Source: Sedimentisphaerales bacterium (lineage in GTDB: Bacteria > Planctomycetota > Phycisphaerae > Sedimentisphaerales > Anaerobacaceae). From it: a DNA stretch of 38,019 bases. The translations under genes were made by a program, and so were the position numbers. Positions 1-38,019 of this stretch are shown here, in pieces. Under the pieces are notes generated by a model. It was not told the origin of the DNA. It saw only the letters and a program-made list of their open reading frames with translations, and did no database searches. Within the stretch, counting starts at the first letter, position 1, and every line of letters begins with the position of its first letter. The stretch covers positions 1 through 38,019 of the forward strand of contig JANQHJ010000022.1 of NCBI GenBank assembly GCA_028282745.1. Direction: 5' to 3'.

Positions 1-498
1 GATCAGATAATCTATGTCAAGTCGCAGGCTTACCAAGAGGCGCCTATGGAGCAGAAGTATGATATTGCCCGGCTGGTGGGTAAGCTAAACCGGCAGATCG
101 ATGAGCGGATCGAGAAGCCTACGATGATACTTGGGCCTGGCAGATGGGGTACGACAACGCCGAGTCTTGGTGTGCCGGTGAAATTCGCTGAGATAAATAA
201 TATTACGGTGATGGCGGAGACAGCCTATGAGGGTGGGAATCTGATGCCAGACCTTTCGTTCGGTACACATTTCTTCCAAGACCTGGTCGAGGCAGATATT
301 TTTTATGTTGCGCTGTTCCCAAAAAAAGAGGATGTGGTATTTAATAAGCAGATACTCGATGATATGCCTAATCAGCTGACCAATTTGCTCCCGGAAAGCG
401 GTAAGTATGAGCATATTGTGAAGGTGTGCGATACGAAGGAGCTGAATCTTCAGATAATGTGCGATGTGCTGACACAGAGAGTGGTGTGCTTCTATTGA
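1..498 (+). CDS. PEP/pyruvate-binding (PEP synthase-like) protein, C-terminal fragment
   Basis: The frame is open from the first base of the window, so this is the 3' end of a longer gene; the ATG at 46 is probably internal. The visible part reads LGPGRWG near residue 45 of the fragment and SFGTHFFQDLVEA further on. I recognise this as the C-terminal region of large PEP-utilising proteins that begin with a pyruvate,phosphate dikinase-type PEP/pyruvate-binding domain. The catalytic N-terminal domains lie outside the window, so neither the reaction nor the substrate can be settled. The stop TGA is at 496-498. The next gene on the same strand begins about 145 bases on, so co-transcription is possible but not shown. 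Confidence 0.7.
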   Translation, partial: DQIIYVKSQAYQEAPMEQKYDIARLVGKLNRQIDERIEKPTMILGPGRWGTTTPSLGVPVKFAEINNITVMAETAYEGGNLMPDLSFGTHFFQDLVEADIFYVALFPKKEDVVFNKQILDDMPNQLTNLLPESGKYEHIVKVCDTKELNLQIMCDVLTQRVVCFY

Positions 499-642
499 TG
501 TCGGTGGGGCTAAATACAGGCGTTTATGGCAATTCGGGCAGGCGGATACAGAGAAAATATGCTGGTAATTGCGTAACAAATCTGCTATCAATAGCGTCTT
601 TAAGCTTAACAGGGAAGCTTTATTGTTTAAACAGGCGGTTTT

Positions 643-1419
643 ATGTTTGCTATAGTAAGTGATATCCATTCGAATATCGAGGCGCTGTCAACGGTGATTG
701 CGGATATCGAGAAGCGTGGGATTAAGACGATCTATTGTCTTGGGGACGTTATCGGTTATGGGCCTGATCCGCAGCCTTGTCTTGACATCATAATCAATAA
801 GACTAAATGGACGGTGCTGGGTAATCATGATTACGCGGTGTTCTATGAACCGACGAACTTCAATTATGCAGCGGAGCAGGCGAGCTTCTGGACGCGTGAG
901 ATGCTGGAGACAGAAGCGGATGAAAATAAACGCAATACGTGGTGGGAATTTCTGGGCGGGCTGCCGATGAGGCATACTTTAAAGGCTGAGCTTGGCGGTG
1001 AAGATGTAACAATAGACTTCGTTCATGCCAGTCCGCGTAAGCCTATTAATGAGTATATTTTCCCGGATGATGTATTTACGAATCCGATGAAGATCAAGTC
1101 ACTGTTCGAGAAGATCCAACATGTATGCTTTGTTGGGCATACTCATCTGCCGGGTGTTTTTCTGGATGAGCCTGATTTCTATCTGCCGGAAGAGCTTGGC
1201 GATAAGTACCCTATTATCAGCGACGAGAAAGCAATTATTAATATCGGTTCGGTCGGTCAGCCTCGTGATAAAGATAACCGGGCGAGCTATGTCTATGTCG
1301 AGGATAATATGGTGAACTTTGTGCGGCTGGATTATGACTATGAGAAGACAGCAAATAAAATCCGTGCGATCGAGAAGCTGGATAACTTCAATGCCGATCG
1401 GCTGAAAGAAGGAAGATAA
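643..1419 (+). CDS. Calcineurin-like metallophosphoesterase
   Basis: A 258-residue protein with the full binuclear-metal phosphoesterase signature: SDIHSN at residues 6-11, GDVIGYGPDP in the 30s-40s, GNHDYAV near residue 60, and GHTHLPG near residue 165. The closest match I recognise is the YfcE/MJ0936-like group and related diadenosine-tetraphosphatase-like bacterial enzymes. These hydrolyse phosphodiesters or phosphoanhydrides with Mn or similar metals; the natural substrate cannot be told from sequence. There is no signal peptide, so it is probably cytoplasmic. The start is supported by an AGGCGG element about 5 bases before the ATG. It lies 83 bases upstream of yidC on the same strand. 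Confidence 0.85.
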   Translation: MFAIVSDIHSNIEALSTVIADIEKRGIKTIYCLGDVIGYGPDPQPCLDIIINKTKWTVLGNHDYAVFYEPTNFNYAAEQASFWTREMLETEADENKRNTWWEFLGGLPMRHTLKAELGGEDVTIDFVHASPRKPINEYIFPDDVFTNPMKIKSLFEKIQHVCFVGHTHLPGVFLDEPDFYLPEELGDKYPIISDEKAIINIGSVGQPRDKDNRASYVYVEDNMVNFVRLDYDYEKTANKIRAIEKLDNFNADRLKEGR

Positions 1420-1502
1420 AAACAGGACACAGAACACAGTATACAGAAGTAGAAAAACTACTATTTAATAAACAAGCCTAATTACAGGGAAGTTGAACTA
1501 TT

Positions 1503-3707
1503 ATGCATACCACTAAAAAAACCAAAGTTATTATTACAAGCATTTTAGCAGCGTACTTTTTATTCTGCGGGTACTTGGTCTGGGATTCAGGAATATTTAA
1601 TAACAACTCTTGTAGTGAGGACAGATGCATACTGCTGCAGGCGACAGCGGCTAAAGAACCCAATAAAGTCAATTTAGTAGAAGATAAAGAAGCAATTGCA
1701 AAAGAACAGCCGAGCCTGACTACGGCGGCGTTTGTGCCGGTAGCGGATAAGGGAGAGGCTGGGGAGTACATATTAGGTGCGGACGATCCTAATACAGAGG
1801 ACCCTGAGACAGGATTTAAGCTTCAGTTGAAATTAAGCACGAAGGGCGCAGCGATCCATACGGCGACATTTACCGATGGTAACGATAACGGGTTCGACGA
1901 CAGAGACCATAATAATCCACAGCCTTTTAAGCTATTGCAACCAGTTAGCTATTCGAACGGGACGGAAATCCTGTCGATGTCGAACAGGGAATTTGTGTTC
2001 GTCGATCAGAAGATGCAGATCAGGCTTAATAACATCAACTGGCAGTGCCCCAAGGGAGTCGAGGCTGGTGAGGGCGGCAGTGAGAAGGTTGCCTTCGTGG
2101 CTGAGATCGAAGATGAGGTTAAAGACGCATCTATAATCAGGATCACTAAGACCTACAGCTTGTCGCCAAAAGATTATATGGCTAAGTGCGAGATGATGGT
2201 TGAGAATGTTTCGGCGACGGAGCAGAAGGTCAGATTCAATATGAGTGGTCCAGTAGGAACCAGTCGTGAAGGCATCCGAACTGATATGCGAAAAACAGTA
2301 GGGGCATATCTTAACAATAAAAATGAATTTGGTATTTCTAAAAAGGCAATATCCGGAGGTAAGCCATGCTTTTTAGGGGGTGGAATTAGTGTTAAGGCCA
2401 GTATAGACAACTATAACAAAGCCAAATCCCTAAAACGCAAAGCCCTCGAATCAGGTGACAAGCTAGAAATACAAAAAGCCAATCGTGAATTTGAAATAGC
2501 TAAACAAAACCTAAGCATTGGCTGTAATTTATCTAAGGAAGATAAAGGATCTGATGTCCTATGGTGTGCAGTTACAAATAAATACTTTGCAGCTATACTG
2601 GTTCCTTTTTCTGAAAAAGGAACTTCTTCCAACTGGATTAGAGATAGCATCAGCCATTTCTATAATCCAGATGGTGATGAAGAAAGCAAAAGTGGTGATG
2701 AAGCTATTGGAATTTCAATCGAAATTAAGCCAACAACTTTGGGGCCAAAAGGATTAACGGGAAGCATAAAAAAGTTCAGTTTTGATATTTATCTTGGGCC
2801 CAAGGATAAAAGATTATTCGATGATACACCTTATTATAAAAAGTTTAAATTTTTGTATACCATTGACTTCAGCGCCTGTTGCTGTCCGTCGAGTATCATC
2901 AGGCCTTTGGCGTTTTTCATTCTCTGGCTGATGAACGGGATATACGCAGGTATTCCTAACTACGGTGTAGCAATCATTATCCTTGTGGTCTTAGTGCGAA
3001 CGGTGCTTCATCCATTGACCAAGAGCGGGCAGATCCGTATGACGAGGTTCAGTAAGGTTATGGGTGCTCCTGAGGTTCAGGAGATCAAGAAGAAATACAG
3101 TGGTAAGGGCAAGAACCAGGTGGAGATGCAAAAGAAGATCAGTGAGTTCACTAAGAGCAAAGGTGTTTCTCCGCTTGACGCATTGTTCGGTATGATGCCG
3201 ATGATGCTGCAAATGCCGTTATGGATAGCATTATGGAGCTCGGTGAATTCGAGCGTTGATCTGCGAGGTGCAGCATTTCTGCCATTCTGGATAACTGACC
3301 TTTCAGCACCTGATGCATTATTCAGGTTCAGCACTATTACCCTGCCGTTTTTTAGCTGGAAGATAAGCTCGTTTAATTTGCTGCCTATATTGATGGGTGT
3401 AGCTTTCTATCTGCAACAAAAGACAATGCCTCAAAATGCGGCTGCTACGCCGGAACAGCAACAGCAGCAAAAAATAATGAAGTATATGATGCTGATAATG
3501 TTCCCGATAATGCTTTACAGTGCACCATCCGGCGTGAATCTTTATATTATGGCAAGTTCTTTCGCCGGCGCGTATGAGCAGTATGTGATCCGCAAACATA
3601 TTCGCGAAAAGGAAGAAGAAGAGTCGCGAGGTCTGGTTGAGGTTACGAGTAAGACCGGCGGTAAAGTTAAAAAGAAAAAACCAAAGCCATTCTATAAAAA
3701 CATGTAA
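1503..3707 (+). CDS. yidC: Membrane protein insertase YidC (Oxa1 family)
   Basis: A 734-residue YidC. It has an N-terminal membrane anchor at about residues 8-28, a large periplasmic domain to about residue 460, then the conserved Oxa1 core. The core arginine (VRTVLHPLTK, R499) and the segments NLLPILMGVAFYLQQKTMPQ and YSAPSGVNLYIMASS are visible. It inserts and folds inner-membrane proteins, alone or with SecYEG. The C-terminus is very basic (KVKKKKPKP), as is common for ribosome contact. The protein is longer than the E. coli form because the periplasmic domain is enlarged. Codon use shifts inside that domain (about residues 260-450): AAA, GAA and CAA dominate there, while AAG, GAG and CAG dominate on both sides. 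A GGAAG element precedes the ATG. Confidence 0.95.
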   Translation: MHTTKKTKVIITSILAAYFLFCGYLVWDSGIFNNNSCSEDRCILLQATAAKEPNKVNLVEDKEAIAKEQPSLTTAAFVPVADKGEAGEYILGADDPNTEDPETGFKLQLKLSTKGAAIHTATFTDGNDNGFDDRDHNNPQPFKLLQPVSYSNGTEILSMSNREFVFVDQKMQIRLNNINWQCPKGVEAGEGGSEKVAFVAEIEDEVKDASIIRITKTYSLSPKDYMAKCEMMVENVSATEQKVRFNMSGPVGTSREGIRTDMRKTVGAYLNNKNEFGISKKAISGGKPCFLGGGISVKASIDNYNKAKSLKRKALESGDKLEIQKANREFEIAKQNLSIGCNLSKEDKGSDVLWCAVTNKYFAAILVPFSEKGTSSNWIRDSISHFYNPDGDEESKSGDEAIGISIEIKPTTLGPKGLTGSIKKFSFDIYLGPKDKRLFDDTPYYKKFKFLYTIDFSACCCPSSIIRPLAFFILWLMNGIYAGIPNYGVAIIILVVLVRTVLHPLTKSGQIRMTRFSKVMGAPEVQEIKKKYSGKGKNQVEMQKKISEFTKSKGVSPLDALFGMMPMMLQMPLWIALWSSVNSSVDLRGAAFLPFWITDLSAPDALFRFSTITLPFFSWKISSFNLLPILMGVAFYLQQKTMPQNAAATPEQQQQQKIMKYMMLIMFPIMLYSAPSGVNLYIMASSFAGAYEQYVIRKHIREKEEEESRGLVEVTSKTGGKVKKKKPKPFYKNM

Positions 3708-3762
3708 CAAAAGGGGCAGGTAGTTCTCTTTGTTTTTAAAAAGTAATTAAACACAGTGTGTT

Positions 3763-3922
3763 AAAATCCTAAATCCGAATATCTAAATCCTAAACAAACT
3801 CGAATATCAAATGTTCCAAACAGCATTTTGAAGCTGTAAACAGTATCGAAAGATAGTTTTTATAATTAAGATTTTGGTGATTTGATATTGTTTAGTATTT
3901 TGGACTTAGTGCTTAGGATTTA
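3763..3922. repeat. Long imperfect inverted repeat between yidC and mnmE
   Basis: The left arm reads AAATCCTAAATCCGAATATC, then TAAATCCTAAACAA and ATATCAAAT. The right arm is its imperfect reverse complement: ATTTGATATTGTTTAG, then CTTAGGATTTA. The whole element could fold into one long AT-rich hairpin of about 160 bases. It fills most of the 233-base gap. The structure is typical of a non-coding MITE- or REP-like intergenic repeat family, from memory common in genomes of this lineage. It may also end yidC transcription. Other copies cannot be looked for outside this window. Confidence 0.7.
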
Positions 3923-3940
3923 TTGCCGGAAAGTTTATAA

Positions 3941-5323
3941 ATGTATGAAGTTCAAGACACGATTGTCGCGGTTAGTTCAGCGTGTGGTGATAAGCGGGCG
4001 ATAATTCGTATCAGCGGTAGAGGAACATTAACTGCAATCAAAAGCATCTTTAGTAAAAAAATAGAGCCAGGTACAAACCGCATTTATCAAGGCCAGCTTG
4101 GTATTGGCTCAAATCTTCAATTGGACGCATCTGTTTATTTTTTCGCTGCGGGCCATTCCTATACAGGCGAGGACCTTGCTGAGATACATTTTATATCCAA
4201 CGAAACTTTGAGTGAGGCTCTAATTCTAAAACTATTGGATCAGGGTGTTCGTTTAGCTGGGGGCGGTGAATTTACGGCTCGGGCATATCTTAACGGCAAG
4301 ATGGACCTTGCACAGGCGGAGGCTGTAAATAAAGTGATCTCATGTAGTAACCGTCTTCAGTTAGAAGCTGCGGAAAAATTATTGAGCGGCAAATTGACCG
4401 ATACGACAGATGGTGTGAGAGATGAACTGCTGGAATGCCTTAGCCTGTTAGAAGCTGGGATGGATTTCAGTGAGGAAGATATAGAATTCATCAGCAGGCA
4501 GGAAGCGATAGGTAAATTAGAATTAGCGAAAGGTGTTTTGGAGGGGTTGTTGTCTGGTAGCATAAGCTTTGAAGCTGTGATTGATATGCCCTCGGTTGGT
4601 ATAGCCGGAGCACCGAACGCTGGGAAAAGTTCACTTTTAAACGCCCTGCTCGGTAAGGAAAGAAGTATCGTATCCAGTACTCAAAAGACCACCCGTGATG
4701 TTTTAACGGGAATGTTAGAGCTTGATCATAACAGATGTGTTTTGTTCGATTGTGCCGGATTGCTATCTGAAACATCAGGCCAGATAGATGAGCTTGCACA
4801 GGAAGCTGCAATCGAAGCAATTAATAGCGCAGAGGTTATTTTATTCTGTATTGATAGTTCTAAAAATGATTTCAGTGAAGACCTTGAGATAGTAAATTTG
4901 ATCCAGCCTGGCAAGATTATCGCGGTAGCAACTAAGGCTGACCTTATTAATGATAAAACAATAAACCTACCAAATGAACTATTAAACCGAGAATACATTT
5001 CAGTCAGCAGTGAGAATGGGTTTGGGCTTGATGAATTGAAACAGCTTATCAATAAGAAGTTGATAGAGGCTGGGGCAGCCATGGGGGAATCTGATGTCGC
5101 TGCTTTAGAGGCAGGGATCGCGCTTACGGCAAGGCACAAACAGGCAGTGTCAAAGGCTATTGGCAATATTACAGAGGCGATCAAAGCTCTTTGTCAAGGC
5201 AGTGACGAGGCTGCGGCGATGGTTATACGAGGGGCATATGAAGGGCTTGGCGAGATCGAGCAAGAACACGTGGACGAAAAGGTGTTAGACAAAATTTTCG
5301 GTCAGTTCTGTATAGGCAAGTAA
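3941..5323 (+). CDS. mnmE: tRNA modification GTPase MnmE
   Basis: A 460-residue MnmE (TrmE). With MnmG it builds the 5-carboxymethylaminomethyl group on wobble uridine 34 of certain tRNAs. The N-terminal folate-binding domain carries FTARAYLNGKMDLAQAEAV. The inserted Ras-like G domain has the P-loop GAPNAGKSS (about residues 219-227), a DCAG switch II and TKAD as G4. The helical domain returns at the C-terminus and ends in the invariant FCIGK, with the catalytic cysteine. Length is normal for the family. No mnmG is present in the window. The start ATG follows a weak GGAAAG element. It lies just downstream of yidC, as in many bacteria. Confidence 0.96.
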   Translation: MYEVQDTIVAVSSACGDKRAIIRISGRGTLTAIKSIFSKKIEPGTNRIYQGQLGIGSNLQLDASVYFFAAGHSYTGEDLAEIHFISNETLSEALILKLLDQGVRLAGGGEFTARAYLNGKMDLAQAEAVNKVISCSNRLQLEAAEKLLSGKLTDTTDGVRDELLECLSLLEAGMDFSEEDIEFISRQEAIGKLELAKGVLEGLLSGSISFEAVIDMPSVGIAGAPNAGKSSLLNALLGKERSIVSSTQKTTRDVLTGMLELDHNRCVLFDCAGLLSETSGQIDELAQEAAIEAINSAEVILFCIDSSKNDFSEDLEIVNLIQPGKIIAVATKADLINDKTINLPNELLNREYISVSSENGFGLDELKQLINKKLIEAGAAMGESDVAALEAGIALTARHKQAVSKAIGNITEAIKALCQGSDEAAAMVIRGAYEGLGEIEQEHVDEKVLDKIFGQFCIGK

Positions 5324-5416
5324 AATCACAAAAAAATCCATAAAAATGGCCCTTTTTTATGCGCATATTTTGATTTGGTGTTTAGAAAATGGAATTTATG
5401 ACAGCCCAATGAAGAC

Positions 5417-6733
5417 TTAATTGGCCGGGTTTTGTGTGATGCGGCGGGTGAGCTCGTTCAATGTGGCGAGCATTTTGGGATCGTTTTCCTGGATATCACC
5501 GATCTTATTACAGGCGTGCATGACTGTGGTGTGGTCCCTGCCGCCAAGATGCCCCCCTATTTCGCCAAGGCTGTGATGTGTCAGGCTTCTGGCAAGGAAC
5601 ATGCAAATCTGGCGGGGTATTGTGATGCTCTGGCTTCTCTTTTTGCTCTGTAGGTCTGAGAGGCGAACGCCGTAATGGTCGGTGACAACCTCAATGATAT
5701 CAGTGATACTAACGTTCCTTGTAGAATCGAATTCATCGCCAAGGGCCTCTTTGGCAAGTTCGAGAGTGATCTTCTGGCCGTTGGTCAATGCCATTGCCTG
5801 AAGGGTTGTGAGAGCCCCTTCGAGTTCCCTGATATTTGCCCGGACTTTCCTTGCTATGTATTCAGTAACCTCGTCAGAGACTTCCAGGCCTCTTAGATTG
5901 GCCTTTTTCTGCACAATGGCTACCCTGGTGTCATGACTGGGAGGATCGACCCGTGTGACAAGGCCCCAGCTGAATCTACTGATAAGTCTTTCCTCAAGGG
6001 AAGGGATATCAGAAGGGCTGGAGTCAGCACTTAGGATAATTTGTTTGCCGTTGTTATAAAGAGCGTTGAATGTGTGAAAGAATTCTTCCTGGCTCTGCTC
6101 GCGGTCGCTGAGAAACTGCACATCATCAATGACCAGTGCATCTACTTTTCTAAACTGGTTCTGGAAGCTGGAGAGCTTGCCCTGTTCAATAGCACGGATG
6201 AAGCGGTTAACGAATTCTTCACAGCTTAAAAACTCGATAACGGCATCATTGTGAGCTTTTCTTGTTGCGTGACAAAAAGCGTGGAGCAGATGAGTTTTTC
6301 CAAGGCCACTGTTACCATAGAGAAAAAGCGGATTATATGTATCGCCAGGTGACTGGCTGACAGCAACACAACTGGCATGAGCCAATCTGTTACTTGGGCC
6401 GACTACGAATGTGTCAAAAGAATAGTCAGGATGTAGTTTGAAGCTTTTCTGGTCAAGAGTTTTTGGAGGGCTCGGTTTTTTGCCTTCATAAACCGAGAAA
6501 TCGACTGTAACTAAATGGCCGGTTATCTGCTGGGCGGCGAGGGTGAAACTTCTGGTACAACTGTCCTGCAGGAACTGTGCGGTAGCTTCGTCCGGACAGC
6601 CTATTACGAGCGCCCCTGCATCGAGGGCTAGTAATTGCAGCTTTTCAAACCATTTGCGTGTGTTACCGGGATCCAGAGTCTTTGCTCGTTCGACAATATC
6701 AGCAAATAAATCTTCTATCAGTTGTTTCGCCAA
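5417..6733 (-). CDS. dnaA: Chromosomal replication initiator protein DnaA
   Basis: A 438-residue DnaA. Domain I is at about residues 1-80, the AAA+ domain has Walker A GNSGLGKT at 140-147 and Walker B VIDDVQFL around 201-208, and the C-terminal DNA-binding domain IV carries the signature GGRDHTTVMHAC. It binds DnaA boxes as an ATP complex and melts the origin. The start is a TTG at 6733. No in-frame ATG is near, and a GGGGAG ribosome site lies 7 bases upstream, which supports this start; TTG may lower expression. The linker domain II is short. It is convergent with mnmE. The 394-base region upstream, shared with ftsY, holds its likely promoter and a pair of tandem 10-mers. Confidence 0.96.
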   Translation of the reverse strand: MAKQLIEDLFADIVERAKTLDPGNTRKWFEKLQLLALDAGALVIGCPDEATAQFLQDSCTRSFTLAAQQITGHLVTVDFSVYEGKKPSPPKTLDQKSFKLHPDYSFDTFVVGPSNRLAHASCVAVSQSPGDTYNPLFLYGNSGLGKTHLLHAFCHATRKAHNDAVIEFLSCEEFVNRFIRAIEQGKLSSFQNQFRKVDALVIDDVQFLSDREQSQEEFFHTFNALYNNGKQIILSADSSPSDIPSLEERLISRFSWGLVTRVDPPSHDTRVAIVQKKANLRGLEVSDEVTEYIARKVRANIRELEGALTTLQAMALTNGQKITLELAKEALGDEFDSTRNVSITDIIEVVTDHYGVRLSDLQSKKRSQSITIPRQICMFLARSLTHHSLGEIGGHLGGRDHTTVMHACNKIGDIQENDPKMLATLNELTRRITQNPAN

Positions 6734-7127
6734 CGCCGGTCTCCCCTGATACTATTTTATAACAACAAATTGCACTAATTAGCACAAATTATCTTTTATA
6801 CGAATCAACCTTTACAAACTATTGCTTGTTAGCCGCTTAGGCGATCCAAGCTTAAATAATGCTATAAGATAAAGATTGCCGCGGCCTGATGCCCCGATAA
6901 ACATCATCCAGACAAGACTCAGGCCTCGCAATGACAGTTCTAAAAAGCACAATAAAGGCTTGTTGTAAGCCTAAATCCCTAACGAAAGCCAAGTAAAATA
7001 TTAAATCAAATTTCATGATTTTGTCAAAGGAAAAGGCTGAGATTCGGCAAAAAAGAAGGCAGCGATATTACTTGAAATATTAGCGGAATTTTGAGAAACT
7101 AACGAGCCAATAAATTAAGGAATAATA
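6734..7127. other. 394-base dnaA-ftsY divergent intergenic region
   Basis: This gap carries the divergent promoters of dnaA and ftsY. Next to dnaA lie two tandem near-identical 10-mers, GCACTAATTA (6772-6781) and GCACAAATTA (6782-6791), in a very AT-rich stretch. A palindromic repeat follows at 6874-6936. I searched for the 9-mer TTATNCACA and its complement and found no perfect copy, so there is no direct support for an origin here although dnaA is adjacent. No ORF or RNA gene was recognised. Confidence 0.5.
6874..6936. repeat. Palindromic repeat, ATTGCCGC...CGCAATGAC type, copy 1
   Basis: The arms GATTGCCGCGGCCTGA and TCAGGCCTCGCAATGAC are nearly perfect reverse complements, separated by about 31 bases. 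The outer motif matches the second element at 8083-8118 (GATTGTCGC...CCTCGCAATGA). The two therefore look like members of one REP-like family placed on either side of ftsY. The internal sequence differs completely, as expected if only the stem ends are conserved. Confidence 0.6.
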
Positions 7128-8051
7128 ATGAGTATTTTCAGTAAAACATTAGATTATGTGAAAGACAGGCTCGGTAAGACGCGGGATAAGATCAGCTCTT
7201 CGATCTCGGCGGTATTGACGCTTGGTCGTAAAATAGATGACGAACTGCTGGATGAGCTTGAAGAGACATTGATAAGCGATGATATCGGTGTTGAGACTAC
7301 AGATAAGCTAATAAGCGAACTTCGAGATGCTTATAAAGCCAAGAAAATAGTTAACAGCGAGGATATCGTACCTTTCTTAAAGGAGCACATGAAGGGATAT
7401 TGGCCTCATGTTAACAGGCAATTAAAAACCTCAACGAGTAGGCCTACCGTAATACTTGTAGCTGGTGTTAACGGCTCAGGTAAGACGACAAGTATAGCTA
7501 AGCTCGCTTATACACTCAGCAGGAATAATGAGAATGTTATCGTCGCAGCATGTGATACATTCCGCGCGGCAGCGGTTGAGCAGCTGAGTATATGGGCAGA
7601 GCGGATCGGCGTGCAGATCGTTAAACATAAAAGCGGATCGGACCCGGCAGCGGTTGCTTATGACGCATGTGAAGCGGCTGTGGCCAGGGGAGTAGATTAT
7701 CTTATCCTCGATACAGCGGGCAGACTGCATACTCAAAAAGACCTTATGCGAGAATTGACAAAGATACGTGACGTTGTAGCTAAGAAGATACCTGAGGCTC
7801 CGCATGAAGTATTGTTAGTGCTCGACGGGACGACGGGACAAAACGCAATCGCACAGGCAAAGATGTTCACTGAAGCGATAGATGTCACGGGCATATTTTT
7901 AGCTAAGCTCGATGGAACGGCACGTGGCGGTATAGTGGTAGCTATCAAGGATCAATTGGATATTCCCGTTAAGTTCGTAGGCTTGGGTGAGAAACCTGAC
8001 GCAATAGCGGAATTCGACCCTGACGAGTTTGTCGAGGCGCTATTCGGTTAA
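7128..8051 (+). CDS. ftsY: Signal recognition particle receptor FtsY
   Basis: A 307-residue SRP-family GTPase. The N domain spans about residues 1-95. The G domain has the P-loop GVNGSGKT (113-120), DTFRAAA (143-149), DTAGR (195-199) and AKLDGTARGG near 262-272. It docks SRP-ribosome complexes at the membrane by pairing its GTPase with that of Ffh. The acidic A domain of the E. coli form is absent. This is common, and membrane contact would then rely on the amphipathic N-terminus (MSIFSKTLDYVKDRL). The protein ends in FVEALFG, as usual for FtsY. An AAGG element precedes the ATG. The gene stands alone between two palindromic repeats and is convergent with the phosphofructokinase gene. Confidence 0.95.
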   Translation: MSIFSKTLDYVKDRLGKTRDKISSSISAVLTLGRKIDDELLDELEETLISDDIGVETTDKLISELRDAYKAKKIVNSEDIVPFLKEHMKGYWPHVNRQLKTSTSRPTVILVAGVNGSGKTTSIAKLAYTLSRNNENVIVAACDTFRAAAVEQLSIWAERIGVQIVKHKSGSDPAAVAYDACEAAVARGVDYLILDTAGRLHTQKDLMRELTKIRDVVAKKIPEAPHEVLLVLDGTTGQNAIAQAKMFTEAIDVTGIFLAKLDGTARGGIVVAIKDQLDIPVKFVGLGEKPDAIAEFDPDEFVEALFG

Positions 8052-8082
8052 ATTTAGGGAATAGTCATTGCTGAAAGGTCAA

Positions 8083-8118
8083 GATTGTCGCATCGGCCTT
8101 TCGGCCGCCTCGCAATGA
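8083..8118. repeat. Palindromic repeat / stem-loop, copy 2, between ftsY and pfk
   Basis: The inner stem is CGGCC (8094-8098) with GGCCG (8103-8107) around a 4-base loop. The outer arms are ATTGTCGC and CGCAATGAT. It shares its outer motif with the element at 6874-6936. It sits between the convergent ftsY and phosphofructokinase genes and could serve as a bidirectional transcription end, though no clear run of T follows. Confidence 0.55.
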
Positions 8119-8125
8119 TATATGA

Positions 8126-9439
8126 CTAATTCTTCATTAGTAGCGGCTGGCCGGTTGCTTCAACAACACTTCGCCAGAGGTCGCTATCCGGATTGATTTT
8201 GTTTCTTTTAGCAACAGAGAGCTTGATCGGGATGTGTACAAAGCGATTATGCACAAGGCCTACCAAACATCCATTTTTACCTGCCATAGCCGCATGTGCA
8301 GCATTAGTACCCAAACGCGCACAGTAAATTGAATCAGCCGCGTTTGCAGGTGCACTTCTGATAATGTAACTTGGATCGATGTATTTAAGATTTATCTCCT
8401 GCTGCTTTGTTTTGAAATGGGTCTTGATTTTATCCTTTAATAATATACCAATATCGCCGAGGTTTTTATTACCTGAGGCATCGGTACCTTCGGCATCAAT
8501 CAGATCCTGGCCTGCTCCTTCAGCTATCAAGATAACAGCATGGTTACGCCTTTGGAGCCTACTTTCTAAATGGGCAAGCAGCCCGTTCGGGCCATCCAGA
8601 TCAAATGGAACCTCTGGTATAAAAACATAGTTAACATCATTAATTGCCAGAGCGGTATGAGCTGCAATGTAGCCAGACTCGCGCCCCATAACTTTTACGA
8701 TACCAATTCCATTCATAGCGTCATGAGCCTCGACATGGGCACCAGCAACAGCATCGACAGCTTTTTCTACGGCAGTTTCAAAACCGAAGGATTTCTGGAC
8801 AAAGCTGAGATCGTTATCAATAGTTTTTGGTATGCCAACAACAGTTAGCTCCAGATTTCGTTTTTTAGCTTCCTCTGCAATATCGAGAGCACCCTTCTGT
8901 GTCCCATCACCTCCAATAGTAAATAGCATGTTTATGCCCATGCTGTCGAGCTTATCAACGATTTCAGAAGTATGGTCACCATAGCCCCTTGAGGAGCCAA
9001 GAATAGTACCGCCATCACGGTGAATGTCATCAACCTCCTGAGGAGTAAGCTGGATCATAGGCAAGTTGAACTTTTCAATAAGACCGCGATAGCCGAACTT
9101 GATACCATAGATGGTCTTTACGCCATAGCGATACCAAAGACACATCACAATTGAACGGATAACGTCGTTGAGGCCCGGGCATAATCCGCCGCAGGTGCAG
9201 ATAGCGGCGCGGACTTCATCCGGCTTGAAGTATATTTTTTCGCGCGGGCCGGCAACTTCGAGCCGGCCTGTTTTCAAAGAGTCTTGGTCATCTTTAACAT
9301 CAATGTCATATAAAACATAATGGCCATCCTCGGCATAGTCGGCAACATAATCATCTATAACCTTTGATAGAACAATTGGGGAATCAATGGCTGGTTGGCC
9401 CAGGCAATCAATTGTGAAATCCAAATTTTCGTTCGTCAT
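8126..9439 (-). CDS. 6-phosphofructokinase, ATP-type (plant/TP0108-like group)
   Basis: A 437-residue phosphofructokinase that phosphorylates fructose 6-phosphate to the 1,6-bisphosphate. The phosphoryl-donor loop reads GGDGT (176-180). Glycine at the position that is aspartate in PPi enzymes points to ATP as donor. PKTIDND (204-210) carries the catalytic aspartate; the lysine in place of E. coli's glycine is usual for the long plant/spirochaete-like group. CGGLCPGLND (83-92) is the N-terminal nucleotide loop. It is the last gene of a four-gene minus-strand glycolytic operon, 20 bases after the acyl-CoA synthetase gene. AAAGG lies before the ATG. Donor preference is inferred from motifs only. 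Confidence 0.88.
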   Translation of the reverse strand: MTNENLDFTIDCLGQPAIDSPIVLSKVIDDYVADYAEDGHYVLYDIDVKDDQDSLKTGRLEVAGPREKIYFKPDEVRAAICTCGGLCPGLNDVIRSIVMCLWYRYGVKTIYGIKFGYRGLIEKFNLPMIQLTPQEVDDIHRDGGTILGSSRGYGDHTSEIVDKLDSMGINMLFTIGGDGTQKGALDIAEEAKKRNLELTVVGIPKTIDNDLSFVQKSFGFETAVEKAVDAVAGAHVEAHDAMNGIGIVKVMGRESGYIAAHTALAINDVNYVFIPEVPFDLDGPNGLLAHLESRLQRRNHAVILIAEGAGQDLIDAEGTDASGNKNLGDIGILLKDKIKTHFKTKQQEINLKYIDPSYIIRSAPANAADSIYCARLGTNAAHAAMAGKNGCLVGLVHNRFVHIPIKLSVAKRNKINPDSDLWRSVVEATGQPLLMKN

Positions 9440-9459
9440 ACTTTATACCTTTTTTCGCA

Positions 9460-11580
9460 TCATTGTTTCTTCAATAATATCCTGCTATCCGCGACCACGC
9501 AGCCCTGCCCTTCCGGGTAAACGATGAGCGGATTGATATCAAGTTCTGCGATCTCCGAATGTTCCGTCAGCATCTGAGAGAGCCTTAGAATGCAGTCCTT
9601 GATAGCGTCTATATCACATGGCGGTTCGCCACGAATGCCTTTCAGGATCGTATAAGATTTAATAGTTTGTATCATAATTTCGGCACTGATCTCCCACATA
9701 GGGGCAATGCGGAAAGTAACGTCTTTAATAGCTTCGACGAAAGTACCGCCGAGACCGAACATGCAAACGGGGCCAAACTTTGGATCTCTCGCGGCACCGA
9801 GAATGACCTCGACGCCCTTTTTGCACATTGGCTCTATAATGACGCCTTCGATATCGGCTGAGGGATTGAAAGCTCTTGCATTGGCTATAATCTGTTCGTA
9901 TGCCTGCCTGGCTTGCTCCCTGGATTTTATCTTTAGCTTTACGCCGCCGGCATCGAACTTGTGAACGATGTCAGGCGAACATATTTTCATAGCGGCCGGC
10001 AGAAGTTTTTCTTCGTCGATGTTGTCAATATCGGAAATATTTTTAAGCAAGTAACTCTGTAATACCGGGAAGCCGTAGCAGTTTAAAATATCGTTGGCCT
10101 GGTACTCGGAAAGATAATAGCTGTCAACGCCCTGCAGCTTTTCGGTTATTATTGTGTTCGCCTTCTCTTTTTGGGCTGGTAGTTCCCTGATCTGTCTGTG
10201 CTCGAGGGTCAACAGGTTGGAATAAAAGTTCATCGTTGACATTGCCCGAACAGCAGCTTCGGGGAAGGGATAGTTCGGGATGCCGTTTTGTTCAAGATGT
10301 TTTACGCCTTCTGAGACATCGACGATGCCCATAAAGGAGCAAAGGACTGTCTTGTCGATATCCTTTAAAACGCGGGGTACTATCTGGGCAGTTTCGAGGA
10401 CGTTTGTCATGGCCTGTGGTGAGAGGATTATAATGGCACTATCAACATTTTCATCGTTTAGAATATGGCGGACAGCAGCTTCATACCGTTCGTGGGTCGC
10501 GTCGCCAATAACATCGACGGGATTGCGGATGCTGGCGGTTGGGGGCAGGTCCTCTTTTAGCTTTTGTTTTGTATCGTCTGAGAGCTGGGCCATTTGAAGT
10601 TTGTGCCTGACGGCAGCGTCGGTGGCCATGATACCGGGGCCGCCCGCGTTGGTTATAATGGCTACGCGATTGCCCTTTGGTATCGGCTGTTTTGAGAAGG
10701 CGACGGCATAATCGAAGAGATCGCTGATACCTTCGACTCTCATGATACCGCTCTGATAGAAGATAGCGTCATAGGCAGAGTCCAAACCAGCTAAAGACCC
10801 AGTATGAGAAGCGGCAGCTTTTGCGCCTTCCGCTGAGCGTCCTGATTTGATGGCAAGCATTGGCTTTTTGGCCTGCCACGTAATCTCTCTTGCAGTCTCA
10901 AGAAACTTTCGGCCGTCGGTTATGTCTTCGAGGTACATTAAAATCACATCAGTTTGCGGGTCGTCTTTCAGGTAGTTCAGCAGGTCAACTTCATTGATGT
11001 CCGCTTTGTTGCCGAAGCTAATAAATTTTGAGAAGCCGACATCCCTGCCATGGGCATAATCAAGCACCGCGGTGCAAAGAGCGCCGGACTGTGAGATGAA
11101 TGCGATGTTGCCCGGCTTGGGCATCTTGGTAACAAAGCTGGCATTCATACAAACTTCAGGAGCATTGTTGATAACGCCGAGGCAATTGGGGCCTATCATG
11201 CTGATGCGGAATTGTTCGGCTGTTTGTTTTAGTTCGTTTTCGAGCTTAATGCCTTCAGGGCCAGTTTCTTTGAAGCCGGCAGTGATAATAATGACGCCTT
11301 TTATGCCCTTTTGGCCAGCTTGTTCGAGTACCTTGGAGACGATCTTGGCAGGAACAATAATAACCGCCAGGTCAACTTCATCAGGGATGTCGAGCAGTGA
11401 AGGATAAGCCTTTACGCTCTGTACAGATTTGGCCTTTGGATTGACGGGGTAAAGTATGCCCTGGTAGTCAGCATTCAGCAGATTTCTGAAAACTGCAAGG
11501 CCGACACTGCCGGGACGATTTGTGGCTCCGACGACAGCAATGGATTTTGGGGCCATTATTGACTCGATGTTTTCAGGCAT
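9460..11580 (-). CDS. Acyl/acetyl-CoA synthetase, ADP-forming, fused alpha-beta
   Basis: A 706-residue fused ADP-forming acyl-CoA synthetase. It converts an acyl-CoA (often acetyl-CoA), ADP and phosphate to the acid, CoA and ATP. The alpha half has a CoA-binding Rossmann start (SIAVVGATNRPGSVG, about 13-27), then MIGPNCLGV, ISQSGAL and the catalytic phosphohistidine loop ASHTGSLAG with H259. The beta half, from about residue 480, is an ATP-grasp domain (KICSPDIVHKFDAGGV; IEPMCKKGVEVILGAARDPKFGPV). This gives substrate-level ATP at the end of fermentation and fits the adjacent glycolytic genes. The substrate acid cannot be told. GGGGA stands 7 bases before the ATG. It follows pyk by 19 bases. 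Confidence 0.9.
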   Translation of the reverse strand: MPENIESIMAPKSIAVVGATNRPGSVGLAVFRNLLNADYQGILYPVNPKAKSVQSVKAYPSLLDIPDEVDLAVIIVPAKIVSKVLEQAGQKGIKGVIIITAGFKETGPEGIKLENELKQTAEQFRISMIGPNCLGVINNAPEVCMNASFVTKMPKPGNIAFISQSGALCTAVLDYAHGRDVGFSKFISFGNKADINEVDLLNYLKDDPQTDVILMYLEDITDGRKFLETAREITWQAKKPMLAIKSGRSAEGAKAAASHTGSLAGLDSAYDAIFYQSGIMRVEGISDLFDYAVAFSKQPIPKGNRVAIITNAGGPGIMATDAAVRHKLQMAQLSDDTKQKLKEDLPPTASIRNPVDVIGDATHERYEAAVRHILNDENVDSAIIILSPQAMTNVLETAQIVPRVLKDIDKTVLCSFMGIVDVSEGVKHLEQNGIPNYPFPEAAVRAMSTMNFYSNLLTLEHRQIRELPAQKEKANTIITEKLQGVDSYYLSEYQANDILNCYGFPVLQSYLLKNISDIDNIDEEKLLPAAMKICSPDIVHKFDAGGVKLKIKSREQARQAYEQIIANARAFNPSADIEGVIIEPMCKKGVEVILGAARDPKFGPVCMFGLGGTFVEAIKDVTFRIAPMWEISAEIMIQTIKSYTILKGIRGEPPCDIDAIKDCILRLSQMLTEHSEIAELDINPLIVYPEGQGCVVADSRILLKKQ

Positions 11581-11599
11581 TATGCTTTCCCCTTTTTGT

Positions 11600-13027
11600 T
11601 TAGTTATCAGCGGTGAGTTTGTGTACTATTACAGCGCTTGTGGCATCAGCAGCGCCTATAGGCTCGCCGGTTAGCAGTACGATCTTGTCACCGGGTTTAT
11701 GCCACCGGCGTTCGAGAATTAATTTGTCTGTAAGGTGAATAAATTCCTGAGTATCTTGAGGTATCTCTCTGCATCTTGGGATAACTCCATAATGCAGGCA
11801 CATCTGGCGGCAAACTCTTTCGTTAGAACTGAAAGCCAAAATGGGCACATCGATACGGGCTTTACTTAAAAGTCTTGCGGTTGAGCCAGACTGCGACCAG
11901 ACGGCTACGATCCTGACATCTATGTCTTCTGTCATTTGAGCGACGCTATGAGCTATAGCGGCGCTAAGCTGCAGTTCCTGGCCTGTATCTATCTTGGGAT
12001 AAACAACGTTTCCCTCTTCGAGATATGCTTCTGTAACTTCCGCAATTCGACAAATTGTACGGGCAGCTTCAACCGGATATTTTCCAACTGCAGTTTCACC
12101 AGATAGCATAACCGCATCGGCAAAATCCATGATGGCATTTGCGACATCGGAAACCTCGGCCCTTGTAGGAGTCGGGCTTTCTATCATGCTCTGGAGCATC
12201 TGGGTGGCTACTATGACAGGTTTACCGAGTTTTCTGCACAGATGGGTTATATGCTTTTGGATGAGCGGGACCCGGGCAATATCAACTTCGACACCAAGGT
12301 CGCCACGGGCAACGAGAATAATGTCGCTTGCTTTGGCTATGTCTTCGAGGTTTTCAAGGGCGGCAGCAGTTTCTATTTTAGCTATCACCTTAATGTCAGA
12401 GCCAACTCTTTCGATATGGGATTTCAGTTGCCTGATCTCGTCACCGCTTCGGACAAAACTAAGCGCGAGGAAATCGAAGTTGTTCTGGATAGCCCAGTCC
12501 ACGCACTGCCAGTCGTTATCGGTTATCGATGGTGCGCTGACCGTGGAGTCGGGCAGATTGATGCCCTTTCTTATCTTTAAGGTGCCGGGAACTTCGACAA
12601 GGCATACAACTTTATTATCTTCATGCCTTAATGCCCGCAGGATAATTTGCCCGTCGTCTATCAATATACGATCACCATCTTTGACGTCGCGTGCGAAATT
12701 CTCGTATGTGGTTCCAATCAGCGGTGCTTCGGGTTTGAACTGGCCGGAGATTATTGTTATCTCTTCGCCAACTTCGATTTTCCGGCCTGGTGAGTCGATA
12801 TGACCAAGACGTATCTTCGGCCCGCAAAGATCACCAAGCACGGCGGTTGTATGGTGATGCCGCTCGCGAGCGGTGTTGAATTGTTCGAGCAACTCGGCAT
12901 GCTTTTCGAGCGTACCGTGAGAAAAGTTGAGACGAAATACGTCAACACCGCAATCAACCATTGACCTGATGGTATCAGCCGTATTGCAGCACGGCCCGAG
13001 GGTCGCAATTATTTTGGTCTTGATCAT
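11600..13027 (-). CDS. pyk: Pyruvate kinase
   Basis: A 475-residue pyruvate kinase (PEP + ADP to pyruvate + ATP). FRLNFSHG (31-38) is the nucleotide/K+ loop, VIAKIET (214-220) carries the catalytic lysine K217, RGDLGVE (241-247) binds metal, and VMLSGETAVGKYP follows. The segment DLCGPKIRLG has lysine (K71) where muscle enzyme has Glu117, with Leu at the position equivalent to 113. From published work on this family, that pattern marks K+-independent enzymes, so I predict no potassium requirement. A full C-terminal domain is present. It is second in the operon, 98 bases after the PPi-type phosphofructokinase gene. Confidence 0.95.
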   Translation of the reverse strand: MIKTKIIATLGPCCNTADTIRSMVDCGVDVFRLNFSHGTLEKHAELLEQFNTARERHHHTTAVLGDLCGPKIRLGHIDSPGRKIEVGEEITIISGQFKPEAPLIGTTYENFARDVKDGDRILIDDGQIILRALRHEDNKVVCLVEVPGTLKIRKGINLPDSTVSAPSITDNDWQCVDWAIQNNFDFLALSFVRSGDEIRQLKSHIERVGSDIKVIAKIETAAALENLEDIAKASDIILVARGDLGVEVDIARVPLIQKHITHLCRKLGKPVIVATQMLQSMIESPTPTRAEVSDVANAIMDFADAVMLSGETAVGKYPVEAARTICRIAEVTEAYLEEGNVVYPKIDTGQELQLSAAIAHSVAQMTEDIDVRIVAVWSQSGSTARLLSKARIDVPILAFSSNERVCRQMCLHYGVIPRCREIPQDTQEFIHLTDKLILERRWHKPGDKIVLLTGEPIGAADATSAVIVHKLTADN

Positions 13028-13125
13028 CTAAAAATCTACAACAAAAAGACGACAAATGCTGGTTTCGTCATTAAAAACGTCTTTTGAATTCATAAAGTCA
13101 GAGGCTCTAAGGATTAAATACGTTA

Positions 13126-14337
13126 TCAGACCTTTGGATAATTGCCAAGATAATATGTCTTGGGCAGTCCTCCGGTCAAAGGCATCGCGTATTTAACAAA
13201 TGCGTCGGTGACTCCGTTGCCGTCCTTATTTATATATTCTTTGGGCATTTCTTTGGCGAATTCTGCAACGTTTCGCAGTTCCGTACAGCCTAATTCTGAG
13301 GCGTAATTCTCGCCTTCGCCGGTTCTGTTAATGATAACCGAGCCGCTCTGCTCGTTCATCGAAAGTTTTACGGCTTCACGACCGCAGGCTCTGGCTTCGT
13401 CAACGTCAACCTTTGACTGGAAGCCAACGAAGCTTCTCTGGAGATAGCCGAAGGTGTCGGCGCGAACGCGTTTGATCTTGAGCTTGGTTTTGACCTGTGA
13501 AGACAGGAAATCGGCCAGAGCGCCGGTTCCAGAGAGCTGGATATTACCGTGAGCATCTTTTTCCTCAGTCGAAATGACCTTCTTAGTCCAAGGAGTGCCA
13601 TCGGTATCTGTGATGCCTTCGCTGACTGCAACCACGCAGCGACCAAGCTTTTTGTAAACTTTGTCAATATCACCGGCAAACTGCTCCATTGAAACGCCGC
13701 GTTCGGGCATATAGATAAGATGCGGGCCGTCGTCGTCACGCTGTTTGCCGAGGGCTGTGGCAGCGGTCAAATAGCCGGCGTGTCTGCCCATGATGACGTC
13801 GATCTTAACACCGGGCAGTGCCCTGTTGTCGAGGTCGTCGCCCATGACCGCGCAAGCTACGAATTTAGCAGCAGTGCCGTAACCCGGGCAGTGGTCGGTC
13901 ACCAAAAGGTCGTTGTCGATAGTCTTTGGAATATGAAAAGCTCTCATCTCATAGCCAACTTCAGCGGCCATTACGTTTACGATGTGAGCGGTATTAGCAG
14001 AATCGTTGCCACCAATATAGAAGAAGTACCTTACATTTCTCTCCTTAAAGACATCGAAGATCTTGGCACAGAATTCTTTGTCAGGCTTGGAACGGCTAGA
14101 GCCAAGGGCAGCTGACGGGCAACTTGCGATGCCTTCGAGATCCTGGATGGAGATGTTCTTGAGATCGACAAAGTTACCGTTAACTATTCCGTCAACGGCG
14201 TGGACAGCGCCGTATAGATTCTCTATTTCGTTATGTTTGCATACTTCTTCAATTACGCCGGCCAGCGAGGCGTTAATAACGCCGGTCGGGCCGCCTGATT
14301 GACCTACTACCGCATTTGCTTTTGGTGCACTTGTCAT
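13126..14337 (-). CDS. Phosphofructokinase, probable PPi-dependent type (GGNDS group)
   Basis: A 403-residue phosphofructokinase of a different subgroup from the one at 8126-9439. The N-terminal loop reads GQSGGPTGVIN (12-22), the donor loop YIGGNDS (107-113) and the catalytic motif PKTIDND (137-143). An acidic residue in the donor loop (GGND instead of GGDG) together with the lysine in PKTIDND is typical of diphosphate:fructose-6-phosphate phosphotransferases, which work reversibly with PPi. It starts the operon: the ATG follows GGAG/AGG elements, and a 138-base gap separates it from addA upstream. Donor choice is inferred from motifs. Confidence 0.85.
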   Translation of the reverse strand: MTSAPKANAVVGQSGGPTGVINASLAGVIEEVCKHNEIENLYGAVHAVDGIVNGNFVDLKNISIQDLEGIASCPSAALGSSRSKPDKEFCAKIFDVFKERNVRYFFYIGGNDSANTAHIVNVMAAEVGYEMRAFHIPKTIDNDLLVTDHCPGYGTAAKFVACAVMGDDLDNRALPGVKIDVIMGRHAGYLTAATALGKQRDDDGPHLIYMPERGVSMEQFAGDIDKVYKKLGRCVVAVSEGITDTDGTPWTKKVISTEEKDAHGNIQLSGTGALADFLSSQVKTKLKIKRVRADTFGYLQRSFVGFQSKVDVDEARACGREAVKLSMNEQSGSVIINRTGEGENYASELGCTELRNVAEFAKEMPKEYINKDGNGVTDAFVKYAMPLTGGLPKTYYLGNYPKV

Positions 14338-14475
14338 TTTAAACCTGCTCCGTTAAAAAACCGTTTTATTACCATACGTACAAAAGGGCATATTATACAG
14401 ATACATGACGACGAAACAAGCCTTAAGAGTAAAAATGGCTTAAAATCCCCTAAGAAAGAGGTCTTATGGGCTTGT

Positions 14476-17400
14476 TTATACTTCTACAGCTTTTGAGATG
14501 GAGAGGAAATAGAGATATTTGGAAATTACTGGTTTGTTAAGGATGGTAGCGACAGCTTGTGTGTAGGTGTTTAGCTGAATGCGGTACAGCTCGGTTCGCT
14601 GGACGAGGTCAGAATCACCCTTTATATTGTCAGTTTTAAAATCAATAATTATGAGCCCTTGGGGAGTTTCAATTAGCATGTCTATGATACCCTGAATGAT
14701 GACTTCGTCATCAGTGGCTCGTGGTTCGTGGCTCGTGGCCCCTCTGGTTGAAGAATTATCCACAGGCTGGGTAAATGTGAACTGCCATTCGCGGAAGATC
14801 TTATTATTTTTGTTGAGGGCGCGTTTGCCTAAGTCTGTCTGGAAAAATTCAACGATAGAATTAACATCAATTTTGACAGCTGCTTCAGGATCGATATTAT
14901 TAGAAGCAATTAATTCCTCAATCGTCCTGTTTACAGTCTCCTTATTGACATCGTTGTTTAAATCCAGCTGTGAGATGACAAGGTGGGTTGCGGTACCAAT
15001 GACAAGCCCGCTATCAAAGGTCTTTGTTTTCTGTTCGTCAGTCATTAAGGCAAGCGGTTGACGATTCAATGTCGGTAGGTAACGCGCGAGAGCAAATTCA
15101 TCGTTTTGGTGAGTTAATTGAGAGACAGATTGTTTGGCCTGTGTAACGGTCATGGCTCGAAAATCATAGTCCCAGAGTACAGAGGCTTTAACTTTTTCGA
15201 GCAGCTGAGAGCCGGCTTTGGCCGATCTCTTCTTGGAAGGTTGTTTTGTTTGCTTTCTTAGTTTCTGGATGAATTTATCAAACTTATCGAGCTGTTTTTC
15301 CCTATACAAATTAACATCGAGCATCTTCTCATCCTTTGGCTGTAGAAGTTCAGTTTCAAAGGCGGTGTGCAATTCGTGCCTGTCCGAGAGGCCATAAAGA
15401 AGCCATTCGATTGCCCTTCTGCTATCTGAGAGCATTTGGCTGGAAATATCCGAGCCCTGATAATAACCTCGAGTAAGCAGCTGATTGTATTTTTCGAGTT
15501 TGCCGGTTCCGCAGAGGATAAGTCTTTGTTTGGCACGTGTCATAGCAACGTAAAGAATTCTCATTTCCTCGGCAAGGGACTCGGTGCGTTTTTGTTCGAC
15601 AAGTATCTGATGTGCGACAGTAGAGAGTTTATTCTTTTGGGCGTCGATAATTTTCAGGCCCATGGGTATATCCATTGCGAGCAGGAGATCGCTGTTGATG
15701 CTTCGGTGATTAAAAGTGCTTTCGAGCTCAGCAAGAAATACTACAGGAAATTCAAGGCCTTTGCTTTTATGAACGCTCATAATTCTAACCGCGTTACCCG
15801 CTGTTTCCTCGGGCTCGGCTCCAGCCCAGTTGACGTCCTGATCCTGAAGTTTCTCTATAAATTGTATGAAACGGCTGAGTGAAGCCTGGTTATTCGAAGA
15901 GAATTTTTCGAACTGTATCGCCCTGTCGTGGAGCTTTAGAAGATTGGCGTGTCGGACTGGACCGTTCGGCAATGCTGAAACGAAAGCCAGCATAGAGCTT
16001 TGGCTGTATATTCGCCAGATCAGATCGGCGATGCTATCGATGCGAGCCTGGGAACGCCATCGTTGTAATTGTTCCATTATTGTTTCAAGTTTATTTTTCA
16101 ATTTCTTGTCCGGGCCTGAATTGATGTATCTTTGAAGGCAGCTATAGAACCCACAAGTTTCATCGATATTATGAAGCCTGATGCAAGTAAGCTCACTTTC
16201 CGAGATTTTGAATAAAGGGCTGCGCAGGACGGAGGTAAGCTCGATATCCCTTTGCGGGTTGTCGAGCACTTTCAATAAGCAGAGGCAGTCATTTATCTCC
16301 GTAGCCTCGAAAAAGCCGGCAGCGGAATCACAACTGACGGGGATGTCTGCGAGCTGTAATATTTCGACGTAGTTGTTAGCCTTTTGGGCTATCGAACGCA
16401 TGAGAATGACGATGTCACTGTATTGTACCTGCCTGTTGGTATCCAAATCTTTATCATATATAAGGAAATTATCCGAATTGATAATTTCCTTGATGCGATT
16501 GGCTATCATGGCGGCTTGTTTTTGCTGCAGGCTGACACTGATCTCGTCAGACTCATTATTATCATCCTCAAGTTGTTGTTGACTGTCGAGCAGGTGAAGT
16601 TCAACCTGAGGATTTTCAGCCTTTTGTTTTTCCAGGCCAGGCCTTAACATTGCCGAATCGTCATATTCGATACCGGCCATGGGCTCGGACATTATGCGGG
16701 CAAAGATGTGGTTTACAAAATCAAGAACACCTTCAGCAGAACGGAAGTTTTTGTTGAGGTCAACCCTTCGAGGCTGATCAACTTGTTTAGGCTCAGTAGA
16801 TGCCAGCTTTAAGTCGTCAACAAATATCTGAGGCTGGGCGCCTCTGAAAGCATAGATGCTCTGTTTGACATCGCCGACGACGAAAATATTGTTTTGACCG
16901 CTTATTAACTCTATGATCTGTTTCTGGACGGGATTGATGTCCTGATATTCGTCAACGAAGATAAATTTGTATCTTCGACGTAATGTTAAGGCAGTGTCAG
17001 ATGGTTCGAGTTTTTCTGCTTCGATATTCTTTGTCAGAAGATTTAACGTGAATCTCTCAAGGTCGGCAAAGTCAAGACGGTTAATGCTACTCTTTGAACG
17101 CTCATAAAATTGCTCGAATTGTTTTGTCAATTCTACAAGGACTTTTATTTGTCGATCCGAAGTTGGCTTGACTTGGTCAAGATAGTCAGGATTAAGTATA
17201 GCTAAATCTTTTATTGCTTTTATATTTACCGATGCGTTGCGCACCATCTCCTGCAAAGTTTCAGCAAGCAAATCATTAATATCTTTGGGCTTTTGGACTG
17301 TGAGCCTGCCAACGGAATTAATGGCTTCAGCAAACCTGGGCCAGTTGTCATCATTTAGTATTCTGAGCAGGTTTTCAGTTACGTTAATGTGGCTGGTGTG

Positions 17401-18138
17401 AAGTTTTGAGGCCCATTTGCCATCGTTGTCCTGCTGCTGGTAAATTCGCAGGGCATGGTTTAATTGCTCGAGAACTGCGTTAAGGCGTTTAGCAATTATT
17501 TGTTTTTGTATTACCCCTAACTTGCCAGTTTCAGTCATTTCAACAGCATCAGCGAACCATTTTTCTTTGCAGATAACAGATTCGAGATGGTTGCTTATAT
17601 CAATAATATTCTGCAAAAACGAATTTTTACCGGTTACTTTTCTATTTTTGAAAAGCTCTCTTAAAGATTGACCAAGATCGTCCTGCTCCCATGCCCAGTC
17701 AATCGTCTGCTGGAGTGCGTTGGCTTTTAGCAGCCGCTGCTGGTCTTCATCGACAATCCCAAAAGCAGGGTCGAGGCCGAGTGTGTGGAAATGCTCGGTA
17801 AGCAGTCGCTTACAAAAAGAGTGTATCGTGCTAATATCAGCACCGGGCAGTAGAGTGAGCTGATACTTCAGATGTGGAGCTTGGGTAAGCTTGTAAGCTT
17901 CTGTTAACTGCTTTGCAATTCTTTCACGCATCTGCTCAGCAGCTGCGTCGGTAAATGTCAGGACGAGGATGCTCCAAATATCAGGGCAAATATTTTTGTC
18001 AGCGACTACATCAACACATCGACCCGACAGGACAGCGGTTTTGCCGGTACCGGCGGAGGCAGTGACAAGGACGTTGCGGTCACGCTCGGTGATAGCTGCG
18101 GATTGCTGGGTGGTCCATTTTATTTTCTTATCGGCCAT
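14476..18138 (-). CDS. addA: Helicase-exonuclease subunit AddA
   Basis: A 1220-residue UvrD-type helicase fused to a RecB-type nuclease, one half of the AddAB double-strand-break resection machine. Walker A is ASAGTGKT (27-34). Helicase motif FVDEYQDINPVQ, VVGDVKQSIYAFRG and VHKSKGLEFP follow. The C-terminal nuclease has GTATHLVIS and IIQGIIDML...IIIDFKTD. I chose the ATG at 18138 because GGAGGG lies just upstream and MADKKIKWTTQQ is the usual start; an in-frame ATG at 18186 would add 16 residues overlapping addB. The gene overlaps addB by 11 bases, so translation is probably coupled. A short heptamer-repeat insertion lies in the nuclease region. Confidence 0.93.
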   Translation of the reverse strand: MADKKIKWTTQQSAAITERDRNVLVTASAGTGKTAVLSGRCVDVVADKNICPDIWSILVLTFTDAAAEQMRERIAKQLTEAYKLTQAPHLKYQLTLLPGADISTIHSFCKRLLTEHFHTLGLDPAFGIVDEDQQRLLKANALQQTIDWAWEQDDLGQSLRELFKNRKVTGKNSFLQNIIDISNHLESVICKEKWFADAVEMTETGKLGVIQKQIIAKRLNAVLEQLNHALRIYQQQDNDGKWASKLHTSHINVTENLLRILNDDNWPRFAEAINSVGRLTVQKPKDINDLLAETLQEMVRNASVNIKAIKDLAILNPDYLDQVKPTSDRQIKVLVELTKQFEQFYERSKSSINRLDFADLERFTLNLLTKNIEAEKLEPSDTALTLRRRYKFIFVDEYQDINPVQKQIIELISGQNNIFVVGDVKQSIYAFRGAQPQIFVDDLKLASTEPKQVDQPRRVDLNKNFRSAEGVLDFVNHIFARIMSEPMAGIEYDDSAMLRPGLEKQKAENPQVELHLLDSQQQLEDDNNESDEISVSLQQKQAAMIANRIKEIINSDNFLIYDKDLDTNRQVQYSDIVILMRSIAQKANNYVEILQLADIPVSCDSAAGFFEATEINDCLCLLKVLDNPQRDIELTSVLRSPLFKISESELTCIRLHNIDETCGFYSCLQRYINSGPDKKLKNKLETIMEQLQRWRSQARIDSIADLIWRIYSQSSMLAFVSALPNGPVRHANLLKLHDRAIQFEKFSSNNQASLSRFIQFIEKLQDQDVNWAGAEPEETAGNAVRIMSVHKSKGLEFPVVFLAELESTFNHRSINSDLLLAMDIPMGLKIIDAQKNKLSTVAHQILVEQKRTESLAEEMRILYVAMTRAKQRLILCGTGKLEKYNQLLTRGYYQGSDISSQMLSDSRRAIEWLLYGLSDRHELHTAFETELLQPKDEKMLDVNLYREKQLDKFDKFIQKLRKQTKQPSKKRSAKAGSQLLEKVKASVLWDYDFRAMTVTQAKQSVSQLTHQNDEFALARYLPTLNRQPLALMTDEQKTKTFDSGLVIGTATHLVISQLDLNNDVNKETVNRTIEELIASNNIDPEAAVKIDVNSIVEFFQTDLGKRALNKNNKIFREWQFTFTQPVDNSSTRGATSHEPRATDDEVIIQGIIDMLIETPQGLIIIDFKTDNIKGDSDLVQRTELYRIQLNTYTQAVATILNKPVISKYLYFLSISKAVEV
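14714..14741. repeat. Four tandem heptamers inside addA
   Basis: Four 7-base units follow one another: GTGGCTC, GTGGTTC, GTGGCTC, GTGGCCC. On the coding (minus) strand they specify the low-complexity stretch STRGATSHEPRATDDE just before the nuclease motif. Seven is not a multiple of three, so the repeat was not selected as a peptide unit. It looks like an intergenic-type repeat that has landed in frame within the gene. Confidence 0.7.
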
Positions 18139-21100
18139 CACAGCCCTCCAGTTTCTGCAAGACCTGATCCTTGCCAAGTGAATCAAGGATGCGATAGTCA
18201 GTGACTCGCCAGTCGAAGCGACATAGAGATCGGTAATCGCAATTCGTACAGGGAGAATTGGTGCCCAAACGATAAGGGCTTACGTCTATGTCGCCTTTGA
18301 TGATTTGATCGGCTAATGCAATTATTTTCGCTTTAGTTGCATTGGTTATCAATGCAAAATCGTCTGGTTTTAAAGCACCGCTTATAGAATAGCTACCGTA
18401 TTGGGCCTTGTCTTTTGAGAGCATGAAATTGTAATATTTGCTCCATCCTTTTTCTATTTGAGCGTCGAGTCTGTTGAAGCATTGGCCGTTGAATATGCCT
18501 TTTGCTTTTATGGAATTGTTCTCTATGGGTATATAAAAAGCGCCGACAGGTTTGCAGTCAAGCTGGCTATGCTTGACAGCGAGCATGTAAATGGCAAGCT
18601 GCATATCGATACCGTAGTAAAATTTACGCCAACTGAATGTCCTATCTGATAATTTGTAATCGAAGATCGTTGCTAATTTACCTTCATCAGTGTCAGCGAT
18701 ATCAAGCCGGTCTATATATCCTTTGAGTATAAGCTTTCTCTTATCATCAAAAGGCTGTGAAAATTCGCCAAGAGCATCTTGTTCGTAGCCGAAATCAGCT
18801 TCGGTCATTTCAGGGCGGAACCGTCCCGCTGCTATCATTTGCGAGACGGCTATAACGAAATCTTCAATAGTTTCGCGAGCAGTTTCGATGATATACGCAT
18901 TGTGCTTGCTGTGCTTTAATAAAGACTTTATAAAACTGTCTTCATCGAGCAGCTTATCTATCTGGGCATTTAATATCTCAAGCAATTTTTCTTTATCGAT
19001 AGTTGTTATATCAAGCTTATCCTTGTTGAGTTTTTTTATTAGCTCCTCGAGTATTTTATGATAGAATCGGCCTTTGTCTAAAGGTTTGAATTCGAATTCT
19101 TTTCGAGGCTGGAGTTTTAGAATATATCGCGAAAAATACTGGAACGGACAGGATGCGAAGCTGCTTAGCTTCGTGGCTGAGGCTTTGAGTGTAACAGTAA
19201 AAAAGTTTTTAATAATCTTATCATCAAGCTGCGCTTTATTATCGTAATTAAGAGCTGAGTTGACAGTATCACTGACATCATTCAGGTCTTTGTCGTTAGT
19301 TAATTCATCAAGCAGCGCTAAAAGTTTATTTTCCTGTTTGTTATCAGCTTCGGCGTGCAATTTTGAGCAGAGTAATTGTTTTAGCTGGGCCCTGGTCTGG
19401 ATGTTTTCGATGTTTATATCGTCGCTGGAAACTTTCTCGGGCTGGAGGTCATTAAATAATTGCGTGAGTCTTTGAACATAGCCGGAGCAGACGGCGGTTT
19501 TGCCTTTTGAATCCACGACAGGATAGCTTAGACAGAGATATTCGGCTGCTCGGGTAAAAGCGATATAGGCAAGGTAGTCTCTCTGGGTTAGTTTGTCCCT
19601 TACTCCGGGGCCGAGTTCGAGGCCTGCTGAGCGAGCATTTGCATGGTCGGGTTCGGTTAAGACACTATCATAGTCAAGCAGGACTGGGAACTGCTTTTGC
19701 GTACAGCCGATCAGGAATACGGCTTTGAGGTCGGGATGCCTGCTTCGCTCGATATTACCTACCAAGACCTGGTCGAGACGAGGTGGAATCAGGGCTAAGG
19801 TCATTTGCGAGAAAGCTGCTGTCAGGATCTCGATATATTCCTGAGGTTTCAGTTGTAAGCCCTGGAAAATTCTTAATAGCTCATCGAAGCCGTCACAGAA
19901 ACGTTCATAAAACTGTATATGAGTTTGAGCAAGCTGCTCGTTATTAGATTTATGGGTAAATTTGATCCAATCATTTAATTGCTCGATCACTTTCAATTCT
20001 TCAAGAAATTGAAAAATGATCTTAGTGAATTGGGCAGGCTCTAATAATTGGCTTTCGAATAATTGTTTTTTTAGATTCATCAGCGGCAAGACAACTTTCC
20101 TGCGAATCTTATCAACATATTCATTATCAAAGCTATCTGTATCAGGAGCATAATCCCAATCGTTCTTGTCGTTCCAATCTTTATCGCCAATACCGTAAGC
20201 AATGCAGTAGTTCTCGAGCAGATCGATGTCGTCGGGCTCAATTGGTATTAAGCCGGTCTTCAAGTAACTTATCACTTCTGTTTGTGTGAATCCCTGTAAG
20301 ACCATGGATAATGCTGTGGTTAACATACTTATTATAATGTGGCGGGCAAGCGGTTTTCGACGGTCGATGAAATACGGCACATCGAAATCATCGAGATAGG
20401 CACAGAGATAATGTTCGTATAATTCTATGTCCGAAGCTATGATGGCAATGTCACGATAACGATATCCTCTTTCTTCGACGAGGCTACGAATGCGGCTGGC
20501 AACATACTGGGCCTCACTTCGAGCGTTGGCTGCAGCAGCGATAGTAACGCTATTGCCAGATGAAGCAACTGTAGGCTCGAGTTCAAAAAGCTGATCTTCA
20601 ATATGAGCTAAGGCTGGGCCGTTAGAGAATCGCAAAGGTTTATCAAGAATTATAGGGACTTCGAGTTTTACTTTTGTTTTTTTGATAATGTCCTGCAACT
20701 CGAAATAAGTTTTCGCAGTTGGAGCAAAAAGGTTAGTTGGGTCAAAGTGATCCTTATGTTCGACAGCATCAGGGTCAAGGCATAAAGCGATATAAGATTG
20801 TTGGGCGGTACTTATCAGGCCTGAAAGAACGGAAAGTTCGCTCTGTGTAAATCCGGCGAAGCCATCGAGCCAAACCTTCGCACCTTTTGTAATCTCAGAT
20901 TCAGCTATTACTTTTGAGAGTTTGCTGAGCTGGGCTTCGGAATCGAAGAATTTATCTTGGGTAAATTTCGTGTACTCTTTGAAGAGTAAAGCGATGTCCC
21001 GGAACTTCGCAGCAGTTGAGCTTTCGGGATCATATTTTTCTATTGCAGCGACAAGCTCATCGATGTCATCTGCATCTCGGCCAAATTGTTGTATTTCGGT

Positions 21101-21475
21101 AATGGTTTGGGCAATAGCCTGGGCGGTGCCGGTTTGTTTGGAGGCTCTGCTGAAAACTCCAAGCGAATCCGAATGTTCGCGTAGCAACCTCTGGACTATC
21201 ATGGCACGGGCAGTTGAGGTTAGGTTTGTACGGGCGTTGTTTTTGCCGAGTAGTAAAAATTGCAGCCTCTGGAAGCTCAGGATGTTGAGGTGATGATAAC
21301 CCTTTATACGGTCATTGCTTAGGATGGCGCGCTCGGCCTGGTATGTGGCCTGTTCGGGTACGAGCAGGATGAGCGGGCTTGAATCGGAATCATCGAGCAA
21401 GGCCTGTGTTATTGCATCGATGCAATGACAGGTCTTGCCGGAGCCGCTTTTTCCTAAAATGAACCTTGCTGACAC
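18128..21475 (-). CDS. addB: Helicase-exonuclease subunit AddB
   Basis: A 1115-residue AddB, partner of AddA in double-strand-break processing. The N-terminal P-loop reads LGKSGSGKT (residues 7-15). The C-terminal nuclease has GRFYHKILEEL, GYIDRLDIAD and FDYK. Four cysteines form the expected iron-sulphur staple: one in SCPFQYFSRY before the nuclease core and three in CTNCDYRSLC after it. I chose the GTG at 21475 because GAGGG lies 7 bases upstream and the protein then begins VSARFILGKSGSGKT; a TTG at 21496 would add seven residues without a good ribosome site. It is the first gene of the pair. Confidence 0.92.
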   Translation of the reverse strand: MSARFILGKSGSGKTCHCIDAITQALLDDSDSSPLILLVPEQATYQAERAILSNDRIKGYHHLNILSFQRLQFLLLGKNNARTNLTSTARAMIVQRLLREHSDSLGVFSRASKQTGTAQAIAQTITEIQQFGRDADDIDELVAAIEKYDPESSTAAKFRDIALLFKEYTKFTQDKFFDSEAQLSKLSKVIAESEITKGAKVWLDGFAGFTQSELSVLSGLISTAQQSYIALCLDPDAVEHKDHFDPTNLFAPTAKTYFELQDIIKKTKVKLEVPIILDKPLRFSNGPALAHIEDQLFELEPTVASSGNSVTIAAAANARSEAQYVASRIRSLVEERGYRYRDIAIIASDIELYEHYLCAYLDDFDVPYFIDRRKPLARHIIISMLTTALSMVLQGFTQTEVISYLKTGLIPIEPDDIDLLENYCIAYGIGDKDWNDKNDWDYAPDTDSFDNEYVDKIRRKVVLPLMNLKKQLFESQLLEPAQFTKIIFQFLEELKVIEQLNDWIKFTHKSNNEQLAQTHIQFYERFCDGFDELLRIFQGLQLKPQEYIEILTAAFSQMTLALIPPRLDQVLVGNIERSRHPDLKAVFLIGCTQKQFPVLLDYDSVLTEPDHANARSAGLELGPGVRDKLTQRDYLAYIAFTRAAEYLCLSYPVVDSKGKTAVCSGYVQRLTQLFNDLQPEKVSSDDINIENIQTRAQLKQLLCSKLHAEADNKQENKLLALLDELTNDKDLNDVSDTVNSALNYDNKAQLDDKIIKNFFTVTLKASATKLSSFASCPFQYFSRYILKLQPRKEFEFKPLDKGRFYHKILEELIKKLNKDKLDITTIDKEKLLEILNAQIDKLLDEDSFIKSLLKHSKHNAYIIETARETIEDFVIAVSQMIAAGRFRPEMTEADFGYEQDALGEFSQPFDDKRKLILKGYIDRLDIADTDEGKLATIFDYKLSDRTFSWRKFYYGIDMQLAIYMLAVKHSQLDCKPVGAFYIPIENNSIKAKGIFNGQCFNRLDAQIEKGWSKYYNFMLSKDKAQYGSYSISGALKPDDFALITNATKAKIIALADQIIKGDIDVSPYRLGTNSPCTNCDYRSLCRFDWRVTDYRILDSLGKDQVLQKLEGCDGR

Positions 21476-21613
21476 TGTTAATCCCTCAACATACAAAAAA
21501 ACTACGACTTTTTTACCACAACAGCCATTTTATTGCAAACTCATCTCGATTATGACGATATATACAGGTAAGATTTTAAAGGTAAATGAAAATATTTTTT
21601 GGAGAATAAAGCA

Positions 21614-22075
21614 ATGCTAACTAGAAAAAATCTTATTGGATTAACTGTTGTAGCATGTACTATGGCCATTGTGCTGTTTTTAAGCAGTTCTTTTGCCCTT
21701 GAAAAAACTGTCGAAGTCAATCCCGAAATCACCCTGCCTCAACTTCCAGCTGACGGTCATCATGCTGTAATGGCTAAGCTCGATAGGATCGAAAGAGGCA
21801 TTCAGCTCTTATCTGTAAGATTAGCTGCTATAGAAAATCATATAGGCATCAAAAAGGCCGGTTGCGCAAGCAAATGCTCCACAGATAAGGCATCCTGCAG
21901 CTCAGGCGCAAAAGTTTGTACAAAAGAAGCGGCACAGAAATGCAAAGTCGAAAAAGCATGTTGCGGAAGTGAAAAGTGCAAAGCTAAAGCCACTTCTAAA
22001 GCAAGTTGCGGATCTGAACCAAGCAGCTTAGGATGCAACAATGTAAGCTCAGGATGCCCGCTGAAAAAGCAATAA
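21614..22075 (+). CDS. Small exported cysteine-rich protein, unknown function
   Basis: I do not recognise a family. The 153-residue product begins with a hydrophobic export signal (about residues 6-29, ending SSFALE). A short amphipathic helix with heptad-like spacing follows (MAKLDRIERGIQLLSVRLAAIENH, 53-76, in two abutting parts). The C-terminal 70 residues hold 11 cysteines among lysine, alanine and serine, including ACCGSEKC and SGCPLKKQ at the end. The spacing does not match a zinc finger or ferredoxin that I know, but metal binding or disulphide cross-linking outside the cytoplasm is possible. GGAG lies 9 bases before the ATG, which favours this start over a TTG at 21599. It ends 5 bases before a convergent gene. 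Confidence 0.7.
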   Translation: MLTRKNLIGLTVVACTMAIVLFLSSSFALEKTVEVNPEITLPQLPADGHHAVMAKLDRIERGIQLLSVRLAAIENHIGIKKAGCASKCSTDKASCSSGAKVCTKEAAQKCKVEKACCGSEKCKAKATSKASCGSEPSSLGCNNVSSGCPLKKQ

Positions 22076-22080
22076 TAGAA

Positions 22081-23016
22081 TCAAGCTTCGAGCGGTTTAT
22101 ACAGTTTTTCAGGTTTTTCGCCAAGCGTGTTTGTAAGAGTGCCAAGGTTTTCTATTTGACATTTAATGATGTCTCCTGGCTTGAGGAAGTTACCTGTAGC
22201 CATGCCCACGCCGTGCGGCGTGCCGGTTGCTATGATATCGCCGGGCTCTAATGTCATTATATGACTGATAAATGAGACGATATCGGCTACGTGGTATATC
22301 ATCTGCGAGGTATTGGCGTCTTGGCGAACTTCGTCATTGACAGTCAATTTCATGGTGAGATTCTGGGGATCCGGGATTTCATCTTTAGTGACAAGGTATG
22401 GGCCCATAGGGCAAAAACCGTCCGACCATTTACCGTTTAGCCAGTCGTAGAATTCGTCCCAAGGACGTTGCTTTCTGGCCTCTTTGAAAGTCACAGAGCG
22501 CGCAGAAACGTCGTTTACTATTGTATAGCCTGCTACATGATCGAGGGCGTCATCAATACGAACACAGCGAGTTTTTCTGCCAATAATGACAGCCAGTTCC
22601 AGTTCGTAGTCAACTTCATCGCTGTACATGGGATAGGCAATAGTATCACCGTCGCCTATAACGGCAGTTGAGGGCATAATGAAAGGTCTGGGCACAGTGT
22701 TCGTTCTGGGTGATTCTGTGAGGCCAAGTTTCAGGCCGCCTTCAATTATATGTTTTGCATAATTACCAGCCAGGGCGAGGATCTTGCCGGGACGAGGAAT
22801 CGGGGCAAGAATTTTTACTGAATCGATGGGAATCATATTTTCAGTTGTATTTGACAAGCTGCATACCTTTTCAAGACAGCCTGGTCTTTCTAAGATATTT
22901 AATATGCTTCTTGGGGCGTTATCGCCCTGCCAGTTGGACGGGATATCTATAATCGAAGAATCTATGACAAGCCCGCATGAAATGGAATTATCTTTTTTGT
23001 ATGTTAGAAGCTTCAT
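22081..23016 (-). CDS. Fumarylacetoacetate hydrolase family protein
   Basis: A 311-residue protein of the FAH superfamily. Members hydrolyse or hydrate beta-diketo and 2-oxo acids, for example in catabolism of aromatic or sugar acids. The acidic metal-binding signature is DEVDYELELAVIIGR near residue 130, followed by VAGYTIVNDVSAR and the C-terminal GDIIATGTPHGVG. The order and length fit the single-domain 2-oxo-pent-4-enoate hydratase/ureidoglycolate lyase-like group; the substrate is not predictable. AAGGGG stands 6 bases before the ATG. It is a single gene facing the Cys-rich protein gene. Confidence 0.88.
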   Translation of the reverse strand: MKLLTYKKDNSISCGLVIDSSIIDIPSNWQGDNAPRSILNILERPGCLEKVCSLSNTTENMIPIDSVKILAPIPRPGKILALAGNYAKHIIEGGLKLGLTESPRTNTVPRPFIMPSTAVIGDGDTIAYPMYSDEVDYELELAVIIGRKTRCVRIDDALDHVAGYTIVNDVSARSVTFKEARKQRPWDEFYDWLNGKWSDGFCPMGPYLVTKDEIPDPQNLTMKLTVNDEVRQDANTSQMIYHVADIVSFISHIMTLEPGDIIATGTPHGVGMATGNFLKPGDIIKCQIENLGTLTNTLGEKPEKLYKPLEA

Positions 23017-23141
23017 TTAATACCCCTTAAAATACAGTTGTTTGGCGACAATGTGATAATATCAGAATTCGCTTGAAATTCAATTATTCAAACGTTCTAA
23101 TGGTTATTTAAATAAACGATTTGAGCCACGGAGGTTCATTT

Positions 23142-23930
23142 ATGACCGAGACAAAGACAGATTTTAAGAAACGTGTAAAAGGCTTTTTTTCCAAAACAGT
23201 AAGCACTCTGAATCCGCGCCGGCTGATGAAGCGGAATGATTACCATCCGGAACTGACTGAAAACGGCCTTTTGACAGATATTTCTCAACGTAAAGAGCAA
23301 ATCAATGAGGAATCGCAAAATTCTGACAACGCAATTGTGAGATCAGCTGAACCAGCTAAGAATGAGCAATTGGAAAAGCTGCAGGAAGGTTTTAACCAAC
23401 TTATCGGGCAGCTCGGCAATATTAATCAAAACCTTTCAAGTCAGCTTACACAGCATCAGGCTTTGATGGAACGACTCGACAAGCTGCCGGAGATGCTTGA
23501 GAATTTTGCGCCAAGTATAGATAATCAAACAAAACTCACCGAGCAGATGTTAGAAAATCTGAAATCTGAATCAGTTAAGAATCAGCAATTTTCCGACTCT
23601 GTCGAAAAGATCCCGGTAGAGATAGCGAAACAGACCGACGCTTTGGAAAATATCGACCAACAACTGGCAGCAGCAGCAGATTCTGATGTTCGAATGGCAC
23701 AAAGCTTCGATAAATTCAGGAATAGTATCGAAAAACTCGACCAGAGCACCGGCAGCCAGAGAGACAGTATTATGCAGATGAGCAAGACATTCGCGGCGAG
23801 TGATCGTTATCTGAAATATATCATCGCCCGCGATAAGAAACGAATGTTCTGGCTGTTTGTAACTTCATTGAGCGTCTGCGCCGCGGTAGTTCTTATCCTT
23901 ACAGGAATTATTATCTATCTAAGCCAATAG
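23142..23930 (+). CDS. Tail-anchored coiled-coil membrane protein, unknown function
   Basis: I recognise no family. The 262-residue protein is hydrophilic and mostly predicted helix. It has a basic N-terminus (TDFKKRVKGFF...RRLMKR), a long Gln/Glu/Leu-rich middle with coiled-coil character (about residues 65-225, for example LEKLQEGFNQLIGQLGNINQ), and one C-terminal membrane helix (MFWLFVTSLSVCAAVVLILTGIIIYLSQ, read in two abutting parts). With no signal peptide, the coiled coil should face the cytoplasm, as in proteins that scaffold at the membrane. GGAGG lies 7 bases before the ATG; a TTG at 23121 lies upstream of this site and is unlikely to be used. The stop is 110 bases before the riboswitch promoter. 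Confidence 0.7.
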   Translation: MTETKTDFKKRVKGFFSKTVSTLNPRRLMKRNDYHPELTENGLLTDISQRKEQINEESQNSDNAIVRSAEPAKNEQLEKLQEGFNQLIGQLGNINQNLSSQLTQHQALMERLDKLPEMLENFAPSIDNQTKLTEQMLENLKSESVKNQQFSDSVEKIPVEIAKQTDALENIDQQLAAAADSDVRMAQSFDKFRNSIEKLDQSTGSQRDSIMQMSKTFAASDRYLKYIIARDKKRMFWLFVTSLSVCAAVVLILTGIIIYLSQ

Positions 23931-24039
23931 ACGCTAAGTTTGGTTAAAAATTTTTCCTGTGTAAGAGTTTGAAAAATATGGACATAGGAAAGTAAGAGTC
24001 TGTATAGTTTAAAAAAACATGTAAATTTGAATTTTTCTC

Positions 24040-24068
24040 TTGTTGCAAGTTGTTGCGCGCGTTAAATT
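24040..24068 (+). promoter_or_regulatory. Putative promoter of the riboswitch operon
   Basis: TTGTTG (24040-24045) and TAAATT (24063-24068) are separated by 17 bases and lie about 30 bases before the start of the cobalamin aptamer. This is where a sigma-70-type promoter should be. Confidence 0.5.
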
Positions 24069-24100
24069 AAGAGTGTTCTTTGGGAAATCAATAAAATGAC

Positions 24101-24292
24101 TTCAGGTCTTCAAACGCAAATGTGTTTGAGGATAATTTTAAAGGGAACTCGGTGAAAATCCGAGACGGTCGCGCCGCTGTGAGCGATGCTCCGGTCAATG
24201 CCGGAAATCCGCGAAACGTTATCCCACTGTCATATTGACGGGAAGGGGCTTCGTGGTAGTCGCAAGTCAGAAAACCTGCCTGTAGTTAGCTG
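24101..24292 (+). promoter_or_regulatory. Cobalamin (B12) riboswitch aptamer
   Basis: The conserved parts of the cobalamin riboswitch appear in the right order: an opening CAGGTC, AAAGGGAACTCGGTGAAAAT, then CCGAGACGGTCGCGCCGCTG followed by TGAG, the B12-box region CCCACTGTC with GGGAAGGGG after a short loop, and the closing GCAAGTCAGAAAACCTGCCT. The opening CAGG can pair with the closing CCTG as the basal helix. By established knowledge, binding of a cobalamin such as adenosylcobalamin turns off the genes downstream. An intrinsic terminator about 90 bases beyond is consistent with transcriptional control. The first genes downstream are an exported PEP-CTERM protein and a surface protein, not a known btu or cob gene. 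Confidence 0.93.
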
Positions 24293-24384
24293 ACAATATT
24301 AGTGTTCTCGCGATTGGAACGCAGCTATCCGGCTGATGCCGCTCTTAAGAAGAAGCAAACTCGGCCGAATGAACAGGACGATTT

Positions 24385-24421
24385 AAAACCGTCATTCCTC
24401 TCGCGGAATGACGGTTTTTTT
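24385..24421 (+). terminator. Intrinsic terminator after the cobalamin riboswitch
   Basis: A 14-base-pair stem, AAAACCGTCATTCC with GGAATGACGGTTTT, closes a 6-base loop and runs into seven T. It lies about 90 bases beyond the aptamer and 218 bases before the first gene, where a riboswitch expression platform is expected. I could not find a convincing antiterminator pairing. The core GTCATTCC...GGAATGAC also resembles a widespread intergenic repeat. Confidence 0.8.
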
Positions 24422-24638
24422 ATTGGCATTATCGGACCTGGTTTTCAGGCCCAATCAACATTGAAAGGAGATAAAGGGCATAAAGGGATTTGCAGTCCAA
24501 CATAAAAAAATAAGAGCAATAAAAATCGAGAGAGAAGGAATTACAAGCGGCATTTAAATAAGCCCGCGCAAAATTCAAAGATTATTGCTCCCGTGAATTT
24601 TAACAACAATTGAATTTTTTTTGAAGAGGAGAGTGAGT
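24422..24638 (+). promoter_or_regulatory. Structured leader before the PEP-CTERM gene
   Basis: No ORF is convincing here. Two inverted repeats compete. GAGCAATAA (24514-24522) pairs perfectly with TTATTGCTC (24582-24590). AAAATTCA (24570-24577) pairs perfectly with TGAATTTT (24594-24601), placing the first repeat's 3' arm in its loop. An inner GCGG/CCGC hairpin lies between. TTTTTTGAAGAGGAG (24617-24631) holds the ribosome site and recurs identically at 37948-37962. Confidence 0.45.
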
Positions 24639-25160
24639 ATGGCTTCGGAGAAGGTGACTCGGAGGAGGGTGTATGAATTTGCAGTTTTTGTATTAAGTGT
24701 TTCAGTTTGTTTTGCAGTACCTATTGAAGTTGGAGACGGCAATAGCAGCGCTCAACTTTATATTGAATGGAAAGACGGATTTATCTTGGAATATTCCGTC
24801 AGCTTTGAATCGGCAAGCATAACCGGCCTTGAATTATTCGATATTGTCGAGGCTGAAACAACGCTTGAAACAGTTAGGGAAGACTTTGGTTTTGGAATTT
24901 TTGTAGATGGCATTAGTTACGAAGACCACAACAATATTGGCTTCGGAGGAGGCGACGACTGGTGGCATTACTGGATTAACAACGATGACGGCCAGGGCTG
25001 GAAAAGTCCCGCTTATGGTGTCGCCGACCGTATACTTTATGACGGTGACTCAGACGGTTGGATCTACGGCCACGGCGGGGAACCAATCCCAGAACCGGCA
25101 ACGATCGCATTATTTGCCATTGGTGCCTTGGTATTTCGCAAACGATGCAGGAGAACGTAA
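24639..25160 (+). CDS. PEP-CTERM protein with transcobalamin C-terminal-like (DUF4430) domain
   Basis: A 173-residue exported protein. An N-terminal hydrophobic signal (about 11-26) is followed by a domain at about 60-145 that matches, in my reading, the C-terminal beta domain of transcobalamin/intrinsic factor (DUF4430 type). The parallel runs from the LELFDIVEAE helix to FGFGIFVDGI, the aromatic strand DDWWHYWINN and the closing GVADRILYDGDSDGWIYG. It ends in a PEP-CTERM tail: PEP at 151-153, a hydrophobic helix and RKRCRR, which directs exosortase-type sorting to the surface. GAGGAG lies 7 bases before the ATG. Its place behind a cobalamin riboswitch supports a corrinoid-binding role. That role is inferred; the domain call is from pattern memory and needs a profile search. 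Confidence 0.75.
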   Translation: MASEKVTRRRVYEFAVFVLSVSVCFAVPIEVGDGNSSAQLYIEWKDGFILEYSVSFESASITGLELFDIVEAETTLETVREDFGFGIFVDGISYEDHNNIGFGGGDDWWHYWINNDDGQGWKSPAYGVADRILYDGDSDGWIYGHGGEPIPEPATIALFAIGALVFRKRCRRT

Positions 25161-25195
25161 TACAACAAATGTATATCTCACCACAACGTATGGAT

Positions 25196-25215
25196 GGGGC
25201 TGTAGCTACAGCCCC
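25196..25215 (+). terminator. Hairpin between PEP-CTERM and dockerin genes, possible attenuator
   Basis: GGGGCTGTAGCTACAGCCCC is a perfect 20-base palindrome that folds as an 8-base-pair stem with loop AGCT. A T-rich but interrupted run (GTTCATTATTTTATT) follows. It lies 35 bases after the PEP-CTERM stop and 30 before the next start, so it could lower expression of the downstream genes. Confidence 0.55.
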
Positions 25216-25245
25216 GTTCATTATTTTATTGATAGTGATTACCTG

Positions 25246-26364
25246 ATGTTTAGAAATTATTGTATATATGCCGCTGTGATGCTGTTAATTATCGGCTTTG
25301 ATTCTACAGCCTATAAGTATGACCCTAACGATTTTGCGATGGAAGTTGTCGACTACGTTGAGGGCACGGATATGGATGTAGATTATATCGACGGTAATGA
25401 TTTCAATAACCCTAACAACGCACTGGGCAGGCCCACCATTGATACAACAGGTGACGGTTGGTACATAACACCATGGGATCAGAATGTGCCGGTTGTGAGC
25501 GTTTATGCACCTTTTAGAGCCTATGAGATGGTTTCAGTAGGCTTGGGCGGGCGGCTAATCTTGAAATTCAACCATAATGTCTCAGACGATGAAAATAATC
25601 CACACGGTATAGATTTTATAATTTTCGGTAATGCCCTGCAGGAGATCGGCGGTGAGGATCCTTGGCTTAATGGAGATCCAAACAATTTTACGATAGACTC
25701 TAATGATGTAATAGAAGATGACGGCTGGGTATGGGTCAGTCAGACAGGTGATATTAACGAGCCCAATGATTGGTATAAGTTCCCTGCTAATCATTTCGCT
25801 GACAGGTGGGCTCCTACTTTCGGCAGGATTTATGATCCGTGTAATCCTGACACCAATATCGGCACATGGAACCTGTGGTGGGGTGAGCCTACCAATCCAC
25901 TGATACCGCTGGCCCCGAACCTTACACCGGATGATTTTATGGGTGAGACAGTGGCGTATATGTCACAAGTTTACGGAAAATCAGCTGGAGGATCGGGATT
26001 CGATCTGCAGTGGCTTGATGCCAACGACTATAATGACTTGGCGGTTGACCCCAATACGGGGCGTAAATGGATAAGATACATTCGGATCGAGGATGATGGT
26101 TACTATGTACCAGAAGTAGATGCTGTCTCGGATGTGGCTTGTTGCGGTGACTACAAGCACCCGTTCCCGGCTGGTGATATAGATAAAAACTGCCGGGTTA
26201 ATTTCTATGACCTTAAGCTTTTGGCAGACTACTGGCTCTACGACATAACTGGGCCGGGGCAGCCAGCTAATGACGCTGACATTTATGATGATGACGAAAT
26301 AGACTTCAAGGATTTTTCAATATTGGCCCAAACCTGGTTGATGTGCACGTGGCAATGTCAATAA
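25246..26364 (+). CDS. Secreted surface protein with C-terminal dockerin-like repeats
   Basis: A 372-residue exported protein. A signal peptide (about 1-22) precedes a beta-rich domain at about 25-300 with the elements SVGLGGRLILKFNHNV, GIDFIIFGNAL, DDGWVWVS, WYKF and, at the end, WIRYIRI...VPEVDAVSDVA. From memory this order matches 'cell surface protein' families found in B12-riboswitch loci of Bacteroidetes and other groups; unverified. Two dockerin-type calcium loops end the protein: GDIDKNCRVNFYDLKLLADY (309-328) and NDADIYDDDEIDFKDFSILA (342-361), each followed by a short W-L helix. No strong ribosome site precedes the ATG at 25246; the frame opens earlier, but upstream starts would overlap the preceding gene and the hairpin. 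Confidence 0.75.
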   Translation: MFRNYCIYAAVMLLIIGFDSTAYKYDPNDFAMEVVDYVEGTDMDVDYIDGNDFNNPNNALGRPTIDTTGDGWYITPWDQNVPVVSVYAPFRAYEMVSVGLGGRLILKFNHNVSDDENNPHGIDFIIFGNALQEIGGEDPWLNGDPNNFTIDSNDVIEDDGWVWVSQTGDINEPNDWYKFPANHFADRWAPTFGRIYDPCNPDTNIGTWNLWWGEPTNPLIPLAPNLTPDDFMGETVAYMSQVYGKSAGGSGFDLQWLDANDYNDLAVDPNTGRKWIRYIRIEDDGYYVPEVDAVSDVACCGDYKHPFPAGDIDKNCRVNFYDLKLLADYWLYDITGPGQPANDADIYDDDEIDFKDFSILAQTWLMCTWQCQ

Positions 26365-26392
26365 GTACGCTCGATCAAGGAGGATAATAACC

Positions 26393-27187
26393 ATGAAGAA
26401 CAAAGGCTTTACTCTAATAGAGTTACTTGTTGTTATATCAGTAATCGCAGTGCTGATGTCGATGTTGGTGCCCTGCCTTGGTATGGCCCGTAAGAAATGT
26501 CAGGCTGTTAGCTGTCAAAGCAATTTGAGGCAATTCGTTTTCGCGGCACAGACATATGCGGCAAATAACAATGACTTTTATCCACCGAGCCGAATAAGAA
26601 CAACAGCAGACGAAGGTAAAGATATCTTTTGGGATTTTATACACTTCGAGACATCAAGCAGCAGTTCAAATGCTCAAGGAGCAGGTGGCACGCCACAGGC
26701 GGTAATTACCGAGCCGGGTTTGCTCTGGCTCGGAGATACAATTCAAAAAGTACAGCAATGTCCTGTATATAAAGGTTTGTCGAACACACCTTACGATCCT
26801 TTCACAGGTTACAATTATAACACCAGCTATATAGGGCATTACAATCCGGACAGACGAATATATACCTCTAAAGTAACACAAGTTAGAAGAGCAGATAATT
26901 GCATTATATTCGGTGATGGTGAATTTTATAGTGGAGCGAATAAATTTATGCGTTCACCGTTCAAAAGCCCAAAAGATGGGTTTTCTTTTCGCGAGGGAGG
27001 AACACAAGGATTCAGGCATAATGAGAAAACCAATATAGCCTGGTGTGACGGGCATGTTAGCTCTCAAAAAGAATACTATACCGAGACACTTCCTAAAGGT
27101 CAGAAAAAAATCGAAAAGCATAACAAAACAGCGCAGGTCAAGACAGGCTTTATCTCTGCCGACAATAGTGCTTATGATTTGAAATAA
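26393..27187 (+). CDS. Type II secretion-like pseudopilin, H-X9-DG type
   Basis: A 264-residue prepilin-like protein. KGFTLIELLVVISVIAVL at residues 4-21 is a type III prepilin signal: cleavage after the glycine and methylation at F, with E at position 5 of the mature protein. A C-terminal H-X9-DG motif (HNEKTNIAWCDG near residues 212-223) is the hallmark of a pseudopilin family greatly expanded in Planctomycetota and Lentisphaerae. Mature function is unknown; members are thought to form surface or periplasmic pseudopili. AAGGAGG lies 9 bases before the ATG. It starts 28 bases after the dockerin gene, so it probably belongs to the riboswitch operon. Four cysteines in the mature part may pair. 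Confidence 0.88.
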   Translation: MKNKGFTLIELLVVISVIAVLMSMLVPCLGMARKKCQAVSCQSNLRQFVFAAQTYAANNNDFYPPSRIRTTADEGKDIFWDFIHFETSSSSSNAQGAGGTPQAVITEPGLLWLGDTIQKVQQCPVYKGLSNTPYDPFTGYNYNTSYIGHYNPDRRIYTSKVTQVRRADNCIIFGDGEFYSGANKFMRSPFKSPKDGFSFREGGTQGFRHNEKTNIAWCDGHVSSQKEYYTETLPKGQKKIEKHNKTAQVKTGFISADNSAYDLK

Positions 27188-27213
27188 AGTCACCCAAAAG
27201 CTACAATAGCCGT

Positions 27214-27969
27214 ATGGTAAAGGCAAAGTTAAATAAGGCTTTCTCCGTTTTATGGCACAGTGTTAATCATCTCCTATGGCCTTGTGTCTGCATTAACTGT
27301 AAGGCACACATCGCTGAAACGGATGACCATCTTTGTAACAAATGCTGGGAGGAACTTTTAAGCTGCACCAGTGGATTTTACTGCCCTACCTGCGGATGTG
27401 ATACAACGCCCTACGGCTTAGTCAATAATAGATGTCCAGCCTGTCATGATAGAGAATTTCATTTTGATGGACTAGCTCGGGTTGGCATTTATAGAGATGC
27501 CCTTAGGGATTTAACCCTTGGCTTTAAAAATGATGTTTGTGAGCTTGATCTTTTATTAGGTAAATTAGTGACAGCGGCTTTATCCGGAGTGGGATTCACC
27601 CAACATATTGATTTTTTTGCACCGGTGCCACTACACTGGATAAGGCGATTTAATCGCGGTTATAACCAATCTCATTTGATTGCGAAACGACTGAGGTTCA
27701 AAACCACACAAATTAACACTGATCTCGTGAGAATCCGCAATACCAAACCTCAAATCACATCAGCCAGTATTAGTAAGAGGATGCGGAATGTTGCAGGGGC
27801 CTTTGCAGTTAGAAAAGGACACCGTTTTAAAGACAAAACCATCTGTCTGGTGGACGACATTAAAACAACAGGGGCAACACTGAATGAATGCGCTAAAGTA
27901 TTAAAAGAGGCAGGTGCCGTAAAGGTTTACGCAGTGGTTATAGCAGTAGCTGGCCAGAATCAGAATTAA
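27214..27969 (+). CDS. ComF family phosphoribosyltransferase-like protein
   Basis: A 251-residue ComFC/GntX-type protein. The N-terminal third carries paired cysteines, CVCINC, CNKC, CPTC and CPAC, consistent with zinc ribbons. The C-terminal PRTase fold has the PRPP-binding motif CLVDDIKTTGATL near residues 210-222, and RRFNRGYNQSHLIAK is the ComF signature. The family is needed for DNA uptake in competent bacteria, though its exact activity is unclear and most members lie in genomes not known to be competent. It starts 26 bases after the pseudopilin, without a clear ribosome site. Co-transcription with it is plausible and fits a pilus/DNA-uptake theme, but this may be chance. Confidence 0.88.
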   Translation: MVKAKLNKAFSVLWHSVNHLLWPCVCINCKAHIAETDDHLCNKCWEELLSCTSGFYCPTCGCDTTPYGLVNNRCPACHDREFHFDGLARVGIYRDALRDLTLGFKNDVCELDLLLGKLVTAALSGVGFTQHIDFFAPVPLHWIRRFNRGYNQSHLIAKRLRFKTTQINTDLVRIRNTKPQITSASISKRMRNVAGAFAVRKGHRFKDKTICLVDDIKTTGATLNECAKVLKEAGAVKVYAVVIAVAGQNQN

Positions 27970-28022
27970 TCAGTCAATATCTTGTCACTCCAAGCATAAT
28001 TGAAATACTACTGATTCAAAAT

Positions 28023-28799
28023 CTACAGCCGTTCATACTTGATGGCTGCTTTATGCATTCCGTTAATTCTGTCACCTTTTACTATAGCTGGAGAATACCG
28101 CTCATTACGCGGCTGGAGCCTGATAGTTCCATCCTTTTCAAAAAATACCCGCTTAAAGGTTGTTTCGCCTGAACCCTCAAAATTAATAAAACAGTCATCG
28201 CCGTTTTTAACTTCAAGTTCAGGCGAGAATACAATTATGTCACCTTCTATGAATTTCGGCTCCATGGCATCACCAACAATTCTAACAGCAAAAGCATTTG
28301 GATCGTGAATGTCCGGACAGCGAACATAATCATGAGCGATACCAACAGGATAATCTACGCTTTCAAAGTCTGTAGGGTATCCCTCACCGACTTTATTAAT
28401 GACAGGAACTACCTTCCCGGGAGATATTTCAGTCTTTGTTTTTTTCTTTGTGATTTTATGTCCAGAGAGGATTTTCTTGATCTTCTTTGCATCCCCCTTC
28501 GAATCGATCACTTCCTTTAGCAGGACACGCAGTTTCTGGTTCTCCGCTTCAGCCGATTCATAATTCTCGCGAACATCACTTGGCATGCGTTCAACATGAG
28601 CCATATGAAGTAACATGCCAGAATCGAACTCCAACACTTGTTCGAGCTTTCTGAGCAGTTCATCACTCGGCGGATTGTTGACCTTGCCGGTCTCGACCGT
28701 AGAGAGATAAGGTTTACTGAATCCGGTTCGTCGGCCCACTTCATCTAAAGTAAGCTTCAACTCTTCTCTTCGCTTTCTTAGTATTTGTCCTAGTGCCAT
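28023..28799 (-). CDS. XRE-type regulator with S24/LexA-like domain lacking the catalytic serine
   Basis: A 258-residue repressor-like protein. The helix-turn-helix spans about 1-65 (LTLDEVGRRTGFSKPYLSTV). A charged linker follows to about 128, then a LexA/CI-type S24 fold. The usual GDSM motif reads GDAMEP at 176-181, so the nucleophile serine is alanine (codon GCC). The lysine partner appears kept (TTFKRVFF, K216). The cleavage-site region reads INKVGEGYP, with VG in place of the usual AG. Self-cleavage should not be possible, so the fold probably serves dimerisation or ligand sensing. No SOS box or obvious operator was seen. The target genes are unknown; it is divergent from comF's direction and stands alone. 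Confidence 0.88.
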   Translation of the reverse strand: MALGQILRKRREELKLTLDEVGRRTGFSKPYLSTVETGKVNNPPSDELLRKLEQVLEFDSGMLLHMAHVERMPSDVRENYESAEAENQKLRVLLKEVIDSKGDAKKIKKILSGHKITKKKTKTEISPGKVVPVINKVGEGYPTDFESVDYPVGIAHDYVRCPDIHDPNAFAVRIVGDAMEPKFIEGDIIVFSPELEVKNGDDCFINFEGSGETTFKRVFFEKDGTIRLQPRNERYSPAIVKGDRINGMHKAAIKYERL

Positions 28800-28935
28800 A
28801 ATGGATCATTCTACCAAAGTTTTTGTATAAAACAATGAAAAGTTTAGCAAATTAATAACATTTTCACATAAAGCCTTTACTACCACAGCTTTACATCGCT
28901 CACACCTCAGTTAACATTACTAATTTTCGTGAAAT

Positions 28936-29490
28936 TTATATACTTTTCAAGAGAATTTTTATAGCTAATGCGACAAGAATAATGCCACCAGCAGCTTCGA
29001 TCCTGTTTTCAAAGAAGTGGCCGAATCTTTGGCCGATATAAACTCCGACATATGAAAGAATGAAAGTTATAATTCCAATAAGCAAGGCTGGAAAGAATAT
29101 CACATTTTGAACAAGAGAAAGTGTTATACCAACAGCTAATGCATCTATGCTGGTCGCAATCGAAAGAGCTATGAGAATAAATAAACGTGATTCAGCGTTT
29201 TGCTTGTTGTCGGTTTTTAATTTTGTGGATTCGTAAATCATTTTCATACCCATTGCAAGCAGCAAGCCAAACGCGATCCAGTTTGCCCAGTCAACAACAT
29301 AATGCCTGATAGTCAATCCGCAGAAATAGCCCACTATAGGCATCAAAGCCTGGAAGCCACCAAACAGAAGTGCAACCTTAAAGGCATACTTTAAATGCAG
29401 TCGTCTGCAAGCCCCACCTTCAACAATTGCAACGGCAAATGCGTCCATTGCCAAAGCTACAGCCATAGTTATGATGGTAATATAATACAT
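28936..29490 (-). CDS. mntP: MntP-family manganese efflux pump
   Basis: A 184-residue membrane protein with six predicted helices in two related halves. Each half has an aspartate in the first helix: ALAMDAFAVAI near residue 16 and ATSIDALAVGI near residue 116. This is the MntP (YebN) signature; the family exports Mn2+ and prevents manganese toxicity. Length is normal. AAGGTGA lies 7 bases before the ATG. In many bacteria mntP is under a yybP-ykoY manganese riboswitch. I looked in the 125-base gap upstream and saw no such motif. Confidence 0.88.
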   Translation of the reverse strand: MYYITIITMAVALAMDAFAVAIVEGGACRRLHLKYAFKVALLFGGFQALMPIVGYFCGLTIRHYVVDWANWIAFGLLLAMGMKMIYESTKLKTDNKQNAESRLFILIALSIATSIDALAVGITLSLVQNVIFFPALLIGIITFILSYVGVYIGQRFGHFFENRIEAAGGIILVALAIKILLKSI

Positions 29491-29615
29491 AATGAATCAC
29501 CTTATTGGGTGAATTCAAAAAACAGGTCACCGGTATAAGTACCATTTGCCTGATTTTCTGCCTGATGCGCGATAGAAATCCCATTCAACAATCCTTCATA
29601 TAAGAAATTCATCAA

Positions 29616-31121
29616 TCAGCTAAGTAGTTTATTTAATTGCTTTTTAATGTCTTTCTGCTCAATTCTCGGATCGTTATATTTTTGGCTATATTCAATTAGC
29701 TGTTTTGCAAGCTTTTGAGCCGTTTCTTTATAGTCGGGATTGTTGTAAAAATTGGTCAGTTCATCAGGGTCTTTCTGCAAATCGAACAGCCATGGATCAT
29801 CACCTGGGCTATAAACAAGCTTATGTCGTTTTGTGACTGCAGCCAGCCAGTTATTATCATCTTTACCAGAAATATGACCTGTTCCTCGAATAAAAGTGAT
29901 GTCATTCCAACTTTTTGGTGTTCTACCAGTTGTAAATATCGCACTGGCATCGCGGCCCTGCTCTGTTTGGGCCGTTGGGATTTTCATCATAGCAAGTACT
30001 GTCGGCAAAAAATCAACGCAACTAAGTGTTTCTTTAATAACCGTGCCGGCTTTTACCTTCTTCGGATAATATAGAATAAATGGCACTTTGGCAGAGGCTT
30101 CGAATGGCACGCCTTTATTATCCCGGCTATGTTCGCCACAGAGATCGCCATGGTCAGATGTGAAAACAATAATCGTGTTATCGAAAAGGCCTTGAGTACG
30201 AAGGTAATTTAAAATCTTACCAACGTTATCGTCAATGCATTTTACCATTCCGAAATACTGCGACATTGCTTTAGGGCCAATTGTCTTTTTAGCTTTCTTA
30301 GCCCAGCTTGGTAAATTTTTCGCATCTTTTGTCGCTGTGCGAGGCTTTTGAAAATCCAGTTCCTTGTACATAGTATCATAAGGAGCTCGAACGGAATTGG
30401 GGCCGTGTGGATCAGGGATGCTGACCATATAACAGAAGGGCTTGTTTTTATGAGCTTTGATGAACTCGATAGTTTTTTGTGCCAGGAAATCCGTCGTAAA
30501 GTTTTTTTCATTTGCGCCCTTGATCGAGTAGCTGGGCTTGCCCTTTTGGTCCCTGGCTGCAATCCTTGGACCATCAGGAGTATCTTCAAGCTGCTTCCAA
30601 TGGCCCCGGTTGAACATATAAAGATTGTCTTCAAAGCCGAACCTTCGTTTAGGAGTCCACTGTGGTTTGCCGGTACCGTCCAAATGCCATTTACCAGCAT
30701 AGCCTGTCGCATATCCTTTTCGGGCAAGTATCTCAGCAAAAGTAATAATTTCATCATCCATTGGTACGTTATTGACAATAACAGGAGTATTTTGTGGATA
30801 ACGCCCGGAAACAAATGATGCCCTGGAAGGTGAGCATACGGGAGTATTAGCGTAAAAACTCGTACATATAGCACCATTATCAGCGAGCCAATCGATGTTT
30901 GGAGTATCTACCTTTATCCCCATACCCCAGATAAAAGCCTGGTCAGGCGGCATTAATTTTCGATAACATCCCAACGTGCGAAAATTGTGCTCGTCCGTAT
31001 GAATAATAAGCAGGTTTGGATGTTTTAAAATTTCGATGCTGCCCGGTTTTCCAACACAAGCACCAATAGATAAACCAGATACCCCTGCCACAGTTCTTAA
31101 GAAATCACGCCTCGTAATCAT
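29616..31121 (-). CDS. Tat-exported type I sulfatase (CSPSR)
   Basis: A 501-residue sulfatase. RRDFLR at residues 4-9 with a hydrophobic stretch ending IGAC gives a twin-arginine signal, perhaps with a lipobox cysteine at 21. The formylglycine motif is CSPSRASFVSGRYP, with the modified cysteine C96 and R100. HTDEHNFRTLG (41-51) and FTSDHGD supply metal-binding residues, and GKWHLDG follows the expected spacing. It removes sulfate esters, probably from algal or mucin-like glycans; the sugar cannot be told. Maturation needs a radical-SAM anSME or similar enzyme, not present here. It starts 23 bases after the other sulfatase, and AGGGG precedes the ATG. Confidence 0.92.
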   Translation of the reverse strand: MITRRDFLRTVAGVSGLSIGACVGKPGSIEILKHPNLLIIHTDEHNFRTLGCYRKLMPPDQAFIWGMGIKVDTPNIDWLADNGAICTSFYANTPVCSPSRASFVSGRYPQNTPVIVNNVPMDDEIITFAEILARKGYATGYAGKWHLDGTGKPQWTPKRRFGFEDNLYMFNRGHWKQLEDTPDGPRIAARDQKGKPSYSIKGANEKNFTTDFLAQKTIEFIKAHKNKPFCYMVSIPDPHGPNSVRAPYDTMYKELDFQKPRTATKDAKNLPSWAKKAKKTIGPKAMSQYFGMVKCIDDNVGKILNYLRTQGLFDNTIIVFTSDHGDLCGEHSRDNKGVPFEASAKVPFILYYPKKVKAGTVIKETLSCVDFLPTVLAMMKIPTAQTEQGRDASAIFTTGRTPKSWNDITFIRGTGHISGKDDNNWLAAVTKRHKLVYSPGDDPWLFDLQKDPDELTNFYNNPDYKETAQKLAKQLIEYSQKYNDPRIEQKDIKKQLNKLLS

Positions 31122-31144
31122 TTCACACCCCTATTAAAATTATT

Positions 31145-33022
31145 TCACGACCAGTTGAGATATTTCAGGCGACGTTTGACCTGTCTGCCTTGGGTTTTCA
31201 CATCATTAAGACTGAAGTTAAAGTCATAGCCAAATCCGCCGTCTCTCAAGTGTACAACATCATTAAGTATCAGGAGTGTTTCGGCCCCTGAGCTGGATTC
31301 CTTCAGAGCCTGTTTGAAAACAGGCTGCGGATCAATAGCTTTTATCATGCCAAGGAACTGAGCAGCACGGCAGCGAACAAGCAGGTTCCGATCCTTTGTC
31401 AATTGTGAGGCGATCTCTATAAGCCCCCTTGCTTCATCGCCAAAGCTCGCACAAACAGTAGCAGCCCAATATCGATCCAAAGTATCTTCAGACGCAAAAG
31501 CCTTTTTAATTTTTGGTTCAGCCTCTTTGTATGGAAGCACCATCAAGTCCGCAATATCAATATATTTTTTAATCCTTGCTTTGTTTTTCTGGCCAAATGC
31601 TATTGGATTAGAAGCAGCTTCTTCAATAAAAACGTTTTCCGGTAGAATACCAAGGTCAGGTAAATCAGTGACTATCTTTTTAAGACCTCCGCGAAGTTCC
31701 TGTAACTTCTTAGCAAATTTCGGATCGTTAGCCAGATTCTTTGTCTCATACGGATCTGCAGCAATGTCGTACAGCTCTTCAGGTGTTTTGGCTTCAAAAA
31801 ACTTTGCCTGTGCAGGATTTAATTTACCTTGCTGATAAAGACCATGCCACTGCTGGAACGCGTGCATAATATATCTGTAATTGCATTTCAGGCCATAAGG
31901 CAGGAATGGATCATAGTTGCGGATGTATTTGAAATTACCTTTTCGCAGTGTACGACTACGATAATACAACTCATCAAAGCGATCGGCATAGCCGAAGGCC
32001 TGATCTGATTTATTGACATGGCTAAGCTTAACGCCCGGGCCCATAAAAGGCTTACCATCAATAAGTGCAGGAATTTTTACTCCAGCTAAATTAAGAACGG
32101 TAGCTGAAAAATCAACAAAGCTAACAAAACCGGAAACTCGGCCGCCCCGCTTTTGTTGGCAAAGGTGTTTAAAGTTTTCAGGTATTCGCACTATGAGCGG
32201 AACATGGAGCCCGGTTTCAAAGACATAACCTTTGCTGCCCGCCAGGCAACCACCATTGTCACCAAAATAAAATATGAATGTGTCTTCAAGAACGCCGTCA
32301 TCTTTTAGCATTTTAATGATCTGGCCTGTCTCGTTATCAACATCAAGACAGCGGTCCTTGTGACGGGCGTATGTGTAACGCATTAAATCAGTATCTGGAT
32401 GGATGGGGCGAATTTTCATGTCGGCTGGGTCGTTCTTTAGCTGAGAGCCGACATCAGTAATTTTAAAATGGAGTTTACTTTCATGAGTTGTCGTAGTCGT
32501 TCTGACATGAAAGAATGGTGTATTCCGGGTTGGACGATTGCGCCAGGCATCAGGTTTTGCGTTGCCTTTGTCCCAGACATCCTTGGCCTGCTCACAGTTG
32601 TAATCCCTCTTGGTAGAATTAGTAGTATAGTAACCGGCATCACGCAGATAAGCAGGGAACATTCTCAGGCCATCCGGCATTGGAACGGATTTCAATCTGC
32701 GGTGATATTGAGTACCCATACGCGGGGCATAGCAGCCTGTTATTAAAGTTGAACGTGCCACAGAACATACCGGGGCGTTACAAAAAGCATGGTCGAAAAC
32801 CACTCCATCTTTAGCCATGGCTTCGATATTGGGTGTTGCAATTCCATCGCTGCCGTATAAACGCAAATGATGCTTTGCCTGATCCTCTGCCATAATCCAA
32901 AGGATGTTAGGCCTTTTTTTAATCCTGGCGCCCTGCTGGGCCAGACAACCGCCAGTCATACTATAAACACCGGTTGAAATAACAACTGTCTTTAAAAATT
33001 CCCTACGCCCCATTGTCTTCAT
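31145..33022 (-). CDS. Tat-exported sulfatase (CSVAR) with helical-repeat C-terminus
   Basis: A 625-residue sulfatase. RREFLK (6-11) opens a twin-arginine signal. The formylglycine motif is PVCSVARSTLITG, with C86 and R90. Valine replaces the usual proline/alanine at the third position of the motif, a variant I recall in many planctomycete sulfatases. NILWIMAEDQ (39-48) and FYFGDNGG supply metal ligands. After the sulfatase fold, from about residue 490, the chain turns helical with HEAT-like units (RYWAATVCASFGD, LLVRCRAAQFLGM), which could bind a partner or substrate. It is the first gene of a two-sulfatase operon. Confidence 0.9.
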   Translation of the reverse strand: MKTMGRREFLKTVVISTGVYSMTGGCLAQQGARIKKRPNILWIMAEDQAKHHLRLYGSDGIATPNIEAMAKDGVVFDHAFCNAPVCSVARSTLITGCYAPRMGTQYHRRLKSVPMPDGLRMFPAYLRDAGYYTTNSTKRDYNCEQAKDVWDKGNAKPDAWRNRPTRNTPFFHVRTTTTTHESKLHFKITDVGSQLKNDPADMKIRPIHPDTDLMRYTYARHKDRCLDVDNETGQIIKMLKDDGVLEDTFIFYFGDNGGCLAGSKGYVFETGLHVPLIVRIPENFKHLCQQKRGGRVSGFVSFVDFSATVLNLAGVKIPALIDGKPFMGPGVKLSHVNKSDQAFGYADRFDELYYRSRTLRKGNFKYIRNYDPFLPYGLKCNYRYIMHAFQQWHGLYQQGKLNPAQAKFFEAKTPEELYDIAADPYETKNLANDPKFAKKLQELRGGLKKIVTDLPDLGILPENVFIEEAASNPIAFGQKNKARIKKYIDIADLMVLPYKEAEPKIKKAFASEDTLDRYWAATVCASFGDEARGLIEIASQLTKDRNLLVRCRAAQFLGMIKAIDPQPVFKQALKESSSGAETLLILNDVVHLRDGGFGYDFNFSLNDVKTQGRQVKRRLKYLNWS

Positions 33023-33115
33023 AGATCAGCCTTTTTAAAAAGTAATCTTCACTCATCAAGCATTTTTAATCTTAGGAACGATTATAAGCTCAATTTTATT
33101 TCGTTTCAATCGCGA

Positions 33116-33832
33116 TTATCCAGCCTTTATTATCCCGTCGCCGGAGAAATCTTCACAAATTCTCTGGCCAGGCTGAATTACTAAAAAGTCATTTTCATCC
33201 CATTTTCCATCGAGCAGTCGCTGAAATAAGCCAGGATCGCCTTTAACTTCGTCATAATCCCACTTCAGATATTCAGCACACTCTCTGGTAAATTTTTTAT
33301 TTTCATCAGAATTTGGAAAGTCCCAGTCGATATAGGTCGCCCAGCTATATTCCTTTATCCATGACTGCTCAGTCTCCATTAGATACCGCGCATTATCTTT
33401 GCCGTATTTTTGCTCATACTCGGCGAGCAGCTTTTCGAGTCGTTCTTTTCCCGGCATAAGGCTGTTCTCGATCCAGCCACTACTATACCAATAAACACCT
33501 CGATGCGATTCGAAGTACTCTTTATATTTTTCCTTCGAGCCCAGCAGAAGCGTCATACAGTCATGGCCTCTCGGAACTACAACCGGAATTTTAGAAGTTA
33601 AGCCCTCTATACCCCTGCTGCAAAGTCCGTAGCCAAGAATCGTAGCGTCATAATTTCGTCCGAGAGAATCTACAATGTTATTAAGAGCATTCTGTATCCG
33701 GGCCCGGAGCTGCTGAGGTCTTTCGTGAAGACCCTGCTGGAAAAACACCATATCCACCTGATTAGGCGAACGAGCGGCACAATAATAGGCTTCTCGTTGA
33801 AGAACTTTGCATGCTATAAGCTGTAATCTCAT
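33116..33832 (-). CDS. DUF1638 family protein
   Basis: A 238-residue soluble protein that I recognise as DUF1638: the opening LQLIACKVLQREAYYCAA, ILGYGLCSRGIEGL near residue 65, VPRGHDCMTLLLGSKEKY near 87 and ETEQSWIKEYSWATY near 152. The repeated cysteines and histidine in GYGLCSRG and RGHDC suggest a metal or cofactor site. From memory the family often sits beside corrinoid methyltransferases and their activators; its biochemical role is not established to my knowledge. No such methyltransferase is in the window. The ATG directly abuts a 17-base palindrome and has no ribosome site, so it may be translated from a leaderless message. Confidence 0.82.
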   Translation of the reverse strand: MRLQLIACKVLQREAYYCAARSPNQVDMVFFQQGLHERPQQLRARIQNALNNIVDSLGRNYDATILGYGLCSRGIEGLTSKIPVVVPRGHDCMTLLLGSKEKYKEYFESHRGVYWYSSGWIENSLMPGKERLEKLLAEYEQKYGKDNARYLMETEQSWIKEYSWATYIDWDFPNSDENKKFTRECAEYLKWDYDEVKGDPGLFQRLLDGKWDENDFLVIQPGQRICEDFSGDGIIKAG

Positions 33833-33848
33833 GGTATATTTTATACCA
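33832..33848 (-). promoter_or_regulatory. 17-base palindrome abutting the DUF1638 start
   Basis: On the coding strand TGGTATAAAATATACCA is a perfect palindrome with 7-base arms; its last base is the A of the ATG. It contains TATAAA, a possible -10 box, only 9 bases before the start codon. It could be a repressor operator on a near-leaderless promoter. No good -35 box was found. Confidence 0.4.
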
Positions 33849-33895
33849 GAAATTATGAATGAACGAAACTACAAAGAAATTGAGACAAAACGTTG

Positions 33896-35131
33896 CTATG
33901 CTAAGACAGCTGTTTTTTCAGTCTTCGTTATTTTGGCTTGAACAGGCAATGTGAAAGAGAAGGTAGAACCTTTACCAACTACAGATTCTATGGATACATG
34001 GCCGCCGTACATTTCAACGATCTTTTTGACAAGTGTTAATCCGACGCCGGTACTCTCGAAAGAATCTTTAGATTGTAATGTCTGGAAAAGTTCGAAGACG
34101 CGCCCATAATCATCTTCTTTGATACCAGGACCGTTGTCTTTGACGCTGAATTTCCAGAAATTATCCTGAGGTTCACAACTTACACTGATGAGCCCCTTTT
34201 CTTTATCCATATATTTTATTGCATTGCTAATGAGATTCTGGAAAACCTGTCTTATACGAGTAGGCTCACTATTGATCGTCGGCAGGTTATTTTGCACTTT
34301 GACCTTAATGTGACCAGGAACAAGTATTAACTCGAGCGTATCCTTGATCAATTCATTCAGGTTGATATCTACATGCTGCTCTTTCATCCTACCTACGCGC
34401 GAATACTCGAGAACTCCATCTATAAGAGCCTGCATCCTGTCAGCACGGTTCAGAACCAGGTCAAAATTTTCCTGTTGTTCCGAATCTAGTTTGCCTTGGA
34501 GGTCATCTTTTATAATCGCAAGCAAACCTTTTATGGCGCGCAAAGGCGCCTTGAGGTCGTGAGAAATAATATATGCGAAACTGCTAAGCTCAGAAATCGC
34601 ACTTTCAAGCTGGCCTAAAAGGTCAGTCTGACGAGCCTCAGCCTTTAGTCTTTCAGTAACATCCTGCCCTGTCGCTAATATACCAGTTACCTCACCTTTT
34701 TCATCTTTAAGTGTCTTATCATACCACTCGATCTCAATCTCTTTGCCATCTTTGGTAAGAATAGGATTGATATAACCTTTTATAGGATTATCTGATAAGG
34801 AGGCTGTAAAAACTTGTTTAATTTTAGCGCGATCTCTTTTCGGCAAAAATGTCTTAAACCAGTCCTTGCCTTTAACCTCTGAGAGTTTATAACCACATAT
34901 CGATTCCATGTAAGGATTAAACCCGACAATTTTTCCATCAGTATTTAAGACAAGGATAATGACCTGTGCAGTCTCGATTATGTCCTGATAGAAATAACGC
35001 CTTTCACCCTGCTGCTGATCAGCATTTTCATGGTCTCCGATAATGATTATCTGATCTTCCATTTTAATTCTTTCTAAAGCCCCAAATAGCCCTAATTTTA
35101 ATTTTATGTCATTTTTTAATTTATCGGTCAA
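33896..35131 (-). CDS. Soluble PAS-domain sensor histidine kinase
   Basis: A 411-residue kinase without membrane segments. A PAS domain spans about 50-165 (VLNTDGKIVGFNPYMESICG ... GILATGQDVTERLKAE). The HisKA domain has the phospho-acceptor in YIISHDLKAPLRAIKG (H191). The ATPase domain has the N box NLISNAIKYM (N303), KDNGPGI and GVGLTLVKKIVEMYGG. It resembles phytochrome-type kinases that keep only the PAS module. No response regulator lies nearby, so it is an orphan. I used the TTG at 35131 because GGGG lies 7 bases upstream; an ATG at 35062 would drop 23 residues and is an alternative. Confidence 0.88.
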   Translation of the reverse strand: MTDKLKNDIKLKLGLFGALERIKMEDQIIIIGDHENADQQQGERRYFYQDIIETAQVIILVLNTDGKIVGFNPYMESICGYKLSEVKGKDWFKTFLPKRDRAKIKQVFTASLSDNPIKGYINPILTKDGKEIEIEWYDKTLKDEKGEVTGILATGQDVTERLKAEARQTDLLGQLESAISELSSFAYIISHDLKAPLRAIKGLLAIIKDDLQGKLDSEQQENFDLVLNRADRMQALIDGVLEYSRVGRMKEQHVDINLNELIKDTLELILVPGHIKVKVQNNLPTINSEPTRIRQVFQNLISNAIKYMDKEKGLISVSCEPQDNFWKFSVKDNGPGIKEDDYGRVFELFQTLQSKDSFESTGVGLTLVKKIVEMYGGHVSIESVVGKGSTFSFTLPVQAKITKTEKTAVLA

Positions 35132-35331
35132 TACTTTACCCCGCTTAAGAAAGGCGCTACATAGGCCTGTATCCTCAACGACCGATTTCTTATGTCACCG
35201 TGTATAAAGGCCAATTATAGGGCCATTGAGCAGTTTTCTTGATATATATCTAAAAATGAATATACTTTTTAAAATATACACCCGATAAAACATTTAATAT
35301 TGTCGTTGGGTATATTCAGTTAGGCTGGTTT

Positions 35332-37614
35332 ATGAGTGATATAGAGCGAAAATCAGATTTCCAAAATTTTCTCGAACAAGCTATACTTTTAGTATGCCTG
35401 GCAGTTTTGGCTCTTCGTACTACATATGCTGACACAATTAATTCGGGTAGTTTTTTCATTTGGAGCAATTTAAACAGTGATATAATAAGCCTGGCCTTTA
35501 GTGGTATATTACTTATCTGTATAATATTATGGTTTGGGCAATTCTTATTTACTAAGAACTTACAATACAGGCTTTCTATGCTTGAAATTCCCATTTTGAT
35601 TTTTACAGCTTCCGGGATTATGGGTATTTTTATAGCTTCAAATAAAAGAGCAGCGGTTAACGAATTCGCTAATCTTATTATCCCGCTATTATTAATGCTG
35701 GTCCTGGTACAAGTTCTTGATGATCGCAAAAAAATATATATTGTACTGGCTGTAGTGGTCGCGATAGGTGTCGCATCGGCATATAGGTGCGGCTACCAGT
35801 ATTTTGTCGATACTCAAATGATGATAGACCAATATGAATCCGATCCGCAAAGCCTGCTTACTCCATCAGGTATCAATCCAGGTTCGTTCGAAGCCTTTTT
35901 ATTTGAACATCGTTTATATTCCAAAGGCATCAATGGATTTCTGATAACAAGCAATTCAGTGGCTTCATTTTCCATACTCGCAACTTTCTCAGCCATAGCT
36001 ATAATCCTGTCACAACTTCGAAATCTAAAGAAACATAAAGACGCAGCAATTTATATCACCCTGTCAATAATATCTTTACTTGCGGTACTTATGAATTTCC
36101 TGTTCGTTCGCAGCAAGGGAGGCACTATCGGCTTATTAGCAGCACTTATTTTTCTTGGGCTGCTTTGTTTTTGGGGTGACTTTATCAAGAAACATCGAGG
36201 CAAATTACTAATTGCAATAACAATAATGATCTGCGGAATTTTATTTATTGCGATCAATTACGGCCAGGAAAACGGCCGATTGCCTGGCGGTAATTCTATG
36301 CTCGTTCGATGGCAATATTGGAAAAGTGCAGTTGAAATGTCAGGTGATCATCCATATACAGGCGTTGGGCCCGGTAATTTCGCAATACATTTTCCAAGAT
36401 ACAAAGACCCGGCAGCTATCGAAGTTGTAAAAGATCCCCATAACTTTGTTTTAGCTTTACTAAGTCAATACGGGGCCGCGGGATTAACTGCCTTTTTAAC
36501 ATTATTGTTTTTGCCGATATGGCGAGTATTACATAGCAAATCACATAGAGAAGAAATACCAGATGACCAAAAAGACATTTCAAAGATACCTGTTGGAGTA
36601 ATACTTTTTATTGTTGCTGTTTTGCTGTTTTTACGCCCTTTCCTTGAGCCTGTCAAATTGGTAGGTGAACAGGCTTTAACAATTTTTTATGTAGTAGTTG
36701 TTTTGTTTATTGCACCTGCAGCATTGTTCTTGTTGGGATTCTTTTTAGCCTGGCCAAGGATTCAATGTTCCAGCAGTAAATCAACAAACTATATTTCAAT
36801 TGCACTGCTGTGCGGCTGTGTCGGTCTGATCGTTCACAATCTCATTGACTTCGCTATTTTCGAGCCCGGTATCTATACCCTTTTATGGATAACGATAGCC
36901 TGCTTGATAGCATCCTTACATCAACAATCAAATAAAAAGCCTTTTAATATCAGGCTGCACATTTCGATTAAATTATTAATTCTTTTGTTGCTTGTAATTC
37001 CAGGCTGGGCTTTTTACAATTATGCTTTTATACCTGTCTATCGAGTCACTAACTCACTAACCACTGCTTATAACAACATTACTAAGGGCTTTTGGGATCA
37101 GGGACAAATTGATATTAAATCAGCTATTGAACATGATAGGTTTGATCCATCAACCGCGCTGACGAGTGGTAAAATGTATCTGGATAACATCGAATACTAC
37201 GGGCCTAAACAATATGAAATGTTGCTGATTGCTAAAAAGAATATTCTCGAATCAGTGAAACGAAATCCTGAAGATTTTAAGGCATACGAAAAACTCACGG
37301 AAGCCTATAAGCAGTTGGCAGAGCGATCATCCGGTTCAACGCGGAAAAAATGGTTAAACGAAGCTTTAAGTTCAGCTCGACGGGCTGTGGAATACTATCC
37401 TGGTTCCGCAAGATTACACATTAACCTGGCTGAAACTGCTGAAAAACTTAATAAGAACGATATAGAATTAAGAAGCTATCAAAAAGCTGTAGAAATTGAA
37501 GATGCCTACAGGAAACAGTTTAAAATCATGTATCCAGATATGGAGCTTTTCAGCAGATTGGGGTGTGATAAATATAAGGCAGCTAAAGAACGAATTGACG
37601 TTTTATCAAAATAG
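35332..37614 (+). CDS. O-antigen ligase/polymerase-like membrane protein with C-terminal TPR
   Basis: A 760-residue protein. About 12 hydrophobic helices fill residues 15-560. The large loop holds MLVRWQYWKSAVEMSGDHPY and TGVGPGNFAIHFPRY, the pattern of the Wzy/WaaL O-antigen ligase family. HNLIDFAIFEPGIYTLLWI is another family element. The last 170 residues are tetratricopeptide-like (YEKLTEAYKQLAER; ARLHINLAETAEKLNKNDIE). Such proteins polymerise or transfer surface glycans, or glycosylate pilins or proteins. The acceptor is unknown, and no glycosyltransferases flank it. AGGCTGG precedes the ATG. It is divergent from the kinase gene, and the next gene on its strand starts more than 350 bases on. 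Confidence 0.85.
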   Translation: MSDIERKSDFQNFLEQAILLVCLAVLALRTTYADTINSGSFFIWSNLNSDIISLAFSGILLICIILWFGQFLFTKNLQYRLSMLEIPILIFTASGIMGIFIASNKRAAVNEFANLIIPLLLMLVLVQVLDDRKKIYIVLAVVVAIGVASAYRCGYQYFVDTQMMIDQYESDPQSLLTPSGINPGSFEAFLFEHRLYSKGINGFLITSNSVASFSILATFSAIAIILSQLRNLKKHKDAAIYITLSIISLLAVLMNFLFVRSKGGTIGLLAALIFLGLLCFWGDFIKKHRGKLLIAITIMICGILFIAINYGQENGRLPGGNSMLVRWQYWKSAVEMSGDHPYTGVGPGNFAIHFPRYKDPAAIEVVKDPHNFVLALLSQYGAAGLTAFLTLLFLPIWRVLHSKSHREEIPDDQKDISKIPVGVILFIVAVLLFLRPFLEPVKLVGEQALTIFYVVVVLFIAPAALFLLGFFLAWPRIQCSSSKSTNYISIALLCGCVGLIVHNLIDFAIFEPGIYTLLWITIACLIASLHQQSNKKPFNIRLHISIKLLILLLLVIPGWAFYNYAFIPVYRVTNSLTTAYNNITKGFWDQGQIDIKSAIEHDRFDPSTALTSGKMYLDNIEYYGPKQYEMLLIAKKNILESVKRNPEDFKAYEKLTEAYKQLAERSSGSTRKKWLNEALSSARRAVEYYPGSARLHINLAETAEKLNKNDIELRSYQKAVEIEDAYRKQFKIMYPDMELFSRLGCDKYKAAKERIDVLSK

Positions 37615-37969
37615 AATTACCGCCCGTCCCGGCTTACTTCATATCTTCTTTTATATAAACACCTTGTAACAATATAGTGTTTCCTGAAATCAACTCGATT
37701 TAGTATTTTTTGATTGATTTACGATATCCAAATATGCTATAATGCGGTTGTAAGATGAGGAGTGGTCTGCGTAATATCACTCAAAACAAGAAGAGGTGAA
37801 TTTCATATTAAGTTGTACTTATTCTGTACTCTTTTCATTAAGGGCCGGTTTTTTGATATGTTATCTCAAAACCCTAAAATTGTGAAGACCAAACCATATT
37901 CAATGCCTTGGATTAGAGTGAGAGTTTTAGTTTTTAAAGTTTTGTAGTTTTTTGAAGAGGAGGCAAATT
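37615..37969 (+). promoter_or_regulatory. Promoter and long leader of the last gene
   Basis: TATAAT at 37738-37743 is a perfect -10 box; a weak -35 (GATTTA) stands 16 bases upstream. The leader is then about 220 bases. GGTTTTTTGA (37847-37856) can pair with TCAAAACC (37866-37873). The leader ends in TTTTTTGAAGAGGAG (37948-37962), identical to the ribosome-site element of the PEP-CTERM gene at 24617-24631. I see no known riboswitch. A 61-codon frame at 37762-37947 has no coding character. Confidence 0.5.
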
Positions 37970-38019
37970 ATGAGAAGAATTGCGTTAATTTTTCTTTTAG
38001 CAATTGCAGTAACTGCTGT
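37970..38019 (+). CDS. Start of an exported protein, cut by the window end
   Basis: Only 16 codons are visible: MRRIALIFLLAIAVTA. Two arginines followed by a hydrophobic run make a typical signal peptide. GAGGAGG stands 7 bases before the ATG, and the leader resembles that of the PEP-CTERM gene at 24639, so it may be another PEP-CTERM or surface protein. This cannot be tested within the window. Confidence 0.7.
   Translation, partial: MRRIALIFLLAIAVTA

Follow-up and report, generated by a model that had tools for sequence, protein, structure and literature searches.

A predicted cobalamin-riboswitch-controlled cassette for corrinoid capture at the planctomycete cell surface

Main finding

A three-gene cassette of a Sedimentisphaerales bacterium is predicted, from its sequence and from structural models of its products, to capture corrinoids at the cell surface, a function that we consider very likely. 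The whole reading, to which we attach a high probability, is of an outer-surface capture system in which two binding proteins and a pilin act together with uptake through BtuF–BtuCD. The cassette lies within the window, the 38,019-nucleotide stretch of DNA that was analysed, and the interpretation given in the initial annotation is largely upheld.

Locus layout and regulatory elements

The cassette opens with a cobalamin riboswitch aptamer (24087–24297, + strand) that matches RF00174 over the full length of the model (1–189) at 90 bits (E = 3.6 × 10−21; gathering score, 31.5 bits), and is thus complete, as the initial annotation had proposed. An intrinsic terminator, also predicted there, follows at 24385–24418 (+; 14-pair stem and T run; −21 kcal/mol, z = −7.25) and is the presumed expression platform of the riboswitch. 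The proposed promoter did not hold up: the top sigma-70-like site (10/12) is at 23979–24008, outside the 24040–27187 interval of the finding, and such sites are not commoner than in shuffled sequence (11 observed versus 7.8 ± 3.3). The short gaps described between the three genes measure 85 bases (genes 1 and 2) and 28 bases (genes 2 and 3). A second terminator-like hairpin, missed in the initial annotation, occupies the gene 1–gene 2 interval (25190–25221, +; 14 pairs, 7 of them G–C, loop of 4, weak T tail). It is a possible, putative attenuator, and its position between the two genes speaks against the overall reading.

Gene 1 resembles the transcobalamin β-domain

Gene 1 (24639–25160, +; ATG at 24639, stop at 25160) encodes a secreted protein of 173 amino acids that resembles the β-domain of transcobalamin (DUF4430/SLBB fold). 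Its description as a PEP-CTERM protein is supported by PF07589 (24.1 bits, cut-off 20.7); it carries the C-terminal PEP motif, transmembrane stretch and basic tail of an exosortase substrate, and the genome has an exosortase (G000:C48:16247–17023, E = 2.7 × 10−57). When the AF2 model of gene 1 (pLDDT 92.3, pTM 0.87) was compared with the PDB using Foldseek, ranks 1–17 were all transcobalamin, intrinsic factor, haptocorrin or 3u7z, a bacterial DUF4430-type protein (prob 1.00), at modest values (E of 5 × 10−4 to 2 × 10−2, TM of 0.5–0.62). The structural comparison thus bears out the claim that the main domain is like that of transcobalamin and intrinsic factor, and the topology is consistent with the β-domain of the transcobalamin family (PMC11107200). 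The N-terminal α6/α6 barrel of transcobalamin and intrinsic factor is absent, the protein being a single β-grasp domain.

Profile comparison by hhalign matched gene 1 to a DUF4430 set over its full length (prob 92.6, E = 4.7 × 10−7; control comparisons, 0.6 and 0.1), which places it in the DUF4430/SLBB superfamily at the level of sequence profiles. The Pfam DUF4430 model (PF14478) had zero matches in gene 1, its 13 relatives and its own genome. Searches of Pfam, NCBIfam and PDB sequences likewise gave no matches to the gene 1 core, and the case therefore rests on fold and profile comparison. Going by the modelled fold, the gene 1 product is probably a corrinoid binder.

Gene 2 has a BtuH-like core

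Gene 2 (25246–26364, +; ATG at 25246, stop at 26364) encodes a secreted protein of 372 amino acids with a BtuH-like core (about residues 22–305) and C-terminal dockerin repeats. The open reading frame at 24907–26364 was rejected as gene 2, since its overlong start is spurious and overlaps gene 1 in a different frame. The earlier description as a secreted dockerin protein stands in that Dockerin_1 scores above its cut-off, marginally (23.4 versus 22.9 bits); it falls short in that the protein is not merely a dockerin partner. The AF2 model is mostly β (pLDDT 94.1), and its best and only significant PDB fold match in Foldseek is BtuG1 (8blw_B, E = 1.3 × 10−7), the C-terminal part of which is a BtuH domain; the result leaves the matched BtuG1 domain unspecified, and BtuH2 (7BIZ) is not among the 50 matches listed. 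When gene 2 was compared by hhalign with 18 proteins from a B12 operon region of Bacteroides, BtuH alone matched (prob 93.9; all others ≤2.6; 20 shuffle controls ≤0.7).

In the hhalign alignment, Asn129 of gene 2 (codon 25630–25632, +) corresponds to Asn399 of BtuH2, which touches the B12 phosphate (PMC8941943), and the Asn is kept in 56 of 58 homologues. It is the only BtuH2 contact clearly conserved in the gene 2 family; the Trp577 loop is not. A Pfam search of gene 2 found no PKD domain, unlike the N terminus of BtuH. Judged from these alignments, the core is homologous to the C-terminal B12-binding domain of BtuH, and the protein is likely to be a second corrinoid binder rather than only a partner of gene 1. 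A dockerin–cohesin bond is unsupported, as cohesin (PF00963) was not detected in the genome of this bacterium and is present in 4 of 41 relatives.

Gene 3 is a pseudopilin

Gene 3 (26393–27187, +) encodes a pseudopilin of the H-X9-DG type (264 amino acids; N_methyl, TIGR04294), in agreement with the initial annotation; both N_methyl (33.6 bits) and H-X9-DG (19.8 bits, cut-off 19) were detected. The H-X9-DG motif is unchanged across 28 sequences, the tail is conserved as GF(I/L)SxDNSxYDLK and the N terminus is like those of ComGC and GspG. A comF-like phosphoribosyltransferase gene (PF00156; 27214–27969, +), a frequent neighbour that lies outside the cassette, starts 26 bases downstream. Competence as a role for the pilin and comF pair was set aside because the pilin persists where comF is absent.

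The cassette across relatives

The cassette is found downstream of 37 of the 41 cobalamin riboswitches examined in the order. Linkage of the gene 1 domain to the riboswitch holds across relatives, with a same-strand cobalamin riboswitch directly upstream at all 52 testable places. The gene 1 slot is filled by DUF4465 in 13 of the 37 cassettes; these alternatives match PDB entries 9hmu and 9fct, and the DUF4465 (BtuJ) family, including a Phycisphaerae member, is shown to bind B12 in the available text of PMC12751083 and PMC13398666. Propeller proteins replace gene 1 in other cassettes and, as a suggestion only, might be BtuG-like; the single-protein propeller variant (L066) had no PDB sequence match. 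A BtuH label on the dockerin-tailed propeller proteins of L046, L049 and L070 could be due to the dockerin segment of the profile; we did not rely on it. Eight loci, with L051 and L061 as examples, encode genes 1 and 2 as a single fused protein, and the two domains therefore probably work together.

The pilin is the third gene in 32 of the 37 cassettes. The comF gene comes next after 18 of them and is absent from the C33 copy and from the btuFDC-linked copies; the pilin keeps its third place without comF in this bacterium's own second copy (L032) and in L035, L036 and L056. In the last three loci the cassette is directly followed by btuF–btuD–btuC or cobT–cobS–btuFDC. No cassette contains a gene for an outer-membrane channel.

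Synthesis and transport in the host genomes

CbiC was found in none of the 41 genomes of relatives, and corrinoids must therefore be imported; by gene content, the planctomycete host itself is apparently unable to build the corrin ring. BtuF-, BtuC- and BtuD-like genes are present in the genome of this bacterium, away from the operon in the window, with the BtuF and BtuD matches below the NCBIfam equivalog cut-offs and btuC divided over two contig ends. Its two TonB receptors that were examined best match another family, not BtuB. A TonB-receptor plug was not found in 18 of the 41 relatives, 14 of them cassette-bearing, these genomes being metagenome-assembled and possibly incomplete. A recognizable BtuB appears to be missing sometimes, perhaps frequently, from these planctomycetes.

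Proposed mechanism and alternative explanations

As expected from the riboswitch family and its terminator, low cellular B12 would let transcription run past the terminator. The gene 1 product would be held at the surface by its PEP-CTERM tail, processed by the exosortase, and the gene 2 product would be secreted as a BtuH-like binder with a dockerin tail; each would probably bind corrinoid. Human TC-β alone binds cobalamin, and joins separately made TC-α once cobalamin is added. Perhaps the two products jointly enclose a single corrinoid, in the way that the α and β halves of transcobalamin do. More tentatively, the pseudopilin would probably be part of an extracellular fibre or of a pseudopilus by which the cargo is displayed or moved. 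Corrinoid in the periplasm would pass to BtuF–BtuCD, whose genes lie apart from the cassette in this genome and share its operon in three loci of relatives. An import route free of BtuB is a speculative extension that we think unlikely; in it, the PEP-CTERM and dockerin proteins would keep the corrinoid outside the cell, and a dedicated pseudopilus or crateriform-structure fibre would take it into the periplasm for BtuFCD.

PEP-CTERM proteins are usually associated with the matrix and exopolysaccharide. This association, together with the lack of a transporter in the operon of the window and of outer-membrane channels in the cassettes, would fit a matrix trap or store that retains corrinoid, denying it to neighbours or keeping it near the colony while uptake proceeds by a separate route. 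We regard retention as improbable, because the riboswitch class normally governs uptake and salvage, genomes without CbiC depend on import, and transporter genes directly follow the cassette in three loci. That the riboswitch is genuine and the proteins bind another ligand (a glycan, haem, cobalt or a peptide), being B12-regulated for some other reason, is very improbable: corrinoid binding by genes 1 and 2 is a prediction, and the available text of PMC1796856 predicts several soluble ligands for the transcobalamin-like β-grasp superfamily, but unrelated folds with B12 precedent (TC-β, BtuH, BtuJ/DUF4465 and possibly BtuG-like propellers) occupy one riboswitch cassette, and gene 1 is linked exclusively to the riboswitch. 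The place of the pilin is less secure. Its ComGC- and GspG-like N terminus and the frequent comF neighbour would suit a DNA-uptake or type II secretion locus that adjoins two B12 binders incidentally, an option that is not negligible yet still unlikely, given that the pilin occurs in most cassettes and stays third where btuFDC or cobT, rather than comF, comes next. Surface capture for uptake is the reading that we retain.

Relation to known systems

The surface B12 lipoproteins BtuG, BtuH and BtuJ of Bacteroides work with BtuB–BtuFCD (PMC10404256, PMC8941943, PMC12751083); the comparison locus was a plasmid locus of B. finegoldii (L197). The planctomycete cassette shares with them cobalamin-riboswitch control, several surface B12-binding domains per operon, the BtuH-homologous core of gene 2, BtuJ-type DUF4465 in the gene 1 slot and, in some loci, downstream BtuFCD. 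It differs in replacing lipid anchors with PEP-CTERM and dockerin tails, in its alternative transcobalamin-like binder and its pseudopilin, in having no BtuB within the cassette (and, in 14 cassette genomes, no TonB plug found at all) and in a BtuH-like protein without PKD domains. The contrast with BtuG/BtuH capture drawn in the initial annotation is smaller than proposed, as relatives' cassettes contain BtuH-, BtuJ- and propeller-type domains; it survives in how the proteins are anchored, in the transcobalamin-like alternative, in the pilin and in a recognizable BtuB being often absent. With animal transcobalamin, intrinsic factor and haptocorrin, gene 1 shares the fold of the β-domain, which in that family is the half that binds cobalamin first; unlike them, it lacks the α6/α6 barrel, has a BtuH-like β-fold as its partner and is about 13–15% identical.

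In its available text, Burroughs et al. (2007; PMC1796856) predicted that secreted SLBB/DUF4430 proteins scavenge B12 where synthesis is lacking, with a transcobalamin-like SLBB clade already known from planctomycetes. The cassette is therefore a variant of surface scavenging by transcobalamin-like domains and not a new kind. The architectures in that text comprise Gram-positive anchors, toroid fusions and CbiO/CbiQ transporters, and do not include PEP-CTERM, BtuH/BtuJ exchange or a pilin; the word riboswitch is absent from the paper. Exosortase-type tails on B12-binding domains have already been reported (IPR013424 on 88 of 824 DUF4465 sequences in the available text of PMC12751083), as has, in that of PMC13398666, B12 binding by 'Pan' of Mucisphaera calidilacus (Phycisphaerae). 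The same portions of these two papers contain no conserved cassette, planctomycete riboswitch, BtuH-like partner or pilin. A search of the open-access literature found no earlier description of the cassette.

Implications

It is probable that these planctomycetes trap B12 at the cell surface, and in a manner not described before. Two lineages of B12 capture that have been viewed apart, the animal β-domain and the BtuH/BtuJ proteins of gut Bacteroides, meet in one riboswitch-controlled planctomycete operon, and two unnamed protein families are given a testable function. The cassette offers a candidate route for B12 uptake in Gram-negative cells seemingly without BtuB, and gives the poorly understood pilin-like proteins of planctomycetes a specific candidate cargo. 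As B12 exchange limits many aquatic and sediment communities, a capture system spread across the class would be ecologically relevant.

Architecture of the riboswitch-controlled genes

The window is the complete contig C107 of a draft genome of 2.57 Mb that is 94% complete. It carries a complete cobalamin riboswitch (24087–24297; 90 bits) and, downstream, a strong terminator (24385–24418; z = −7.25) and three genes, as the initial annotation had described; the promoter that it placed upstream could not be confirmed. Family searches identified a PEP-CTERM signal in gene 1 (24639–25160), a Dockerin_1 domain barely above the cut-off in gene 2 (25246–26364), and a prepilin methylation motif with an H-X9-DG motif in the pseudopilin gene 3 (26393–27187). 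A strong hairpin that resembles a terminator lies between genes 1 and 2 (25190–25221) and may govern the output of gene 1 relative to that of genes 2 and 3. A comF-like phosphoribosyltransferase gene (27214–27969) begins 26 bases past the pseudopilin gene, an arrangement shared by 18 of the 37 cassettes surveyed.

Folds of the predicted binders

The core of gene 1 matched no sequence model in Pfam, NCBIfam or the PDB. Its AlphaFold model, for which 54 homologues served as input, is confident (pLDDT 92.3, pTM 0.87), and the best 17 PDB matches are exclusively transcobalamin, intrinsic factor, haptocorrin or the bacterial protein 3u7z; superantigens follow as the next group, with clearly lower probability. 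The order of strands and helix agrees with the published topology of the transcobalamin beta domain, and the family profile matches 19 DUF4430 sequences of other planctomycetes over the full length (probability 92.6, E = 4.7 × 10−7; controls from two unrelated cassette families, 0.6 and 0.1). The proposed likeness to the C-terminal domain of transcobalamin is therefore upheld by structure. Gene 1 shares the beta-domain topology of transcobalamin and lacks its alpha6/alpha6 barrel. Human TC-beta binds cobalamin by itself, and the separately produced alpha and beta domains assemble upon cobalamin (PMC5599065).

The earlier description of gene 2 as a dockerin protein holds for its tail, a marginal match, but its core is BtuH-like. 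The 284-residue core yields a confident model (pLDDT 94.1) with a sole significant PDB match, among those listed, to BtuG1 of B. theta (8blw_B, E = 1.3 × 10−7), a protein with a C-terminal BtuH domain (PMC10404256). The Foldseek output gives no matched range; because no other propeller or BtuG entry occurs among the matches listed, the match is most likely to the BtuH domain. In an independent test against 18 proteins from a B. finegoldii plasmid B12 operon region (L197), the gene 2 profile recovers BtuH only (probability 93.9; other proteins ≤2.6, shuffled BtuH ≤0.7). BtuH2 Asn399 contacts the B12 phosphate (PMC8941943); its aligned counterpart, Asn129 of gene 2, is conserved in 56 of 58 homologues. 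Most homologues have an aromatic residue at the Trp511 position of BtuH2, and the Trp577 loop is not conserved among them. They are almost restricted to the class Phycisphaerae.

Conservation of the cassette in relatives

Searching 161 genomes of the order with the gene 1 profile, we fetched 47 full-length places in addition to the window. A same-strand cobalamin riboswitch lies immediately 5′ of 45, and the remaining two are truncated where their contigs end; a second collection added six loci, all linked. The expected conservation of riboswitch linkage is thus found at 52 of 52 testable places including the window, for a profile derived from riboswitch-linked members that very distant unlinked relatives could escape. 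Linkage is as full among 17 lower-scoring places as among the best-scoring ones. The second riboswitch of the same genome (L032, contig C33) likewise heads a complete cassette copy. At 3.4–10.8 kb past this second riboswitch, genes that by eye are modC-, nifB- and nifE/nifN-like adjoin the cassette, and the organism may, judging from these genes, fix nitrogen.

Among 41 riboswitch loci from 36 genomes, 37 head the cassette. Its first slot holds a transcobalamin-like protein (18), a DUF4465 protein (13) or a propeller or other arrangement (6); a BtuH-like protein is present in 36 and a pseudopilin in 32. Eight loci encode genes 1 and 2 as a single fused gene (L040, L047, L050, L051, L052, L061, L067 and L068). 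Where DUF4465 fills the slot, the protein matches structures solved with B12 bound (9hmu, E = 1 × 10−43; 9fct, E = 5 × 10−37). DUF4465 proteins bind B12, among them one from Mucisphaera calidilacus, which also belongs to the Phycisphaerae (PMC13398666, PMC12751083). In L046, L049 and L070 the tails are exchanged, with PEP-CTERM on the BtuH-like protein and dockerin on its propeller partner, which suggests that one protein with each tail type is needed. Directly 3′ of the cassette lie btuF-btuD-btuC (L035, L036) or cobT, cobS and btuFDC (L056). Several loci also have a small gene of ATP-pyrophosphatase type, with an ‘SGGKDS’ motif and, by eye, a likeness to diphthine-ammonia ligase, either 3′ of the pseudopilin gene (L054, L071) or beside btuF (L164, about 6420–7124). 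Riboswitch-linked pieces of the cassette occur in further families of the class as well.

Four riboswitches lack the cassette. That of L037 heads a cobalamin salvage-btuB-exb operon whose receptor is a clear BtuB; those of L041 and L062 are truncated or without an assigned target. That of L034 (G038, contig C21) precedes an anaerobic ribonucleotide reductase-like gene and an apparent cobalamin-independent methionine synthase gene, a typical regulon of B12-independent isozymes.

Corrinoid supply and proposed function

CbiC, a marker of corrin-ring synthesis, was found in none of 41 genomes; corrinoids must therefore be taken from outside. A BtuC-like permease is encoded in 39 of the 41, and the window’s genome has BtuF-, BtuC- and BtuD-like genes (contigs C90 and C68). 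The TonB-receptor plug domain (PF07715) was not found in 18 of the 41 genomes, 14 of them cassette-bearing (G001, G009, G011, G012, G014, G017, G019, G020, G023, G025, G026, G029, G030 and G033) and 5 of these at least 95% complete. The window’s genome encodes plug proteins; for the two that were examined, the better match is to a receptor family other than BtuB.

The riboswitch, the terminator, the folds and homologies, the exclusive linkage and the lack of CbiC are shown computationally. We infer that low B12 would switch the cassette genes on, that exosortase would anchor the product of gene 1, and that this protein and the product of gene 2 would both bind corrinoid and cooperate. The pseudopilin may display or move the cargo; fibre-associated uptake of macromolecules has a precedent in the planctomycetes Planctopirus and Gemmata (PMC5394234), which belong to another class.

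Burroughs et al. (2007; PMC1796856) predicted that transcobalamin-like domains scavenge B12 at the cell surface, and recorded such domains in planctomycetes; DUF4465 proteins with PEP-CTERM-type tails were counted in a 2025 study (PMC12751083). New here are the modular cassette under riboswitch control, the identity of gene 2 as BtuH-like, the exchange and fusion of binders, the constant pseudopilin, and the co-occurrence of the cassette with plug-free genomes.
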